Below are positions 1 to 64,000 of a stretch of DNA of 64,000 nucleotides, piece after piece. Under the pieces are notes generated by a model. That model saw only the letters and a list, made by a program, of their open reading frames with translations, was not told where the DNA came from and ran no database searches. Numbering within the stretch: the stretch's first letter is position 1; every line of letters starts with the position of its first letter. The position numbers were made by a program, and so were the translations under genes. The DNA comes from Neobacillus nitrireducens (GTDB taxonomy: Bacteria; Bacillota; Bacilli; Bacillales; Cytobacillaceae). The stretch is from the NCBI RefSeq assembly GCF_030915405.1, contig NZ_CP133262.1, forward strand, positions 1,736,001 through 1,800,000, given 5' to 3'.

Positions 1-244
1 TTGCCGCCAAGAAAATCATCGTGGTTCCATGCATTGTTAAAATTTCATTATATAAACCTGCACTTACAAAATCATTATTAGGTACTGCAAGCTGGATACG
101 GATAAATACTGCCTCAAGTCCGCCTACTAAGAAGAAAAATCCACCTGCAATAAGATATAGGATGGCGATTTTTTTATGGTCCACTGTTGTTAAAAAGTCC
201 CATAAAGTCGCGCCAAATCCCTTTTTTTGAGCATAGGTACTCAC
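1..244 (-). CDS. ctaD: Cytochrome c oxidase subunit I, 5' fragment
   Basis: Only the first 81 codons lie in the window; the gene runs off the left edge. Translation from a GTG at 244 begins MSTYAQKKGFGATLWDF and continues through the first membrane segment (LYLIAGGFFFLVGGLEAVFIR) to an NEILTMHGTTMIFLA stretch, the conserved start of heme-copper oxidase subunit I. A strong ribosome site (GGGAGGT) precedes the GTG by about six bases. Subunit I carries the heme a/a3-CuB centre and pumps protons. It follows ctaC with a 31-base gap, so it is surely in the same operon. The catalytic histidines are outside the window. Confidence 0.95.
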   Translation of the reverse strand, partial: MSTYAQKKGFGATLWDFLTTVDHKKIAILYLIAGGFFFLVGGLEAVFIRIQLAVPNNDFVSAGLYNEILTMHGTTMIFLAA

Positions 245-275
245 AATTTTACCTCCCTTTCTACCAATTCCCCTT

Positions 276-1334
276 TTATTGCTGAGCCTTTAAGCCCATT
301 AAATACTCAGCTAATGCATCAAGCTGTTCTTCAGACATTTCCGGGTATTTACCAGTCATCATGTTACCTGGTTTATAGGTTTCTGGATTACGGATCCAAT
401 TTTTTAATTCTTTTTTATTATGGTCTAAAACACCGGCTACACGAGATCGATCACCAAAGTTTGATAAGTTTGGTGCCAGACGTGCAGTTTCAGGCATTTT
501 ATTTGAAGGTGTAACGGCATGACAGCCAATACAGCTTTGATTAAATATTTCTTGACCTTGAGCAGCCACAGTACCTTGAGCTTTTTGTGGTTCTTTCACA
601 TTTTGCATCGAGGTAACCCAGGCATCAAATTTGTCTCGACTGATTGCTTTAACTTTAAAGTCCATCAAAGCATGTGATGGTCCGCAAAGTTCTGCACATT
701 TCCCATAAAAAAGATTACCTGCTTCTTTTGCTCGTTTATCATCAAACTCTAACCAGAATTTATTAACATTTTCAGTATTCGTATCCAACTTACCACCAAC
801 TGCTGGAATCCAAAATGAATGTTTAACATCGGAAGATTTTAAATTGAAATAAACTTTTTCATCCGTAGGGACGACTAAATCCTGACTTGTCACAATCTTC
901 TGACCAGGATACTCAAAATCCCACCAGTATAAATGTGATCGAACATTAATAACAAGCGCCTTAGTATTTTTCTTATCCATTGGAGATACATCTGCAAGTT
1001 TAAATGTTGCAGCTACAGTAGGAACGGCAAGAATTAATAGTAAAAGAATAGGTACAGCAGTCCAAATAATTTCTAATTTGTGACTCCCTTCTACCTGTTT
1101 TGGAATCTTGTCATCCTTCCTTCTAAAACGAACCATTACTATAAAGAATATGACCATTACAATAACGATTACCCCAACCATAATTAATGTACTTAGCTTC
1201 ATTAAATCATATTGCATGTCTGCAACTTCACCGGCTGGCTTTAACGCGGAAAGGTACGGTTCGCCACATCCGGAGAGTACAAGCGCTAAAATTCCAAACA
1301 ACGAAATCAAACGCCACTTTGCAAGCCTTTTCAT
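276..1334 (-). CDS. ctaC: Cytochrome c oxidase subunit II with fused cytochrome c domain (caa3 type)
   Basis: 352 residues. The N-terminus is a lipoprotein signal with lipobox LSGC (Cys23), followed by two membrane helices (about 45-70 and 90-110). The periplasm-side CuA domain holds His172 and the motif CAELCGPSHALM (Cys213, Cys217, His221, Met224), a complete CuA ligand set. A C-terminal cytochrome c domain has the heme motif CIGCH (268-272) and a late Met-rich loop for the axial ligand. This subunit accepts electrons from cytochrome c and passes them to ctaD. The order ctaB-ctaC-ctaD on one strand matches the Bacillus caa3 operon. Start ATG at 1334 has a GAGGGG site 12 bases upstream, a rather long spacer. 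Confidence 0.97.
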   Translation of the reverse strand: MKRLAKWRLISLFGILALVLSGCGEPYLSALKPAGEVADMQYDLMKLSTLIMVGVIVIVMVIFFIVMVRFRRKDDKIPKQVEGSHKLEIIWTAVPILLLLILAVPTVAATFKLADVSPMDKKNTKALVINVRSHLYWWDFEYPGQKIVTSQDLVVPTDEKVYFNLKSSDVKHSFWIPAVGGKLDTNTENVNKFWLEFDDKRAKEAGNLFYGKCAELCGPSHALMDFKVKAISRDKFDAWVTSMQNVKEPQKAQGTVAAQGQEIFNQSCIGCHAVTPSNKMPETARLAPNLSNFGDRSRVAGVLDHNKKELKNWIRNPETYKPGNMMTGKYPEMSEEQLDALAEYLMGLKAQQ

Positions 1335-1408
1335 AGCTTAATCAAACCCCTCTTTCACTAATGTATTCTTAAAAATATTTTTGATTGATCAAAGAAGTAT
1401 GTAGTATG

Positions 1409-1438
1409 GTTGTTTCCTCGTTTTCATTAGGAAACAAT
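1409..1438 (-). other. Stem-loop between ctaB and ctaC
   Basis: An inverted repeat with 9-bp perfect arms TTGTTTCCT (1410-1418) and AGGAAACAA (1429-1437) and a 10-base loop sits 12 bases after the ctaB stop. No U tract follows on the coding strand, so it is unlikely to be a normal terminator. It may be an RNA processing or stability element that separates ctaB from ctaC expression. Confidence 0.5.
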
Positions 1439-1449
1439 CATTTGCAAAA

Positions 1450-2385
1450 CTAAATCAATGTAACTATAACCATTGCTACAAAAATAATAGTTAAATATTG
1501 CAAGGAGTAAACAAACATTAGTTTTGCCCACTTTATGTCATCTTTGATTCTATATCCATAAATCCCTAATGCAAGCCACCCGATATTTAATACGATGGCC
1601 AGAATTAGAAATGGGATTCCTAATTTGGTTAGAAAAAACGGAATAGGCTGAAGTGCAGCTACCCAAAGGATGATGTGAATTTTTGTAGTTTTAAAACCCT
1701 TTACTACAGGTAACATCGGAATACCAGCTGCCTTATATTCTTTCACCCTTCTCATCGCCAGTGCATAAAAATGCGGAGGCTGCCATACAAACATTAATAC
1801 GAATAATGACCACGCCATGATATCAAGATTTGCATCAACTGCTGCCCAACCGATCAGCGGAGGCACTGCACCTGATATGCTCCCAATAATAGTATTGGAA
1901 ACTAATTGACGTTTTGACCACAATGTATACAGGAAGACATAACTAAAAACTCCAAGCAGTCCAATTACTGTTGCAGTCATGGTAGTAAAGAATAAAGACA
2001 GTGTTCCCAGTCCAATAAGTAAAATACCTAACGAGAGAACTTTTCCTGGACCTACTTTCCCTGTAACAGTTGGTCGTGCTTTTGTTCTTTCCATTAAATG
2101 ATCAATATCACGATCAACATAATTATTGATTGCACATGACCCAGCAATGATTAAAGATGAACCTACTACTGTAAAAAACACAATATCTAAATTATTTAGA
2201 AAACTTTGCCCTGAAAAATGAAGCGCGAGCCATAGTCCGGTAAACGTTGTAATTAGATTTGAGTTTACAATCCCAATTTTGATTAGGGCCATCAAGTCTT
2301 TCCATGCTGTGGTTTTTATATCGGAATGCAGGCTTGCAGTACCATTTTCTATGGCAGCTTCTCCAAAAGCCTTAGAGTTTGGCAT
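1450..2385 (-). CDS. ctaB: Protoheme IX farnesyltransferase (heme O synthase)
   Basis: 311 residues, a UbiA-family polyprenyltransferase of the cytoplasmic membrane. It attaches farnesyl to heme B to give heme O, the substrate of CtaA. The first Asp-rich motif is visible as [19 protein letters not shown] (about residues 87-105), typical of CtaB/CyoE, and some nine hydrophobic segments follow. The hydrophilic N-terminal 25 residues resemble those of other Bacillus CtaB proteins. The ATG at 2385 has a GGAGGAG site. It is the first gene of the ctaBCD operon and is divergent from ctaA. Confidence 0.97.
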
Positions 2386-2506
2386 TTGTTTCTCCTCCTA
2401 AACCTAAAAAACAGTTCAATTTTATCAATTCGAAAAAATAATTAATTATAAAGTGCAGTGAGAAATAAAACACTTTCTCTGTATATTAAATCACACTTTC
2501 CGATAT

Positions 2507-2552
2507 TTTTGTGAACTTTTTTTGAATAATTTAAAACTAAATTGTGACAAAG
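2507..2552. promoter_or_regulatory. ResD-like sites in the ctaB-ctaA intergenic region
   Basis: The 571 bases between ctaB and ctaA hold no gene. Two sequences resemble the ResD recognition motif TTTGTGAAT known from B. subtilis cta promoters: TTTTGTGAAC at 2507-2516 and TTGTGACAAAG at 2542-2552. They lie about 120-165 bases upstream of ctaB. Assignment to ResD is inference; the rest of the region is very AT-rich and shows only the ctaA promoter described separately. Confidence 0.4.
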
Positions 2553-2877
2553 TTCATTTTCGTAAAATATAGTTGCATTTTTTTACAAAAATCTAAACCA
2601 ATTAAATTTATTATCTCCAAAATTCGTTATAAAACCTTGTATCTTTAAAAAATTCATAGTTAATTTATATGAGTACTAATTAGGAATAATTCTAATTAAA
2701 ATGCCTCATATATATTTCTAACAGACTCTAATCAAAGTTTCAATGGTTTTCACTATAATAATAGTGTAAATTATTTATTATTCATCAGCTTGGTTTAATT
2801 ATAAAAGTTATCTTAAAATCTCTCCTTAATTCCTGTTCATTTTCGACTTTATTCGTTATTATTAATAGGGAATTTAA

Positions 2878-2906
2878 TTTACAGATGACTTTTCCATTAT
2901 TATACT
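2878..2906 (+). promoter_or_regulatory. Sigma-A promoter of ctaA
   Basis: TTTACA at 2878-2883 and TATACT at 2901-2906 are separated by exactly 17 bases. The predicted transcript starts near 2913 and gives a leader of about 45 bases before ctaA. Confidence 0.7.
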
Positions 2907-2956
2907 GTTAGGCTTAACTTATGACAAATTTTTGAATTTTTTAAGAGGTGAATTTT

Positions 2957-3865
2957 TTGAGGCAATCTTTGAAGTGGTTATCGGTTGCCACTACCATTGG
3001 AATGATTTTTATCTTAATAGGCGGGGCTTTAGTAACAAAGACAGGTTCTGGTATGGGCTGTGGACGATCTTGGCCCCTTTGCAACGGAAAATTTCTTCCG
3101 TTGGAAATAACCCCGGAATTAGTTATCGAACTATCCCACCGACTTGTTTCCGGTGTAGTAGGCATCATGGTTCTTGTACTTTCTGTTTGGTCATGGAAGG
3201 CGATAGGCCATATTAGAGAAACGAAATTTCTTTCCTTCCTTTCCTTTTTCTTTTTACTTTTACAAGCACTAGTTGGAGCAGCGGCTGTAAAATGGGGGCA
3301 ATCGGGATTTGTACTCGCTTTACATTTTGGAATTTCACTTATTTCCTTTTCAGCGGTTTTATTGTTAACACTGCTAATTTTCGAAATTGATAAGAAGTTT
3401 GATGCAGAAAAGCTCTATATTGATAAGCGAATGGGGTTTCATATTATCGGAGTCTCCATTTATAGCTATCTTCTCATCTACACAGGCGCACTTGTTCGCC
3501 ACACAAAATCGAGTCTTGTTTGTCGAGACTGGCCATTATGTTTAAATGACTCTCCTTCCTTGCCCTCAAACATGTACGAATGGGTACAAATGGGGCACAG
3601 AGCCGCTGCCGGTTTAATTTTTCTATGGATTGGTTACATCCTTTATTTGGTTGTTCGACATTACAAAGACCAAAAGATACTTTATTGGGGCTGGATTATA
3701 TCCTTCATCCTAGTTTCCTTACAAGTTATTGCGGGAGCATTCATTATTATCAGCAGACTAAACTTGTATATCGCCCTACTGCATGCATTCTTTATTACGT
3801 GCCTGTTTGGCGTTTTAAGTTACTTTATTTTGTTATATTCTAGATCAAAAAGAAATAATCAATAA
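2957..3865 (+). CDS. ctaA: Heme A synthase
   Basis: 302 residues, eight hydrophobic segments in two pseudo-symmetric halves. It oxidises the C8 methyl of heme O to the formyl of heme A. Paired Cys motifs typical of the Bacillus enzyme are present in each half ([11 protein letters not shown] and [13 protein letters not shown]), as are conserved His residues in helices (ELSHRL, ALHFG, GHRAA, LLHAF). I chose TTG 2957 because the ribosome site AGAGGTG (2944-2950) gives a six-base spacer; an in-frame GTG at 2948 lies inside that site. The gene is divergent from ctaB, the standard Bacillus arrangement. Confidence 0.95.
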
Positions 3866-3909
3866 AAAAGCTGCCAGGGATACCCATACCCTGGCAACTT
3901 TTTTATTTT
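3864..3909. terminator. Bidirectional terminator, ctaA/pyc
   Basis: Stem TGCCAGGG (3872-3879) with CCCTGGCA (3889-3896), A tract on the left and T tract on the right, between two convergent stop codons. Confidence 0.9.
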
Positions 3910-6900
3910 AGGCTTTGGTTAGTTCAATTAAGAGGTCACCAGTTAGTATCGCATCACCATTTGTGACATAGATATCCTTTACCACACCTGAAAAAGGTGC
4001 TTGAACCGTTGTCTCCATTTTCATTGCTTCGGTTATCATTAAATGATCACCACGTTCAACTTTTTCCCCTTTTTCAACGACCACCTTAACCACAGTTCCC
4101 GGCATCGTCGCTGCAAGGTGATTTTCATTTTTCTCATCAGCTTTTAGCCTTGATAAAACCGTAGATTTTACATTCTCATCCTTTATGAATACTTCTCGCG
4201 GCTGACCGTTTAGCTCAAAATAGACAACCCTCGTACCATCTGCTCGAGGATGACCAATTGAAACAAGCTTTACAATTAATGTTTTCCCTGTTTCAATTTC
4301 AACCTCTATTTCTTCACCCAAGCGCATTCCATATAAGAACGTTGGTGTATCTAATACCGATATATTTCCATACAGTTCATCCGTTTTAATATAATCCATA
4401 AATACTTTAGGGTATAAAGCGTACGAAATTATTTCAAAAGAGGTAACCTGGCGGCCAAGTTCTTTGTATAGTTTTTCCTTCAGTTTTTCAAAATCAACCG
4501 GTTCAAGTAATTCACCTGGACGAACTTCCAACGGTTGTTTACCTTTTAATATGACCGTTTGAAGTTCCTCTGGAAAACCACCATAAGGCTTGCCAAGATA
4601 CCCTTCAAATAATTCAACAACGGAATCAGGAAAATCGAGCATATGCCCCTTTAATAGTATATCTTCTTCATTAAGATCATTTTGAACCATAAAGAGTGCC
4701 ATATCACCAACTACCTTTGATGATGGCGTCACTTTAACAATATCCCCGAACATGTTATTAACTCTCGAATACATTTCTTTCACTTCATCCCAACGCTCGC
4801 CTAGGCTAACTGCTCTAGCCTGTTGTTGGAGATTGCTATATTGTCCGCCCGGCATTTCATGTTGATAGACTTCAGTATGAGGGGAGATCATTCCGCTTTC
4901 AAAATCTTGATAATATTTGCGGACATCCTCCCAATAATACGACAATTTTTCAAGTGATTCTATGTTTACTTTTGGTTTTCGAGGAGTACCTTCAAGCGCA
5001 TAATATAGCGAATTAGCACTAGGCTGTGAAGTTAATGCAGCCATTGACCCCAAGGCAGTATCAACAATATCCACTCCACCGTCAATCGCACGCGCATAAG
5101 TAAAGAGACCATTTCCGCTTGTGTCATGTGTATGGAGATGAATTGGAATATTAACCGTTTCTTTTAACTCAGAAACAAGTCTATAAGCTGCTTCAGGCTT
5201 CAATAATCCTGCCATATCCTTAATGCCTAGGATGTGGGCACCTTGTTCTTCAAGCTCTTTGGCCAACGCTTTATAATAGTGTAGATTGTATTTCGTCCTA
5301 GTCCCGTCTAATATATCCCCGGTATAACAAATCGAAGCTTCAGCTATTTTACCGCTTTGACGGACGGCATCAATCGCAACTTCCATTCCTTTAACCCAGT
5401 TTAAGCTGTCGAATATTCGAAAAACATCTATTCCAGCGGACGCAGATTGATCAACAAATTCACGAATTAAATTATCCGGATAATTTTTATATCCCACTGC
5501 ATTGGCACCACGGATTAACATTTGGAATAATACATTTGGAATTTTCTTACGCAGTGACACTAATCTATCCCAAGGGTCTTCTTTTAAGAATCTGTAAGCA
5601 ACATCAAATGTTGCTCCTCCCCACATTTCAAAAGAGAATAAATCAGGCAAAAATTTTGCAGAGTGCTCAGCGATATGGAGAATATCTGTCGTCCGCATCC
5701 GGGTAGCTAATAGCGACTGATGGGCGTCTCGAAAAGTGGTATCGGTTAATAATACCTGTTTTTGATTTTTCACCCATTCCACAAGTCCTTCGGCACCATA
5801 CTTGTCGAGAATTTGCTTTGTCCCTTCTTGATACGGTAAATCATAAGGTAAATTAGGGATCCTTGGCTTTGGAAATACCGGTCTCTTCTTCTTTTCAACA
5901 CCTGGAAAACCATTTACAGTGACTGTACCAATGTATGAGAGCATTTTAGTCCCACGGTCTTTTCGGAATGGGAAAAGAAACAATTCAGGTGTTGTATCAA
6001 TAAAGGACGTATCATATTCACCATTCCTAAACTTCTCATGCTTCACAACGTTTTCTAAGAACGGGATATTTGTTTTAATCCCTCTAATTCTGAATTCCTG
6101 CAGATTACGAACCATTTTTGATGCAGCTTGTTCGAAGGTTAAAGCCCATGTTGAAAGTTTTACTAATAAAGAGTCATAATAAGGTGTAATTACTGCACCT
6201 TGAAAGCCATTACCAGCATCAAGCCGTACCCCAAAGCCGCCGCCTGAGCGATAGGCCATTATTTTCCCGGTATCAGGCATGAAATTATTAAGCGGATCTT
6301 CTGTTGTTACTCTTGATTGTATCGCAAATCCATTAATTTGAATTTTATCTTGTTGTGGAATTCCAATAATTGGACCATGTAATTCATGGCCCTCTGATAC
6401 CAATATTTGTGTCTGGACGATATCGACACCTGTTACCATCTCAGTCACAGTATGTTCAACTTGAACACGTGGATTTACTTCTATAAAATAAAAGTCATTT
6501 CCTGAAACTAAAAACTCGACCGTACCAGCATTCAAGTAATCAACATTTTTCATCAGTTTTAAAGCAGCATTACAGATCCTAGTTCGTAACTCATCAGAAA
6601 TGGAAACACTCGGAGCAACCTCTACGACCTTTTGATGGCGTCTTTGAACAGAACAATCGCGGTCAAAGAGATGGACAATATTCCCATGCCTATCCCCAAT
6701 GATTTGTACTTCGATATGCTTAGGATTTTCAATTAATTTTTCAAGATAGACTTCATCATTTCCAAAAGCTGCTTTTGCTTCCGATTTTGCCCGATTGAAG
6801 GATTCCTGGATTTCCTCTTTCTGTTTGACAATCCTCATTCCGCGCCCGCCTCCGCCAAGAGAGGCCTTTATGATAATAGGTAAATTATGAACTCGGGCAA

Positions 6901-7351
6901 AATCCTCAACTTCACTAACCTCTGTAACCGGTCCGGGACTGCCCGGAATGACTGGAATCCCAGCTAGCTCAGCCTGATGCCTTGCTTTTACCTTATCACC
7001 AAACATATCAAGTTGTGTAATTGACGGACCGATAAATATAATCCCTTCCTCTTCACAACGTTTGGCAAAATGGATATTTTCTGACATAAAACCATAACCG
7101 GGATGAATAGCATTTGCCCCACTTTTTTTGGCAATTGCAATGATGCCATCAATGTCTAAATAAGCATCAATTGGTTTTTTTCCTTCCCCAACCAAATAAG
7201 CTTCATCTGCCTTATAACGATGATAAGCCCCTGAATCTTCTTTCGAATAAATAGCAACAGTTCGAATATTCAGCTCAGTACAAGCGCGAAAAACCCTTAT
7301 CGCTATTTCTCCCCTATTGGCAACCAATACTTTATTTATCTGTCTTGTCAC
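3908..7351 (-). CDS. pyc: Pyruvate carboxylase
   Basis: 1147 residues, full length for the single-chain enzyme. It carboxylates pyruvate to oxaloacetate using ATP, bicarbonate and biotin, refilling the TCA cycle. Domains in order: biotin carboxylase (about 1-455, with glycine-rich ATP loop GGGGRGMR), carboxyltransferase (about 530-800, with LLTDTTFRDAHQSLLATR and HLHTHDTSGNG), allosteric/tetramer region, and biotinyl domain with EAMKMET placing the biotinylated Lys at 1111. GTG start at 7351 follows GAGGTGC. In B. subtilis PycA is controlled by the c-di-AMP receptor DarB, whose gene is also in this window. Position next to ftsW and ctaA is conserved in Bacillus. Confidence 0.98.
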   Translation of the reverse strand: MTRQINKVLVANRGEIAIRVFRACTELNIRTVAIYSKEDSGAYHRYKADEAYLVGEGKKPIDAYLDIDGIIAIAKKSGANAIHPGYGFMSENIHFAKRCEEEGIIFIGPSITQLDMFGDKVKARHQAELAGIPVIPGSPGPVTEVSEVEDFARVHNLPIIIKASLGGGGRGMRIVKQKEEIQESFNRAKSEAKAAFGNDEVYLEKLIENPKHIEVQIIGDRHGNIVHLFDRDCSVQRRHQKVVEVAPSVSISDELRTRICNAALKLMKNVDYLNAGTVEFLVSGNDFYFIEVNPRVQVEHTVTEMVTGVDIVQTQILVSEGHELHGPIIGIPQQDKIQINGFAIQSRVTTEDPLNNFMPDTGKIMAYRSGGGFGVRLDAGNGFQGAVITPYYDSLLVKLSTWALTFEQAASKMVRNLQEFRIRGIKTNIPFLENVVKHEKFRNGEYDTSFIDTTPELFLFPFRKDRGTKMLSYIGTVTVNGFPGVEKKKRPVFPKPRIPNLPYDLPYQEGTKQILDKYGAEGLVEWVKNQKQVLLTDTTFRDAHQSLLATRMRTTDILHIAEHSAKFLPDLFSFEMWGGATFDVAYRFLKEDPWDRLVSLRKKIPNVLFQMLIRGANAVGYKNYPDNLIREFVDQSASAGIDVFRIFDSLNWVKGMEVAIDAVRQSGKIAEASICYTGDILDGTRTKYNLHYYKALAKELEEQGAHILGIKDMAGLLKPEAAYRLVSELKETVNIPIHLHTHDTSGNGLFTYARAIDGGVDIVDTALGSMAALTSQPSANSLYYALEGTPRKPKVNIESLEKLSYYWEDVRKYYQDFESGMISPHTEVYQHEMPGGQYSNLQQQARAVSLGERWDEVKEMYSRVNNMFGDIVKVTPSSKVVGDMALFMVQNDLNEEDILLKGHMLDFPDSVVELFEGYLGKPYGGFPEELQTVILKGKQPLEVRPGELLEPVDFEKLKEKLYKELGRQVTSFEIISYALYPKVFMDYIKTDELYGNISVLDTPTFLYGMRLGEEIEVEIETGKTLIVKLVSIGHPRADGTRVVYFELNGQPREVFIKDENVKSTVLSRLKADEKNENHLAATMPGTVVKVVVEKGEKVERGDHLMITEAMKMETTVQAPFSGVVKDIYVTNGDAILTGDLLIELTKA

Positions 7352-7382
7352 TTAAAGCACCTCATATTCTATGTATTTTTAT

Positions 7383-7418
7383 AAAAACGCGGAGTGCAAA
7401 AAATTTGTCCTCCGCGCT
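7383..7418 (-). terminator. Terminator of ftsW
   Basis: On the minus strand CGCGGAG (7416-7410) pairs with CTCCGCG (7394-7388) around a 15-base loop and is followed by five U residues. Confidence 0.75.
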
Positions 7419-7422
7419 TCGA

Positions 7423-8628
7423 TTAAATATAGAAAACCTTACCATCTTTTGGACGAATCTTTTTATCAACTTGTTCCTGTTTATTTTTATATTTTTTTTC
7501 ATATTTAGTGAACATAGAAACATTTACAAGTATTCCAGTCGCACCTGCTAACATTAAGAGTGAAGAACCCCCATAGCTAATAAATGGCAGAGGTACACCA
7601 GTTAGCGGAATTAGCCCTGAAACACCCGCAAGATTGATAAACGACTGAATTCCTATCATGCTCGAAATTCCAATCGCAAGCAGACTGCCAAAAGGATCTT
7701 TACATTGCAGGCCAATATAAATTCCCCTTAATACAATATAGAAAAGGAGAATGATAACGAAACCTACACCCCAAATCCCTAATTCCTCTGCAATTACCGC
7801 CATGATGAAATCTGTATGTGATTCTGGCAAATAGCCCAGCTTTTGAATACTTTTCCCAAGACCTAATCCATTCACTCCGCCGGAACCAATCGCAATATAG
7901 GAGTTTGCCAAGTGAAACCCTTCATTATTAACGTATTTATCCGTAAAGGGATTATCTAAAACCGCAAAACGGCTTTGTTGTTCTTCTGAAAAAAACTTCC
8001 CCCAGGAAACTAAAATAAGCGGCAGCAGGACAACAAGCGCCAAAATAAGTAATTTACCAATACTTTTAAAATTCATCCCGGAGCATAAAACAATCATACA
8101 AGCTATGGCAATGATAATAGCTGCTGTTCCGAAGTCCGGTTGAAAAATAATTAGTGCACATACAATAAAAAGATATACTAAAGGCGGGAGAACTCCTTTA
8201 TTAAATTGATTGATATAGGCTTGCTTTTTTGCATAGACAGCTGCTAAATAAATGATGGCTGCAAGCTTAACAAATTCTGATGGCTGAAATAAGAAAGTGC
8301 CTATGGGGTACCAGCTTTGCGCATTATTTTTTTCTACCCCAAATACAAATAATCCTAATAGAGACAAAATAGATGCCAGCACAATCAAAACCATAACTTT
8401 TTTGAACATCATAATCTTATATGGAATAACGGCTGCCAATAAGAAAATAACTGTAAAAATCAGCAACCATACTTTTTGTTTTTGGTAGAAAAAATCAGAT
8501 GGATAACCATATCGTTGAACGGCGGAAGCCATGCTCGAGCTATAGATCATCACCAGTCCAAAGGCACACAAAAGGATGGTGGCAATAATTAAGGTATAAT
8601 CATATGATTTCAATATCTTTTTCAGCAT
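7423..8628 (-). CDS. ftsW: Septal peptidoglycan polymerase of the SEDS family
   Basis: 401 residues with about ten membrane helices. SEDS proteins polymerise lipid II glycan strands; FtsW does so at the division septum with a partner class B PBP. Family motifs include the ISYGGSS segment near the C-terminus (PLPFISYGGSSLLMLAGATG), the ESHTDFI loop motif and QPDFGTA. Start ATG 8628 (MLKKILKSYDY) is preferred: GAGGA lies eight bases upstream, whereas the earlier ATG at 8649 lacks a site. Placement between ylaN and pyc is that of B. subtilis ftsW (ylaO), which separates it from rodA and spoVE. Confidence 0.93.
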   Translation of the reverse strand: MLKKILKSYDYTLIIATILLCAFGLVMIYSSSMASAVQRYGYPSDFFYQKQKVWLLIFTVIFLLAAVIPYKIMMFKKVMVLIVLASILSLLGLFVFGVEKNNAQSWYPIGTFLFQPSEFVKLAAIIYLAAVYAKKQAYINQFNKGVLPPLVYLFIVCALIIFQPDFGTAAIIIAIACMIVLCSGMNFKSIGKLLILALVVLLPLILVSWGKFFSEEQQSRFAVLDNPFTDKYVNNEGFHLANSYIAIGSGGVNGLGLGKSIQKLGYLPESHTDFIMAVIAEELGIWGVGFVIILLFYIVLRGIYIGLQCKDPFGSLLAIGISSMIGIQSFINLAGVSGLIPLTGVPLPFISYGGSSLLMLAGATGILVNVSMFTKYEKKYKNKQEQVDKKIRPKDGKVFYI

Positions 8629-8787
8629 ATAGAAGGTCCTCATTTTCAATATTGATTTATATCATTCTATTATAATAGAAAATAAACATTATTACTTGAG
8701 GAAAAGTTAATTTGTTACAACAATTTAACAAAGAATATTCTGAAGTAGAAAGTAGTAAACGCCTGTTGTGTCTTCCTTGGAATAATA

Positions 8788-8824
8788 AAAAACCCAAACA
8801 ATGAACATTGATTGTTTGAGTTCT
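8788..8824 (-). terminator. Terminator of ylaN
   Basis: Minus strand ACTCAAACAAT and ATTGTTTGGGT form a stem over an eight-base loop, followed by TTTTTTATT; it sits just after the ylaN stop. Confidence 0.85.
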
Positions 8825-8831
8825 TTTGCTC

Positions 8832-9116
8832 CTATTTCCTTAACGAGGCATCGTGAAGTGCTGATAATTCACTTTCTAATGCATCTAGGATTGTCTTACC
8901 ATCTTTACTATCAATTAAGCCTAATCTAACAGCAAAATCTATTTCTCTTGATAAACCAAACATCTGCGTATCCAATACCTCTTCATAAAGTGGGCATTGA
9001 GGCATCGTGAGATTGTCCATTTGCACTTTGATTAGCTTTAATATTTTTTCAGCGTCAGCCTGTAGTATGGCATATGCTTTTTCCTGATGATTCACGATCA
9101 TTTCAGACGCCAACAT
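8832..9116 (-). CDS. ylaN: YlaN, small iron-homeostasis protein
   Basis: 94 residues, all-helical in prediction, with the family signature [21 protein letters not shown] and [19 protein letters not shown] almost identical to B. subtilis YlaN. In B. subtilis it is essential under iron limitation and has been linked to relief of Fur repression; that role is from the family, not from this sequence. ATG 9116 (MLASEM) is chosen because GGGGGAT immediately precedes it and homologues begin there; the ten extra upstream codons are unlikely to be translated. Monocistronic by its own terminator. Confidence 0.93.
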
Positions 9117-9277
9117 TGATCCCCCCATTTCAGAGCGATAATTCAACTTATCTATAAATTTTACCGTTTACACTGGAAAATTGCAAGAACATAAAGTAGA
9201 TTACATAAAGGAGTTATTTAAAAACGGCTGCTGTTTTCAGTATGATCCCTCTTCTAACCAAACCAGCTTATGCGATT

Positions 9278-9306
9278 ATGACATTTACTCAAAAAAAAGT
9301 TATACT
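9278..9306 (+). promoter_or_regulatory. Sigma-A promoter of the ylaL-like gene
   Basis: ATGACA (9278-9283), 17 bases, TATACT (9301-9306). The ribosome site begins 17 bases downstream, so the leader is short. Confidence 0.65.
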
Positions 9307-9335
9307 AATTAAAGAAGGGTTTAGGGGGAATGAAA

Positions 9336-9833
9336 ATGGAAAATATCATTATCATATCAGGCGAAGTGAAATATTCGATTACACTTGATCCGGGTGTGTG
9401 GATTTTTGATGACAGACGAGTTGATTTAACCACCTTTTTTTCAAAAAAAATAGAGAGTTCCAATCCTATAGATGAATATACTAAAGCCGTTTCAAAGCAT
9501 TGGGACCGTGAAATTATCGAGGGAGCAATTTATCCTCCTACATTGAAATCCGAAAAGAAATTTGAAAAGGAAAAGGTGTTGACTGGCACCTTTGGAATTC
9601 CGTTGAAGCCTTTTTTATTAAACTCTGAGCCAGCTAGTGATGCTCACACTTTTGTCATTCAATGCACAGAGGGTGAATATGAGTATCCACTTGAAACGGC
9701 CTATGATTTTATATTGGGATTCTCCAATAAAGGAAAGCCACTAACGGCAGATGGTCCCATTCATGTCTATTTAGGTGATGGTTCAAATCTACAAAGTCCA
9801 ATAAAAAATGTAATGAGTTTCATCATAAAATAA
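9336..9833 (+). CDS. Conserved Bacillaceae protein of unknown function, YlaL position
   Basis: 165 residues, soluble, no signal peptide or membrane helix, no cysteine pair. It begins MENIIIISGEVKYSITLDPGVWIFDD and has a mixed alpha/beta composition with several acidic and aromatic patches (YEYPLETAYDFILGFSNKGKPL). I do not recognise a catalytic motif. It lies between ylaN and ylaK, the place of ylaL in B. subtilis, so it is probably the YlaL orthologue. The site AGGGGGA abuts an ATG at 9330, so ATG 9336 with a six-base spacer is the better start. It has its own promoter and terminator. Confidence 0.8.
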   Translation: MENIIIISGEVKYSITLDPGVWIFDDRRVDLTTFFSKKIESSNPIDEYTKAVSKHWDREIIEGAIYPPTLKSEKKFEKEKVLTGTFGIPLKPFLLNSEPASDAHTFVIQCTEGEYEYPLETAYDFILGFSNKGKPLTADGPIHVYLGDGSNLQSPIKNVMSFIIK

Positions 9834-9834
9834 G

Positions 9835-9862
9835 ACGGGTGCCTTGGGCGCCCGTTTCTTTT
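9835..9862 (+). terminator. Terminator of the ylaL-like gene
   Basis: ACGGGTGCC and GGCGCCCGT pair (one G-U) over a three-base loop and run into TTTCTTTTA. Confidence 0.85.
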
Positions 9863-9870
9863 ATGGATAT

Positions 9871-11199
9871 TTACAGCAAATCAGCTGCCAAAAGTGCCAA
9901 TCCTGACCTCTCCCCTTTTAATAATTTTACATGCCCGGAAATTACTTGATCCTTAAACTTCTCTACAACATACGTTAAACCATTGTTGTAAGCATCAAGA
10001 TAGGGATGGTCTATTTGTTCAGGGTCGCCCATTAAAACGATTTTACTGCCTTCCCCGACACGGGTAAGGATTGTCTTCACTTCATGCTTCGTTAAGTTTT
10101 GTGCTTCATCAATAATGATAAACTGCTTCGGTAAACTTCTCCCTCGAATATACGTTAATGCCTCCACCTCAATTGAACCCATTCCTGCTAAAATAGCATC
10201 TAGTTCACCAGGCTTTTTGGTATTGAAAAGATATTCAAGATTATCAAAGATGGGCTGCATCCATGGTCTAAGTTTTTCCTGTTTTTCTCCTGGTAAAAAG
10301 CCTAAGTCTTTTCCGACCGGTACAATCGGCCTAGCCACTAATAGTTTCTTATATTCCCTGAAATCTTCTGTTTGCATTAATCCTGAAGCAAGTGCTAGTA
10401 AGGTTTTCCCTGTACCTGCTTTCCCTGTTAAGGTAACTAGATGAATATCCTTCCGAAGTAATAATTCAATGGCCATCGTCTGTTGAACATTCCTTGAATG
10501 GATTCCCCACACATGATCTTGATTTAGTGCTAATTTTTTTACCTTCGTGCTCGTTTTGTCGACCATCCCAATTGCTGATGCTGAACTGCCAAGGGCGTCC
10601 TTCATAACTAGAAATTGATTTGGATAAAATGGGTGATTTGCCAGTTCAGAGAGATTTAACTCTCCTTTCTCATAAAAGCGTCCTAATAATTCAATTGGTA
10701 TCAATACTTCAAAAAAGCCAGTGTATATATGATCTATATCTACTACACGATCACTTAAAAAATCTTCGGCCTCTAAACCAATTGCATCCGCTTTTACCCT
10801 GACAAGAGTATCCTTACTTACTAGAATAACCGGCTTCCCATTTTCCTTCGTTTGTTCCTCTAAGAATAAATTCTTTGCCACTGCAAGAATGCGATTATCA
10901 TTTGTTTTTTCAATAAATATATCCTGAAGTTCATGAAAGCTACGATGGTTTAATTCAATTCTAATTGTCCCCCCGCTCTCTAGTGGGATTTTTTCATGAA
11001 GCTTTCCTAATGCCCTAAGTCCATCAATTAACCTTGATACATGTCTTGCATTTCTCCCGACTTCATCCATATACCTTTTCTTTGAGTCCACTTCTTCAAG
11101 AACCACTGCAGGAATAACAACTTCATTATCTTCAAAAGAGAAGAGGGAATACGGGTCTTGTAATAAGACATTTGTATCTAACACGTATATCTTACTCAA
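9871..11199 (-). CDS. ylaK: PhoH-family ATPase with N-terminal PIN domain
   Basis: 442 residues. N-terminal PIN nuclease-like domain (YVLDTNVLLQDP near residue 5, acidic residues at EEVD and NDNRILA), then a PhoH ATPase domain with Walker A GKAGTGKT and Walker B FIIIDEAQN. PhoH2 proteins of this layout act on RNA as ATP-driven unwinding and cleavage enzymes in other bacteria; the B. subtilis YlaK role is not settled. TTG 11199 is the start I prefer: AGGAGGC lies seven bases upstream and the resulting length equals YlaK, while the in-frame ATG at 11244 lacks a site. Neighbour order ylaJ-ylaK-ylaL is conserved. Confidence 0.92.
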   Translation of the reverse strand: MSKIYVLDTNVLLQDPYSLFSFEDNEVVIPAVVLEEVDSKKRYMDEVGRNARHVSRLIDGLRALGKLHEKIPLESGGTIRIELNHRSFHELQDIFIEKTNDNRILAVAKNLFLEEQTKENGKPVILVSKDTLVRVKADAIGLEAEDFLSDRVVDIDHIYTGFFEVLIPIELLGRFYEKGELNLSELANHPFYPNQFLVMKDALGSSASAIGMVDKTSTKVKKLALNQDHVWGIHSRNVQQTMAIELLLRKDIHLVTLTGKAGTGKTLLALASGLMQTEDFREYKKLLVARPIVPVGKDLGFLPGEKQEKLRPWMQPIFDNLEYLFNTKKPGELDAILAGMGSIEVEALTYIRGRSLPKQFIIIDEAQNLTKHEVKTILTRVGEGSKIVLMGDPEQIDHPYLDAYNNGLTYVVEKFKDQVISGHVKLLKGERSGLALLAADLL

Positions 11200-11404
11200 A
11201 GCAACGCCTCCTGCTTTACTTGTTGTGGGATTGCCAACTTGCAAACAACCCTTTTGCTAGATTGGACTTTGGTAAAATATATGTTTATTGGAATAAAGAT
11301 AGAAGGAGTTCCGCACAATAAATGTTAGTGAGACCATTCAAGACAGAGGATTGATCATAGTTTTATCTCAATTATTTATTAAGCTTTACGGAGGTGGATG
11401 ATAC

Positions 11405-11989
11405 ATGAAGAAAGCCTTAATTATCACAACGTTATGTCTGATGATAGCCGGTTGCAACACCAAAAATGATCTGACAAACAATGGGAACGATAAATTTGTT
11501 AAGGTAAAAAACAGCTATATTGAAAATGTTGACCGGAAATCCGGTCAAGAAATCTCCAAACGGTTAGTAAAACTTGCAACCAGTATCCCAAATGTTAAAG
11601 ATGCCACAGCTGTAGTGATAGGCAGATATGCGATTGTCGGTATTGATGTAAATTCGAAAATTGATCGTTCGCAAGTTGGATCGATTAAATATTCTGTCGC
11701 TGAAAGTTTAAAAAAGGACCCATACGGCGCCAAAGCAGTCGTCGTTGCTGATGCAGATACCACACAGCGCTTAAAAGAAATACAAGCAGACATCAAAAAG
11801 GGGAGGCCGGTACAGGGCATTATGGAAGAACTCGCCGATGTGGCAGGCCGACTAATGCCAGAAATACCTGGAGACTTAATTACACCAAGCCCTAAAAAAG
11901 CTCCCGAAAAACCTGATAAAAAACTCCCTGCAAAAGATGATAAAAAGTTAGAAAAGGAACAAGAAGACCAATCCAACCATTATAAATAG
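11405..11989 (+). CDS. ylaJ: YhcN/YlaJ-family sporulation lipoprotein
   Basis: 194 residues. A lipoprotein signal (MKKALIITTLCLMIAGC, lipobox IAGC, Cys17) precedes a YhcN/YlaJ domain with the hallmark segment on metal-independent folding ribbons (VKDATAVVIGRYAIVGIDV, residues about 65-83). The last 40 residues are Lys/Pro-rich and disordered. Family members sit in the spore inner membrane and affect germination; it marks the host as a spore-former. A clear AAGCTTTACGGAGGTGG region gives the ribosome site. A fold-back repeat starts immediately after the stop codon. Confidence 0.9.
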   Translation: MKKALIITTLCLMIAGCNTKNDLTNNGNDKFVKVKNSYIENVDRKSGQEISKRLVKLATSIPNVKDATAVVIGRYAIVGIDVNSKIDRSQVGSIKYSVAESLKKDPYGAKAVVVADADTTQRLKEIQADIKKGRPVQGIMEELADVAGRLMPEIPGDLITPSPKKAPEKPDKKLPAKDDKKLEKEQEDQSNHYK

Positions 11990-12136
11990 AAAAGCGGAAG
12001 CGCCCGTTTAGCGGCGTATGGACTGGAGCGCTTCGACTGAGATAAAGGAAACACGAAGAGCGATAGCGCATTCGTGCTTGACTTATCGTAGGGAGAAGAG
12101 CGAAGTCCACTAGACGCTGGGAGCTGGAGCTAGACA
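11990..12136 (-). repeat. Fold-back intergenic repeat, copy A
   Basis: The copy starts on the base after the ylaJ stop with AAAGCGGAAGCGCCCG and ends with CTGGAGCTAGACA; read on the minus strand it runs TGTCTAGCTCCAGC to CGCTTCCGCTTT, the ends shared with copies at 34693-34814 and 39160-39216. Terminal arms AGCGCCC (11999-12005) and GGGAGCT (12119-12125) pair at six of seven positions. Inside, GATAA/TTATC and CACGAA/TTCGTG can form an inner hairpin. It encodes no protein. Confidence 0.75.
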
Positions 12137-12179
12137 GCGAACAAATTTCAAAGAGAAATTCTGAGTATAAAATGTGAAA

Positions 12180-12206
12180 AGAAAGGCTTAGGAATTCCTA
12201 AGCTTT
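12180..12206 (-). terminator. Terminator overlapping the end of the PPOX-like gene
   Basis: Minus strand AAAGCTTAGG-AATT-CCTAAGCCTTT followed by CTTTT; the left arm includes the last codons of the gene. Confidence 0.75.
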
Positions 12207-12653
12207 TCTCATTGCTTCCATGACTTGTTTATCTAGCTTTTGGGCAGCGTTCTTATCATAGGTTTTATCATACTGAACATCAGAAACAATTTTAGACCCA
12301 TAAAACATAACATCCCTGACCGCTGTAATTGAAACTTCAATCAAAGCAAGTTTCAATGGTACATCCTTCAGACGTTCTTCCTTTACCTGTGCCAGTCCTT
12401 GAATTGCATAGGTAGATTCGTTTGCAATCAAATTAATAACCACTTGATTATTTTCACCTAAATTAGCAAGTATCCTCGAACGATTATCCACAGCAAAATA
12501 GATTGTACTTTCATCCTTTGCAAGCACCCAAGAAATTGCGCTGATATTTGGCCCACCTGTTTCATAATCAACCGTTGCCAATGTCACAAACCGCTCCTTT
12601 TGCAGTTCATCATATAAAGGCTTAATTAGCTTTGGTTCAACTTGATTAACCAT
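12198..12653 (-). CDS. Pyridoxamine 5'-phosphate oxidase-like FMN-binding protein
   Basis: 151 residues of the split-barrel PPOX-like fold: RFVTLATVDYETGGPNISAISWVLAKDESTIYFAVDNRSRILANLGENNQVVINL is the typical flavin-binding barrel start. The proteins bind FMN, F420 or heme and reduce small molecules; the substrate cannot be read from sequence. It lacks the C-terminal arginines of true PdxH, so pyridoxal synthesis is not proposed. Start ATG 12653 has an AAGGGGAT site. It is monocistronic between ylaJ and ylaI, on the opposite strand to both. Confidence 0.85.
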   Translation of the reverse strand: MVNQVEPKLIKPLYDELQKERFVTLATVDYETGGPNISAISWVLAKDESTIYFAVDNRSRILANLGENNQVVINLIANESTYAIQGLAQVKEERLKDVPLKLALIEVSITAVRDVMFYGSKIVSDVQYDKTYDKNAAQKLDKQVMEAMRKA

Positions 12654-12821
12654 TAAAACATCCCCTTTATTTCTTCATTTACCCTGTTTAAAAACAGATA
12701 TTCTCATATTACTACTATCCCATGCTTTCATCAAATTAAACCAATTGATTACTTTCAAACTTTCTGCCATGATATAGTAGAGGAAATAAACGGCTTTAGA
12801 AATTGTTAAAGAGGTGTCTTA

Positions 12822-13022
12822 ATGAGAGTTAAATGTGTAATTTGCGATATAATCGAAGCGATTGAAGATGAATCTTTTGAGGCTAAGCGTCTGCGTAATC
12901 GTCCCATCCATACATATATGTGTAAAGAATGCAAAACAAGAATAACTGAAAAAACAAACGCAAGATTTGAGACAGGTAATTTCCGATTATATCGTACAAA
13001 ATCGGAAGAGGATGACTGGTAA
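12822..13022 (+). CDS. ylaI: YlaI, small zinc-ribbon-like protein (DUF2197)
   Basis: 66 residues with two CxxC pairs, CVIC (Cys5, Cys8) and CKEC (Cys34, Cys37), spaced as a four-cysteine zinc ribbon. The body is rich in charged residues and ends EEDDW. It matches the Bacillus YlaI family; no function is known. A ribosome site AAAGAGGTG precedes the ATG. The stop codon is followed by AAAAAAGGAAGCGCC, which looks like a remnant of the fold-back repeat end. Confidence 0.88.
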   Translation: MRVKCVICDIIEAIEDESFEAKRLRNRPIHTYMCKECKTRITEKTNARFETGNFRLYRTKSEEDDW

Positions 13023-13042
13023 AAAAGGAAGCGCCTTTTGGC

Positions 13043-13096
13043 AAAAAAACCATCATGCACAATCCAAAGTGGAATGTGCATGATGGTTTTTTATTC
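13043..13096. terminator. Bidirectional terminator, ylaI and the 97-residue gene
   Basis: Fifteen-base perfect arms AAACCATCATGCACA (13048-13062) and TGTGCATGATGGTTT (13076-13090) with A and T tracts outside; it overlaps the convergent gene's stop. Confidence 0.9.
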
Positions 13097-13384
13097 TTCT
13101 TCAATTGGGTAGTTCTCATATTTCTTCGGGTCTTGATTAATTTGTTTTAGCATGATATCAATTAATTCCTGAGGAAATCGAGCTTTTTTTGTCTCTTCCC
13201 CCTGTTGGTAGGAAACATAATACATGAGATCATCTTTCGTTACCACAAGGTTTGAGAGGTGAAGATCAGCTATCATTTCTTCAAAAAGCATTAGAGTATC
13301 CTTTGCCGCTGTGTCATCAGGCCGTGCGTCGCATACAACCTTAATTGTAAGCCAATTATATAGTGTATCCTGTACGGATTTCAT
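13091..13384 (-). CDS. Small conserved Bacillaceae protein, unknown function
   Basis: 97 residues, acidic, soluble, no signal sequence. It reads MKSVQDTLYNWLTIKVVCDARPDDTAAKDTLMLFEEM and ends in a proline/glutamate-rich tail (YENYPIEEE). I recall close relatives downstream of ylaH in other bacilli but no named family. Start ATG 13384 has GGGGG about nine bases upstream. It lies 15 bases after ylaH and is probably the last gene of a typA-ylaH transcript, ending at the bidirectional terminator. Confidence 0.82.
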   Translation of the reverse strand: MKSVQDTLYNWLTIKVVCDARPDDTAAKDTLMLFEEMIADLHLSNLVVTKDDLMYYVSYQQGEETKKARFPQELIDIMLKQINQDPKKYENYPIEEE

Positions 13385-13399
13385 TTCAATAAACCCCCG

Positions 13400-13705
13400 T
13401 TATTTCGCTTCAGCCTGATGCTTTTTGGTTTGATGTAAGCGTATTTTATAAATTATCAATAACACCGCAGCACCTGCTAGTCCTTCCGCAATAGGCAGAG
13501 CATAAGAAAGAATAAGCATTACAAAGCACCCAATTAAGAGGCAAATATAAATCACAAAGTTTTTCAAAAGAGGCAATTTTTTTGCAAAGCCTAACTTATA
13601 GACAATTGCTGCTAAAATTACAATATAAACATACTGTAACCAAACAGCAGTTTTGACATCTGTTAGCTCAATAAAAAATCTAAGACTGGGAGAGAATCCT
13701 TCCAT
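13400..13705 (-). CDS. ylaH: YlaH-like small membrane protein
   Basis: 101 residues with three predicted membrane helices (about 18-37, 45-65 and 68-85) and a basic C-terminal tail (KIRLHQTKKHQ). It matches the YlaH family found directly after typA in bacilli; function unknown. ATG 13705 is preferred to the ATG two codons earlier because AGGAG then has a nine-base spacer. It follows typA by 19 bases, so translation of the two is probably linked to one transcript. Confidence 0.87.
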   Translation of the reverse strand: MEGFSPSLRFFIELTDVKTAVWLQYVYIVILAAIVYKLGFAKKLPLLKNFVIYICLLIGCFVMLILSYALPIAEGLAGAAVLLIIYKIRLHQTKKHQAEAK

Positions 13706-13724
13706 CTTCATGCACTCCTTTTAC

Positions 13725-15563
13725 TTAACTTTGCTCTGCATATTTTTTCTTTTTAGCGGCTTTTTCCCGTTCATTCTTGTCAAGAATTTTTTTACGAAGA
13801 CGAATCGATTCAGGTGTAACCTCACAATATTCATCTTCATTTAAATATTCTAATGACTCTTCTAATGTCATGATGCGCGGTTTTTTAATAACAGATGTTT
13901 GGTCTTTGTTTGCAGAACGAACATTTGTTGCTTGTTTCATTTTTGTAATATTAACGGTGATGTCATTTTCACGAGTGTTTTCGCCAACGATCATCCCCTC
14001 ATATATTTCAGTACCCGGCTCAACAAAAATGGTTCCACGGTCTTCAACTTGCATGATACCATAGGTCGAAGCTTTTCCAGATTCCATGGAAACAAGAACA
14101 CCTTGATGTCTTCCGCCTACTTGACCTGGTAACATTGGCTGGTAGCTGTCAAAGGTATGATTAATAATTCCATAACCGCGTGTCATTGTTAAAAACTCGG
14201 TTGTGTATCCAATTAATCCACGAGCTGGAACGTTAAAGATTAAGCGTACTTGACCTGAACCATTGTTTATCATATCAATCATTTCACCTTTACGGGCACC
14301 GATTGATTCCATCACTGAACCTGTATGTTCTTCCGGTACATCAATTTGAACTCTTTCAACTGGTTCACTGCGAACACCGTCAATAACCCTAACAATTACT
14401 TCAGGTTTGGAAACTTGAAGTTCATAACCTTCACGGCGCATGTTTTCAATTAGGATTGATAAATGAAGTTCACCACGGCCCGAAACAATCCAAGCATCCG
14501 GTGAATCAGTGTTATCAACACGTAAGCTTACATCTGTTTGTAATTGCGAGCGAAGTCTTTCTTCAATCTTTCTTGAAGTTAAATACTTTCCTTCTCTACC
14601 CGCAAATGGACTGTTGTTTACAACGAAAGTCATTTGCAGTGTTGGCTCGTCGATTCTTAGAATTGGCAGAGCTTCCTGATGTTCAACAGGACAAACGGTT
14701 TCACCAACATTTATATCTTCCATTCCTGAAACAGCAATCAAGTCACCTGCTACTGCTTCTTGAATTTCCTGACGTTTTAAACCAAAGAAACCAAAAATCT
14801 TGGTAACGCGGAATTGTTTTACTGTACCGTCTAACTTCATGAGGGCTACTTGTTGGCCTACATGCATCGTTCCACGGAATACTCGGCCGATCCCAATTCT
14901 GCCAACATAATCATTGTAATCGAGAAGGGCAACCTGGAATTGCAACGCTTCCTCACGATTATCAACTGGTGCAGGGATATATTCGACAATGGCTTCATAC
15001 AAGGATTGCATGTTTTCATCTTGCTTTTCCGGGTCAGTACTTGCAGTACCATTAATTGCAGAAGCATAAATAACTGGGAACTCAAGCTGATCTTCATTTG
15101 CACCAAGCTCGATAAATAAATCGATTACTTCATCAATTACCTCTGCAGGTCGAGCAAAGTCACGATCAATTTTATTTACAACTACAATTGGAGTTAAATT
15201 CTGCTCTAATGCCTTTTTAAGTACAAAACGAGTTTGTGGCATACAGCCCTCATAGGCATCAACTACAAGCAATACTCCATCAACCATTTTCATAATCCGT
15301 TCAACTTCGCCGCCAAAGTCTGCGTGTCCCGGTGTATCCAATATATTAATCCTTGTTTCTTTGTATTGAACTGCGGTATTTTTCGCAAGGATTGTGATTC
15401 CACGTTCTCTTTCTAAATCATTGGAATCCATAGCTCGTTCTTCTACGTGCTCATTGGAACGAAACGTCCCTGATTGACGAAGTAATTGATCCACTAACGT
15501 CGTTTTTCCGTGGTCAACGTGGGCAATAATTGCAATATTACGTATATCATTTCTAATTTCCAA
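13725..15563 (-). CDS. typA: Ribosome-associated GTPase TypA/BipA
   Basis: 612 residues, the usual TypA length. The GTPase domain has G1 [11 protein letters not shown]2 RGITI, G3 DTPGHADF and G4 NKID; EF-G-like domain III/V and the TypA-specific C-terminal domain follow ([19 protein letters not shown]). It binds the 70S ribosome near the EF-G site and assists large-subunit assembly and growth under stress and cold. The start is TTG 15563 behind AGGAGTGG. It heads the typA-ylaH group on the minus strand; ylaF is divergent. Confidence 0.97.
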
Positions 15564-15739
15564 AAAGTTCCACTCCTACCTATATTCTAAAAATAAAGCT
15601 ATTTATAGTTTCCCATTTATAACTAAAACATTATACCACAAATAAAGTGGAAACTCCTAACCATTTTATTGTAGAATAAAAAATATACTTAAAACAGTGA
15701 TACTTTAAACTGTATTTTTATGATAAAGGGGTATAAAAA

Positions 15740-15925
15740 ATGAAGAATGTGAAATGGCCTTTACTTGTTTATGCAATCCTTGCAGCAACAAGTATCATGG
15801 GAATTGGTATTGCAATAAGTGAAAAAAGCATAACAGGAGCAATCGGCTGTATCGTTGCCATTGTTGTTATAATGGGAATGGGCTTTAAAACAAAAAAAAG
15901 AATGCGTGAAAATGGAGAAATTTAA
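15740..15925 (+). CDS. ylaF: YlaF, two-helix membrane protein (DUF5325)
   Basis: 61 residues, two closely spaced membrane helices (about 7-25 and 31-48) separated by a SEKS turn, with a basic tail KTKKRMREN. This is the YlaF family found divergent from typA in Bacillus. No function is known. A ribosome site AAAGGGG stands eight bases before the ATG. Confidence 0.87.
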   Translation: MKNVKWPLLVYAILAATSIMGIGIAISEKSITGAIGCIVAIVVIMGMGFKTKKRMRENGEI

Positions 15926-15953
15926 AAAAGAAGCCTTATCGGCTTCTTTTTTA
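15924..15953. terminator. Bidirectional terminator, ylaF/suhB
   Basis: AAAAGAAGCC (15926-15935) pairs with GGCTTCTTTT (15941-15950) over a five-base loop, between convergent genes. Confidence 0.9.
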
Positions 15954-16748
15954 CCATTTTCCCTCTTTTAGGTAATCATTTAAAATCGATTGATGTAAAC
16001 CGGGTTTGGCTGCAAATAAAGAGTCCTGCGAAAGGAAATTCAGTTTTTCTCCCCTCAAATTGGTCACAATTCCGCCTAGTTCTTCTATGATTACCGCCCC
16101 TGCTGCAAAATCCCATGGGGATAACCGCATCGAAAGATAGGCGTCAACTCTTCCCGTCGCAACAAAAACCATTTCGAGGGCGGCAGAACCATAGGACCTT
16201 GTTCCCCTCGCTGCTTTAACCAGAGGAATCATTAATTTATGATCAATACGATGATTTTCCATCACCCATGTTGCATTTAATGCAAGGATTGATTCCTTAA
16301 CAATTGATTCCTTTAGTGCATTTAAAGGTGTTTCATTTAAATAAGCTCCATTTCCACTAGTAGCATGGTATAATTCGTCATGGACGACATCGTAAATGAG
16401 TCCTATCTTACCCACGCCATTTTCATATACACCAACGGAAATAGCAAAGTTTCTTTGTTGATGAACAAAATTCAACGTTCCATCAATTGGATCAATCATC
16501 CATACAATTCCCTCAAGACTATCAAGTGAATCTCCAAATCCCTCTTCCCCCATTATTTTATGATCTGGATAAGCTTCTCTAATTTTACTAATAAAAAATT
16601 GCTCAATTTCTTTATCAATATTCGTCACAAGATCATTAGCGTTACTTTTCGTTTCAATATTTAATGTTTGATTAAAAGAAAGCCTGATTTTAGCTCCTGC
16701 CTCATTTATCCATTCCTTAGCATGAGCATAAATTTGGTCCAAATTCAT
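15951..16748 (-). CDS. suhB: Inositol monophosphatase-family phosphatase
   Basis: 265 residues of the Mg-dependent, lithium-sensitive phosphatase fold. Metal-site motifs are complete: MGEEGFGD, WMIDPIDGTLNFVHQ (DPIDGT) and SPWDFAAGAVIIEELGG. The B. subtilis orthologue YktC/SuhB hydrolyses inositol-1-phosphate and probably other small phosphates such as NADP or PAP-like compounds; the true substrate is open. ATG 16748 follows GGAGGAG. Synteny with yktB/yktA and ylaF supports the identity. Confidence 0.93.
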   Translation of the reverse strand: MNLDQIYAHAKEWINEAGAKIRLSFNQTLNIETKSNANDLVTNIDKEIEQFFISKIREAYPDHKIMGEEGFGDSLDSLEGIVWMIDPIDGTLNFVHQQRNFAISVGVYENGVGKIGLIYDVVHDELYHATSGNGAYLNETPLNALKESIVKESILALNATWVMENHRIDHKLMIPLVKAARGTRSYGSAALEMVFVATGRVDAYLSMRLSPWDFAAGAVIIEELGGIVTNLRGEKLNFLSQDSLFAAKPGLHQSILNDYLKEGKW

Positions 16749-16900
16749 GATTCTCCTCCAAATAACATATTTCCATCTTAGCTTTCAATTCAATGTATGT
16801 AGTATGATTCATGTTAATTTAAATGATGTACCTTTAGCTTAATCAAATTGTTATAATACAGCAACTTATTGGCTTTATGTGAGTTCTAATTAATGGACAA

Positions 16901-16940
16901 TAATAAACGAACCCCCCACATTTTGCTGGAGTTCGTTTTA
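16901..16940 (-). terminator. Terminator downstream of the 64-residue gene
   Basis: Minus strand AAACGAACTCC and GGGGGGTTCGTTT form a stem followed by ATTATT; about 75 bases after the stop at 17015. Confidence 0.65.
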
Positions 16941-17014
16941 GATGTGTATAGGATATATTCTATTTTGATTCATTCTTATTTATATCTCCTTGGATAAAAA
17001 AACTGTTTTATTTA

Positions 17015-17209
17015 TCAAAGAGCCTTTAATCGTAATAGTTCTTGGCGGATTTTTTCTAATTTTTGTTTGCACTCTCTCATTTTTTTCTCATTTTTTTCTT
17101 CTATCGCTTCGAACAATGTTGCTAATTCATAATCCATTTCTAATCTCAAAACCGCTGTTCTTTCCTTTTCGCCTGCTTTTTTAAGTGAGGTATTCATCAA
17201 TTGTTTCAC
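17015..17209 (-). CDS. Small helical protein, unknown function
   Basis: 64 residues, almost entirely charged and helix-forming, with a likely coiled coil (EAIEEKNEKKMRECKQKLEKIRQELLRLKAL). GTG 17209 is preceded by GGGGAGGAG. I do not recognise a named family; similar short proteins occur beside suhB in other bacilli. A terminator follows. Ordinary codon use and a good ribosome site support a real gene rather than a chance frame. Confidence 0.7.
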   Translation of the reverse strand: MKQLMNTSLKKAGEKERTAVLRLEMDYELATLFEAIEEKNEKKMRECKQKLEKIRQELLRLKAL

Positions 17210-17388
17210 GTTTCTCCTCCCCTTCCTAAATTTAACTAATTTTTCAGATTATTTTTTTACTGTATAATATGAGTAAGGGAGATATGTTGCAACAAATATG
17301 TGCTCTTACCTAGAGAGCATCTAACTACTTGTCTTCCAAAATGATATGCTACAATAAAGGACAAATGTTTTGTTGGAGGTTTAAATTT

Positions 17389-18021
17389 ATGAGCTTCAAG
17401 GGATTTACTAATGAGGATTTTGATGTATTTTTAATAGATGGCTTAGAGGCTAGAATGTCTGCTCTTAAAGAAACCGTTCGACCAAAATTGGAAGGTTTAG
17501 GAGAATACTTTGCGCCCATCCTCTCAGCATTATCAAACGATGAAATGTTTGTTCATGTTGCCAAGCACGCTAGACGTACTATTAATCCGCCAAAGGATAC
17601 ATGGGTGGCTTTTTCGAATAACCCTCGCGGTTATAAAATGATGCCCCACTTTCAAATTGGCATGTGGAACACCCATTTATTTATTTGGTTTGCTGTTATT
17701 TATGAAGCACCCCAAAAGCAGGTAATTGCTGAAAGGTTTTCAAAAAAATTAACGAAGATTTATAAAGAAACACCAAAAGATTTTGTTTGGTCTGTTGATC
17801 ACACAAAACCAGAAACCATTGAACATCGAAAACTGAAAAAGGACGATTTAGGTTCGTTTTTTGACCGTCTGCAAAATGTAAAGAGCGCAGAATTGTTATG
17901 TGGTTATACAATCGACAGGGAAAGAGTTATCCAGTTAGGTTCAGATGGGTTAATTCAGCAAATCGAGGACGTTTTTAACACAGTAACCACACTTTACAAA
18001 ATATCTCAAAATAGGAAATAA
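17389..18021 (+). CDS. yktB: YktB, UPF0637 (DUF1054) protein
   Basis: 210 residues. The sequence SFKGFTNEDFDVFLIDGLEARM at the start and HVAKHARRTINPPKDTWVAFS mark the UPF0637 family, structurally known from Bacillus but without an assigned reaction. ATG 17389 is preferred over the upstream in-frame ATG at 17329 because TTGGAGG lies about eight bases before it and all relatives begin MSFKGFT-like. It is convergent with yktA, as in B. subtilis apart from orientation. Confidence 0.92.
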   Translation: MSFKGFTNEDFDVFLIDGLEARMSALKETVRPKLEGLGEYFAPILSALSNDEMFVHVAKHARRTINPPKDTWVAFSNNPRGYKMMPHFQIGMWNTHLFIWFAVIYEAPQKQVIAERFSKKLTKIYKETPKDFVWSVDHTKPETIEHRKLKKDDLGSFFDRLQNVKSAELLCGYTIDRERVIQLGSDGLIQQIEDVFNTVTTLYKISQNRK

Positions 18022-18023
18022 TC

Positions 18024-18068
18024 AAAAGAAGCTCCCCGACCAAATGGTTTGGGAGCTTCTTCTTATTT
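18024..18068. terminator. Bidirectional terminator, yktB/yktA
   Basis: AGAAGCTCCC (18027-18036) pairs with GGGAGCTTCT (18051-18060); it ends in TCTTATTT. Confidence 0.85.
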
Positions 18069-18335
18069 CATTTTAATTCTATCCCCGGATACGGAATTTT
18101 TTGCCTTTTTTATGGTTTGATAGGACGAATAGCCACTCATTTCTTCAAATTCACCGCAAATTGTTTTTTCTTCCGCTTTACTTGGGACGATTTCTTTAAA
18201 GCGACGATATACCTTCATTACGGCATCACGATCAATTCCTTGTTCATAAGCCTTCTCAATTGATTCAAAAAATGCGATTACATCGACTATTTCATCTGTA
18301 CTCCAGTGGTAATCTATAGGGTATTGGTATTCCAT
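18063..18335 (-). CDS. yktA: YktA, UPF0223 protein
   Basis: 90 residues. [34 protein letters not shown] is the characteristic UPF0223 opening, a small helical protein of unknown role conserved in bacilli. ATG 18335 has AGAGGTG with a six-base spacer; an upstream GTG is part of that ribosome site. It sits between yktB and the flavin enzyme gene. Confidence 0.92.
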
Positions 18336-18377
18336 TATTTTCACCTCTAACTAGTTTAACTAATATGCATCATACAA

Positions 18378-19337
18378 TTATTTTCCCCACTTTGCACGAA
18401 TTTGTTCAGCATCGCAAATCATTCGATCAAACAATTCTTGAACGGCAGGGACATCTTTGATTAGACCCATTACTTGTCCCGCCCAGGCGAAACCTGCTTC
18501 CGGCTCACCATCATAAATATACCGTTGATTGGCCCTTCCACTAATAAGATCTTTTAATTGATCATAACCACCATTGTTCTTTTCAATATCGATTATTTTT
18601 TCTGTCCAGCTATTGGCTAATGCTCTTGCCGGAGCTCCTATAGTTCTCTTGATAACTACCGTTCCAGATTCGTTTCCTTCGACTAGGGTTTTCTTATATA
18701 ACTCGTTTGCGTGAACACATTCTTTAGTAGCAATAAATCTGGTGCCCATTTCAATCCCCTCTGCCCCTAAACTAAGGGCTGCCATAAGCCCTCTGCCGTC
18801 TCCTATCCCACCTGAAGCAATAACGGGTATAGAAACCGCATCTACCACTTGAGGAACCAAAACAAGCGTACCAATATCATCTCGCCCTAAGTGGCCTCCA
18901 CCTTCCTGCCCCACTACCATAACTGCATCTGCACCAAGTTCTTCTGCTTTTACTGCCTGTCTCCTAGCGGCCACAAGAACCAAAGTTTTTATTTGAGTGC
19001 CTTTTAATTGGTCAAATATTGGGGCAGGGTTTCCCCCCGTCATTGAAACAACTGGTACCTTTTCATCAATAGCGACCTGAAGAAAATCAGAAAATGGTCT
19101 ACCATGCTGTCCAATGGCAAAATTAACACCAAAGGGATTGTTCGTCATTTTTTTCACCTTACGTATTTCAGTTCTTAGCTGTTCAGGATCACCTAATGAC
19201 ATAGCCGTAATTTGGCCAAGCCCCCCTGCGTTCGATACTGCTGCAGCCAATTCTGAATAGGCTAAATAGGCTAGACCTCCTTGTATAATCGGAAATCGTA
19301 TATTTAGTAATTCAGTAACACGAGTTTTCCATTCCAA
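18378..19337 (-). CDS. Nitronate monooxygenase / FabK-like flavin enzyme
   Basis: 319 residues, an FMN TIM-barrel. The opening LLNIRFPIIQGGLAYLAYSELAAAVSNAGGLG, the phosphate loop IASGGIGDGRGLMAALSLGAEGIEMGTRF and the GQEGGGHLGRDD segment carrying the His seen in nitronate monooxygenases all fit the NMO/FabK superfamily. It may oxidise propionate 3-nitronate or act as enoyl-ACP reductase II; sequence alone does not separate these, and the HLGRDD motif leans to the 2-nitropropane dioxygenase branch. TTG 19337 follows AGGAGGG at six bases and is preferred to ATG 19358. Confidence 0.88.
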   Translation of the reverse strand: MEWKTRVTELLNIRFPIIQGGLAYLAYSELAAAVSNAGGLGQITAMSLGDPEQLRTEIRKVKKMTNNPFGVNFAIGQHGRPFSDFLQVAIDEKVPVVSMTGGNPAPIFDQLKGTQIKTLVLVAARRQAVKAEELGADAVMVVGQEGGGHLGRDDIGTLVLVPQVVDAVSIPVIASGGIGDGRGLMAALSLGAEGIEMGTRFIATKECVHANELYKKTLVEGNESGTVVIKRTIGAPARALANSWTEKIIDIEKNNGGYDQLKDLISGRANQRYIYDGEPEAGFAWAGQVMGLIKDVPAVQELFDRMICDAEQIRAKWGK

Positions 19338-19446
19338 ATTAATCCCTCCTAAAAACATTCTATTTTGTTATTTCGTCTCTTTCGGGTAATTTTCCTTTCT
19401 TAATGGAAAACTATTGTTAACAGAATAGGAATATAATATATATTTC

Positions 19447-19475
19447 TTTGCAAGGCATGGGAATAATGCTATAAT
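19447..19475 (+). promoter_or_regulatory. Promoter of speA
   Basis: TTTGCA (19447-19452), 17 bases, TATAAT (19470-19475) with an extended TGC before the -10 box. The predicted leader is about 62 bases. Confidence 0.7.
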
Positions 19476-19544
19476 TCCTATGGTTTTTATGTTATAAAAA
19501 GCAACATATTTAGAGTATTTTTATTAAAGAGGTGTGGTTATAAA

Positions 19545-21017
19545 TTGTCTCAAAATCAAACACCGCTTTTTAGCGGTTTATTAGCACACGCAAAAAAAAA
19601 TCCCATTCAATTTCATATTCCTGGGCATAAAAAGGGAGCCGGGATTGACCCAGAGTTTCGAAACTTTATTGGGGACAACGCCCTGTCTATTGACTTAATT
19701 AATATTGGACCATTAGATGATCTCCATCAGCCAAAAGGCATCATTAAGCAGGCACAGGATTTAGCTGCAGAAGCTTTTGGAGCTGACCGAACCTTCTTTT
19801 CTGTACAGGGGACAAGCGGGGCAATTATCGCGATGATTATGGCAGTATGCGGCCCTGATGATAAAATCATCGTTCCAAGAAATGTTCATAAATCCATTAT
19901 GTCCGCCATCGTTTTTTCAGGCGCTATTCCCGTGTTTATCCAACCTGAAATCGATAAGGACCTAGGAATTTCTCACGGGATTACACCCGATGCAGTTGCA
20001 AGGGCCCTGCATCAACATCCGGATGCAAAAGCTGTGTTAGTAATCAATCCAACTTATTTTGGAATTTCCGGAGATTTAAAAAAGATTGTTGAAATTTCTC
20101 ATTCTTATCATATTCCTGTCCTTGTCGATGAAGCTCATGGTGTTCATATTCATTTTCATGATGACCTTCCACTTTCTGCGATGCAGGCCGGTGCAGATAT
20201 GGCCGCTACTAGTGTCCATAAATTGGGCGGGTCGATGACCCAAAGTTCCATCCTAAATGTAAAAGAAGGACTTGTTTCTGCAAAGCATGTCCAGTCGATT
20301 CTAAGCATGCTTACTACTACTTCCACTTCTTATTTATTACTTGCTTCACTTGATGTGGCACGTAAGCAGTTGGCTACAAAGGGAAGGGAACTAATTGACC
20401 AAACCATTAAATTAGCACAATCCATGCGGAAAAGAATTAATGAAATTGAACATCTACATTGTATTGGTGAGGAAATTCTAGGCTCAAAAGCAACCTATGA
20501 TTACGATCCAACCAAGCTGATTATTTCCGTTAAGGAATTAGGATTGACTGGATATGACGTTGAAAAATGGTTAAGAGAAAAACACAATATTGAAGTGGAA
20601 CTTTCTGATCTTTATAACATTCTTTGTATTATTACGCTTGGAGACACAGAGGTGGAGGCAAGTTTGTTAATTAATGCCTTAAAAGATTTGGCAGACGAGT
20701 GTGAACATCGTACCGAAAGAATCGAACCGGTTGAAGTTCTTCTTCCTGAAATCCCCGTGCTCGCTCTAACACCAAGAGATGCATTTTATTCGGAAACAGA
20801 AGTAATACCTTTTGAAGAATCTGAAGGAAGAATTATTGCTGAATTTATTATGGTTTATCCACCTGGGATCCCAATCTTTATTCCCGGTGAAATAATTACA
20901 AAGGAAAACCTTCACTATGTTCGGAAAAACCTTGAAGCAGGCTTACCCGTACAAGGTCCGGAAGATGAAGAAATCAAATCAATTCTGGTCATTAAAGAGT
21001 ACAAGGCAATAAAATAG
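19545..21017 (+). CDS. speA: Biosynthetic arginine decarboxylase, Orn/Lys/Arg family
   Basis: 490 residues, exactly the length of B. subtilis SpeA. A fold-type I PLP enzyme that makes agmatine from arginine for polyamine synthesis. FHIPGHKKGAG opens the domain; DEAHG (195-199) and TSVHKLGG place the PLP lysine at 226. The C-terminal domain (VMVYPPGIPIFIPGE) is complete. The start is TTG 19545 with AAAGAGGTGTGG upstream. Neighbouring SR1/SR1P on the opposite strand reproduces the B. subtilis speA-sr1 pair. Confidence 0.94.
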   Translation: MSQNQTPLFSGLLAHAKKNPIQFHIPGHKKGAGIDPEFRNFIGDNALSIDLINIGPLDDLHQPKGIIKQAQDLAAEAFGADRTFFSVQGTSGAIIAMIMAVCGPDDKIIVPRNVHKSIMSAIVFSGAIPVFIQPEIDKDLGISHGITPDAVARALHQHPDAKAVLVINPTYFGISGDLKKIVEISHSYHIPVLVDEAHGVHIHFHDDLPLSAMQAGADMAATSVHKLGGSMTQSSILNVKEGLVSAKHVQSILSMLTTTSTSYLLLASLDVARKQLATKGRELIDQTIKLAQSMRKRINEIEHLHCIGEEILGSKATYDYDPTKLIISVKELGLTGYDVEKWLREKHNIEVELSDLYNILCIITLGDTEVEASLLINALKDLADECEHRTERIEPVEVLLPEIPVLALTPRDAFYSETEVIPFEESEGRIIAEFIMVYPPGIPIFIPGEIITKENLHYVRKNLEAGLPVQGPEDEEIKSILVIKEYKAIK

Positions 21018-21023
21018 AACAAA

Positions 21024-21058
21024 AATACAGGATTCCGTTTATCGGAATCCTGTTTTAA
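21024..21058. terminator. Terminator shared by speA and SR1
   Basis: Perfect 11-bp arms ACAGGATTCCG (21027-21037) and CGGAATCCTGT (21043-21053), loop of five, followed by TTTAATTT on the plus strand and TTTTTG on the minus strand. Confidence 0.9.
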
Positions 21059-21255
21059 TTTATGTTTTCTTATTATAAATCTTCTTCTGTATGATGTCCC
21101 TCGCAACAATTGCATTTTGTAGAATAAAGGACCGTTACTTTTTCATCTTCAAAATGATCAATAGTAGAGTTACATGTTTGGCATACTAAAGTACCCATCT
21201 GTTCAATCCCCTTTTCATTATTGAATTTACTCAAAATGAAGCATTTATATATCAC
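21025..21255 (-). ncRNA. sr1: SR1-type dual-function small RNA
   Basis: From the predicted start near 21255 to the shared terminator is about 230 nt, close to the 205 nt of B. subtilis SR1. It contains the SR1P reading frame, lies beside speA, and has CcpN operators at its promoter. In B. subtilis SR1 base-pairs with ahrC mRNA and its peptide binds GapA. The ahrC pairing region could not be tested because ahrC is not in the window. Confidence 0.75.
21073..21198 (-). CDS. sr1p: SR1P, GapA-binding peptide
   Basis: 41 residues: MGTLVCQTCNSTIDHFEDEK and then VTVLYSTKC with a Cys-rich tail. The CQTC pair and the IDHFEDEKVTVLY core are those of SR1P, the peptide encoded inside the SR1 RNA of bacilli, which binds glyceraldehyde-3-phosphate dehydrogenase GapA and promotes its interaction with RNase J1. 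rnjA is also present in this window. The ATG has AAGGGG ten bases upstream. Reading further upstream gives only codons of the RNA leader, which are not expected to be translated. Confidence 0.9.
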   Translation of the reverse strand: MGTLVCQTCNSTIDHFEDEKVTVLYSTKCNCCEGHHTEEDL

Positions 21256-21290
21256 AATTTAATAATAATATATCACATTAGAAATATCAA
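21246..21290 (-). promoter_or_regulatory. SR1 promoter with two CcpN operators
   Basis: On the minus strand TTGATA (21290-21285), 17 bases, TATTAT (21267-21262). Two copies of the CcpN motif as I recall it (TRTGHYATAYW) fit without mismatch: TGTGATATATT at 21277-21267, between -35 and -10, and TGTGATATATA at 21256-21246, over the start. They are 21 bases apart, two helical turns. CcpN represses sr1, gapB and pckA on glycolytic carbon in B. subtilis. Confidence 0.75.
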
Positions 21291-21448
21291 GCCTAATTTG
21301 TATGTCACATTTAAAAAAATTAGATCATTTAAACGGGTTGTTGATTTCAGCTCCCTCTAATCAACTTGTCCAAAAAAATTAAATGATACCCATAATCGGA
21401 ATAGAGTAGAGGGAAAATAATTAATTTATTTATTTACGCCCCTCTCAC

Positions 21449-21483
21449 ACCACCGTACGTACGGTTCCGTATACGGCGGTTCA
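21449..21483 (-). ncRNA. Group II intron domain V
   Basis: Minus strand GAACCGCCGTATACGGAACC followed by GTACGTACGGTGGTG folds as the 34-nt catalytic helix with the terminal tetraloop-like GAAC and a CGT triad region near the base. Domain VI follows and should carry the branch-point A in the AATAAATAAATTAAT arm. Confidence 0.85.
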
Positions 21484-21485
21484 AT

Positions 21486-22760
21486 TTATATTACAGTGTG
21501 TACTTTTAGATAATGTTCTAAAGCAGAGGGAAGTCCCCTCTGCTTTAGTCTTTTATTTGAGATTGCTCTTTGTACGACTTTCGATAATCCGATATACCGG
21601 TAACCTCTTCGACAGAAAGTTAATCCTTTCGCCTCTTCCTCAGGAATCCCTAATTGAACAAGCGATTTGATTTGTTTCCGTGATACCTTCCATTGCTTCC
21701 AGATGATAACTCTAATTCTGGAGCGAAGCTTCATATCTATAGCAGTCATCGCTTTTTTCATGTTTGAGATTCTAAAGTAATTGACCCACCCAAGTATGAC
21801 CTGTTTTAGTTTTAAAATTCGGAAGTCTAGCTGTACACTCCAATTTCGCTTTGTTAGTTTTCGGAGCTTCCTTTGAAACTTCTGTATTGACATGAGATGG
21901 GGTTTTACTTGATACCTCTTGTTATTGGTATCGTAATAATACCCAAATCCTAAGAATTTTAAATCTTTTGGGCGAGAGATTTTGCTCTTTTCCACATTGA
22001 CTATTAATCCTAGTTTTTCTTCTATAAATCTCACGATTGATTTCATCACTCTGTTTGCTGCTATCTCACTCTTTACAAAAATGAGAGCGTCATCAGCGTA
22101 TCTCACAAACCGTAGTCCTCTTTTCTCTAGTTCCTTATCGAGTTCATTTAACATAATATTACTCAATAATGGGCTAAGGTTCCCTCCTTGCGGAGTCCCG
22201 ACTGGTGTTTCTTCATATTTCCCTTTCACCATGACTCCACTGACTAAGTATTTTCTGATTAACGAGATGACATCGCCATCATCTATTGTGTTGGCAATTA
22301 TTCGCATGAGTTTGTCGTGATGGACTGTATCGAAGAATCTTTCGAGGTCAATGTCTACCACCCAATCGTGTCCATCGTTTAGAAATTCCAAGCTTTTTAT
22401 AATAGCCATCTCACAACTTCTTTTTGGTCTAAAGCCGTAACTGAATTCGCTGAATTGCTTTTCAAATATCGGATTGAGAACTTGATGAATGGCTTGCTGA
22501 ACTACCCTATCCACTACTGTTGGTATTCCCAACTTGCGCATCTTACCGTTTTCTTTTGGGATTTCCACTCTTAAGGCAGCTTGTGGTCGGTATTTTCTTG
22601 TTCTGATGCGCTGACGTAGTTCATCCTTGTTCTCTTTCAGATATTGATTTAGTTCGTCGACTGTTACTCCATCGACCCCACTCGCACCTTTATTTTTGTA
22701 GACACGTAAGTAGGCTTCATTCATATTTTGATTGCTTAGAATCTGTTCTAAAAGTTCCAC
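21486..22760 (-). CDS. ltrA: Group II intron reverse transcriptase/maturase (class C)
   Basis: 424 residues. The reverse transcriptase domain covers about 20-290, with DIDLERFFDTVHHDKL, GTPQGGNLSPLLSNIMLNELD and the catalytic YADD in RFVRYADDALIFVKS. The maturase (X) domain follows (RIRVIIWKQWKVSRKQ). There is no HNH endonuclease domain, in keeping with class C introns that prime on nascent strands. The GTG start at 22760 has AAGGGAG eight bases upstream. The reading frame is intact, so the intron may still splice and move. Confidence 0.95.
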   Translation of the reverse strand: MELLEQILSNQNMNEAYLRVYKNKGASGVDGVTVDELNQYLKENKDELRQRIRTRKYRPQAALRVEIPKENGKMRKLGIPTVVDRVVQQAIHQVLNPIFEKQFSEFSYGFRPKRSCEMAIIKSLEFLNDGHDWVVDIDLERFFDTVHHDKLMRIIANTIDDGDVISLIRKYLVSGVMVKGKYEETPVGTPQGGNLSPLLSNIMLNELDKELEKRGLRFVRYADDALIFVKSEIAANRVMKSIVRFIEEKLGLIVNVEKSKISRPKDLKFLGFGYYYDTNNKRYQVKPHLMSIQKFQRKLRKLTKRNWSVQLDFRILKLKQVILGWVNYFRISNMKKAMTAIDMKLRSRIRVIIWKQWKVSRKQIKSLVQLGIPEEEAKGLTFCRRGYRYIGLSKVVQRAISNKRLKQRGLPSALEHYLKVHTVI

Positions 22761-23265
22761 ACTCGTTTCTCCCTTCCTCTCACGTAATAAGTGATAGCTC
22801 CATTTTGGTTATCCTTTGAGATACGCTCATACTTTCCCCATTAACACATTCGGAGTAGGTCACTTATGCATTCGTGGTGTTGAAACACTATAAATTGTTC
22901 AGCCCTTCATGAATTACTTCATTACTATGGCTTCTGCTGACTTCTTGCGGCAAACCTTTTTCGACTGTACCTATGTACATCCGCAAGACCTCCCAGGGTA
23001 AGACAACTATCTTTCCTCTTTTACTCGCCTGATTTACCCTACAAAGTTACGCACATCTTTTGGACTTTGACTTGCTTGGGAGCCTTATCCCTTTGTAGAG
23101 CCTTAGTATCAGATTTCTGTTCGTCGAGCCAAGATTTTATTCCACGCTTCCTCCAGCCCTTACCTCACGGTAAGTACCTTGCGCTTCCTTAGTGGTTGGT
23201 CGATGTGTACCCCCACAGTGGACTTTCACCACCTAGATAGTTGCCATGCCTGGCACACCAAAGAA

Positions 23266-23289
23266 AAAAAGGCCTCATCGGCCTTTCCT
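23266..23289 (-). terminator. Terminator of the DUF3055 gene and intron target
   Basis: Minus strand AAAGGCC-GATGA-GGCCTTT and a T run; the intron begins five bases after the T run. Confidence 0.9.
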
Positions 23290-23294
23290 TGAAA

Positions 23295-23594
23295 TTATTC
23301 GTACTGGGTTACAAACGGGATGGATGGCAGTGTTTCGCTGAAAAACTCTGCTAAATCTGCAGCTTGTTGATGGTCAGGGATACGGAAAACGGTTTGAAGG
23401 TATTCAATATCTTCGATGTCTTTGGGGTCAAGGAGGGTGGAACGGCCAGTTTGCATGCAGACAACTAGAGGTTTACCAAAAAACATATTGGTGTAAATGA
23501 TTCCGAAATCATAACGAGTATGTTCCGTTGTAAAACCGATAAACCTTACTTTTGCATTTTCATGTTCATCGTAGAGCTTATCAAATAATTCCAT
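23295..23594 (-). CDS. DUF3055 / SAV0927-family protein
   Basis: 99 residues, soluble, acidic. VRFIGFTTEHTRYDFGIIYTNMFFGKPLVVCMQTGRS is the characteristic core of this small Firmicutes family, whose function is unknown. ATG 23594 has AAGGAGG close upstream. Its transcript should end at the terminator that the group IIC intron has used as target; the hairpin itself is intact so termination need not be disturbed. Confidence 0.85.
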   Translation of the reverse strand: MELFDKLYDEHENAKVRFIGFTTEHTRYDFGIIYTNMFFGKPLVVCMQTGRSTLLDPKDIEDIEYLQTVFRIPDHQQAADLAEFFSETLPSIPFVTQYE

Positions 23595-23759
23595 ATGGAT
23601 CCTCCTTTTTTAAAAGAATGTTTAGAATATTATTATAATTGATATTCACAAAAGAAACAAGAAAACTTCTACTTTTATTTAAAGCATAGTTGTCATAAGA
23701 TTTAAATAAATGCTAGAATAGAGAGGCATATATTATTGGACTAATGGGGGGGAATGATG

Positions 23760-24194
23760 ATGGCTGTCAATGCATATATAAAGCTAGTGCCTTCATCTGC
23801 TAAACAAACTGTAACAAGCGAAGAAGTAAAAGAATTATTTTATGACTATAAAAATAACACGACAAAAACCGGTAATCAAATTGGGTGGCAATACGGAGAA
23901 TCTGCCTTTCCGTATGAAATTAAAGAAACTGTCGAAGCCAAAGGAAAATGGTTCTATCTACACTCTAATGATGAACGCTATTACGCCATCTTAATTGGGG
24001 TTGATCGGGAAACGATTAAAAATGACGATGGTCAAGAACTGGAACAAACTTACATACAAGTCACATTACCGGAACAATCTACGTATGGTGATAAAGGAAA
24101 AGCGAATGAGTTTTGTAAATACCTCGCGAAAAAGCTTCAAGGGGAGCTCCATCTTTTTAATGAGAGAGTCATGTATTATTATCCACGAAAGTAA
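23760..24194 (+). CDS. DUF1885-type conserved Bacillaceae protein
   Basis: 144 residues from MAVNAYIKLVPSS. The sequence is soluble with alternating beta and helix, FPYEIKETVEAKGKWFYLHS and YIQVTLPEQSTYGDKGKANEFCKYLAKKLQGEL being the best conserved parts as I recall. I assign it to DUF1885 from memory and give no function. Three ATGs in a row (23754, 23757, 23760) follow a run of eight purines GGGGGGGA; only the last leaves a usual spacer. Confidence 0.78.
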   Translation: MAVNAYIKLVPSSAKQTVTSEEVKELFYDYKNNTTKTGNQIGWQYGESAFPYEIKETVEAKGKWFYLHSNDERYYAILIGVDRETIKNDDGQELEQTYIQVTLPEQSTYGDKGKANEFCKYLAKKLQGELHLFNERVMYYYPRK

Positions 24195-24221
24195 AAAAGC
24201 TCCTTTGGGGCTTTTTTTTTA
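24192..24221. terminator. Terminator between convergent small genes
   Basis: AAAAAGCTCC and GGGGCTTTTT (one G-U) over TTT, then a run of T. Confidence 0.85.
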
Positions 24222-24461
24222 ATGAATAAATAATTCCATGGTATAGTGAATTGATGTATAAATAACAAGGCTTAAACTAGTGATAAAAAGCGTTTTACGC
24301 ACTGATTTTGTTACTTGATTTCCTAATAAAAATGCTAAATAATAGAACACAAAAAACATGATGACTTTATAAATCAGCTGGTCATGCGTTGATAACCATT
24401 CAATAAATGTATATCCGCTCCAAATGATAAATTGTAGTATCACAACAATATAGACCTTCAT
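24219..24461 (-). CDS. Small membrane protein, unknown function
   Basis: 80 residues with three predicted membrane helices (MKVYIVVILQFIIWSGYTF, IYKVIMFFVFYYLAFLLG, TLFITSLSLVIYTSIHY) joined by short charged loops. No family recognised. ATG 24461 with GGTGA upstream is preferred; an in-frame GTG 12 bases earlier falls in the weak ribosome site. It lies alone between the DUF1885-type gene and pdhD. Confidence 0.65.
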   Translation of the reverse strand: MKVYIVVILQFIIWSGYTFIEWLSTHDQLIYKVIMFFVFYYLAFLLGNQVTKSVRKTLFITSLSLVIYTSIHYTMELFIH

Positions 24462-24611
24462 ATTTATCACCACTCTTAATACTTCATCTTCTTTTTAAAA
24501 TGCTAGTATCTTAAGTATATGTTCTAAAACCAAGAGTTATATAATATTTTTTGGATGACAAGGATTTTTTTGCTTAATCTTTTTTAAAGATACAATTCGC
24601 TAAAAACAATA

Positions 24612-24648
24612 AAAGTCCTTTCCGTTTTTTAACGAAAAGGACTTTATT
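24612..24648 (-). terminator. Terminator of the pdh operon
   Basis: Minus strand AAAGTCCTTTTCGTT pairs with AACGGAAAGGACTTT, followed by TATTG; nine bases after the pdhD stop. Confidence 0.85.
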
Positions 24649-24656
24649 ATTTATTT

Positions 24657-26072
24657 TTACTTAATGATGTGTATTGGGCTTCCGATTGCAACTTCGGCAG
24701 CTTCCATTGTAATTTCACCAAGTGTTGGATGTGCATGTATGGTCATCGCAAGATCCTCAGCAGTCATACCTGCTTCAATCGCAAGTCCTAGTTCAGCAAT
24801 CATATCTGATGCACTAGTACCGGCAATCTGGGCTCCAATTACTAGTCCATCTTCTTTACGAGTAATTAATTTCATGAATCCATCACCACTATCAAGTGAT
24901 AACGCACGACCATTGGCAGCGAATGGGAATTTAGATGCATTTACTGCAATTCCTTCTTCTTTTGCTTGGGCTTCTGTATATCCAACTGAAGCTAATTCAG
25001 GCTCAGAGAAAACAACTGCAGGAATACCTAAGTAATCAATCTCTGCTGCATGTCCGGCAATTGCCTCAGCGGCAATTTTAGCCTCATATGATGCCTTATG
25101 GGCCAATTGAGGACCAGCAACAACATCACCAATTGCATAGATATTGCTGATATTTGTCCGGCATTGTTTGTCAATTTCAATCAGGCCGCGCTCAGTTAAT
25201 TTGACACCTGCCTGCTCTAGACCCATTTCATCCGTGTTAGGACGTCGACCAACCATTACAAACACGTAATCAGCTTCGAGTTTTTTCTCTTCGCCTTTTG
25301 TTTCGAATGATACTACAACACCATTTTCGGTTTCTTCTACACCCTTAGCAAATGCCTTTGTATAGAATTCCGCACCTTTTTTCTTCATACTCCGCTTAAC
25401 AAGCGCAGCCATTTGCTTATCGAAAACACCAAGTCCTAAAATCTCTTCGGCACCTTCTAAGATAGTCACTTGGCTGCCAAAGCTTGCATAAGCACCACCT
25501 AATTCAATTCCGATTACTCCACCGCCAATGACAATGATCTTTTCAGGAATTTCCTGTAAATTAAGTGCACCTGTCGAATTAAGAACACGTTTCGAATATT
25601 TAAAGGCAGGTAACTCAATCGGACGTGATCCAGTCGCTATAATGGCATTTTTGAAGGTATAAGTTTGAGCTGAATTTTCATCCATAACACGTAGTGTATT
25701 GGCATCCACAAAGAAAGCTTCACCACGGACAATATTTACTTTGTTTCCTTTTAACAACCCTTCAACGCCGCCGGTTAATTTATTGACAATACCCGATTTA
25801 AATTCTTGTACCTTTGAAAAATCAACTTTTACATTTTCAGCAGTAATCCCGAATGCTTCTGAATGCAACGCTGTCTCATAGCGGTGACCTGCTGAAATTA
25901 AAGCTTTAGAAGGGATACATCCTACATTTAAACAAACGCCGCCTACATATTCCTTTTCAACAATCGTAACTTTTTGTCCTAACTGGGCAGCACGAATTGC
26001 TGCAACGTATCCGCCGGGACCAGCTCCGATGATTATAGTATCTGTATCAATTGGGAAATCTCCAACTACCAT
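24657..26072 (-). CDS. pdhD: Dihydrolipoamide dehydrogenase (E3)
   Basis: 471 residues. FAD-binding [17 protein letters not shown] near the N-terminus, redox disulfide in [18 protein letters not shown]-binding [17 protein letters not shown] and the catalytic HAHPTLGE dyad at the C-terminus are all present. It reoxidises the lipoyl arm of E2 and passes electrons to NAD+. It serves PDH and probably 2-oxoglutarate dehydrogenase. The start ATG lies six bases after the pdhC stop; the ribosome site GGAGGC is inside the end of pdhC, so the two are translationally coupled. Confidence 0.98.
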
Positions 26073-26078
26073 AATATT

Positions 26079-27395
26079 TTAAGCCTCCATTAACAATAGT
26101 TCTGGATCGTTTAATAAACGTTTAATATGATTCAATGCATTTTGTGCTGTTGCACCGTCAATCATCCGGTGATCAAAGCTTAATGATAAAGCTAAAACTG
26201 GTGCCGCAACAATTTCACCGTTTCTAACGATTGGCTTTTCTGCAATTCGGCCAACGCCCAAAATGGCAACTTCTGGGTGATTGATAACTGGAGTAAACCA
26301 CTGGCCACCAGCTGAACCGATGTTTGAAATAGTACAAGATGCGCCCTTCATTTCATTTGGAGCAAGTTTTCCATCACGTGCTTTTCCTGCTAATTCATTA
26401 ATTTCATTAGAAATAGTGAATACTGACTTACGGTCTGCATCTTTTACCACCGGAACGAGCAAGCCTTTTTCCGTATCAGCTGCAATTCCAATATTATAAT
26501 AATGTTTATGAATAATTTCGCTTGACGCATCATCTAGTGATGTATTTAAGGCTGGGAATTCACGTAATGCACTTGTTAATGCTTTGACGATGTATGGTAA
26601 GAAAGTAAGCTTAATGCCCTTGGCAGCTGCAACTTCTTTAAATTTCTTGCGGTGAGTAACTAGTTTAGTTACATCCACTTCATCCATAAGTGTTACGTGT
26701 GGTGCAGTATGCTTGGAATTAACCATAGCCTTAGCAATTGCTTTCCGTATTCCACTCATTTTCTCGCGAGTTTCTGGGTATTCACCTTGTGGAATCGCAA
26801 CAGCTTCTTGCGTTACCTCCACTTTAACTGTTTCAGCTTCTACATTAGCAGCTGCTTGTGGTGCAGGTGCTGCTCCGCCGCTAACATAGGAATCAATATC
26901 ACCTTTAAGAATACGCCCATTATTTCCAGTACCAGGTACCAAATTGATACTAATACCTTTTTCTCGTGCATATTTACGAACAGAAGGCATAGCAATAATC
27001 CGTCGACTTGGATCAACATCTGTCTGCTGCACCACAGCTACCGCTGCCGGCTGTTGAGCTGCATCTTGTTTAACCTCAGGAGTAGGAGCTGCTGGTTTTT
27101 CCTCCTGTTTAGGTTCATCAGCATGTTCATCGCCCTTAAATTGAATGTCTTCGTATCCTGGGGCATCAAAGGTTACTAAAACCTGTCCCACAGTTGCGAC
27201 TGTACCTTCTCCAACTAAAACATCAATAACTGTTCCTGCCACAGGGGAAGGGATTTCAACCACTGCTTTATCATTTTGAATTTCGCAAAGTACATCATCT
27301 TCGGCAATTTTGTCGCCTGGCTTTACGAACCATTTAACAATTTCGCCCTCATGAATTCCTTCACCGATATCAGGCATTTTAAATTGAAATGACAC
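26079..27395 (-). CDS. pdhC: Pyruvate dehydrogenase E2, dihydrolipoamide acetyltransferase
   Basis: 438 residues. One lipoyl domain (1-80, lipoyl Lys43 in NDKAVVEIP), an Ala/Pro/Gln-rich linker, a peripheral subunit-binding domain (about 130-165, [13 protein letters not shown]), a second linker, then the catalytic core ending with the active-site DHRMIDGA. It forms the 60-mer core of the PDH complex in bacilli. The start is GTG 27395 with GGAGGATG seven bases upstream. A 78-base gap separates it from pdhB. Confidence 0.97.
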
Positions 27396-27473
27396 TAGGA
27401 TTCATCCTCCAAAATTACATGTATTTTTGAGCATCGAAATTATAGTAATTAGATCGTCAAATTACGGATTTAA

Positions 27474-28451
27474 TTAAAAGTTTAAAACTTTTTTAGCAGT
27501 TTCAATTACATCCTTGTAGTTTGGAAGCCATGCAGCTTCCGCCTGAGGGAATGCAAAGACAGTATCTGGTGCAGCCACACGCAATACAGGTGCTTCTAAG
27601 CTTAATATTGCTCGGTCATTAATTTCTGCAACAACGTTGGCAGCAATACCTGCTTGTTTTTGTGCTTCTTGAACAACAATCGCACGACCGGTTTTTTCAA
27701 CGGAAGCAATAATTGTTTCAATATCGATAGGACTTACAGTTCTTAAGTCGATCACCTCAGCTGAATGACCTTCTTTTTCTAATTCTTCAGCTGCTTTTAA
27801 TGACTCGTGAACCATCGCTCCATAAGTAACGATCGTAACATCTGTTCCTTCACGTTTTACTTCAGCTTTTCCTAATGGAATGGTATATTCGCCTTCTGGA
27901 ACTTCTTGACGGAAAGAACGGTATAACTTCATATGTTCTAGGAAAATAACTGGGTCATTATCACGGATTGATGAAATAAGCAGCCCCTTCGCATCATATG
28001 GAGTTGATGGAATAACAACCTTTACACCAGGCTGTTGAGCCATAAGGCCTTCTAGGCTATCAGCGTGCATATCAGGAGTATGTACGCCGCCTCCAAATGG
28101 CGAGCGAAATGTTATCGGCGCGTTAAATTTTCCGCCTGTACGATAACGAAGACGAGCAGCCTGACCAGAAATAGAATCCATTACTTCATAAACGAATCCA
28201 AAGAATTGAATCTCTGGAACAGGACGGAATCCTTGTAAACTAAGACCGACTGCTAAACCGCCAATTCCGGATTCAGCAAGCGGTGTATCAAAAACACGAT
28301 CTTCGCCAAATTCCTTTTGTAACCCTTCAGTTGCACGGAATACCCCTCCGTTTACACCCACGTCTTCCCCAAATACTAATACATTCGGATCATTGCTTAA
28401 TTCCACTCGCAATGCATCTGTAATTGCTTGAATCATTGTCATTTGAGCCAT
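27474..28451 (-). CDS. pdhB: Pyruvate dehydrogenase E1 beta subunit
   Basis: 325 residues, identical in length to B. subtilis PdhB. The transketolase pyrimidine-binding domain ([30 protein letters not shown]) is followed by the C-terminal transketolase domain ([15 protein letters not shown]). With PdhA it makes the alpha2beta2 E1 that decarboxylates pyruvate on thiamine diphosphate. ATG 28451 lies three bases after the pdhA stop. Confidence 0.98.
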
Positions 28452-28454
28452 GGC

Positions 28455-29600
<1,146 letters not shown>

Positions 29601-29832
29601 TTAAATTTTTTTAATTACCCACTAAGTTAGAATGCCCAAAACATTTTCCACTTATCATTTGGATAATCTTGTGATATTACATTGGATTTGGTAGGCAAAG
29701 TGCATGAAAGATACTCTAAGTAGTTTTTCACATAAAAGACCCATTAAGCAAAAGATCTTATATCTACCATCATCTTATTCTGTACCACTATTTTTTGTAA
29801 CATCATTAATACAATTAATTAACTCATTTCAA

Positions 29833-29861
29833 AGTTTACATCAATATTTTTCACGCGTCAA
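29833..29861 (-). promoter_or_regulatory. Candidate promoter of pdhABCD
   Basis: Minus strand TTGACG (29861-29856), 17 bases, TAAACT (29838-29833). This would give a leader of about 255 bases. The whole gene-free stretch 29571-30030 is AT-rich; apart from this promoter and the ykyA terminator I see no operator or conserved RNA fold in it. Confidence 0.5.
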
Positions 29862-29985
29862 ATACTATGTTTTAAATTTTTCAACACAAACAAGTTGTTA
29901 ATGATTTAATCGTTATTTTTTCTGTATTACCTTTTCTCAACTTCTGTTATATAAGATTTACCTCTTAAATCAGGTGTTATAATAT

Positions 29986-30014
29986 AAAAAAAATCGGCCT
30001 ATTCAGCCGATTAC
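29986..30014 (-). terminator. Terminator of ykyA
   Basis: Minus strand AATCGGC-TGAATAG-GCCGATT and then eight T. Confidence 0.9.
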
Positions 30015-30030
30015 TTTGATGCCATAACAT

Positions 30031-30693
30031 TTATTTGCCCGATTTTAGACCTGCTTGCTTATAAAATGACAACTTTTTATTATTGTATTGATCTGTTAGC
30101 ATATTAAATTTTTCATTGGCAGTATAAACCCGCTTATACGTTTCATTTAACTTAGTTACTTGTGCTTCAAGATCTTCAAGAGGTAAATTTTTATTTTTAA
30201 ACATTCCATACAATTCTTTATCGTCTTTCAGCGCTTCATTATATTCTAGGTATAAAGCGTCATGCGCTTTATATCTTTCCATCATAATTTCATATAATTC
30301 ATTGGCTAATTTCGTCAAAGCAGGATCTTCAAATTTATCTTTAATATCTCTAGCCTTTATGAATTCTTTCTGAGATTCTTTAATACTGCTCGTTTCCTTC
30401 TCCATTAACTCTTTTCTTTCATCGGCCAAAAGGACAGCTTCATCTGAAAGCTTTACGATTTGATCATATTCTTTCATGCCCAGTTTGATTATCTGATCAT
30501 AAATTTCTTTTTCTCTTTTTTCCAGAGTAACAAGTGGATTCTGTTGTTCCTCAAATATTTTTTCTGCTGAAACGACTTTTTCTAACACATCATACATTTT
30601 TTCGACTGGAGTCTTTTCTTTCGTACATCCAGCAATAATAACAATTAAAATGGATAAACATAATAATAAACTACACTTAACTTTTAATGACAA
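30031..30693 (-). CDS. ykyA: YkyA-family cell-wall-associated lipoprotein
   Basis: 220 residues. Lipoprotein signal with lipobox IAGC (Cys23), then a long helical, Lys/Glu-rich body with heptad patterns typical of the YkyA 'putative cell-wall binding lipoprotein' family. No enzymatic motif. The TTG start at 30693 follows GGAGGT by seven bases. Position between def and pdhA is the same as in B. subtilis. Function unknown. Confidence 0.88.
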   Translation of the reverse strand: MSLKVKCSLLLCLSILIVIIAGCTKEKTPVEKMYDVLEKVVSAEKIFEEQQNPLVTLEKREKEIYDQIIKLGMKEYDQIVKLSDEAVLLADERKELMEKETSSIKESQKEFIKARDIKDKFEDPALTKLANELYEIMMERYKAHDALYLEYNEALKDDKELYGMFKNKNLPLEDLEAQVTKLNETYKRVYTANEKFNMLTDQYNNKKLSFYKQAGLKSGK

Positions 30694-30851
30694 TTTATAA
30701 ACCTCCTGCCTATTCCAAATTTAACTATATCGACACCTTGTTTGTTTGACAATAAAAAAATCAGATCATTTAATCGCATGTTAACTTTTTATTAATTGTC
30801 TGATAGACTATTTATTATGAATTAAGTTAAAGTACAGGAGTGAGTGGAATC

Positions 30852-31406
30852 ATGATTACGATGGAAGATATCATCCGAGATGGCCATCCTTCCTTAAGAA
30901 AAGTGGCAGCAGCAGTATCCATGCCGCCATCAGAAGAGGATAAACAAATACTTTCTAGCTTATTAGAATATGTAATAAATAGTCAAACTCCAGAAAAGCA
31001 AGCCCAATTTGGGTTACGCCCAGGTATAGGATTGGCTGCACCGCAAATAAATGTTCTAAAAAGAATGATAGCCGTGCATCTTACCGATGACACAGGCACT
31101 CTTTATAGTTATGCATTATTTAATCCCAAGATTATCAGCCATTCCGTTGAAAAGGCCTACTTAGAAGCAGGGGAAGGCTGCCTATCAGTTGATCGAGTGA
31201 TTCCCGGCTTAGTCCCACGGCATGCAAGAATCACTGTAAAGGGGACAACGCTAAACGGGGAAGAAGTGAAACTAAGGTTAAAGGGGCTTGCTTCCATTTG
31301 CTTTCAACACGAAATCGATCATTTAAATGGTATAATGTTTTATGATTATATCAATAATGAAGATCCTTTAAAACCAATAGCCGGGGCAAAAGCGATTGAA
31401 CGGTAA
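30852..31406 (+). CDS. def: Peptide deformylase
   Basis: 184 residues, same length as B. subtilis DefB. The three motifs are intact: GIGLAAPQ, EGCLSV (metal ligand Cys110) and HEIDH (metal ligands His153 and His157, catalytic Glu154). It removes the N-formyl group of nascent proteins using Fe2+. The ATG at 30852 matches the family start; GGAG lies somewhat far upstream, and an in-frame GTG at 30840 is part of that ribosome site. Divergent from ykyA. Confidence 0.95.
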   Translation: MITMEDIIRDGHPSLRKVAAAVSMPPSEEDKQILSSLLEYVINSQTPEKQAQFGLRPGIGLAAPQINVLKRMIAVHLTDDTGTLYSYALFNPKIISHSVEKAYLEAGEGCLSVDRVIPGLVPRHARITVKGTTLNGEEVKLRLKGLASICFQHEIDHLNGIMFYDYINNEDPLKPIAGAKAIER

Positions 31407-31444
31407 TCAAACAGGGTTGTACCTTAATTTTATGGTGTAGATAT

Positions 31445-31484
31445 AAAGAACCGACCGCTTGACAGGGTCGGTTCTCTTCTTTGT
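31445..31484. terminator. Bidirectional terminator, def/ykrA
   Basis: GAACCGACC (31448-31456) pairs with GGTCGGTTC (31466-31474), followed by TCTTCTTTG. Confidence 0.85.
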
Positions 31485-32255
31485 TTATATTAATTGCAGT
31501 TCTTTTAACCCATTCCAAATGCCATCTTCGGAAACATCACTTGTAATAAGATCGGCAAGTTCTTTGGCTTCAGGGACACCATTGCCCATTGAAACTCCTG
31601 TACCAACCGCTTTCAACATTTCCAAATCATTTAGACCGTCTCCGAACGCATAGACATCTTCCAACTCAAACCCTAAGCGTCCGATCATTTTTTTGATACC
31701 TTCTGCTTTTGAACCACCTTTCGGTAAAACATCGACAGAATATGGATGCCATCTAATAAAATCAAATTGAGGATAGTTTGAGAAATATAAACTTTCATCT
31801 TGATTTTCACAAAAAAGGAGGCTCTGATACATCATTCGGTTTACATAAAAGGAGTTGTCCTCCTCTGGATGTGGGAAATTCAGACTCCCCATGCTTTTTT
31901 CAATAAATGGATGATGCTTCACACTTGCCTTCATTGTTTTCTCGTTCATAAAAACTAAGGGATGATTGTTCGACTTAGCCTTGTTATAAAGTTGTTTAAG
32001 CTCATTTTCATCCAAAGGGTTCTCATAGATTACTTCATTTTCAAAAACTACAAATTGACCGTTAAAACTCACATAGGAGTCAATGTCAAGCGCTTTCCGC
32101 AGACCTTCAAACATAAATGGAGCTCTCCCTGTGGCAATTGCGACAAATACGTCGTTCTTCTTTAGTAAATTGATTGCTTTTTTCGTACTTTCAGGTAGGT
32201 TTTTTTCATGATCGAGCAAAGTGCCATCTATATCAAAAAATACAATCTTCTTCAT
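31485..32255 (-). CDS. ykrA: Cof-type HAD hydrolase
   Basis: 256 residues, HAD superfamily class IIB. Motif I FFDIDGTLLD, motif II ATGRAP, motif III Lys in KGGSKAEGI and motif IV AFGDGLNDLEML are complete. Such enzymes dephosphorylate small phosphorylated metabolites; the substrate is unknown. The order rnjA/rpoY - ykrA - def - ykyA - pdhA is that of B. subtilis, which supports ykrA as the name. ATG 32255 has AAAAGGAG upstream. Confidence 0.92.
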   Translation of the reverse strand: MKKIVFFDIDGTLLDHEKNLPESTKKAINLLKKNDVFVAIATGRAPFMFEGLRKALDIDSYVSFNGQFVVFENEVIYENPLDENELKQLYNKAKSNNHPLVFMNEKTMKASVKHHPFIEKSMGSLNFPHPEEDNSFYVNRMMYQSLLFCENQDESLYFSNYPQFDFIRWHPYSVDVLPKGGSKAEGIKKMIGRLGFELEDVYAFGDGLNDLEMLKAVGTGVSMGNGVPEAKELADLITSDVSEDGIWNGLKELQLI

Positions 32256-32506
32256 TTTATTATGTACTCCTTTTCCAGGTATCTCTTCTCTCAGTACTTA
32301 TTTTTAAAAACACTAAACTTAATATTAAAAAATGTCAATTTAACATTTATCAATGGAATTCCATGTTTAACCATGATTGAATCAGCAATTTTAACATATA
32401 ATATAGTAAAAATACTCTTATTTTAAAAAAACTTCAATAATCTGCCATCACTTACTTTACATTGGACAAGGATTGTATAAAATAAGAGGTAAGGAGATGA
32501 TCCACT

Positions 32507-32578
32507 ATGTTAAAGAAGCTAAGGAAAAAGCTTTTAAAACAGTGGAAAGAATTACTGCGAAAGAAATCGATTGCCTAA
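32507..32578 (+). CDS. Candidate 23-residue cationic amphipathic peptide
   Basis: The frame gives MLKKLRKKLLKQWKELLRK and KSIA, 23 residues with 10 Lys/Arg and one Glu, Leu spaced as in an amphipathic helix. AAGGAG at 32491-32496 stands ten bases before the ATG. A TATAAA box at 32476-32481 with a poor -35 suggests transcription from about 32488, and a GC hairpin follows the stop by ten bases. An overlapping 67-codon frame from ATG 32497 runs through this hairpin; the better hairpin placement and the compact peptide favour the short frame. No family recognised. Confidence 0.5.
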   Translation: MLKKLRKKLLKQWKELLRKKSIA

Positions 32579-32585
32579 ATTTTTT

Positions 32586-32622
32586 AGGGCCCTTCAAACT
32601 TGCGAAGGGCTCCTTCATTATT
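32586..32622 (+). terminator. Terminator-like hairpin after the small peptide
   Basis: GCCCTTC (32589-32595) pairs with GAAGGGC (32604-32610), followed by TCCTTCATTATT; weak U tract. Confidence 0.55.
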
Positions 32623-32693
32623 GTAAATTGTAAAAACAACGATTCTTTTTTACATACTTTTCATATAAGTCTAATGGTTTCTAAAGAAAATAA

Positions 32694-32722
32694 ATGAAAA
32701 AGATGAAAATGTTTTATATAAT
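32694..32722 (+). promoter_or_regulatory. Promoter of rpoY-rnjA
   Basis: ATGAAA (32694-32699), 17 bases, TATAAT (32717-32722); leader of about 30 bases to rpoY. Confidence 0.65.
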
Positions 32723-32759
32723 AGAAAAAGTTATGAACTCAGTTGGGAGCGATATTGTA

Positions 32760-32969
32760 ATGATATTTAAAGTTTACTATCAGGAAAGCAACAAAGAAGT
32801 ACCTGTCAGAGAGAATACCAAAACTCTGTTTATTGAAGGAGAATCGGTAAGAGATGTCCGCTCAAAAATTGCCGATCGCGGGTTTAATGTTGAATTTGTA
32901 CAAGAAGTTACGGGAGCTCATCTAAACTATGAACTTCAAAATGAAGACTATAAAGTATTGGAGAAATGA
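32760..32969 (+). CDS. rpoY: RNA polymerase epsilon subunit
   Basis: 69 residues: MIFKVYYQESNKEVPVREN and then TKTLFIEGESVRDVRSKI, ending NEDYKVLEK. This is RpoY (YkzG), the small RNA polymerase-associated epsilon subunit of Firmicutes with a Gp2-like fold. ATG 32760 is used since homologues begin MIFKVFYQ-like; the upstream in-frame ATG at 32694 overlaps the promoter. It lies six bases before rnjA, the conserved two-gene operon. Confidence 0.95.
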   Translation: MIFKVYYQESNKEVPVRENTKTLFIEGESVRDVRSKIADRGFNVEFVQEVTGAHLNYELQNEDYKVLEK

Positions 32970-32975
32970 TAATTT

Positions 32976-34643
32976 ATGAAATTTGTTAAGAATGATCAAA
33001 CTGCGGTTTTTGCCCTGGGCGGTTTAGGCGAAATTGGCAAAAACACGTATGCAGTTCAGTTTCAGGATGAAATAATATTAATTGATGCCGGAATAAAATT
33101 TCCTGAGGATGAACTATTAGGTATTGATTATGTTATCCCTGATTATACCTATCTGGTTAAGAATCAAGATAAAATAAAAGGTTTATTTGTTACTCACGGA
33201 CATGAAGATCACATTGGTGGTATTCCCTATCTATTACGCGAGATTAATGTTCCAATTTATGGCGGGAAACTCGCTCTTGGATTAATTAAAAATAAATTAG
33301 AGGAACACGGCCTATTAAGAAACGCGAAGCTGATTGACATTAAAGAAGACGATATCATCAAATTCCGCAAAACATCTGTCACTTTTTTCCGCACCACCCA
33401 CAGTATTCCTGATTCCTATGGAATTGTCGTTAAAACTCCGCCAGGGCAAATTGTCCATACAGGAGATTTTAAATTCGATTTTACCCCTGTCGGTGAGCCA
33501 GCCAATTTAACAAAAATGGCTGAAATAGGCAAAGAAGGCGTTTTATGTCTACTTTCAGATAGTACGAATAGTGAAATACCTGAGTTCACCATGTCAGAAC
33601 GTCGGGTTGGCGACAGTATTAACGATATTTTCCGTAAAGTAGACGGCCGGATCATATTTGCTACCTTTGCATCTAATATCCATAGATTGCAGCAAGTCGT
33701 AGAGGCAGCTGTAGTATACGGTAGAAAAGTAGCGGTATTTGGCCGCAGTATGGAAGCAGCTATCAATATCGGACTTGAATTAGGATATATTAATGCACCT
33801 AAAGAGACTTTTATTGAAGCGAATCAAATCAATCGTCTTCCTGCCGATAAGGTAACAATCCTATGTACCGGAAGTCAGGGCGAAGCAATGGCTGCACTTT
33901 CAAGAATAGCTAATGGTACCCACCGACAAATTCAAATCATCCCTGGTGACACCGTGGTATTTTCATCATCACCAATTCCAGGGAACACGATTAGCGTGAG
34001 TCGAACGATTAATATGCTCTATAGAGCTGGTGCGGAAGTTATTCACGGTAAGCTAAGTAATATTCATACGTCTGGTCATGGTGGTCAAGAAGAGCAAAAG
34101 CTAATGCTGCGGTTAATACGTCCAAAGTTCTTTATGCCAATACATGGTGAATATCGCATGCAAAGAATGCACGCCAAGATTGCAGTTGATTGCGGTGTTC
34201 AAGAAGAAAATTGTTTTATTATGGACAATGGTGAAGTGTTAGCACTTTCTGAGGATACAGCACAGGTTGCAGGGAAGATTCCATCCGGTTCTGTTTATAT
34301 CGACGGTAGTGGTGTAGGTGACATTGGAAATATCGTCTTACGTGACCGTAGAATTCTTTCAGAGGAAGGTTTAGTGGTTGTAGTCGTAAGCATTAATATG
34401 AAGGAATTCAAGATTGCTTCAGGACCAGACCTAATTTCTAGAGGATTTGTCTATATGAGAGAATCTGGTGATTTAATTAATGATGCTCAGAATTTAATCA
34501 CAAAGCATTTAAATAGAGTGATGGAAAGAAAGACAAGCCAATGGTCGGAAATTAAAAATGAAATCACAGATACATTAGCACCTTTCCTTTACGAAAAAAC
34601 AAAGCGCAGACCAATGATTTTACCAATCATTATGGAAGTGTAA
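32976..34643 (+). CDS. rnjA: Ribonuclease J1
   Basis: 555 residues. Metallo-beta-lactamase domain with HGHEDH (74-79), a beta-CASP domain, and the C-terminal domain. RNase J1 is the 5'-3' exonuclease and endonuclease that drives mRNA turnover and 16S rRNA maturation in bacilli. SR1P, also in this window, is reported to act through GapA on this enzyme. ATG 32976 begins [25 protein letters not shown], the family start. It ends at a strong terminator that shares sequence with the fold-back repeat. Confidence 0.97.
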
Positions 34644-34647
34644 GCAT

Positions 34648-34692
34648 AAAAAAGCGGAAGCGGCCTAAACAGCCCGCTTCCGCTTTTCTTAT
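34648..34692 (+). terminator. Terminator of rnjA
   Basis: Perfect 14-bp arms AAAAGCGGAAGCGG (34650-34663) and CCGCTTCCGCTTTT (34674-34687), tail CTTATT. The arm equals the repeat-family end GCGGAAGCG. Confidence 0.9.
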
Positions 34693-34814
34693 TGTCTAGC
34701 TACAGCGCCTAGGGGCTCGGGGTCATAAGCCAATCAGACCTGAAGGTTAAAGAGCAACCTTCATGCCTGCTCGTCTTATGCCTGACGCCCCTGAGCAAGG
34801 CGCTTCCGCTTTTC
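34693..34814 (+). repeat. Fold-back intergenic repeat, copy B
   Basis: From TGTCTAGCTACAGCGCC to GGCGCTTCCGCTTTTCTT, abutting the ktrC stop codon. Terminal arms AGCGCC (34704-34709) and GGCGCT (34799-34804) pair perfectly. Nested inside are GCTCGGGGTCA with TGACGCCCCTGAGC (bulged), CATAAG with CTTATG, and GAAGGTT with AACCTTC, so the whole copy folds into one long hairpin. Same ends as copies A and C. Confidence 0.8.
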
Positions 34815-35474
34815 TTATTCTAATACCTTTTTTTCAAATTTATTGATGTCTTGGTCGGTTCCGATCACAATTAGAACATCCATCGCATGAAAGGTTTCTG
34901 TTGCTTGGGGAGAAACAATAATTTCTTCTCCTCTTTTTATTGCTACAATATTCAACCCATATTTCTTGCGAATATCCAAATCCATTATCGTGTAACCGTT
35001 AAGTTTTTCATTCGCCACTATCTCAACAATACTGTGTTCATCCGAAAGTTCAAGATAGTCAACCACATTACTTGAAGCAATATTGTTGGCAATCCGTTTT
35101 CCCATATCTCGCTCCGGGTGAACAACACTATCTGCACCAATTTTCCTCAATACTTTTTCATGGTAATCGTTTTGAGCCTTTGCTGTTATACGCACCACAC
35201 CTAATTCCTTAAGAATAAGAGTTGTTAGTATACTGGATTGAATATCATCGCCAATCGCTACGATTACATGATCGAAGTTACGAATCCCCAGGCTTTTCAA
35301 AACAGCTTCATCTGTTGTATCGCCAACAACCGCATGAGAAGCAATCATCGCAAATTCATTTACACGTTCCTCGTTTTTATCAATTGCAAGGACTTCCATC
35401 CCCTCATCTGTTAGCGTGCGACATATACTACCGCCGAATCGACCAAGCCCTATGACAGCAAAACTTTTCTTCAT
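34815..35474 (-). CDS. ktrC: KtrC, regulatory subunit of a K+ uptake system
   Basis: 219 residues. RCK-N domain with Rossmann motif GLGRFGGS (9-16) and the acidic end of the second strand (AIDKNE), then RCK-C domain (about 135-219). It forms the ring that gates KtrD/KtrB K+ channels in response to ATP/ADP and is a c-di-AMP target in Firmicutes. The place next to rnjA is that of B. subtilis ktrC (ykqB). No channel gene is in the window, as expected for KtrC. ATG 35474 has GGGGGT upstream. Confidence 0.93.
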   Translation of the reverse strand: MKKSFAVIGLGRFGGSICRTLTDEGMEVLAIDKNEERVNEFAMIASHAVVGDTTDEAVLKSLGIRNFDHVIVAIGDDIQSSILTTLILKELGVVRITAKAQNDYHEKVLRKIGADSVVHPERDMGKRIANNIASSNVVDYLELSDEHSIVEIVANEKLNGYTIMDLDIRKKYGLNIVAIKRGEEIIVSPQATETFHAMDVLIVIGTDQDINKFEKKVLE

Positions 35475-35558
35475 ATCTAATACCCCCGGCTAAATCATAA
35501 TCTATCTTGGTTCCATTTTAGCATCATTCAGTAGATTAAAATAGAGCAAGCGATTCTT

Positions 35559-36476
35559 CTAATCCTGTCCCTGTTTTGATTTCCTCTTTTTAAAATAGAA
35601 AAGGAGAAAAAATCCGATAATAAATATTATCGCCAATACTGGAAGGTTACCTACGATAAAAACAACCAAGCCTGATAAACCAACTAATAACATATTGATG
35701 CTTTTCATAAATTGTTTTTTTGTTTTCTCCCAAGTATTTAATTTGTCTTTATCAAGGCTCGGAACCACAACGGTTTTTTCGTAAAGGGTGATGTTAATGG
35801 TTGATAGAGAGGTTTGATTTTTTAAGTACTTCATTTTTCCTTCAATGGTCTCAATTTCCTCTTGAACCGCTCCTAAATCAGCTGAAATCTTTAATAAATC
35901 TTCCGTTTTTACAGCACTTTTCATAAAAGTGGTTAACCTTTCTTCCACGACCCTTTTTGATTTTAATCTGGATTCAAGGTCAACATATTCCTCGGTTACG
36001 TCCTGCCCTGTTATGCTTCTTTGTAGAACCTCTGCCGCTTGGCCCTCAGCATCATGTAGAAAGGCCTGAAAATGCTTTTGTGGGATTCTAATCATCATGT
36101 TGCCACTCACCTGCTCGCTGCCTTCTTTTGATACATTGGACTCTGAAATATAGCCTCCGTATTTTATTACCTTTTCTTCAAGGAGACGGACCGTTTGATC
36201 AAATTTCTTTACGCGCAGCTGGAGATCCGCTTGATAGATAACCATTTGATTTTGGACTTTTATTATTTTGGCAGAATTAGCTGCTTGTTGTGATTTATCA
36301 TTTTCACCGTTGTATAAGTCAGCTTGTTCACCGCCACTTGATTCAGCTGAGTTCGTTTTAGCATTATTACTGTCAGCCATATCCGCACTTTTTTCTTCGC
36401 TGCCGGCACTACACCCTGTTATAAAAATGACTAGGAAAATAAAAAAAATAGTAAACAAACGGTTTAGTTTTTTCAC
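35559..36476 (-). CDS. DUF4349 lipoprotein
   Basis: 305 residues. Lipoprotein signal with lipobox ITGC (Cys22), a Ser/Asn/Glu-rich linker, and a DUF4349 domain (about 70-260) containing a coiled-coil stretch (DLLKISADLGAVQEEIETIEGKMKYLKNQTSLSTINITLYEK). A C-terminal membrane helix (LVVFIVGNLPVLAIIFIIGFFLLFYF) and a basic tail follow, so it is anchored at both ends outside the membrane. Function unknown. ATG 36476. Confidence 0.88.
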   Translation of the reverse strand: MKKLNRLFTIFFIFLVIFITGCSAGSEEKSADMADSNNAKTNSAESSGGEQADLYNGENDKSQQAANSAKIIKVQNQMVIYQADLQLRVKKFDQTVRLLEEKVIKYGGYISESNVSKEGSEQVSGNMMIRIPQKHFQAFLHDAEGQAAEVLQRSITGQDVTEEYVDLESRLKSKRVVEERLTTFMKSAVKTEDLLKISADLGAVQEEIETIEGKMKYLKNQTSLSTINITLYEKTVVVPSLDKDKLNTWEKTKKQFMKSINMLLVGLSGLVVFIVGNLPVLAIIFIIGFFLLFYFKKRKSKQGQD

Positions 36477-36577
36477 TTTTAGACACCCCTTTTTGTCTGG
36501 TGATTACTGCATGTATAATCTTATCTTTATACATACGGACGAGTAAAAAGAGGTTAAGTTACAGTTATAAAAAAATA

Positions 36578-36614
36578 ATAAAGCTGCCCGTTTCATCTCA
36601 CGGACAGCTTTTGA
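36578..36614 (-). terminator. Terminator of ykuV
   Basis: Minus strand AAAGCTGTCCG pairs with CGGGCAGCTTT (one G-U) and a TATTATTTTTTT tail. Confidence 0.85.
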
Positions 36615-36619
36615 TTGTT

Positions 36620-37075
36620 TTATTCTGTTTTTTCTAACTCATCTAGTACACGGTTAACACGCTTTTCGAGCATTTTCATGCCGCTTCCACCAGCTTGGAA
36701 ATGACGCAATTTCCCTTCACGGTCAAATACGTAATAAGCAGGTACATATTGATTATCAAGGGCTTCTGTTAACTTGTGGTCACTGTCGACAAAAATTGGT
36801 TGATTAATACCATGCTCAGCTGCAACTTGTTTAATTTCTTCTATGTTTAGATCATTTTCTGAACGTGGCATATGAACAGCAACCACATTTAACTTGTCCT
36901 TAAAATCATCACGAAATTGATTTACCTGAGGCATAGCTTCCTTACATAAATGGCAGCTAATCGACCAAAAATGAATCAAGGTTGGCTTTTCTCCAATTAA
37001 GTCTGCTCTTGTTACTTCACCGTTTAACCACTCAGTAGCCCCGGTTAGCTCCGGCATTGGTTCACGTAATTTCAT
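36620..37075 (-). CDS. ykuV: Thiol-disulfide oxidoreductase
   Basis: 151 residues, thioredoxin fold without a signal peptide, so cytoplasmic. The active site is CHLC (Cys41-Cys44) in HFWSISCHLCKEAMPQ; cis-Pro segment VPAYYVFD follows. It is nearly the same throughout as B. subtilis YkuV, a resA/TlpA-like reductase whose structure is known. It lies downstream of the 2-Cys peroxiredoxin ykuU and probably reduces it or shared clients. ATG 37075 has TAGGGGG upstream. Confidence 0.94.
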   Translation of the reverse strand: MKLREPMPELTGATEWLNGEVTRADLIGEKPTLIHFWSISCHLCKEAMPQVNQFRDDFKDKLNVVAVHMPRSENDLNIEEIKQVAAEHGINQPIFVDSDHKLTEALDNQYVPAYYVFDREGKLRHFQAGGSGMKMLEKRVNRVLDELEKTE

Positions 37076-37091
37076 TGATAATCCCCCTATT

Positions 37092-37126
37092 AAAAAGACC
37101 TAACACTATAAAAGGTTAGGTCTATC
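37092..37126 (-). terminator. Intercistronic terminator/attenuator, ykuU-ykuV
   Basis: Minus strand AGACCTAAC and GTTAGGTCT pair over ten bases and run into TTTTTAATAG, just before the ykuV ribosome site. It probably lowers ykuV expression relative to ykuU. Confidence 0.75.
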
Positions 37127-37139
37127 TATTTTGTGTCAA

Positions 37140-37688
37140 TTATACGTTCAATGTAGCTTGTCCAGGCTTCCAGTTTGCAGGGCATAGACCGCCTGTTTGT
37201 AATGCTTGAAGGACACGTAAAGTTTCATCAACGTCACGGCCAATATTGTTGTGATTCACAACTGAATACTTTAATTCACCTTCAGGATCGATGATGAATA
37301 AACCACGAAGTGCGATACCTTCTTCTTCAATTAACACTCCATAATCACGAGCAACTACATGATTAGTATCTGCAGCTAATGGATAGTTTAAATCGCCAAG
37401 ACCATTTTCTTTACGATCTGTTTTAATCCAAGCTAAATGAGTGTGAATTGTGTCTGTAGAGACACCAATTACCTCTGCATCTAAATCATCAAATTCTTCA
37501 TAACGATCAGACATCGCTGTAATTTCAGTTGGACAAACAAATGTAAAGTCCATTGGATAAAAGAACAATACTGTCCATTTATCATTTTTGATATTTTCTT
37601 CAAGGCTTACTTTTTTAAATTCTTTGTTCGGCATTACAGCATCCATTTCAAAGCGTGGTGCTTGTTTACCTACCATACGTTCTGGCAT
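37140..37688 (-). CDS. ykuU: Typical 2-Cys peroxiredoxin
   Basis: 182 residues. Peroxidatic Cys52 in DFTFVCPTE and resolving Cys169 in GGLCPANWKPGQ are present, together with the GGLG-like and YF-type C-terminal features of sensitive Prx enzymes being limited. It reduces hydrogen peroxide and alkyl peroxides. The sequence follows B. subtilis YkuU closely. ATG 37688 has TTGGAGGG. A consensus promoter and a PerR-like box stand upstream. Confidence 0.95.
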   Translation of the reverse strand: MPERMVGKQAPRFEMDAVMPNKEFKKVSLEENIKNDKWTVLFFYPMDFTFVCPTEITAMSDRYEEFDDLDAEVIGVSTDTIHTHLAWIKTDRKENGLGDLNYPLAADTNHVVARDYGVLIEEEGIALRGLFIIDPEGELKYSVVNHNNIGRDVDETLRVLQALQTGGLCPANWKPGQATLNV

Positions 37689-37760
37689 TTAAATCCCTCC
37701 AAATAATTATTTAATCAGTATTAATAGCAATTCTTAGTTGCTATCCTTTTCACAATTCTC

Positions 37761-37811
37761 ATTATAGGATATATCTAATTTTGAGTCAATATTAAATTAT
37801 AATTATTTTAA
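37761..37811 (-). promoter_or_regulatory. Promoter of ykuU with PerR-like box
   Basis: Minus strand TTGACT (37789-37784), 17 bases, TATAAT (37766-37761). Eight bases upstream of the -35 box, TTATAATTATTTTAA (37797-37811, plus strand) differs at one position from the PerR consensus TTATAATNATTATAA. A weaker second match overlaps 37820-37834. Fur boxes are similar, so PerR is inferred from the peroxidase target. Confidence 0.65.
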
Positions 37812-37968
37812 TTAGATACTAATTATAATTATAACCTTATTTCCCCTTCATAAGTTTTCCCTAATGGATTGAGAATAAACGACGATATGTAACAATTTCC
37901 CTTTTAATTCTCTTTAATTTTATCACATTTGTAAAACGGGACAAAATAATTAGCCTGCTTGTTATTAA

Positions 37969-39093
37969 TTAAATTTTATTCTCCAGATGAGTAATATAGC
38001 TTGTCATTACACTAACTGCTACATCTAACGCGGCCTCATTCGGAGTTAATTTAGCATGGTGTAAACCGTATGGAGAATCAACGCCTAGCCAAAACATAAG
38101 ACCAGGAATTTCTTTCAACATATAACCAAAGTCTTCTCCCGTCATTGCTTCCTTGCACTCAATAACTTTAACCTCTGTTTCATTTTGAAGATAGTTCATG
38201 AAATCTCTGGTGACTAATTCAGTATTATATACTTGATGGTACATCGAACCATAATCGATTACAGCTTCACATTCAAAACCTGCCTCTATCCCCTTCACAA
38301 GTGCTGCGATACGATGTTTAACCATTTTCATCGATTCAGAAGAAAGCGTCCTGATGGTCCCCTCAAGTCTTGCATTTTCTGCAATAATATTTTGAACGGT
38401 TCCTCCAGTAATTTTCCCAATGGTAATTACTGCACTATCTAAGGGGTCTACATTCCTTGAAATAATCGTTTGCAATTGATTGACTAGCGTACAGGCTGCG
38501 ACTACCATATCATTCGTTTCATGCGGTCTGGCAGCGTGTCCTCCCTTGCCTTTTAGATCGATAAACAGTTCAGAAGTATTGGCAAATAACAAGCCTTCCT
38601 TAACCGCGATCGTTCCAACAGGATATTCAGGTGCAATATGTAAGGCAAAAATCAAATCAGGTTTCCATTCCATCATTTCTTCAGATTTCAACATCGGCTC
38701 TGCCCCGCCGGGTCCTTCTTCCGCTGGTTGAAAAATAAACAAAAGGTTATCTGCAATGGGGTTCTCCGTAAAATATGTTAATACCCCAAGTGCAATGCTC
38801 ATATGAAAATCATGACCACAGGCATGCATGTGGTCTGCATGAGAAGATGAAAATGGTAAACCTGTCTCTTCGTTTATTGGAAGTCCGTCGATGTCTGTTC
38901 TATAACCAATTGTTTTTTGTGGATTTATGCCCTGAATCTTTACAAACAGCCCCGTTCTCCATTTTTTTATCGTGATACGGTCTTGAGGTAAAGACTTAAG
39001 GTAAGATAATAAATAGGCTTGGGTCTTAACCTCCTGAAATCCTAGTTCTGGAATTTGATGGAGGTCACGGCGGATTTTAATCAATGGATTCAT
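37969..39093 (-). CDS. ykuR: N-acetyldiaminopimelate deacetylase, M20 family
   Basis: 374 residues, dinuclear-metal amidohydrolase. Metal and catalytic motifs: [14 protein letters not shown] (catalytic Glu pair), HGHAARPHE-like GKGGHAARP, and MTGEDFGYM near the C-terminus. It removes acetyl from N-acetyl-LL-diaminopimelate, the last specific step of the acetylated lysine/cell-wall route; DapH (next gene) and PatA (47914-49064) supply the earlier steps. ATG 39093 has AAAAGGAG. A terminator hairpin sits directly before its ribosome site. Confidence 0.93.
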
Positions 39094-39107
39094 TTACTAT
39101 TCTCCTT

Positions 39108-39142
39108 TTAAAAAAGAAGCGTGGATAGGCTCCACGCTTTGT
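39108..39142 (-). terminator. Terminator/attenuator between dapH and ykuR
   Basis: Minus strand AAGCGTGGA-GCCTA-TCCACGCTT and then CTTTTTT, immediately followed by the AAAAGGAG of ykuR. Confidence 0.8.
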
Positions 39143-39159
39143 TGTTGTACTTCGAGAAC

Positions 39160-39216
39160 TATCTAGCTCCAGCGTCCCAACGTCTATTGGACTTCGCTAA
39201 ACGGACGCTTCCGCTC
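39160..39216 (+). repeat. Fold-back intergenic repeat, copy C (short)
   Basis: 57 bases from TATCTAGCTCCAGCGTCC to GGACGCTTCCGCTCT, abutting the dapH stop codon. The terminal arms AGCGTCC (39171-39177) and GGACGCT (39203-39209) pair perfectly and differ from copy B by a compensated pair. The inner part is much shorter than in copies A and B and keeps TTGGACTTCGCT in common with A. Confidence 0.8.
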
Positions 39217-39927
39217 TTAAAGTTGACGAAGCTCTTGCATTATTTCAGTTTTTGACTTCGTTTTTTCATCAATATCTTTAATTTTCCTTGCAGGCATCCC
39301 TGCCACCACTGTATAAGGGGCTACATCTTGAGTAACTACTGCACCGGCAGCAACAACTGATCCTGTTCCAACAGTGACTCCTTCAAGGACTACAGCATTT
39401 GCTCCGATAAGGACATCATCTTCAATGACCACTGGTTTTGCAGAAGGTGGTTCAATGACACCTGCTAAAACAGTTCCAGCCCCTATGTGACAATTCTTAC
39501 CGACAGTTGCTCTGCCACCAAGGACAACACCCATATCAATCATAGATTTTTCTCCAATAACAGCACCAATATTGATAACTGCACCCATCATAATAACAGC
39601 ATTGTCACCAATTTCTACTTGGTCACGAATAGTAACGCCTGGCTCAATTCTGGCATTAACGTATTTTGTATCTAATAATGGAATTGCTGAATTTCGACGG
39701 TCATTTTCAATGACTTTATCTTCAATTTTCTCTTTATGCGCTTCTAATACTTCATTAATTTCAGACCATTCACCAAATAGGACACCGGTATTTCCACTAA
39801 TAAAGGTTTTTGTATTGCTTCCAAAATCTATTCCTTCTAATTCACCTTTTAAATAAACCTTAACAGGTGTGGATTTTTTACTATTTTGGATAAAAGAAAT
39901 AATTTCATTTGCATCCATCATCTTCAT
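39217..39927 (-). CDS. dapH: Tetrahydrodipicolinate N-acetyltransferase
   Basis: 236 residues. An N-terminal helical domain precedes a left-handed parallel beta-helix of hexapeptide repeats ([49 protein letters not shown]). It acetylates tetrahydrodipicolinate with acetyl-CoA and commits it to diaminopimelate. [25 protein letters not shown] is nearly the B. subtilis YkuQ start. ATG 39927 has GGGGGT. It precedes ykuR, but a repeat and a terminator lie between them. Confidence 0.95.
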
Positions 39928-39997
39928 AAATTTACCCCCTATGTTGTACTAAAAAATACTTTAACAAACAAAAGAAATGAAAACAAGAAAAACAACC

Positions 39998-40885
39998 TTA
40001 TTCTTCTGAAGATTCAGCGATGTATTCCTTAATTAACTCCACAAAGGCATTAACTTGCTTTAGTTGAAAGGAAGACTCATAGCCTAAAAGCCATGTATCA
40101 CGTTGTAAAGGTTCATTATTTTCATCAACAAGGGGAATTTTGAAAATATCCCTGTCAGCTTTTGTTAATGTTATTGCTGGTAAGATCGCGTAACCAATAC
40201 CATTAAAGGCCATCTGTTTGCAGGTCTCAATTTGATCTACAACAACCGTTCTTTTGGGTGAAGTCTTAAAGTTGCGCATCCACCAATCTTGAATTTCCTG
40301 ATAATAATTTGAATCACTTTTAAATTGAATGAAGGGGCGGTCAGTATTTAAAACTTGTTCCGGACTGGTAATTTCCCTATCAACTAAATAAAGCGGGTCA
40401 TTAAATAGATGAACTTTAATTCCTTTCCAATCAGGTGTACCACGTATAATCCCAATATGAACCTGGTCGTCATATAAGCATTTTAATATTTCACTGCTCC
40501 AGCCGGTTACTAATGAAATTTTGGCTTGCGGATATCGATCAATAAATTTCTTTAAAACCTGTGGAAGCCAGTTTTGGCCAACAATTGAAGCAACAGCAAT
40601 CTTCAAAGTGCCTGACACTTCTGATTGAAGTGAATAAATGGTTTCACGCACCTTTTCTTGCTTGGATAGGACTTCATTTACAAATTGAATGACATGTTCA
40701 CCAGAAGGAGTAAGTGCTAACCCTTTTTGAGATCGAATAAATAACTTTGTTCCCCAATCTTTTTCGATTGTTTGTAATCTCTGCGATAGAGCTGGTTGTG
40801 AAACAAATAGTCTTTCTGAAGCCTTTCGCATATTCATCTCCTGAGCCAAAACAGATAATAATTGAAATTCTGATAATGAGGACAA
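39998..40885 (-). CDS. ccpC: LysR-type regulator CcpC
   Basis: 295 residues. N-terminal winged helix (1-60, MRKASERLFVSQPALSQRLQTIEKDWG) and a periplasmic-binding-like effector domain. The helix-turn-helix and the stretch GTLKIAVASIVGQNWLPQVLKKF are close to B. subtilis CcpC, the citrate-responsive repressor of citB and citZ. TTG 40885 follows AAGGAGGGG. It lies downstream of an MFS gene, with a terminator between. Target genes are outside the window. Confidence 0.9.
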   Translation of the reverse strand: MSSLSEFQLLSVLAQEMNMRKASERLFVSQPALSQRLQTIEKDWGTKLFIRSQKGLALTPSGEHVIQFVNEVLSKQEKVRETIYSLQSEVSGTLKIAVASIVGQNWLPQVLKKFIDRYPQAKISLVTGWSSEILKCLYDDQVHIGIIRGTPDWKGIKVHLFNDPLYLVDREITSPEQVLNTDRPFIQFKSDSNYYQEIQDWWMRNFKTSPKRTVVVDQIETCKQMAFNGIGYAILPAITLTKADRDIFKIPLVDENNEPLQRDTWLLGYESSFQLKQVNAFVELIKEYIAESSEE

Positions 40886-40901
40886 GATATCCCCTCCTTA
40901 A

Positions 40902-40930
40902 AAAAGACTCTGTGAAGGTTACACAGAGCT
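40902..40930 (-). terminator. Terminator of the DHA2-type MFS gene
   Basis: Minus strand CTCTGTG-TAACCTT-CACAGAG and TCTTTTTT; the stem overlaps the gene's stop codon region. Confidence 0.85.
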
Positions 40931-42430
40931 ATCATTCCTTTTCGGTATAAAGTATATTAACAATAAACTAATGATGGCCAATGCGAGAACGGCATAATAA
41001 ACAGAGTGCAAGGAAAAAGTTAGCCCATTCTGCAATACACCTCGGACTGATTCAGAGAGCTTTTCTCGCTCAGCTGGTTTTAAGAGCCTATTTACATCTT
41101 CTATTGATAAGGAAGGATCTTTCTGACTTAAATAAAGACTTAAACGATTATTAAGGATCCCACCCATTAATGCTGCACCCATTGTGTTACCAAGATTTCG
41201 CATAAACATATTCGATGCGGTTGCGATACCTCTCTGTTCCCAACCGACAGTACTTTGAATCGAAACAATAAAGGCAGTTGATGTTAGACCCATGCCTAAA
41301 CCAACCAAAAAGGAACCTACCGCAGCCCATAATGGGCCTGAAGAAGCTGACATCGTCACAAATGTAATGCTTCCAATGATTAACAACACTCCACCGATAA
41401 TAGATGTTTTACGATAACCCATGGAAATCAGCATTCGTCCAGCTAATGTCGATGCTATTGGCCAGCCAATTGACATAGATGTCAACGTAAATCCCGCAAC
41501 AATAGGCGTTTGTTCCATAACACCTTGTACAAAAGTAGGCAAAAAGCTCGATATTCCAATTAACATGATACCCGTTGCAAGCGATGTGGTGTTTGCGATG
41601 AGTATCGAGCGTTCCTTCCAAATTGAAAAAGGCATAACCGGTTCACTAGCCCGTCCTTCCTGAAGGACGAACCCCAGTAAGGTTAAAGCGCTAAAAGCAA
41701 AAAAGCTTAACGACTGCCAAGAGCCCCATGCAAAATGGTTCCCACCTTCTACAAGGATAAACATTAACGAAGAAATTGCTACTGTTAACAGAATAGCTCC
41801 AAGGTAATCTATTTCATGTTTTTTCCTTTTGACATTTTCATGTAAGAACAACCATAGTCCAGTTAAAGAAAGAATCCCAAGTGGGATGTTAATCCAAAAA
41901 ACATAATGCCAACTTACAAATTGGACAAGTAAACCTCCCACTGCAGGTCCGGTAATCGCTGAAATACCCCAAACACTGGAAAGATAACCTTGAACCTTTG
42001 CCCTTTCTTCCGATGTATAGATATCACCAATAATGGTTGTCGCAATCGGTGTGACTGCACCTGCTCCAAATCCTTGTATTAAACGAAAACAAATGAGCAT
42101 CTTCATTGAAGTGGCAAATCCACAAAGAATAGAGCCAATTAAAAAGATGATTATTCCAATCGTAAGAATTGGTTTTCGACCAAATAAATCAGATAATTTC
42201 CCATAAATAAGAACGGTGACTGAATTCATTAATAAGTAAGCAGAAAATACCCAGCTATATAGTTTAAACCCGCCCAAATCTGCGACAATTGCAGGCATAG
42301 CGGTCGAAACAATCGTTGCTTCAATCGCACCCATAAACATAGCTAACATGACGGCAACTAAAACTAGTGTCTTTTTCGTTTGCCGTTTTTGGAGCTTTCC
42401 TTTAGATATGTCCTCAGTAGAACTACTCAT
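40919..42430 (-). CDS. MFS drug exporter, DHA2 (14-TMS, EmrB/QacA) family
   Basis: 503 residues with 14 predicted membrane helices. Motif A GKLSDLFGRKP, motif B RLIQGFGAGA and motif C GISAITGPAVGG are clear. DHA2 proteins expel drugs or dyes with protons. The gene occupies the place where B. subtilis has ykuN-ykuP (flavodoxins) near ccpC, so it is probably a lineage-specific insertion. ATG 42430 has GAGGTG. The substrate cannot be predicted. Confidence 0.92.
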   Translation of the reverse strand: MSSSTEDISKGKLQKRQTKKTLVLVAVMLAMFMGAIEATIVSTAMPAIVADLGGFKLYSWVFSAYLLMNSVTVLIYGKLSDLFGRKPILTIGIIIFLIGSILCGFATSMKMLICFRLIQGFGAGAVTPIATTIIGDIYTSEERAKVQGYLSSVWGISAITGPAVGGLLVQFVSWHYVFWINIPLGILSLTGLWLFLHENVKRKKHEIDYLGAILLTVAISSLMFILVEGGNHFAWGSWQSLSFFAFSALTLLGFVLQEGRASEPVMPFSIWKERSILIANTTSLATGIMLIGISSFLPTFVQGVMEQTPIVAGFTLTSMSIGWPIASTLAGRMLISMGYRKTSIIGGVLLIIGSITFVTMSASSGPLWAAVGSFLVGLGMGLTSTAFIVSIQSTVGWEQRGIATASNMFMRNLGNTMGAALMGGILNNRLSLYLSQKDPSLSIEDVNRLLKPAEREKLSESVRGVLQNGLTFSLHSVYYAVLALAIISLLLIYFIPKRNDSSV

Positions 42431-42448
42431 ATTCGCACCTCTAACTTT

Positions 42449-42480
42449 AAAAAAATCAAGCCCCCTTCACGGGAGCCTAA
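42449..42480 (-). terminator. Terminator of darB
   Basis: Minus strand AGGCTCCC-GTGAA-GGGGGCTT (two G-U pairs) then GATTTTTTT. Confidence 0.75.
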
Positions 42481-42485
42481 ATGTG

Positions 42486-42928
42486 TTATTTTCCATTCTT
42501 TTTTAATATTTTAGTTAATTGATTTAATAAAGTACTTCTAGGCAAAATTCCTTCAAAGTAACCATCCTCAGTCTCCACACATAGAAATGGCTGGGTAACG
42601 AGCAACTCAAGGCATGTTTGAAGAGATGCTGAAATTTTAACTCGTGGAATTGAGCTTTTCATAACCTCTTCCACTCTTTTTTCTCTAATTGTTCAAATTC
42701 AATTCTTTCTAGACCAAGGATAGAATCCATTATAATCGGGGTACTAATTAACCCATGAAGCTTGTAATGAGGGTCTAATACAGGTATAGCTGTATAACCG
42801 CTTTTTGTTAAGACTAATAAGGCATGTTCGAGATTATTACCAATCTGGACATGGGCTACACGCTCGGATGGTATCATTAGTTCTTTTATCGTTAATTTTA
42901 AAAATTCGCCATTAGGAAGACTGATCAT
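42486..42928 (-). pseudogene. darB: DarB (YkuL), c-di-AMP-binding CBS protein, frameshifted
   Basis: The upstream part reads MISLPNGEFLKLTIKELM, then VAHVQIGNNLEHALLVLT and ERIEFEQLEKK, and stops early with EWKRL at 42659. The rest (VEEVMKSSIPRVKISAS, ending LTKILKKNGK) continues in the -1 frame from about 42676. Restoring one A to the run of six at 42676-42681 rejoins the two halves into a pair of CBS domains of the right length (about 147 residues). B. subtilis DarB binds c-di-AMP and controls Rel and pyruvate carboxylase. ATG 42928 has GAGGAG nine bases upstream. The break may be real, a slippage site, or a sequencing error. Confidence 0.85.
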
Positions 42929-43054
42929 TGCCGAAAACTCCTCAAAAATTTGTTTTTCCACAGATACATTCTACCACAGTTTTCGGGTGTCTGTGCTAAT
43001 TTTGGAAACGTAATAAAAGATACATTCAAGCGAAAATCCGCATCTCTTGAATAT

Positions 43055-43083
43055 AAAAAGAAAGGAACCCAAAAGGTTCCTTA
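43055..43083 (-). terminator. Terminator of ykuJ
   Basis: Minus strand AAGGAACC-TTTTG-GGTTCCTT, tail TCTTTTTAT; overlaps the stop codon. Confidence 0.85.
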
Positions 43084-43317
43084 TTGAATCAAATCAAAAA
43101 TTTCAATTGTAATCATATCAACATTATCAAATTGATATCTTTTTGGTTTTTCCTTTTCATTGTATACTTCTAATTCGAATGTCTCCGTTTTCGGATGAAA
43201 TGTTACTTGACACTTTCTATCCCCGTTAACCTCGAAATAGCGTTGTGCTGGTTCACCACTATTAGCTTGTTCCTGAAGATTTTTTAATCTTGTTAATATA
43301 CCTTGAAGCTGTGACAT
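43081..43317 (-). CDS. ykuJ: YkuJ, small conserved protein
   Basis: 78 residues: MSQLQGILTRLKNLQEQAN at the start, then a beta-rich half (CQVTFHPKTETFELEVYNEKE). It matches Bacillus YkuJ, a structure-known protein of unknown role. ATG 43317 has AAGGAGA. It stands between darB and ykuI as in B. subtilis, though ykuK and ykzF are missing here. Confidence 0.9.
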   Translation of the reverse strand: MSQLQGILTRLKNLQEQANSGEPAQRYFEVNGDRKCQVTFHPKTETFELEVYNEKEKPKRYQFDNVDMITIEIFDLIQ

Positions 43318-43526
43318 CGGCTCCGTCTCCTTTCAAACCCAAACAAACATCTACAATTATGTTTCTCAATTGGCACATTTTCTATCCGAGTGGGTTACTT
43401 TCATAATTTTCCAACCTATAATTCAATATGCCAATATTAAAAGAATAAAATAACGTTGCCCATTTGTCCAAGTAAAAATAAAAAAATAGGGTTTTTTTTT
43501 TAAATCCTCATAAAAAAAGGTAATCG

Positions 43527-44738
43527 CTAAAGTAATTGGTCGTGTTGAAACAAATATTGATAGGCTATATCAATAAACAAATACTCTTCCCCATTCATGG
43601 GGAATGAAAACGTGCGAATGGTCTCCCCGGTATCAATATCACAATACAAATCAGATAAGATGCCTTTTCGTTCATTTCTCATTTTAATAATATTTTCTAA
43701 AAAGTAAGGCCGCCAACTCCAATTTTTTTGAATGTACTCGGATTGGGTAATCCAACCCTCTTTTCCCTTAAAAATATTGGCGGATTTCTGAAAACCATCC
43801 TCATCGCAAACATACATTCGAAAGGCAATTTGATCTAATTCCTTTATAAGATTTTGAAATAGGATTTGATAGGTTGCACTTCTGTTTTTTATCACAATTT
43901 CTTGAACCTTGGCTTGAAAAAATTCAGCAGTAGTATATACAGCTTCTAATTTCTTTTTCTCATAGGAGATAAAGTCGTGAAACTTCTCTTTTAAGCGATC
44001 TTTTAGAATTTCACGTGAAATGAATTCGGCTGCGGGTGGCTGCAAATAATAACCTTGATAATATCGACCGCCATTTTTCCAAGCAAATTGAAGCTGGTAG
44101 CTCATTTCTATATTTTCAAACAAGAGCGTGGCACCTATTTTCCTTGCCAAAAGGGATAAGGTAAATAATACATCGTTAAAATTTATTCCTGTTGATGTTG
44201 ACTTTAAAGCCTGCAAGCTAATCTTTAAAATATCTGGTTCAAGTTGTCCAAGCCGTTCGAAGTAACTACTTTCACTATCAATTCTTGCAATCGCTATTTT
44301 AATCCCGTAGGTTCGATAATATTGCAATAAGTGATCAAATTGGTCTAAATCTCCAGTATAATTCCGATCAGAAATTTCTAGAACAATTCGATTTAACATA
44401 AACCCCTTTTTTTCAAATGCAAGCAGCTCTTGTAAGAAAGGCTCACCATGCCCATACATTAATAAATCAGCATTCCGATTGAGAAATATACTTATATCCT
44501 CATCAAGCTTTAGCGCTTTTTCCAGCGCCATTTTGACTATTAACAAATCCACCTCAAATTTATATTCATCAGGAATTTGGTCATCCTGAAAAAAGGTCCC
44601 TAAACTAATGATGTTCCCTTCTGATTTATATCTCCCCAACACCTCATAGGCAATTACACTTTGTTCATCGGCACTAAAAATCGGTTGAAAATAGGGAAAT
44701 ACATTTTCAAGATCCGATAGTATTTCCAATGCATCCAT
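43527..44738 (-). CDS. ykuI: YkuI, EAL-domain c-di-GMP-binding protein
   Basis: 403 residues. An EAL-type TIM barrel (about 10-250) is followed by a PAS/Cache-like C-terminal domain. The signature motif reads YEVLGRY rather than EALxR, and later catalytic motifs are also modified (NRNADLLMY, ESSYFERLGQLEPDILKIS), so phosphodiesterase activity is doubtful; B. subtilis YkuI binds c-di-GMP and was reported inactive. ATG 44738 has GGAGG seven bases upstream. Likely a c-di-GMP receptor. Confidence 0.92.
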   Translation of the reverse strand: MDALEILSDLENVFPYFQPIFSADEQSVIAYEVLGRYKSEGNIISLGTFFQDDQIPDEYKFEVDLLIVKMALEKALKLDEDISIFLNRNADLLMYGHGEPFLQELLAFEKKGFMLNRIVLEISDRNYTGDLDQFDHLLQYYRTYGIKIAIARIDSESSYFERLGQLEPDILKISLQALKSTSTGINFNDVLFTLSLLARKIGATLLFENIEMSYQLQFAWKNGGRYYQGYYLQPPAAEFISREILKDRLKEKFHDFISYEKKKLEAVYTTAEFFQAKVQEIVIKNRSATYQILFQNLIKELDQIAFRMYVCDEDGFQKSANIFKGKEGWITQSEYIQKNWSWRPYFLENIIKMRNERKGILSDLYCDIDTGETIRTFSFPMNGEEYLFIDIAYQYLFQHDQLL

Positions 44739-44877
44739 CCAAGTACCTCCAAAATTTTTTTCTTATTATACCATACGCTGAACGGCGATACCCGTTCTTT
44801 TCCAAAAGGATACCATTATAGTCGCTTATAAACAATCATATCCTATATATAAGCTGTTCAATAAGGAGGATAAGTTT

Positions 44878-45723
44878 CTGAAAAAACTTTGCTTATTAGC
44901 CTCGATCCTTCCCATGTTTGGATGTAGCCACTCTCACGCGGATACAAATCTTAGCACGGAAAGTAAACAGCCTCTTTCCACGATATCCGTGAAAGAGAAT
45001 ACTCAAAACACATCATCAGTAGACTTAGAAAATAAACGTTTCACCATAAAGGAACTAAATAAACAAGTGATTAGTGTTAAAAATAAACAAATAAAAAATG
45101 ATTCAGTTACTGCTGCCCCGAAGAAGAAATCTGCCATGCTAAATGTCGTTTTAATTAGGCAAAATCCTGAACTTAAATATGGCTGCGAAGTCACAAGCTT
45201 GGCAATGGTACTAAATTATGCTGGCGTAAAAACAACGAAAATGGATCTTTACCGATCTGTCCGGAAGGATTTAGACCCGCTCATTAAATCCCCAAAGGGT
45301 GATATTATACGTTGGGGAAACCCCTCAGATGGATTTGTTGGGGATATGACAGGCAGAAGAGCAGGGTATGCAGTATTTGATCAACCAATGATTGCCTTAA
45401 TCAACCAAAAACTCCCTGGAAGAGCCATCAATTTAACTAACCAGCCCTTTGATCAGGTCTTAGAGCATGTTTCAGCGGGTTATCCAGTAGTTGTATGGAC
45501 AACCGGGGATTACCGTTTACCAGACCGCCCTGAGGGCTGGTATCACGGGAACCAATATATTAAAACACCGCTCGATTTACATGCCGTCGTCTTAGTTGGA
45601 TATGATTCAAAATATGTCTATTTAAATGATCCACTCTCTGGTAAAAAACAAGTAAGAGTTGGGAAGCAACAATTTATTTCTTCATGGAAGGCATTAAGGA
45701 GCCGAGCCGTTAGCTATAAATAA
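44878..45723 (+). CDS. C39-family peptidase-like lipoprotein, probable CTG start
   Basis: 281 residues from CTG 44878. AAGGAGG (44863-44869) lies eight bases upstream, and reading from CTG gives KKLCLLASILPMFGC, a lipoprotein-like signal; the first in-frame ATG (44914) would start inside it. The C39_2-type domain (about 125-275) has the catalytic Cys in KYGCEVTSLAMVLNYAG, His in DLHAVVLVGYD and Asp in YLNDPLSG. Such secreted proteins may cleave peptides, as in YvpB-type proteins; target unknown. The lipobox MFGC is not ideal. Confidence 0.75.
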   Translation: MKKLCLLASILPMFGCSHSHADTNLSTESKQPLSTISVKENTQNTSSVDLENKRFTIKELNKQVISVKNKQIKNDSVTAAPKKKSAMLNVVLIRQNPELKYGCEVTSLAMVLNYAGVKTTKMDLYRSVRKDLDPLIKSPKGDIIRWGNPSDGFVGDMTGRRAGYAVFDQPMIALINQKLPGRAINLTNQPFDQVLEHVSAGYPVVVWTTGDYRLPDRPEGWYHGNQYIKTPLDLHAVVLVGYDSKYVYLNDPLSGKKQVRVGKQQFISSWKALRSRAVSYK

Positions 45724-45724
45724 G

Positions 45725-45757
45725 ATAAGCAGCCATATTGTTGGCTGCTTTTTTGAA
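45725..45757 (+). terminator. Terminator of the C39 peptidase gene
   Basis: AAGCAGCCA (45727-45735) and TGGCTGCTT (45742-45750) then TTTTG. Confidence 0.9.
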
Positions 45758-45886
45758 TGTTTTACTTTTTTATGAATAAAGGTTACAAAGGACCTTTTCA
45801 CTTGCAATCTGGTTAGTTTTTAAAGAAAATACAAAGGGACTCTTCTCATTGGTAGAAGGTTAATAAAAGATAGGCTGGTTGAAAAA

Positions 45887-46759
45887 ATGGCTAATAAACA
45901 GACGAGGAGAATTTTTTTAAAACGAACATTTGGTTCATTTCTTACTGTTCTTGGATTAAGTTCGGGTGGCTATCTTTATGCCAATCGAATTGAGCCTTCA
46001 TTACTCGATATTCAAAAACTTCAAATAAAACATCCACTTATCCCTAACAGTTTTGATGGAATAAAAATCATTCAATTTAGTGATACCCACCTTGGTTTTC
46101 AATATAACCTTCATCAATTTAATAAATTAGTTGAAAAAATTAATCTTCTTAAACCAGACATTATCTTATTTACCGGTGATTTAATGGACGAGCCAAATCA
46201 ATATACAGAAATTAATAAATTGATTCCTATTTTGAAGAAATTACATGCTCCGCTAGGAAAGTACTGTATCTTTGGTAATCATGATCATGGTGGGTACGGC
46301 TCTGACATTTACAGAAATATCATGGAAACGACAGATTTTACCGTACTTTTGAATGAATCAGCACCCATTAAATTAAAGGATGGAAGTACTATTTATCTCC
46401 TTGGAATTGATGATGCGATGTTAGGGAAACCTAATTTACCACTGACCCTAAAAAATGTACCAAAAGACACTTTTAAAATATTATTATCTCATGCCCCAGA
46501 CCTTGCAGAGACCGCTTCTCAGTATCCTGTCCATTGGCAGCTTAGTGGTCATAGCCATGGAGGGCAAATTAAGATTCCTTTTTTCGGGGCACTTGTGACT
46601 CCTCCTTTTGCTCAAATATACCCAGAGGGTCTTTATTCAATTGGCGAGAATAATCCTCTTTCGCTTTATGTCAATCGAGGAATTGGAACAACACGCCTCC
46701 CTTTTCGCTTTATGTCCAAACCAGAGTTAAGTATATTTACATTAAAAGCAGAAAAGTAG
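45887..46759 (+). CDS. ykuE: YkuE, Tat-exported metallophosphoesterase
   Basis: 290 residues. The N-terminal signal has TRRIFLK (6-12), a twin-arginine motif, then a hydrophobic core ending near residue 30. The phosphoesterase blocks are complete: FSDTHLG, TGDLMDE, GNHDHGG, LSHAPD and SGHSHGGQ. B. subtilis YkuE is exported by the TatAyCy system and is cell-wall bound. ATG 45887 has only a weak ribosome site (TAGGCTGG), which suggests low expression or a mis-set start. Confidence 0.94.
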   Translation: MANKQTRRIFLKRTFGSFLTVLGLSSGGYLYANRIEPSLLDIQKLQIKHPLIPNSFDGIKIIQFSDTHLGFQYNLHQFNKLVEKINLLKPDIILFTGDLMDEPNQYTEINKLIPILKKLHAPLGKYCIFGNHDHGGYGSDIYRNIMETTDFTVLLNESAPIKLKDGSTIYLLGIDDAMLGKPNLPLTLKNVPKDTFKILLSHAPDLAETASQYPVHWQLSGHSHGGQIKIPFFGALVTPPFAQIYPEGLYSIGENNPLSLYVNRGIGTTRLPFRFMSKPELSIFTLKAEK

Positions 46760-46761
46760 CA

Positions 46762-46804
46762 TCAAAAAAAATCCTTATCATCAATAGGTAAGGATTTTTT
46801 TTAC
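46762..46804 (+). terminator. Terminator of ykuE
   Basis: AAAAAAATCCTTA pairs with TAAGGATTTTTTT over twelve bases. Confidence 0.9.
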
Positions 46805-46918
46805 AATAAGCATTAACTATTTGATATTTATTTCACTAAAAGATTACTGCTTTATTCCTATTTCTTTTAAAAAAAGGTATAATATAGATGTTTTATATAA
46901 CTGAAAGGAGAACATATT

Positions 46919-47392
46919 TTGAATTATGACCAGAAAGACCCTCTAACAAACCTAAAACTAACCATCGAAAACCTCGCTCAAGCTATCTTTATTGTGAATC
47001 GCCATGCGAAAACAGCTCCAAATCCCAAATTATTGTACAAATTAAAACAGGAAACATTAAAAAAATTGATTGAAGAAGGTAAAGCTAAAAAAGTTGGTCT
47101 CCATTTCTCTGGAAATCCACGAAATAGTCAACAGCAGTCGGATGTGTTAGTTGAATGCGGAAGGTATACATTTCATATTCCTCCCACCAAGTCCGATTTT
47201 TTAGAACTACCACATTTCGGTAAATTAGATGAACGGGTACGAAATCCAAAGGCAACACTCTCACTAAATTCAGCAAAAGCATTACTCCAGCTATATACCG
47301 GAATTTCAGAACTTGATCAAACCCCATCTAATAAAAAAAGCAAAACTTATCAAAAGCCTATTTTCAAAAAACTAGGTGAACGATATTCATGA
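46919..47392 (+). CDS. ykyB: YkyB family protein
   Basis: 157 residues, basic, soluble. The opening NYDQKDPLTNLKLTIENLAQAIFIVNRHAKTAPNPKLLY and VGLHFSGNPRNSQQQSDVLVECGRYTFH are the conserved blocks of the YkyB family, whose function is unknown. The TTG start at 46919 has AAAGGAG eight bases upstream. It is next to ykuE, as in B. subtilis. Confidence 0.92.
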   Translation: MNYDQKDPLTNLKLTIENLAQAIFIVNRHAKTAPNPKLLYKLKQETLKKLIEEGKAKKVGLHFSGNPRNSQQQSDVLVECGRYTFHIPPTKSDFLELPHFGKLDERVRNPKATLSLNSAKALLQLYTGISELDQTPSNKKSKTYQKPIFKKLGERYS

Positions 47393-47417
47393 AGCCAGGA
47401 TTCCTGGCTTTTTCTTT
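47391..47417 (+). terminator. Terminator of ykyB
   Basis: AAGCCAGGA and TCCTGGCTT back to back, followed by TTTCTTTT; starts in the stop codon. Confidence 0.85.
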
Positions 47418-47554
47418 TGGAGTATCCATCCTAACAGTTAGTGATGTTTTTGTGAACAACATCACTAACATATAGACTCTTTATTGATACGGAATTACAA
47501 TATAATTATGAGAAGATACTTAGTTTGAAAAAATTTAAAAGAGGTGCTTGACCA

Positions 47555-47755
47555 ATGAAAGGAACAGCGATTCTTTTTCAAGAACAAAAGGTTACATTTA
47601 TTGAAGATGTGGATCATTCCATTTATGAAGAAATTAAAGAGCAATGCGGCTGCGAGGATTGTAACTGCAAGCTAGAAGATAAAATAGTTAATTTCGGTTC
47701 TGTGTCACCAGTTTTTTGGCACGAGGACGAGGTTGACTGGGATTATGGTTATTAA
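47555..47755 (+). CDS. Small acidic Cys-cluster protein, unknown
   Basis: 66 residues, strongly acidic, with a Cys cluster CGCEDCNC (about 31-38) and a C-terminal EDEVDWDYGY. AGAGGTG stands eight bases before the ATG and a strong terminator follows, so it is a good gene. The cluster could bind a metal such as zinc or copper, but no family is recognised. It lies between ykyB and patA. Confidence 0.75.
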   Translation: MKGTAILFQEQKVTFIEDVDHSIYEEIKEQCGCEDCNCKLEDKIVNFGSVSPVFWHEDEVDWDYGY

Positions 47756-47788
47756 AACACTTTAATTTGAAATAAACTCCCCTTCCCT

Positions 47789-47829
47789 TAAAAACGGTCT
47801 GAGTAAAAACTTAGATCGTTTTTTTATTT
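47789..47829 (+). terminator. Terminator of the small Cys-cluster gene
   Basis: Fourteen-base stem AAAACGGTCTGAGT/ACTTAGATCGTTTT (two G-U) with TTTTT tail. Confidence 0.9.
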
Positions 47830-47913
47830 CTCTTTAGTAGTACCTTCAGCTAAAAATAGTCTATAATCATTATATTCATAAAAGGGTAAACTTCAATTGG
47901 AAGGATGGACAAT

Positions 47914-49064
47914 ATGGAACAATTAATTAATCAACGTGTAAAAGATATAGAAATCTCAGGAATTAGAAAGTTTTTTAATATGGTATCCCATATTGAAGAT
48001 TTGATCTCATTTACGATTGGACAACCTGATTTCCCAACTCCGGAGCATGTGAAGAAAGCTGGTATTACTGCGATTGAGCAGAACTTTACCTCCTATACCC
48101 ATAATGCAGGGACGATTGAATTAAGGGAAGCTGCGTGCAATTTTGTAAAAAAAAATATGGCTTACTTTATAAACCTGACTCAGAGGTGATTGTTACTGTA
48201 GGTGCAAGCGAGGCTATTGACATTGCTTTTCGGACAATTTTAGTTGAAGGGTCTGAAGTCATATTACCAGGTCCTATTTATCCAGGCTATGAACCGATCA
48301 TTAAAATGATGGGGGCTACACCTGTACATGTGGATATCCGGGAAAATCAGTTTCGCTTTACTTTAGAAATGATAAAACCTTTTATTACTGAGAAAACCCG
48401 TTGCATCGTCCTGCCATACCCCTCTAATCCGACCGGCGTTAGTCTCTCTGAGTCAGAGCTAAGGGAAATAGCAGAGTATCTTAAAAATAAAGATATCTTT
48501 ATCCTTGCAGATGAAATATACAGTGAGCTTACCTATGACCAACCGCATATATCCATTGCTTCCTTTCTAAAAGAACAAACCATCGTCATCAATGGGTTAT
48601 CCAAATCCCACTCGATGACTGGTTGGAGAATTGGCTTTTTATTTGCACCTGAAGTCATTTCGAAACATATTTTAAAGGTTCATCAATATAATATATCTTG
48701 TGCGACGTCCATTGCCCAGAAAGCAGCCTTTGCGGCAGTTACTAAAGGGATGGATGATGCGCTTGTGATGAAAAAAGAATATTTAAAAAGAAGAGAATTT
48801 GTTTACAAACGCTTAACTGCGATGGGACTTGATGCTGTCAAGCCAGACGGAGCGTTTTACTTCTTCGTAAAGATTCCTAAAACCATTCAATTAAATAGTT
48901 TTGACTTTGCCCTAAAGCTTGTCCAAGAAACAAAAGTGGCCGTTGTTCCCGGCAGCGCTTTTTCAGAATATGGAGAAGGCTATTTCCGGTTATCGTTTGC
49001 TTGTTCTATGGAAACTCTTGAAATCGGTTTAAACCAAATAGAACAATTTTTAAGGAACGCATAA
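47914..49064 (+). pseudogene. patA: PatA aminotransferase (N-acetyl-LL-diaminopimelate aminotransferase), frameshifted
   Basis: The first 90 codons read MEQLINQRVKDIEISGIRKF through ELREAACNFVKK, then hit a stop at 48187-48189. The rest (KKYGLLYKPDSEVIVTVGASEA and on to 49064) continues in another frame. A run of nine A at 48147-48155 lacks one A; adding it restores a class I PLP aminotransferase of about 384 residues with INGLSKSHSMTGWRIGF around the PLP lysine and LPYPSNPTG. The enzyme acts between DapH and YkuR. ATG 47914 is preferred because GGAAGG lies nine bases upstream. Confidence 0.88.
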
Positions 49065-49110
49065 TAATACCCTCACCTTTTACGGTGAGGGTATTATTAT
49101 GCGTTCCTTA
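49051..49110. repeat. Perfect 27-bp palindrome across the patA/ykwC junction
   Basis: TAAGGAACGCATAATAATAC followed by CCTCACC (49051-49077) is the exact reverse complement of 49084-49110, with a six-base loop TTTTAC. The left arm includes the last codons and stop of patA, the right arm the ykwC stop. The inner part (ACCCTCACC/GGTGAGGGT then ATTATTAT) can serve as a bidirectional terminator, but the arms are much longer than usual. Confidence 0.9.
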
Positions 49111-49986
49111 GCTCTTCCAAAATTTATAAAGGGCATGGGTCCCGCTGTTTTCCTCTCCTTTTTCGACTAATTGGTCATACAAAGATTTCGCTAATGAAAG
49201 TCCCGGAACTTCCATCTCCATTTTTTCAGCTTCATCTATCGCGATTTTCATATCCTTAATAAAATGTTTTATGTAAAAACCAGGTTCAAAGTTTCCTGCT
49301 AACATTCTTGGTGCAAGATTACTTAGGGACCAGCTCCCGGCTGCCCCAGTTGTAATACTTTTCAAGACATTCTCAGGGTCTAACCCGGCTTTTTCTGCAT
49401 ATATAACTGCCTCACAAACACCTATCATATTTGAAGCAATGGCAATTTGATTGCACATTTTTGTATGCTGCCCAGCACCTGGTTTTCCTTGATAAACTAT
49501 GTTTGTTCCAAGCAATTCTAATATAGGAAGAACCCCGTCAAATGCTTCCCGTTCACAGCCAACCATAATGGAGAGCGTAGCTTCCTTCGCACCCACGTCT
49601 CCACCTGAAACCGGTGCATCTATTGCCTGAATTCCTTTCTTTTTAGCCTGTTCATAAATTTTAATAGCCAGTGATGGTGCAGAGGTTGTCATATCGATAA
49701 GGTAGCTTCCAGATGCCCCATTGTGGATTAAACCATTTTCGCCAAAATATATTTCCTCCACATCCGTCGGATAGCCTACCATAGTAAAAATTACCGATGC
49801 TTTTTCAGCTACTTCTTTTGCTGTTGCGGCCCACTCTGCGCCGTTATCCAATAGGTCTTGTGCCTTTTCCTTTGTTCTTGAATAAACAATTATGGAATAG
49901 CCGGCATTGATTAAATGTCCTGCCATGCTCTTACCCATAACACCTATCCCAATAAAGCCAATTACCGTATTTTCTGGAGTAAGCAA
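49108..49986 (-). CDS. ykwC: Beta-hydroxyacid dehydrogenase family oxidoreductase
   Basis: 292 residues. NAD(P) motif GFIGIGVMGKSMAGHL at the N-terminus, substrate motif DAPVSGGDVGAKEATLSIMVGC and the catalytic Lys in GAGQHTKMCNQ are all present. The family reduces tartronate semialdehyde, 3-hydroxyisobutyrate or succinic semialdehyde; the substrate here is open. It resembles B. subtilis YkwC. TTG 49986 with GAGGAAGG six bases upstream is the start. Convergent with patA. Confidence 0.9.
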   Translation of the reverse strand: MLTPENTVIGFIGIGVMGKSMAGHLINAGYSIIVYSRTKEKAQDLLDNGAEWAATAKEVAEKASVIFTMVGYPTDVEEIYFGENGLIHNGASGSYLIDMTTSAPSLAIKIYEQAKKKGIQAIDAPVSGGDVGAKEATLSIMVGCEREAFDGVLPILELLGTNIVYQGKPGAGQHTKMCNQIAIASNMIGVCEAVIYAEKAGLDPENVLKSITTGAAGSWSLSNLAPRMLAGNFEPGFYIKHFIKDMKIAIDEAEKMEMEVPGLSLAKSLYDQLVEKGEENSGTHALYKFWKS

Positions 49987-50059
49987 AATAATCCTTCCTC
50001 TCTATTTAAATATTCATTTATATTTTAGCATTAAGTTTTGATACCTGAAAAAATAAGCA

Positions 50060-50097
50060 CAAGAAAGACCGGAACGTCCCAGTCGCTCCGGTCTTCA
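50060..50097 (-). terminator. Terminator of the 157-residue lipoprotein gene
   Basis: Minus strand AGACCGGA and TCCGGTCT pair over a thirteen-base loop, followed by TTCTTGTG; the U tract is modest. Confidence 0.65.
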
Positions 50098-50162
50098 TGC
50101 TCCTTCTCTCCAAAGTTATGCACAAATTTATTTTGCCCTTTTAGAAGAGAACATAATCACTT

Positions 50163-50636
50163 TTACAACTCTGAAGAAAAGTTTGTTAAATAGGCACGAC
50201 CGAAAACTTCTTGATTATTAAATACTTCAATCGAGACGGCATTATTCTTTTCAATCATATTTTTAAGTTCATGAATATGTAAATCTACGTTTAGAGGAAG
50301 CGGGTCCATAAAAATATATTTTTCACCTTTTCCTTCAACTTCCAAATATTCTCCATTCTGCACTTGCTCTTCGCCGTAAACTATTTCCCGTTTACCAATT
50401 GCTGCTGCTAACTTGTCATCATGAATAGTAACCTTCACTTTATATAATTGTTGACCTGCTAATATTTCACTATTGATTCGAAACCGGAATTGTAGTTCAT
50501 TATTTTTTGTTAACAAAGCATCAGCATACCGATTGACAATTAATTCATTGGAAAAAAGTAAGCCGCAGCCATTTAATAGCGTGGTTACAGACAGTAACAA
50601 GAGCAAAACAGTAATTAATCGAATATTCTTCAGCAT
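50163..50636 (-). CDS. Putative lipoprotein, unknown function
   Basis: 157 residues from ATG 50636 (GGGAGTG seven bases upstream). Lipoprotein signal with lipobox LNGC (about Cys24), then a beta-rich domain (YKVKVTIHDDKLAAAIGKREIVYGEEQVQNGEYLEV) with no recognised family. It may be an adhesin-like or ligand-binding surface protein, but nothing in sequence shows this. Lies between ykwC and the SDR gene on the same strand. Confidence 0.75.
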   Translation of the reverse strand: MLKNIRLITVLLLLLSVTTLLNGCGLLFSNELIVNRYADALLTKNNELQFRFRINSEILAGQQLYKVKVTIHDDKLAAAIGKREIVYGEEQVQNGEYLEVEGKGEKYIFMDPLPLNVDLHIHELKNMIEKNNAVSIEVFNNQEVFGRAYLTNFSSEL

Positions 50637-50731
50637 TTTATAACACTCCCTTAATATTTTTACCATAGCCAAATTACATCGGTAATAAACGTAAAGAAAG
50701 GTTAATATAGGAAAAAATAAATCATATGTTT

Positions 50732-51517
50732 CTAGATTGCTTTGACCATCCCTCCGTCTACTAAGAATGAACTGCCCGTCATATAAGAATTAGCATCAGA
50801 TAAGAGGAAAGCAGCAACATTTGCAAATTCCTCCGGGGTACCGTACCGCTTTAAGGGAATTCCTGCTTGTGATTGTAATGCAATTGTCTCCCTGTCCACA
50901 CCAAACTTATCAGCATTCATCTGATCTAAATGACTGATGCGGTCTGTTGCAATTCGTCCAGGCGCAATTGTATTAATCAAAATATTATATTGAGCCAATT
51001 CTGAAGCAAGTGTTTTTGCTAGTCCAACTATGCCCGTCCGAAACGTATTCGAGAGAATAAGACCCGGAATTGGTTCTTTAATAGATGTAGAGGCAATATT
51101 CAAGATTTTACCACCTTGCTCTTTTAAATAAGGCAGTGCCGCCCGAATCATTCGGACGTAAGATAATAAATTCAATTCAAAGGAATTCTGCCAGTCTTCA
51201 TCACTCAAGTCTTCAAACGAACCTGCAGGAGGACCTCCGGCATTATTAACTAGCAAATCAATTGTTTGAAATGTTTCTGCAGTTGCTTTCACCAACCGAT
51301 TAATGTCATTTATATCTGTTATGTCTGTTTTTTGATAAGCTACTTTTCCTAAACCAATAGATTCAAGCTGACTTGCTTTTTGTCTCAGCTTTTCCTCATC
51401 GCGGCCGGAAATCATAACATTGGCTCCTTCTCTAACTAAACGCTCAGCTATTGCAAATCCTAAGCCTTGGCTCGAAGCGACCACCAAAGCTGTTTTACCA
51501 GTTAAATTCAATTCCAT
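50732..51517 (-). CDS. Divergent short-chain dehydrogenase/reductase
   Basis: 261 residues of the SDR Rossmann fold: ASSQGLGFAIAERL near the N-terminus, NNAGGPPAG and the C-terminal FLVDGG. The catalytic Ser region IASTSIKEPIPG is kept, but the usual YxxxK reads SNTFR (Tyr to Ser and Lys to Arg), so classical catalysis is unlikely. Similar proteins with an SNT-R motif exist in bacteria and are often annotated as oxoacyl reductases. ATG 51517 has AGGAGG 12 bases upstream. Substrate unknown. Confidence 0.87.
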   Translation of the reverse strand: MELNLTGKTALVVASSQGLGFAIAERLVREGANVMISGRDEEKLRQKASQLESIGLGKVAYQKTDITDINDINRLVKATAETFQTIDLLVNNAGGPPAGSFEDLSDEDWQNSFELNLLSYVRMIRAALPYLKEQGGKILNIASTSIKEPIPGLILSNTFRTGIVGLAKTLASELAQYNILINTIAPGRIATDRISHLDQMNADKFGVDRETIALQSQAGIPLKRYGTPEEFANVAAFLLSDANSYMTGSSFLVDGGMVKAI

Positions 51518-51649
51518 TAACGTTCCAATCCTCCTTGATAAATAAATATAATTATAGTATACAGGATAATTGAAGGGAATACTTGTCAAAAGAATATAAA
51601 ATAAGAGATAGATTTGCTCTGCCTCTTTTCAAAAAATAATCAATGCCAT

Positions 51650-51688
51650 AGAAAAGACCGACTAATAAATCAGTCGGTCTTTTTCTAT
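51650..51688 (-). terminator. Terminator of ptsI
   Basis: Minus strand GACCGACT and AGTCGGTC over eight bases with A and T tracts. Confidence 0.9.
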
Positions 51689-51697
51689 ATCATAAAT

Positions 51698-53410
51698 TTA
51701 CTTTGTAGCAGCATTTACTGCTTCAATAACCTGAGCAGTAGTTTGCATGTTTAATACTTCTTGAGCAAGCTTCTCCATATCAGATTTTTTCAAATTCCTG
51801 ATTTGCGAGCGAGCTTTTAATATGGAAGTGGCACTCATTGAAAATTCGTCAAGTCCAAGTCCTAAAAGAAGTGGAATTGCTGTTTCATCCCCTGCCATTT
51901 CCCCACACATACCTGTCCATTTTCCTTCTGCATGTGAAGCATCAATAACCATTTTTACTAAACGTAAAATAGACGGGCTATAGGGCTGATACAAGTAAGA
52001 AACACGTTGGTTCATGCGGTCAGCAGCCATCGTATATTGAATTAAATCGTTTGTCCCGATACTAAAGAAGTCTACTTCTTTTGCAAATTGATCCGCTAGA
52101 ATGGCCGTTGAAGGAATTTCCACCATGATACCAAGTTCAATTTCATCGGAAACCTTTTGTCCTTCAGCAAGAAGCTTTTGCTTTTCTTCTTCAAGGAGCG
52201 CCTTTGCAGCACGGAATTCATCTAGGGTTGCAATCATTGGAAACATAATTTTTAAATTCCCATAGATACTAGCACGTAACAGTGCTCTTAGCTGGGTACG
52301 GAAAATATCCTGCTCTTCTAAGCATAAACGGATTGCCCGGAAGCCTAAAAACGGGTTCATTTCTTTTGGTAAATCCAAATATGGCAGTTCTTTATCCCCG
52401 CCAATGTCCAAGGTACGAACAACAACTGGTTTTCCTGTTAATCCTTCTAAAACGGCTTTGTAGGATTCAAACTGTTCATCCTCTGTTGGAAGTTGATCTC
52501 TTCCCATGTAGAGGAATTCAGTCCTATAAAGGCCTACACCTTCCCCACCATTTTCAATGACTCCTTTTAAATCCTTAGGAGTACCGATATTGGCAACCAA
52601 TTCTACATGGTGATTATCACTTGATACAGTTGGTTCATTAACAAGCTTAGCCCATTCAGCCTTTTGAGCTTCATACCCTTCATGCACTTTACGGTATTGC
52701 TCAACAAGTTCTGGAGTTGGATTAATATGTACTTCACCTTTTAATCCATCAACAATAACAAGATCCCCATTATTGATTTCCTCAGTAGCTGTCTTTGTTC
52801 CAACAACGGCTGGAATTTCCAGAGAACGAGCCATTATTGCTGAATGTGAGGTACGTCCGCCAATATTTGTAGTAAATCCTAAAACAAATTGTCTGTTTAA
52901 TTGTGCGGTGTCTGATGGGGTTAAGTCCTCAGCCACAATTATCACTTCTTCAGCAATCATGCTTGGATTAACCAATTGAACACCCAACAAATGGGCTAAT
53001 ACACGTTTGGTTACATCTCGAATATCTGCTGCACGTTCCCGCATATATTCATTATCCATTTGTTCAAACATCATAATGAACATATCTGCCGTTTCCTTTA
53101 GAGCAGACTCAGCATTCACTTTATCAGACTGAATCTTATCTTCAATCGGTGCATTTAATTCAGGGTCGCTTAGGACGAGTAAATGTGCTTCAAAAATCGC
53201 AGCTTTATCTGCGCCAAGGTCGACTTTAGCCCGGTCTCGAATCGCTTCGAGTTCTGCTGTTGATTTCGACATTGCCTGTCGGAAACGGTCAACCTCCGCA
53301 TTAGTATCTTCAATTTTTTTTTGTTCAAATAATAAATCCGGTTCGACAAGACGGTATGCTTTTGCAATTGCAATCCCGTTTGATGCAGCTATACCATGTA
53401 AAAAAGTCAT
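51698..53410 (-). CDS. ptsI: PTS enzyme I (PEP-protein phosphotransferase)
   Basis: 570 residues. The phosphohistidine is in [21 protein letters not shown], the PEP-binding barrel shows [18 protein letters not shown], and the active-site Cys is in GMCGEMAGD. It takes phosphate from PEP and gives it to HPr His15, powering all PTS sugars. Its ATG overlaps the ptsH stop (TAATG), so the two are translationally coupled. No ptsG lies upstream, unlike B. subtilis. Confidence 0.98.
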
Positions 53411-53676
53411 TATTCTGCCAATCCTTCTTTTTTCAAGGTTTCTTCAAGGCTATTTAATGCATCGTTTGCATCATTTCCTTCTGCTGAAATGGTGATATCA
53501 GCACCCTGGCCCACACCTAAAGACATAACACCCATTATTGATTTTAAGTTAACTTTCTTACCTTTATATTCTAAATGAATTTCAGAATCAAATCGGCTAG
53601 CTGTTTGCACTAATAATGTTGCTGGTCTTGCATGTATACCTGTTTCTGCGACTACTTTAAATTGCTTTTCTGCCAT
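53410..53676 (-). CDS. ptsH: HPr phosphocarrier protein
   Basis: 88 residues. His15 in [11 protein letters not shown] is the PEP-dependent phosphorylation site and Ser46 in [11 protein letters not shown] the HPr kinase site, so HPr-Ser-P can serve as CcpA corepressor. ATG 53676 is the canonical start (MAEKQFKVV) with AAGGAG ten bases upstream; three extra upstream codons are not likely used. First gene of ptsHI with its own promoter. Confidence 0.98.
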
Positions 53677-53747
53677 GATAATCAAACTCCTTTAATATTT
53701 ATATAAAAATATAAACTTGCTTTATTAAAAATAAACATTTCTTATCA

Positions 53748-53777
53748 TTTAGTCAACTAAATCAATAATTGACTAAA
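53748..53777 (-). other. Inverted repeat in the ptsH leader
   Basis: TTTAGTCAA (53748-53756) and TTGACTAAA (53769-53777) form 9-bp arms around a 12-base loop, about 70-100 bases before the ptsH ATG. It may be an operator or an mRNA stem; no known motif recognised. Confidence 0.5.
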
Positions 53778-53918
53778 GAGTGAAAGTGAAATATTTTTCG
53801 TTTATTTTTTCCAAAAAGAAAACAAACATGTATTGAATTTTCACTCTGATGATAATGTTTTGTTTATACAAATGCTAGAATATCACTTTCGCCTTTTTCA
53901 GACAACTGAAAAATCTAT

Positions 53919-53972
53919 TTTATACCACATGTCACAAATCTGTCACAAATCTGTCAAAACCAGTCACAAACT
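53919..53972 (-). promoter_or_regulatory. ptsHI promoter within a phased GTCACAAA array
   Basis: Minus strand GTGACA (53946-53941), 16 bases, TATAAA (53924-53919); a leader of about 235 bases to ptsH follows, containing two inverted repeats but no gene. Four copies of GTCACAAA or GTCAAAAC (plus strand) start at 53931, 53942, 53953 and 53963, i.e. 11, 11 and 10 bases apart, covering positions from about -19 to -60. This suggests a DNA-binding protein that binds on one face. Confidence 0.6.
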
Positions 53973-53985
53973 TTCGTTTTAAAAA

Positions 53986-54180
53986 TTAACTTCTTGGTTC
54001 TTTTAGGTATTGATACAAAACATCGCCGCCCCTTTGACCTATTCCACGAAAATGCTTAAAATCTTTTCTTTTTACTAATACTTGACGAAATTCCATAAAA
54101 TCATCATTTTTAACATAATACTCCGATAGTTCTCCTGTCATTAATTGATTCAAGATTTCTGAAATCATTTCTTCTTTCAT
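53986..54180 (-). CDS. Small protein, unknown function
   Basis: 64 residues: MKEEMISEILNQLMTGELSEYYV, then FRQVLVKRKDFKHFRGIGQRGGDVLYQYLKEPRS. Compact mixed charged sequence, no signal. AAAGGTGG stands before the ATG. I recall similar short proteins upstream of ptsH in other bacilli but no named family. It takes the place of ptsG upstream of ptsHI on the same strand; no terminator separates it from the pts promoter. Confidence 0.72.
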   Translation of the reverse strand: MKEEMISEILNQLMTGELSEYYVKNDDFMEFRQVLVKRKDFKHFRGIGQRGGDVLYQYLKEPRS

Positions 54181-54245
54181 CTTATTGCACCACCTTTACC
54201 TAGTATTTTAACGTTATGGCTTTTCTTACGCCAACTTCAAAAAAA

Positions 54246-54259
54246 TGAAAGCGCTACCG
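54246..54259. promoter_or_regulatory. Weak cre-like site
   Basis: TGAAAGCGCTACCG matches the CcpA site consensus TGWNANCGNTNWCA at 12 of 14 positions, between two divergent small genes. It may be a chance match. Confidence 0.25.
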
Positions 54260-54413
54260 ATTCTTTCGCGGCCCTTTTTCTCATATACTAATAATGTTTA
54301 AAAGAATTAACATAATTGTCAAATAAAAGCCTTTACGAATTGAATAAAGTAGTGCAAACTGTTATTTAACTGGATTTTATTTATAGTTTTTGAGGTAAAG
54401 GAGAGAGACTAAA

Positions 54414-54602
54414 ATGAGAAAAGCAGAAGTAGGAAATATCATAGAATTCCGTGGTGGTTTGAAGGGGATTGTTGAAAAGGTAAATGAAAATTCTGTCATA
54501 GTCGACCTAACATTTATGGACAATTATCGTGATTTAGAATTGGATCAGCGCACAGTTGTCAATCACAAAAACTATAAGGTTGTAAAAGAAAGCGCTTATT
54601 AA
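54414..54602 (+). CDS. ykvS: YkvS, DUF2187 protein
   Basis: 62 residues, KOW/SH3-like small barrel: VGNIIEFRGGLKGIVEKVNENSVIVDLTFMDNYRDLELDQRTVVNHKNYKVV is the conserved YkvS sequence. Function unknown; the fold suggests RNA or protein binding. ATG 54414 has GGAGAG. It has its own terminator. Confidence 0.92.
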   Translation: MRKAEVGNIIEFRGGLKGIVEKVNENSVIVDLTFMDNYRDLELDQRTVVNHKNYKVVKESAY

Positions 54603-54616
54603 ATTAATAGAATTCT

Positions 54617-54657
54617 AGAAAAGGCAGTCCCAACATGGCTGCCTTTTCTTTTTTTGA
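54617..54657 (+). terminator. Terminator of ykvS
   Basis: AGAAAAGGCAGTCC and GGCTGCCTTTTCT with a one-base bulge, then TTTTTTT. Confidence 0.9.
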
Positions 54658-54672
54658 TTCCTACCCGAATCG

Positions 54673-54792
54673 TTATTGACCTTTTCCAGTTTCTTTGGTT
54701 AATTCCTTTAAAGATTTTACTTTTCCATGGGGATTTTGATCTTGCTTCCTGACTGTCCATTCACGTTCTTGCTCACTTTTTGATTTGCTCAT
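54673..54792 (-). CDS. DUF6254-type mini-protein
   Basis: 39 residues: MSKSKSEQEREWTVRKQDQN then PHGKVKSLKELTKETGKGQ. It is basic, disordered, and resembles the short DUF6254 proteins of bacilli (core WTVRKQxQxPHGKVKS as I recall). AAGGGAG lies eight bases before the ATG. Function unknown. The gene is short and easily missed by automated calling. Confidence 0.75.
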   Translation of the reverse strand: MSKSKSEQEREWTVRKQDQNPHGKVKSLKELTKETGKGQ

Positions 54793-54936
54793 TCTTTTCA
54801 CTCCCTTCCTTATTATTTTTTTCTTTTCTTTTTGTTCTAATCAAACGAATTGCTGAAAGGGGCAATGTAATGATTTCCATTTGAAAAACTTATTTGTTAA
54901 AATAAGTTCTATTGTTCCTAAAAGGAGATCATGATA

Positions 54937-55548
54937 ATGAAAAAATTCTTCCAAGACCCTCGCATACTTATTGGTTTACTTATTGCTCACGTTCTTTTAT
55001 TTTTTTCATTTCAGGATCGAACGATCTTTTGGTATATATTTTCCGGATCCATTTTGGTGTTAATCGCATACTCATCCTTTCAGGAAGATGTCGATGATAA
55101 GTTATCAGTTATTCAATTTATCATTTTTGGAGCACTGTCAGGTTTCTTATTATATTTCGTTTTTTGGCTTGGCCTATGGGCAATGAAGATCCTTCATCTC
55201 CCGTTTGATACGAGTATTAAGAATCTCTATAATTGGTATGCGCCAGCATTATTTTGGCAATACCTAGCTTTAGTTTTAGTAGCAGCACCGGGAGAAGAAC
55301 TTTTCTGGCGTGGATTTATCCAAACAAGATTGAGTAAGTACTTTAATCCAATTGTAAGTATTTTAACTGGATCGGTCCTGTACGCTTCCGTTCATATTTA
55401 TTCCGGCTCGTTTTTGTTAGTTCTTGCTGCCTTTATTTCAGGTCTTTTTTGGGGATATCTTTATTTTTTGAAGAAATCTATGCCACTTGCAATTGTATCT
55501 CATATTATCTTTGACCTGATGATATTTATTATATTGCCTATTAAGTAG
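54937..55548 (+). CDS. CPBP-family intramembrane glutamic endopeptidase
   Basis: 203 residues with about six membrane helices. Motif 1 EELFWRGFIQ carries the two Glu and Arg, motif 2 ASVHIYSG the His, motif 3 SHIIFDL the second His/Asn-type residue, as in CAAX-protease/bacteriocin-processing (Abi) proteins. It probably cleaves membrane protein termini; substrate unknown. ATG 54937 is preferred because AAGGAG then has a nine-base spacer rather than three. Confidence 0.88.
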   Translation: MKKFFQDPRILIGLLIAHVLLFFSFQDRTIFWYIFSGSILVLIAYSSFQEDVDDKLSVIQFIIFGALSGFLLYFVFWLGLWAMKILHLPFDTSIKNLYNWYAPALFWQYLALVLVAAPGEELFWRGFIQTRLSKYFNPIVSILTGSVLYASVHIYSGSFLLVLAAFISGLFWGYLYFLKKSMPLAIVSHIIFDLMIFIILPIK

Positions 55549-55592
55549 AAAAAGCAGTGTGTCCTTTTTAGACACCTGCTTTTCTATTTTCT
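55549..55592. terminator. Bidirectional terminator, CPBP gene/ykvI
   Basis: AAAAAGCAGTGTGTC and GACACCTGCTTTT pair with one bulge over a loop of seven, then CTATTTTC. Confidence 0.85.
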
Positions 55593-56633
55593 TACTCTTG
55601 GTGTAAATGGTTTCATCCAAAGTAAGATAAAAAAAATCATGCAGATGTACCCAAACAATGGATATAAATAGGATAGAAGCGTACCGTAATTCACAAGACT
55701 AATCAGATAAGAAACGGCAAAAATCAGGGTCACCGATAGCATGGTCGGTATGGTCAAATATTGCTTTAACTGACGGTCCAGCCCAAAGACATTTCCAATC
55801 ACAGAAGTGAAAATCTCCCCATAAATTACGAGAACAAAGATCCAATAAAGAAAAGGTGCTAAATTTTTCATGACAATCGCCATCGGAATATTATATAGTT
55901 CTAAATTTGGGAGCATGATTAACGTAAAGTGACCGGCAATTAATATTACAGTTAAAGCCGCCCCTCCAAGAAACCCTCCCCACTTAATCGTCCAATCATC
56001 CTTAACCTCTGTGGCGATCGGTACTAAAACAGCTTGGGCCAGACCTAGATTCAATGCCACATAGGAAAATGGGGCAATGACACTTTTCCAACCATCATCG
56101 GCAGGTGGAATAAATAATAATTGATCTAGGAAGTTAGGCATTTGAACTGAAAAGAGCATTAATATTATGCTAAAAGTAATCATTACCGGAACAACAAACG
56201 TATTAACAGCAAATAGACCTTTAGTACCAACTATCATGACTAAATAGGATAAAAAAATAGTCAGGAAAACACCGACTGCTTTTGGCAGATTTAACTGTTC
56301 CTCAAAAACCGCCCCCGCCCCTGAAAGCATCACTGCACTGACACCCAAAAGCATAAAAATCATAAAGATATTAATGACACGACTTGGCCACTTACCAAAC
56401 AAGTACTCATTAAACTCTTGATAAGATTTTGCCTCTATAAATGCAGCCATTCTCATTAATTTAGAGCCCAATGCAATAAAGAGATAACCGCTCATTAATA
56501 TACTAATTAAGCCAAAGAAACCAAACCGCGAAAAAAATTCAACGATTTCTTTTCCCGTGGCGAATCCAGCGCCTACTACTGTCCCCACATAGACCGCCGC
56601 AATCTGAAATGCTTGAGTCCAATCCCTCTTCAC
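55584..56633 (-). CDS. ykvI: YkvI family membrane protein
   Basis: 349 residues, ten or so predicted membrane helices, distantly related to the APC/LeuT-fold transporters. The opening AFQIAAVYVGTVVGAGFATGKEIVEFFSRFG has the unwound Gly-rich first helix of that fold and is highly conserved in YkvI. Substrate unknown. The start is GTG 56633 with AAGGAG eight bases upstream. It neighbours clpE and mhqR-region genes, as in B. subtilis. Confidence 0.9.
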   Translation of the reverse strand: MKRDWTQAFQIAAVYVGTVVGAGFATGKEIVEFFSRFGFFGLISILMSGYLFIALGSKLMRMAAFIEAKSYQEFNEYLFGKWPSRVINIFMIFMLLGVSAVMLSGAGAVFEEQLNLPKAVGVFLTIFLSYLVMIVGTKGLFAVNTFVVPVMITFSIILMLFSVQMPNFLDQLLFIPPADDGWKSVIAPFSYVALNLGLAQAVLVPIATEVKDDWTIKWGGFLGGAALTVILIAGHFTLIMLPNLELYNIPMAIVMKNLAPFLYWIFVLVIYGEIFTSVIGNVFGLDRQLKQYLTIPTMLSVTLIFAVSYLISLVNYGTLLSYLYPLFGYICMIFFILLWMKPFTPRVRK

Positions 56634-56726
56634 AACATCATCTCCTTATCATCAATATATGATGATAAGGACAAACAAAGACGAGCTTTTTTCCTTAAAT
56701 AGAAAGCATTACCATAAGTAAAGCAC

Positions 56727-56782
56727 TTGAAAGTCAAAAAAGGTCAGAGTATACTAGCGTCACAAGGTCAAATATAGTCAAA
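56727..56782 (+). promoter_or_regulatory. clpE promoter with two CtsR boxes
   Basis: TTGAAA (56727-56732), 17 bases, TATACT (56750-56755). CtsR heptad repeats (A/GGTCAAA, three-base gap): AGTCAAA-AAA-GGTCAGA at 56732-56748, inside the promoter spacer, and GGTCAAA-TAT-AGTCAAA at 56766-56782, at the start of transcription. Placement fits strong heat-shock repression. Confidence 0.9.
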
Positions 56783-56821
56783 GTCAAACTAATTATTAAT
56801 TTTCGAGGAGGTTATTCTCTT

Positions 56822-58972
56822 ATGCTTTGTCAACAATGTAATGAACACAATGCAAACATCCAATTTACAATGATTATTAATGGACAGCGTAAGGAAATCA
56901 GACTCTGTCATGAATGCTTTACTAAAGAAAAGCAAGCTCTTGGTGCAGGCTTGGGTCCAAATATGAATTCCTTTCCAAGCCTTCCATTTGAAAATCTATT
57001 CATGAATAACAATATTGATAATGGTTTTAGCAGTCAGCCTGCACAACAAACTCATAGAAAAACCGAAAAAGGCGGCTTAATTGACCAATTCGGCCGAAAT
57101 TTAACTCAATTGGCGAAGGCTGAGTTGATAGATCCCGTCATTGGCCGTGATGGAGAAGTAAAGCGTGTCATTGAAATATTAAACCGACGGAATAAGAATA
57201 ATCCAGTGTTAATTGGTGAACCAGGGGTCGGGAAGACAGCCATTGCTGAGGGACTAGCCCAAAAGATTGCTGAAGGAGATATCCCAGGCAAGTTACGGGG
57301 TAAAGAGGTCTATTTGTTAGACGTCGCTTCCCTTGTAGCCAATACTGGCATACGCGGCCAATTTGAGGAAAGAATGAAGCAAGTCATTTCCGAATTAAAA
57401 GAGCGGAAAAATATCATCCTTTTCATTGATGAAATTCACCTGCTTGTAGGTGCTGGTTCTGCTGAAGGTTCCATGGATGCTGGAAACATTTTAAAGCCTG
57501 CCCTAGCTCGTGGAGAACTACAAGTGGTTGGTGCAACCACATTAAAAGAATACCGCCAAATCGAAAAAGATTCTGCATTAGAACGGCGTTTTCAACCCGT
57601 TCATGTATTGGAACCTACTACTGCAGCTGCGATTGATATCTTAAAAGGGATACAACAGAAGTACGAGGATTACCATGAAGTCGTCTATTCCGATGAAGCA
57701 ATTCTTGCTTGTGTTCAATTATCTCAGCGCTATATTCAAGACCGCTTTCTACCTGATAAAGCGATTGACTTATTAGATGAAGCAGGTTCGAAATTAAACT
57801 TGATCTCGGATTATAAGAGTAATGAACAAATTGAAATACGTCTAAAAGAGATTGCTGTAGAGAAGGAAGAAGCCCTTAAAAATGAACAGTATGAAAAGGC
57901 CGCATCCCTTCGCGATGAAGAAACAAACCTTGAGAAGTCTTTAAATTTAATTTCAGGCACCGAAAGACCCATGGTCGATGCAGCGCTTATCCAAGAAATC
58001 ATCGAACAAAAAACAGGGATTCCCGTTGGAAAACTGCAACAAGATGAACAGCAAAAAATGCAGACATTAGAGGAGGATCTTAGCCAAAAGGTTATCGGCC
58101 AGAAAAAGGCTGTAAAAAAGGTAGCAAAAGCGATTAGACGCAGTCGTGCCGGACTAAAATCAAAACATCGGCCAATCGGTACCTTCCTATTTGTCGGACC
58201 AACCGGCGTTGGGAAAACAGAGTTAACTAAAACACTTGCTGAAGAATTATTTGGTTCGAAGGATTCGATGATCCGCCTTGATATGAGTGAGTATATGGAA
58301 AAGCATAGTGTTTCCAAATTAATTGGCTCGCCTCCCGGCTATATTGGGCATGAAGAAGCAGGTCAGTTGACCGAAAAAGTGCGGAGAAATCCATACAGCA
58401 TCATTTTATTAGATGAAATTGAAAAGGCTCATCCAGATGTACAGCATCTGTTCCTACAAATTCTTGAAGACGGCCGACTCACAGACAGCCAGGGCAGGAT
58501 TGTCAGCTTTAAGGACACCGTTATCATCATGACAAGCAATGCGGGTGCAGGTCACAAAACAGCTCATGTCGGCTTTGGTACCAATAATGCCATCGAAGAG
58601 GCTAGTATCCTTGATTCCCTTGGCAGCTTCTTTAAGCCAGAATTCTTGAATCGCTTCGATAATATCGTTGAATTTAATTCTCTCGGCAAAGAACATATTC
58701 TCTCTATTGTTGACCTTATGATTAACGAGTTACAAGAGTCATTAACTGAACAAAATATTGAATTAACGATTAGCAATGAGGCCAAAGAAAAACTTGCAGA
58801 GCTTGGGTACCATCCTGCATTCGGAGCACGACCACTGCGCCGTGTCATCCAAGTACAACTTGAAGATCAGATTGCTGATATTATTTTAGAAGAACCTGAT
58901 GTAAAAAATCTAAACGTCGTTGTTGAAGATAATCAACTGACAGTTATCTCGAATCTAATAACTGTTAAATAG
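56822..58972 (+). CDS. clpE: ATP-dependent Clp protease ATPase subunit ClpE
   Basis: 716 residues. N-terminal zinc finger (Cys3, Cys6, Cys29, Cys32), a Gln/Asn-rich linker, two AAA+ modules with Walker A GEPGVGKT (132-139) and GPTGVGKT (about 460), a short UVR-like middle segment ([18 protein letters not shown]) and C-terminal D2-small domain. It unfolds substrates for ClpP and is also needed to degrade CtsR during recovery. Control by the CtsR boxes upstream gives an autoregulated loop. ATG 56822 follows AGGAGG. Confidence 0.97.
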
Positions 58973-58974
58973 CT

Positions 58975-59007
58975 TAAAAGCGAAGCCTAGGCTTCGCTTT
59001 TTTTAAT
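58975..59007. terminator. Bidirectional terminator, clpE/M3 peptidase
   Basis: AAAAGCGAAGCC-TA-GGCTTCGCTTTT is a full palindrome, followed by TTTAATTTT. Confidence 0.9.
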
Positions 59008-59008
59008 T

Positions 59009-60703
59009 TTATAGATTTTTATCCTCGATAGAGTTTAACCAGCCATCAATAACACCCACTACTGACTCTACACACCCCAGTTCAAATGGTGAGATTAAAT
59101 TGGCTGCCTCAACAAGCTTTGTGAATGACATACTGCCACCCAGCTTACAAAGCTTCACATAATCTTCCCAAGCTTCTTCTTGATTCTCTCTTGAGCGCTT
59201 CCAAAATTGGAAAGCACAAATTTGAGCCAGTGTATAATCAATATAGTAAAATGGTGAATTATAGATATGACCTTGGCGCTGCCAGAAACCGCCATTCTCT
59301 AAATATTCATTACCATCGTAATCTTTATGCGGCAAATATTTTTTCTCAATCTCACGCCATTGAAGCTTTCTCTCTTTCGGGGTAGCTTCTGGATTTTCAT
59401 AGACCCAATGTTGGAATTCATCAACGGAAACCCCATATGGCAGAAATAATAGTGCATCACTCAAATGTGAAAACTTATATTTATCAGTGTCCTCCTTAAA
59501 GAACAGGTCCATCCATGGCCATGTAAAAAATTCCATACTCATCGAATGTATCTCACATGCTTCATAAGTGGGCCACGCATATTCAGGAATCTCAAAATGA
59601 CGGCTTGAATACACTTGGAAGGCATGACCTGCCTCATGTGTTAGGACATCAATATCCCCGGACGTACCGTTGAAATTAGAAAAAATGAAAGGAGCTTTGT
59701 AATTCTCTATAAAAGTACAGTAACCTCCACCAGCCTTACCCTTCTTGGCAACAAGATCCATCAAATGATTATCTTGCATATATTGAAAAAATGCCCCTGT
59801 TTCTTCTGAAAGATCTTCATACATTTTTTGTCCATTTTCAATAATCCATTCCGGATTACCCTTTGGTGTCGCATTTCCTGTTTGGAAATTAAAGCTTTCG
59901 TCATAATATTTTAATTTATCCAATCCGATTCTTTCTTGTTGACGACTTTTTAATTTTGTTGCAAGCGGAACAATAAATTCCTTCACTTGATTACGGAAAT
60001 TTGCGACCATTTCTGCATTATAATCTGTTCTCATCATCCGGTAATAACCAAGTTCAACAAAGTTTTTAAACCCAAGTGATTTGGCAATTTCTGTCCTTAC
60101 TTTCACCAAATCATCATAAATCCGATCAAACTCTTCTTCATGTTCAACCATAAAACCAAATTTTGCTTCATTGGCTTGCTTTCTCATTTTTCTGTCAGTC
60201 GATTGGGCGAATGGTTCTAACTGTGCTAATGTTCTCTCTTCACCTTCAAATTCTATCTTTGCTGAAGCCATTAACTTGGTATATTCCGTTGATAGACGAT
60301 TTTCCTTTTGAAGTAAGGGCACAATTTCAGGTTTAAAGGTTTTAAGTTGTCCTTCAGCAAGGGCAAATAGCTGACTACCCCATTTTTCTTCTAATTCGGG
60401 TCTGAACTTTGAATTTACTAGTACTTGATAGTACTTTGTCACTAACCCTTCCACTTCAGGCTGGATTTCATCAATATAATCTTGTTCATCTTTATAAAAA
60501 TCATCATTCGTGTCAATTGAATGACGAATATACACAAGATTGAACATCGTACCTAAGTCATTTCTTAGCTTATTAATCTCATTCATTACGGTGCTTTGCT
60601 CTTCTGCTGACTCAGCCGTTTTTAGGACTTCTAGTGACAAATAAAATTTTTCTGTTACTTCTTCTAAATTTGGACGTATGTATGTATAGTTCTCAAATCC
60701 CAT
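59009..60703 (-). CDS. M3-family oligoendopeptidase
   Basis: 564 residues of the M3 PepF/thimet-like fold, with the zinc motif THEAGHAFQVY (HExxH) and the third ligand Glu in EACEIHSMSMEFF. It is the shorter oligoendopeptidase subtype (about 560 residues). It degrades small cytosolic peptides. ATG 60703 has AAAAGGGGGA. No B. subtilis gene name is proposed. Confidence 0.92.
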   Translation of the reverse strand: MGFENYTYIRPNLEEVTEKFYLSLEVLKTAESAEEQSTVMNEINKLRNDLGTMFNLVYIRHSIDTNDDFYKDEQDYIDEIQPEVEGLVTKYYQVLVNSKFRPELEEKWGSQLFALAEGQLKTFKPEIVPLLQKENRLSTEYTKLMASAKIEFEGEERTLAQLEPFAQSTDRKMRKQANEAKFGFMVEHEEEFDRIYDDLVKVRTEIAKSLGFKNFVELGYYRMMRTDYNAEMVANFRNQVKEFIVPLATKLKSRQQERIGLDKLKYYDESFNFQTGNATPKGNPEWIIENGQKMYEDLSEETGAFFQYMQDNHLMDLVAKKGKAGGGYCTFIENYKAPFIFSNFNGTSGDIDVLTHEAGHAFQVYSSRHFEIPEYAWPTYEACEIHSMSMEFFTWPWMDLFFKEDTDKYKFSHLSDALLFLPYGVSVDEFQHWVYENPEATPKERKLQWREIEKKYLPHKDYDGNEYLENGGFWQRQGHIYNSPFYYIDYTLAQICAFQFWKRSRENQEEAWEDYVKLCKLGGSMSFTKLVEAANLISPFELGCVESVVGVIDGWLNSIEDKNL

Positions 60704-60779
60704 TGAGACGTCCCCCTTTTAAATTTTTATAATATTCCAATCTATTCTATTATATACTATCCCCTAACATGCCTAACAA

Positions 60780-60815
60780 TAAAAAAATACGACCTATTGG
60801 CCGTATTAAAACTTA
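60780..60815 (-). terminator. Terminator of mhqR
   Basis: Minus strand AATACGGCC-AATA-GGTCGTATT (G-U) followed by TTTTTATT; overlaps the stop codon. Confidence 0.85.
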
Positions 60816-61246
60816 CCTGCAGGCAAACCTAATTTTTTCAACAAGTCAATTGCTTCTAGTTTTTCAGTTTCAGTCAGTGTTGACATGAGTTTATCGATTT
60901 GCTCGGCATGTTCAGGAAAAATGTTCTGAATGAACTTTTTCCCGTCTTCCGTTATTTGTGCATACGTAACCCTGCGGTCTTTCGGACAGGCTATCCTTTT
61001 TAACATCCCTTTTTGTTCAAGCTTGTCAACCACGTAAGTTATACTGCCACTTGCAAGTAAGATTTTTCCGCCAATTTGCTGCATTGGCTGGTCACCTTTA
61101 TGATAGAGGAGCTCCAGAACGGCAAATTCAGTTGGATTTAAACCACTTGATTGGATTACTTTATTTACATGTTCGTTTATTGCTTTATACGCTCTTGAAA
61201 GGACAATAAAAAGCTTTAATGAATTAGCTGTTGAATTATTTTCCAT
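60806..61246 (-). CDS. mhqR: MarR-type regulator MhqR
   Basis: 146 residues, winged helix. SLKLFIVLSRAYKAINEHVNKVIQSSGLNPTEFAVLELLYHKGDQPMQQIGGKILLASGSITYVVDKLEQKGML resembles B. subtilis MhqR (YkvE) strongly. MhqR represses quinone/azo-compound detoxification genes and is derepressed by electrophiles. It lacks an obvious redox Cys near the N-terminus; one Cys (KRIACPKDRR) lies in the wing. ATG 61246 has AAGGATGAG. The region upstream carries its operator. Confidence 0.92.
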   Translation of the reverse strand: MENNSTANSLKLFIVLSRAYKAINEHVNKVIQSSGLNPTEFAVLELLYHKGDQPMQQIGGKILLASGSITYVVDKLEQKGMLKRIACPKDRRVTYAQITEDGKKFIQNIFPEHAEQIDKLMSTLTETEKLEAIDLLKKLGLPAGKF

Positions 61247-61308
61247 AAAAAACTCATCCTTTTAGGTTTAATTAATGATATTTACTAAGAATGCAAAAAT
61301 AAAAAAAT

Positions 61309-61354
61309 ATCTTGATTTCAAGATTATTATAAAAAATAATTGCTGATTTGTCAA
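61309..61354 (-). promoter_or_regulatory. mhqR promoter and MhqR operator
   Basis: Minus strand TTGACA (61354-61349), 17 bases, TATAAT (61331-61326): full consensus. Directly after the -10 box ATCTTGAAATCAAGAT (61324-61309) is a palindrome of the MhqR form tATCTcgAAtTCgAGATa. It should give tight autorepression; it also lies in the region shared with the divergent exporter gene. Confidence 0.85.
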
Positions 61355-61509
61355 ATCAACCTGAAAAATCATCAATATTTTGTAAACATAGGTATCATGG
61401 CATACTAGGAATTTTCAGAAAATAAATAATAAATCTTTCTTATTTTTATCGTTCGGTAGTAAGATATGGTTAGAAAATAATTTAGTCACACGAAAAAGAA
61501 GGGATAATT

Positions 61510-62751
61510 ATGAGTTCACAAGCTGTTTTACCTGCTAAAGCACCAAAAACTTCTGAATCAACCATGTTTAAAATTCTCTTTATTATCGGATTGTGCCATT
61601 TATTGAACGATGCAATTCAAGCTGTAGTACCAGCTATGTTCCCAATTTTAGAATCTTCAATGGGCTTAAGTTTCACACAGCTTGGAATTATTGCTTTCTC
61701 ATTAAATATGGTCTCATCAGTCATGCAGCCCGTAGTCGGCTTTATAACTGATAAAAAACCAATGCCTTATGCCCTGCCGATAGGACTGACCTTCACGTTA
61801 ATCGGTATTCTTGGATTAGGGTTTTCCTCAAGCTATGGATTAATTGTCTTATCAGTCCTTTTCATCGGTCTTGGATCAGCAATATTTCATCCTGAAGGTT
61901 CGCGTGTTGCCTATATGGCTGCAGGCAACCGTAGAGGACTTGCACAGTCAATCTATCAGGTAGGGGGTAATACCGGTCAAGCATTAGCTCCAGTGATTAC
62001 CGCCTTAATATTGGTTCCATTGGGGCAGATTGGTGCATCCTGGTTCACAATTGTTGCAGCACTAGCAGTCATTTTACTAATTTATATTGCAAATTGGTAT
62101 AATAATAGGTTGATAGCTTCTCCAACTATACGCAAGAAAAAGGGCGTCAGCTTAGCTACTAAAGTAACGATATCTAAAGAAATAAAAAATACCTTGGGGT
62201 TGATATTATTATTAATATTTGCAAGGACATGGTATTCATCCGGGATTACCAATTTTTATACCTTTTACGCGATAAAGGAATATGCCCTTACGATTAAGCA
62301 GTCACAATTATTCCTGTTTGCTTTTTTACTTTCCGGGGCTGTTGGCACATTTTTTGGTGGTCCACTTTCTGATCGCTTTGGAAAGAAAACAATCATTTCC
62401 TTTTCAATGTTAGCAACCATTCCATTTTCAATTTTTATTCCACATGTAACACCAACGCTGGCGTTTATTTTCCTCATATTGACTGGGTTTATTTTAATGA
62501 CTAGTTTTTCTGTAACGGTAGTATATGCACAGGAATTAGTCCCTGGAAAGATTGGAACGATGTCTGGTTTAACTGTAGGACTAGCGTTTGGAATGGGGGC
62601 CATTGGTTCTGTAGGACTTGGATATATTGCAGACTGGATTGGATTACCGTCGATGATTAGATGGCTTGGAGTTCTTCCCTTGCTAGGCTTAATCGCATTT
62701 CTTCTTCCAACAGACCAAAAGGTCAGAGAGTGGAATCAACAATCAAAATAA
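61510..62751 (+). CDS. MFS exporter, Fsr/YfnC-like
   Basis: 413 residues, 12 membrane helices. CHLLNDAIQAVVPAMFPILESSMGLSFTQLG is the signature first-helix block of fosmidomycin-resistance (Fsr) and related MFS proteins; motif A-like GGPLSDRFGKK is in the middle loop. It probably exports a small drug or metabolite. ATG 61510 with AAGGGA. It is divergent from mhqR, with the MhqR operator between, so it may be induced by electrophiles. Confidence 0.9.
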   Translation: MSSQAVLPAKAPKTSESTMFKILFIIGLCHLLNDAIQAVVPAMFPILESSMGLSFTQLGIIAFSLNMVSSVMQPVVGFITDKKPMPYALPIGLTFTLIGILGLGFSSSYGLIVLSVLFIGLGSAIFHPEGSRVAYMAAGNRRGLAQSIYQVGGNTGQALAPVITALILVPLGQIGASWFTIVAALAVILLIYIANWYNNRLIASPTIRKKKGVSLATKVTISKEIKNTLGLILLLIFARTWYSSGITNFYTFYAIKEYALTIKQSQLFLFAFLLSGAVGTFFGGPLSDRFGKKTIISFSMLATIPFSIFIPHVTPTLAFIFLILTGFILMTSFSVTVVYAQELVPGKIGTMSGLTVGLAFGMGAIGSVGLGYIADWIGLPSMIRWLGVLPLLGLIAFLLPTDQKVREWNQQSK

Positions 62752-62781
62752 GGATGGGCACGATGCCCATCCTTTTAAATT
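62746..62781. terminator. Bidirectional terminator, MFS/hemerythrin
   Basis: AAGGATGGGCA (62750-62760) and TGCCCATCCTT (62764-62774), loop of three, tail TTAAATTT. Confidence 0.9.
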
Positions 62782-63296
62782 TCCTGTATTTTTTGATATA
62801 ATTCTTCTTTTTCCTCATCTGTAAGCATTCTTTCTGCCATTGGGAACAAAACGTTTTCCTCTTTAGAAAAATGCTCAGTTAAGATAAAGTAAGCATTTTG
62901 AATCAGTTCTGCCGTTTTTTTCTTTTCTTCTGTGGACGCTAGACCACCCTCTGCCTTGGCAAGAAATGCTCCAATATTGGTTTTTGCCTGATCATGTTCA
63001 TATTCCATAACAGCTATTGGTCCGGAAGTAGTCCCGATGTACACGCCCATCATTGGAAAAAGAACGCCTTCTTCTCGTTCTGAATGGGGATCTAAGGCAG
63101 CCTTAAATTCTTTTACTTTTATTATTAATGCATCAAGGTTTGTTTCTACATCTATTTCTTGATCAATTTTTTGTGTTAAGTCATACAATCCCTCTAATTG
63201 TTCTAATAACGGAGGATGTTCACTTTTTAATTGCTTAAGTCCCTTACTTAATTCAGCTTGGGGCATACCACCAAGAGCACTCATACAGCCACTCAT
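62775..63296 (-). CDS. Hemerythrin-domain protein
   Basis: 173 residues. A four-helix hemerythrin-like fold with candidate iron ligands His in LKSEHPPLLEQLEG, DPHSEREEGVLFP, MEYEHDQAKTN and TEHFSKEENVLFP (HxxxE pairs). It should bind a di-iron centre and handle O2, NO or iron-sulfur repair (a family that includes RIC/YtfE-like proteins, though the ScdA-N domain is absent). ATG 63296 has GAGGTG seven bases upstream; upstream TTG codons are in frame but poorly spaced. An Fnr-like site precedes it. Confidence 0.9.
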   Translation of the reverse strand: MSGCMSALGGMPQAELSKGLKQLKSEHPPLLEQLEGLYDLTQKIDQEIDVETNLDALIIKVKEFKAALDPHSEREEGVLFPMMGVYIGTTSGPIAVMEYEHDQAKTNIGAFLAKAEGGLASTEEKKKTAELIQNAYFILTEHFSKEENVLFPMAERMLTDEEKEELYQKIQEI

Positions 63297-63329
63297 CAAC
63301 AATCACCTCTATCTCATTCTATTGCTTCA

Positions 63330-63372
63330 AGTATAAAATCACCCATTCGTTAATGTAGTGACTTAGGTCACA
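63330..63372 (-). promoter_or_regulatory. Fnr-type site and -10 box for the hemerythrin gene
   Basis: The palindrome GTGAC-TTAG-GTCAC (63358-63371) fits TGTGA-N6-TCACA with one mismatch. On the minus strand TATACT (63335-63330) predicts a start near 63323, which places the centre of the site at -41.5, the class II activation position. No -35 box is seen, as expected for an activator-dependent promoter. Confidence 0.7.
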
Positions 63373-63520
63373 AATATATAAAATTATAAAACAGAGGAAG
63401 AAGTTTTGTCAGTTTCATGAAAACGCTATATTTTTTTTTGAAATTTTAACATTTATCACACAAAAAAAGTTTAAATGTTTCATATAATAGAGACAGGAAC
63501 ATATTAGGGAGGGAAAATAT

Positions 63521-63868
63521 ATGAAAACCCCAAATTATCACGACTTTTATCAAAAAGCATTAATACCCATTGGTGTAAATGACCTTGTTTCCTTACAGGA
63601 ATCCGAAGCATTCTACCCAAATTCTCCTTCGACACATTGGCTTATTGCCGTAGAAGGGGTTCAACTCCCGCAGCAAAAAATATACTATCATTGGAAGGTA
63701 AGTATCTACGCTGCTGATTCTGAAGGAGATTTCAATTGGAAAAAACCATATTATTGTTCACCAAATATGGAGTTAATCGATCATGCCAACTCATTTGCAG
63801 CTTTACTAGTTAACGCCAGTAAAAACGATAATCTTTCTTCTGTTGCTTTATTAGAGAAAATAAGCTAA
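63521..63868 (+). CDS. Conserved protein, unknown function
   Basis: 115 residues, soluble, no signal. MKTPNYHDFYQKALIPIGVNDLVSLQESEAFYPNSPSTHWLIAVEG is the start; aromatic-rich strands follow (KIYYHWKVSIYAADSEGDFNWKKPYYC). I do not recognise the family. AGGGAGG lies about eight bases before the ATG, and TATAAT at 63483-63488 may be the -10 box, though no -35 is visible. Divergent from the hemerythrin gene. Confidence 0.75.
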   Translation: MKTPNYHDFYQKALIPIGVNDLVSLQESEAFYPNSPSTHWLIAVEGVQLPQQKIYYHWKVSIYAADSEGDFNWKKPYYCSPNMELIDHANSFAALLVNASKNDNLSSVALLEKIS

Positions 63869-63957
63869 CCCTCTAAAAATATACCTTCTGCTTCACCTTC
63901 TTTTTACCCTCACTTGTGAAATAACCCACATATAGTATTAATTAAAAAATTTACATA

Positions 63958-64000
63958 AATTAAGGAGCTGTTTGCATATATCGCAAACAGCTCCTTATCT
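63958..64000. terminator. Long terminator hairpin at the right edge
   Basis: Perfect 15-bp arms TAAGGAGCTGTTTGC (63961-63975) and GCAAACAGCTCCTTA (63983-63997). A U-rich tail is on the minus strand (ATTTATGTAAATTTTTT), so it probably ends a gene coming from beyond the right edge; it could also serve the 115-residue gene. Confidence 0.75.

Follow-up and report, generated by a model that had tools for sequence, protein, structure and literature searches.

Group IIC introns insert behind terminators, and the YPAL repeats of Yersinia are likewise said, in work attributed to De Gregorio in 2006, to lie close behind stop codons and to hit rho-independent terminators. YPAL, or RU-2, is about 168 bp long, has internal inverted repeats and lacks TA ends; empty and filled sites between relatives are also reported, as are targets that span or adjoin dyad symmetry, target duplications of 3-26 bp, and a link to transcripts of the upstream gene (PMC2229807). 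Palindromic GTAG REPs, which occur with RAYTs, lie mostly downstream of coding regions and can supply a TAG stop; they are 20-40 bp long with a GTAG tag, and the phyla listed for them do not include Firmicutes (PMC3733652). For Bacillaceae, the bcr repeats of the B. cereus group are described as intergenic and MITE-like, often in UTRs (PMC3446304, PMC2267715), and Bhal-1 of B. halodurans is listed as a 74-bp stem-loop family of 36 copies (PMC2267715). Here we analyse a repeat family that occurs three times in a 64,000-nucleotide stretch of Neobacillus nitrireducens DNA (the window; NZ_CP133262.1, positions 1,736,001 to 1,800,000), following its copies through the genome, a second strain and related genomes.

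Results

Three elements in the window

A sequence-only reading of the window had described three intergenic elements at 11990-12136, 34693-34814 and 39160-39216 that share their ends, differ in interior, and point the same way with one end within three bases of a stop codon. All three are present as described (Table 1). Their interiors differ, element 1 being type A, element 2 type B and element 3 a short type A; the GCGGAAGCG end lies within three bases of the ylaJ, ktrC or dapH stop; and the orientation relative to the adjacent gene is identical. The gene names agree with Pfam (Spore_YhcN_YlaJ, TrkA_N/TrkA_C and DapH_N). Common ends are found in all three, with both 14-nt ends exact in element 1 only: the left end of element 2 has one mismatch, and element 3 has one in its left and two in its right end. 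At element 2 the ktrC stop starts one base beyond the TTTT that ends at 34813. Short bidirectional terminators with right-end sequence in both arms are seen at 34650-34687 in the window and at 1978777-1978808 and 2029703-2029740 in the same genome, and several relatives have similar short terminators at ktrC, made of GCGGAAGCG/CGCTTCCGC palindromes; these are possibly element remnants turned terminators.

Table 1. Features of the window elements, with the sites that differ between the two strains (window positions, except in the last two rows).
Feature	Position	Strand	Basis or remark
Element 1, type A, full length (about 146 bp)	11990..12136	-	TGTC end at 12136, GCTTTT end at 11990; type A model match
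ylaJ stop TAG, abutting the GCGGAAGCG end	11987..11989	+	Relatives have a similar C-terminus whether or not an element is present
Diverged long left extension of element 1	12137..12172, limits approximate	-	Extension consensus
Native bidirectional terminator hairpin of the ylaJ/PNPOx pair, beyond element 1	12186..12203	.	Hairpin start seen in element-free relatives
Element 2, type B (about 121 bp)	34693..34813	+	Near-constant terminal C is 34814; type B model match
ktrC stop TAA	34815..34817	-	Within TTAT at element 2 right end
Near-perfect bidirectional terminator, RNase J-like gene/ktrC	34650..34687	.	Both arms contain right-end sequence, one mismatch
Element 3, short type A derivative, apparently internally deleted	39160..39218	+	Type A model match
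dapH stop TAA	39217..39219	-	Overlaps element 3 right end
Native dapH terminator hairpin, left beyond element 3	39119..39137	.	GCGTGGA...TCCACGC-like hairpin kept in relatives
Element in second strain (G021) only, six sites	L363, L371, L373, L375, L389, L404		
Element in window genome only, five sites	1630665, 4521213, 4657779, 3178838, 2261281		

An abundant family with modular interiors

Elements typically measure about 120-150 bp, with an optional left-end extension of about 35 bp. The two interior types carry the same ends (type A, 145-150 bp; type B, 118-121 bp), and shorter and a few longer forms occur. In the window genome (G000, a single contig of 5,153,056 bp) the left (TGTC) end has 52 matches at one mismatch or fewer, against 0 for a reversed-pattern control, and the right (GCGGAAGCG, GCTTTT) end has 71 against 4; pairing left and right ends gave 55 copies. 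A type A covariance model (E<=0.001) found at least 74 copies in these 5.15 Mb, a lower bound because 150 of 1026 first-look candidates were scored. The type B model detected copies in each of the 40 genus genomes sampled; counts per genome ran from 3 up to the scoring ceiling of at least 90, the latter in G022. A strict gapped pattern matched at least 117 stretches in named genomes, whose record titles include Neobacillus, Cytobacillus, Lederbergia, Metabacillus, Evansella, Oceanobacillus and Psychrobacillus. In a sample of 398 genomes from across the class it was present in 5; the window's family contributed 3 of these (4 sampled), the rest of the order 2 (34 sampled) and genomes outside the order 0 (360 sampled). 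Rfam gave no match on the element, whether for the window at gathering score, for ten loci at E<=1 or for the stretch with the window's group II intron, and no element match came from a plasmid collection (two queries) or a phage collection (one query), searched without a positive control. The top-ranked literature matches listed, from a coverage that leaves out most subscription journals, contain no description of this repeat family.

Strain comparison at L361 and L391 indicates that short forms arise by internal deletion, and tandem copies are joined by TTTTC plus a few bases, often TTAT-like. At L103, L194 and L195, element-like ends pair at a spacing of 316-423 bp with no ORF of at least 90 aa, and these pairs may represent larger interior types. 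In a 3.2-Mb member of the genus (G034), element-like matches at C1:39417-39954, C5:19577-20102 and C51:122498-122780 are spaced by about 245 bp, which suggests a longer tandem array. Many copies are located before start codons, and two lie within a 23S-5S rRNA spacer (L085, about 1553-1698; L028, 1501-1645) and should therefore be co-transcribed with rRNA.

Conserved hairpin

The hairpin is conserved. Two-sided changes were seen in 18 of 34 consensus pairs of type A and 13 of 23 of type B (33 sequences each). Among disjoint sister pairs (53 for type A and 60 for type B, drawn from 110 and 135 sequences), type A showed 50 double changes where permuted partners gave a mean of 1.0 and a maximum of 6, and type B showed 40 (permuted mean 0.6, maximum 4). 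A 3x3 internal loop is flanked by the outermost pairs, AGC/GCT and AGCG/CGCT, which are nearly invariant. Such covariation can come from selection on RNA, from selection on single-stranded DNA, or from hairpin-templated repair. Type A mismatches read as G-U more often on the stop-codon strand (49 versus 21 on the reverse, a share of 0.70; the permuted control gave 0.51, sd 0.11, with 5.6% of permutations as extreme). In type B the asymmetry is not significant (share 0.57, 26% of permutations). For element 1, the RNA of the stop strand has a predicted fold of -55.8 kcal/mol (z -4.2) and that of the opposite strand -48.6 (z -4.7).

The short-form ends TGTCTAGC and GCTTTTC do not match as a terminal inverted repeat; the inner AGC...AGCG arms pair around the internal loop, and in long forms the left terminus AGATAAGAAAG is weakly similar to the right end and its flank read as reverse complement (ATAAGAAAAG). 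Sequence to the left of TGTC is not conserved among short forms. No signal for a target duplication emerged across 100 non-tandem copies (best z 2.2), and with anchoring on the long end it was weak (69 copies; z 3.1, the best of 63 tests). An apparent duplication of 5-6 bp (z about 4) was rejected, as it disappeared once tandem copies were dropped. Individual cases do resemble a 4-bp duplication, namely TTAA at L389, TTAT at 2261281 in the window genome and TTAT in a ktrC tandem. T-runs make the footprint ambiguous between none and a few base pairs within the T-run.

Placement at stop codons

The genome-wide search that the sequence-only reading had proposed returned many copies, with a tendency to cluster at stops in one orientation. 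With genes taken from a simple ORF caller, the GCGGAAGCG end lies between -6 and +8 nt from the stop in 27 of 43 stop-facing copies, compared with 0 of 44 for the left end, so that placement is indeed non-random. It is not strict, as had been supposed from the three window elements: genome-wide, 16 of the 43 stop-facing copies are not stop-adjacent. Right ends facing a start codon fall within the same interval in 1 of 30 cases (among the 74 model-defined copies). In the named genomes (152 elements in 117 stretches, tandem copies included, one stretch being the second strain itself) 42 of 72 stop-facing right ends and 1 of 90 stop-facing left ends are stop-adjacent. The stops beside an element are almost always TAA or TAG. 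TGA makes up 2 of 62 of them but 120 of 794 background stops (Fisher p=0.007, with relatedness ignored), a rarity that a TTA/CTA target predicts. Directly after TTTT, C predominates, followed by T, T/A, A/T and T, whether or not the long left end is present, and this preference suggests that the target includes TTA/CTA.

Orthologues of ylaJ, ktrC and dapH are each present in 40 of 40 genus genomes, and 30 loci per gene were examined (one ylaJ locus lacking a protein match). Occupied sites hold type A, type B or other interiors, single or in tandems of two or three copies, or short remnants. The protein ends are largely alike with or without an element, dapH ending in ELRQL at 29 of 30 loci, and at ylaJ and dapH the native terminator hairpin stands beyond the element. 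For ylaJ, TAG is the stop in the window genome, in G021 and at L221, all element-bearing, and also at L247, where no element was recognised; the remaining loci have TAA or TGA. The idea that the element alters the stop codon as a general rule was rejected on these loci. A single comparison between the strains, L371 against position 4053674 of the window genome, shows an insertion that supplies TAA one codon before the other strain's TGA, making a small protein one residue shorter (QFKR in G021, QFKRG in the window strain). Here the insertion replaced the native stop, and the stop is thus not always retained.

Terminators beside the element

Terminators were counted with a simple hairpin-plus-T-run detector against random flank positions drawn without intergenic matching. 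One lies within 100 nt to the left of the element at 24 of 55 copies in the window genome and 45 of 153 others, compared with 5 of 264 and 24 of 730 random positions and 1 and 1 in shuffles; to the right the counts are 3 of 55 and 5 of 153. Opposite-strand terminators are nearly as frequent (21 of 55 and 35 of 153), which suggests that most of them may be bidirectional. A looser detector, applied to intergenic DNA only with both sets pooled and tandem copies left out, found terminators at 33 of 55 copies between two forward genes, 28 of 41 between convergent genes, 10 of 39 between two reverse genes and 1 of 13 between divergent genes. Distances from hairpin to TGTC cluster mostly at about 0-26 nt or at 34-47 nt, as expected from copies without and with the left extension. 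The polymorphic sites 4657779 and 3178838 have no terminator hairpin, so a hairpin is not obligatory. The window also holds a group II intron (21401-23258, minus strand) with a 424-aa reverse transcriptase/maturase; it is missing from the second strain, and its 5' end lies directly behind a terminator hairpin and T-run, the type of slot used by the repeats.

Strain differences and a shared slot

The second strain, G021, carries the same species label as the window genome, and one of its stretches (L329) agrees exactly, over 39 blocks of 200 bases, with Bacillus sp. AFS006103 NTXX01000011.1 (L164, 8 kb), which makes the window genome closely related to that strain. The two strains differ by presence or absence of an element at 11 sites (Table 1), several of which align untidily, and at L400 by an internal deletion. 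From 53 left-end matches in G021, 50 copies were compared with the window genome: 19 are the same, 19 are different and 12 lack an orthologous flank. In the reverse comparison of 52 copies, 20 are the same, 13 different and 19 without orthologous flank. The stretches were partly picked to cover missing sites, and these counts do not represent rates.

At L389 alone do outgroups suggest insertion over loss. The slot holds type A in G021 and type B in another species (G031), and is empty in the window genome and a third species (G028); the empty state consists of a terminator hairpin, a T-run and the antisense stop of a convergent gene, whose end, AGCLTY followed by TAA, is the same in 5 of 5 genomes. 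In G019 the hairpin at this locus is altered and the element absent. Independent insertion of A and B into one slot would explain this most simply, although one element may instead have replaced the other. At L138 a type B element is nested within a type A element. The suggestion of a terminator-directed mobile MITE accordingly survives in its first two parts, since polymorphic sites, the shared slot, nesting and upstream terminators strongly support mobility and a link to terminators; the classic marks of a MITE are unclear. The other suggestion of that reading, a function at the 3' end, is possible.

Search for the moving enzyme

PF01797 (RAYT) has matches in 37 of 40 genus genomes, with one in the window genome and none in G021. 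A paired element within about 1.5 kb was found at 0 of 20 PF01797 loci, and none at the window genome's own locus (L328). PF08388 (GIIM, group II maturase) is present in 27 of 40 genomes; the 13 without it include G021 and G022. Ten end pairs 300-5000 bp apart were found in the loci examined, five with an ORF of at least 90 aa and five without. No transposase, partner IS or autonomous copy was recognised in the long end pairs, at unpaired ends or in the inspected loci.

Discussion

The repeats are probably a non-autonomous, directional hairpin element that inserts into T-tracts, mostly behind intrinsic terminators and before TTA or CTA. Insertion would take place in a T-rich tract, usually the T-run behind an intrinsic (often bidirectional) terminator, where TTA or CTA follows. 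Because TTA and CTA in compact gene ends are antisense TAA and TAG, the element would become wedged between stop and terminator. Its right end, a stem followed by TTTTC, would restore the junction of T-run and TTA, and with the junction rebuilt the protein end and native terminator usually survive. The resemblance of the right end to the target would explain head-to-tail arrays, and internal deletions would produce the short forms. We infer that recognition rests on the T-tract, that the strain differences are mostly insertions, and that a new right end may serve as landing site for the next copy. Transcripts of genes with stop-adjacent copies would carry a hairpin starting a few nucleotides past the stop, and this could plausibly affect translation or the stability of the mRNA. 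A bolder version holds that the element carries its own target, that insertions spare the terminator and stop and create a landing site, and that the enzyme, which is neither RAYT nor group II reverse transcriptase nor recognisable IS, reads the terminator slot; we regard it as speculative and rather unlikely.

Several other explanations account for part of the data. The element could be a host-kept 3'-UTR RNA that controls mRNA stability or translation, its placement set by selection and its mobility incidental. Strong covariation in both types, the type A excess of G-U on the stop-codon strand (49 versus 21) and the stable predicted fold of the element 1 stop-strand RNA speak for such a function, and ribosomes are reported to stall at REPs lying within 15 nt of a stop (PMC12306157). 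The opposite strand of element 1 folds well too, however, and the type B asymmetry is not significant; sites are polymorphic within a species, most of the 30 ylaJ and dapH loci lack a recognisable full element, many copies precede start codons and two sit in the 23S-5S spacer. A primary host function is doubtful. The opposite extreme, that the repeats are immobile terminators that grew or converged in sequence, could appeal to the short GCGGAAGCG/CGCTTCCGC palindromes at ktrC of several relatives, but presence and absence within a species, the nesting at L138 and the use of one slot by both types contradict it and leave it with practically no weight.

Among mobile alternatives, a classic MITE moved by a DDE transposase, with a target duplication of 4-5 bp masked by T-runs, would fit the few suggestive cases (TTAA at L389, TTAT at 2261281 and in the ktrC tandem), the MITE-like internal deletions, and AGATAAGAAAG and ATAAGAAAAG taken as a possible imperfect inverted repeat of long forms. 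Loss of the duplication signal without tandem copies, its weakness under long-end anchoring and the lack of a partner IS in the loci inspected make it improbable, if less so than the remaining two. Movement of a REP-like element by a RAYT (Y1 HUH) transposase would suit the directional placement, the hairpin, the target-like TTAT beside the right end and the presence of PF01797 in 37 of 40 genomes, including one in the window genome. This is very unlikely given that neither the 20 PF01797 loci nor L328 has a paired element, that G021 has no PF01797 yet has copies absent from the other strain, and that short forms lack conservation to the left of TGTC. The reverse transcriptase of a group II intron might instead copy the element as a SINE-like retroelement, intron and element both using the slot behind terminators. 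This would find a parallel in the window intron directly behind a terminator T-run, and directional insertion with T-run microhomology agrees with it; the absence of a GIIM match from 13 of 40 genomes, among them G021 with its strain-specific copies and G022 with at least 90 matches, renders it extremely unlikely.

The family is abundant across many Bacillus-like genera and probably recently active, and the short gap from stop codon to terminator would offer small mobile DNA a safe-harbour strategy. Ordinary genes gain a longer 3'-UTR through the element, which can also supply a stop and may seed new bidirectional terminators. Two near-identical strains provide a ready system for finding the enzyme and for testing the effect of the stop-adjacent hairpin on translation.

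Several known families can be compared with the element by description. The bcr repeats, bcr1 included, are likewise intergenic repeats of similar size in Bacillaceae, but bcr1 is specific to the B. cereus group according to the title of its paper; Bhal-1 is likewise a stem-loop repeat of a Bacillaceae genome. GTAG REPs share a palindromic structure, a location downstream of genes and the capacity to supply a stop (here TAA), whereas an association with RAYTs was not seen for the present element at 20 loci and L328. With group IIC introns the element has its genomic slot in common, and the group II intron of the window sits there; it differs in having no Rfam intron domain and in being too short for a reverse transcriptase. 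If the element carries its own target, its one-way head-to-tail arrays would be somewhat like integron cassettes. The nearest known kind, judged from descriptions, appears to be YPAL. That family belongs to Yersinia rather than Bacillaceae, and its duplications of 3-26 bp contrast with the lack of a consistent one here, while the present element stands apart in its modular make-up, with A, B and other interiors, and in its head-to-tail arrays. Both are alike in size, internal inverted repeats, the absence of TA ends, empty and filled sites and targets with dyad symmetry, and also in placement behind stops at terminators, which in the present element is a tendency.
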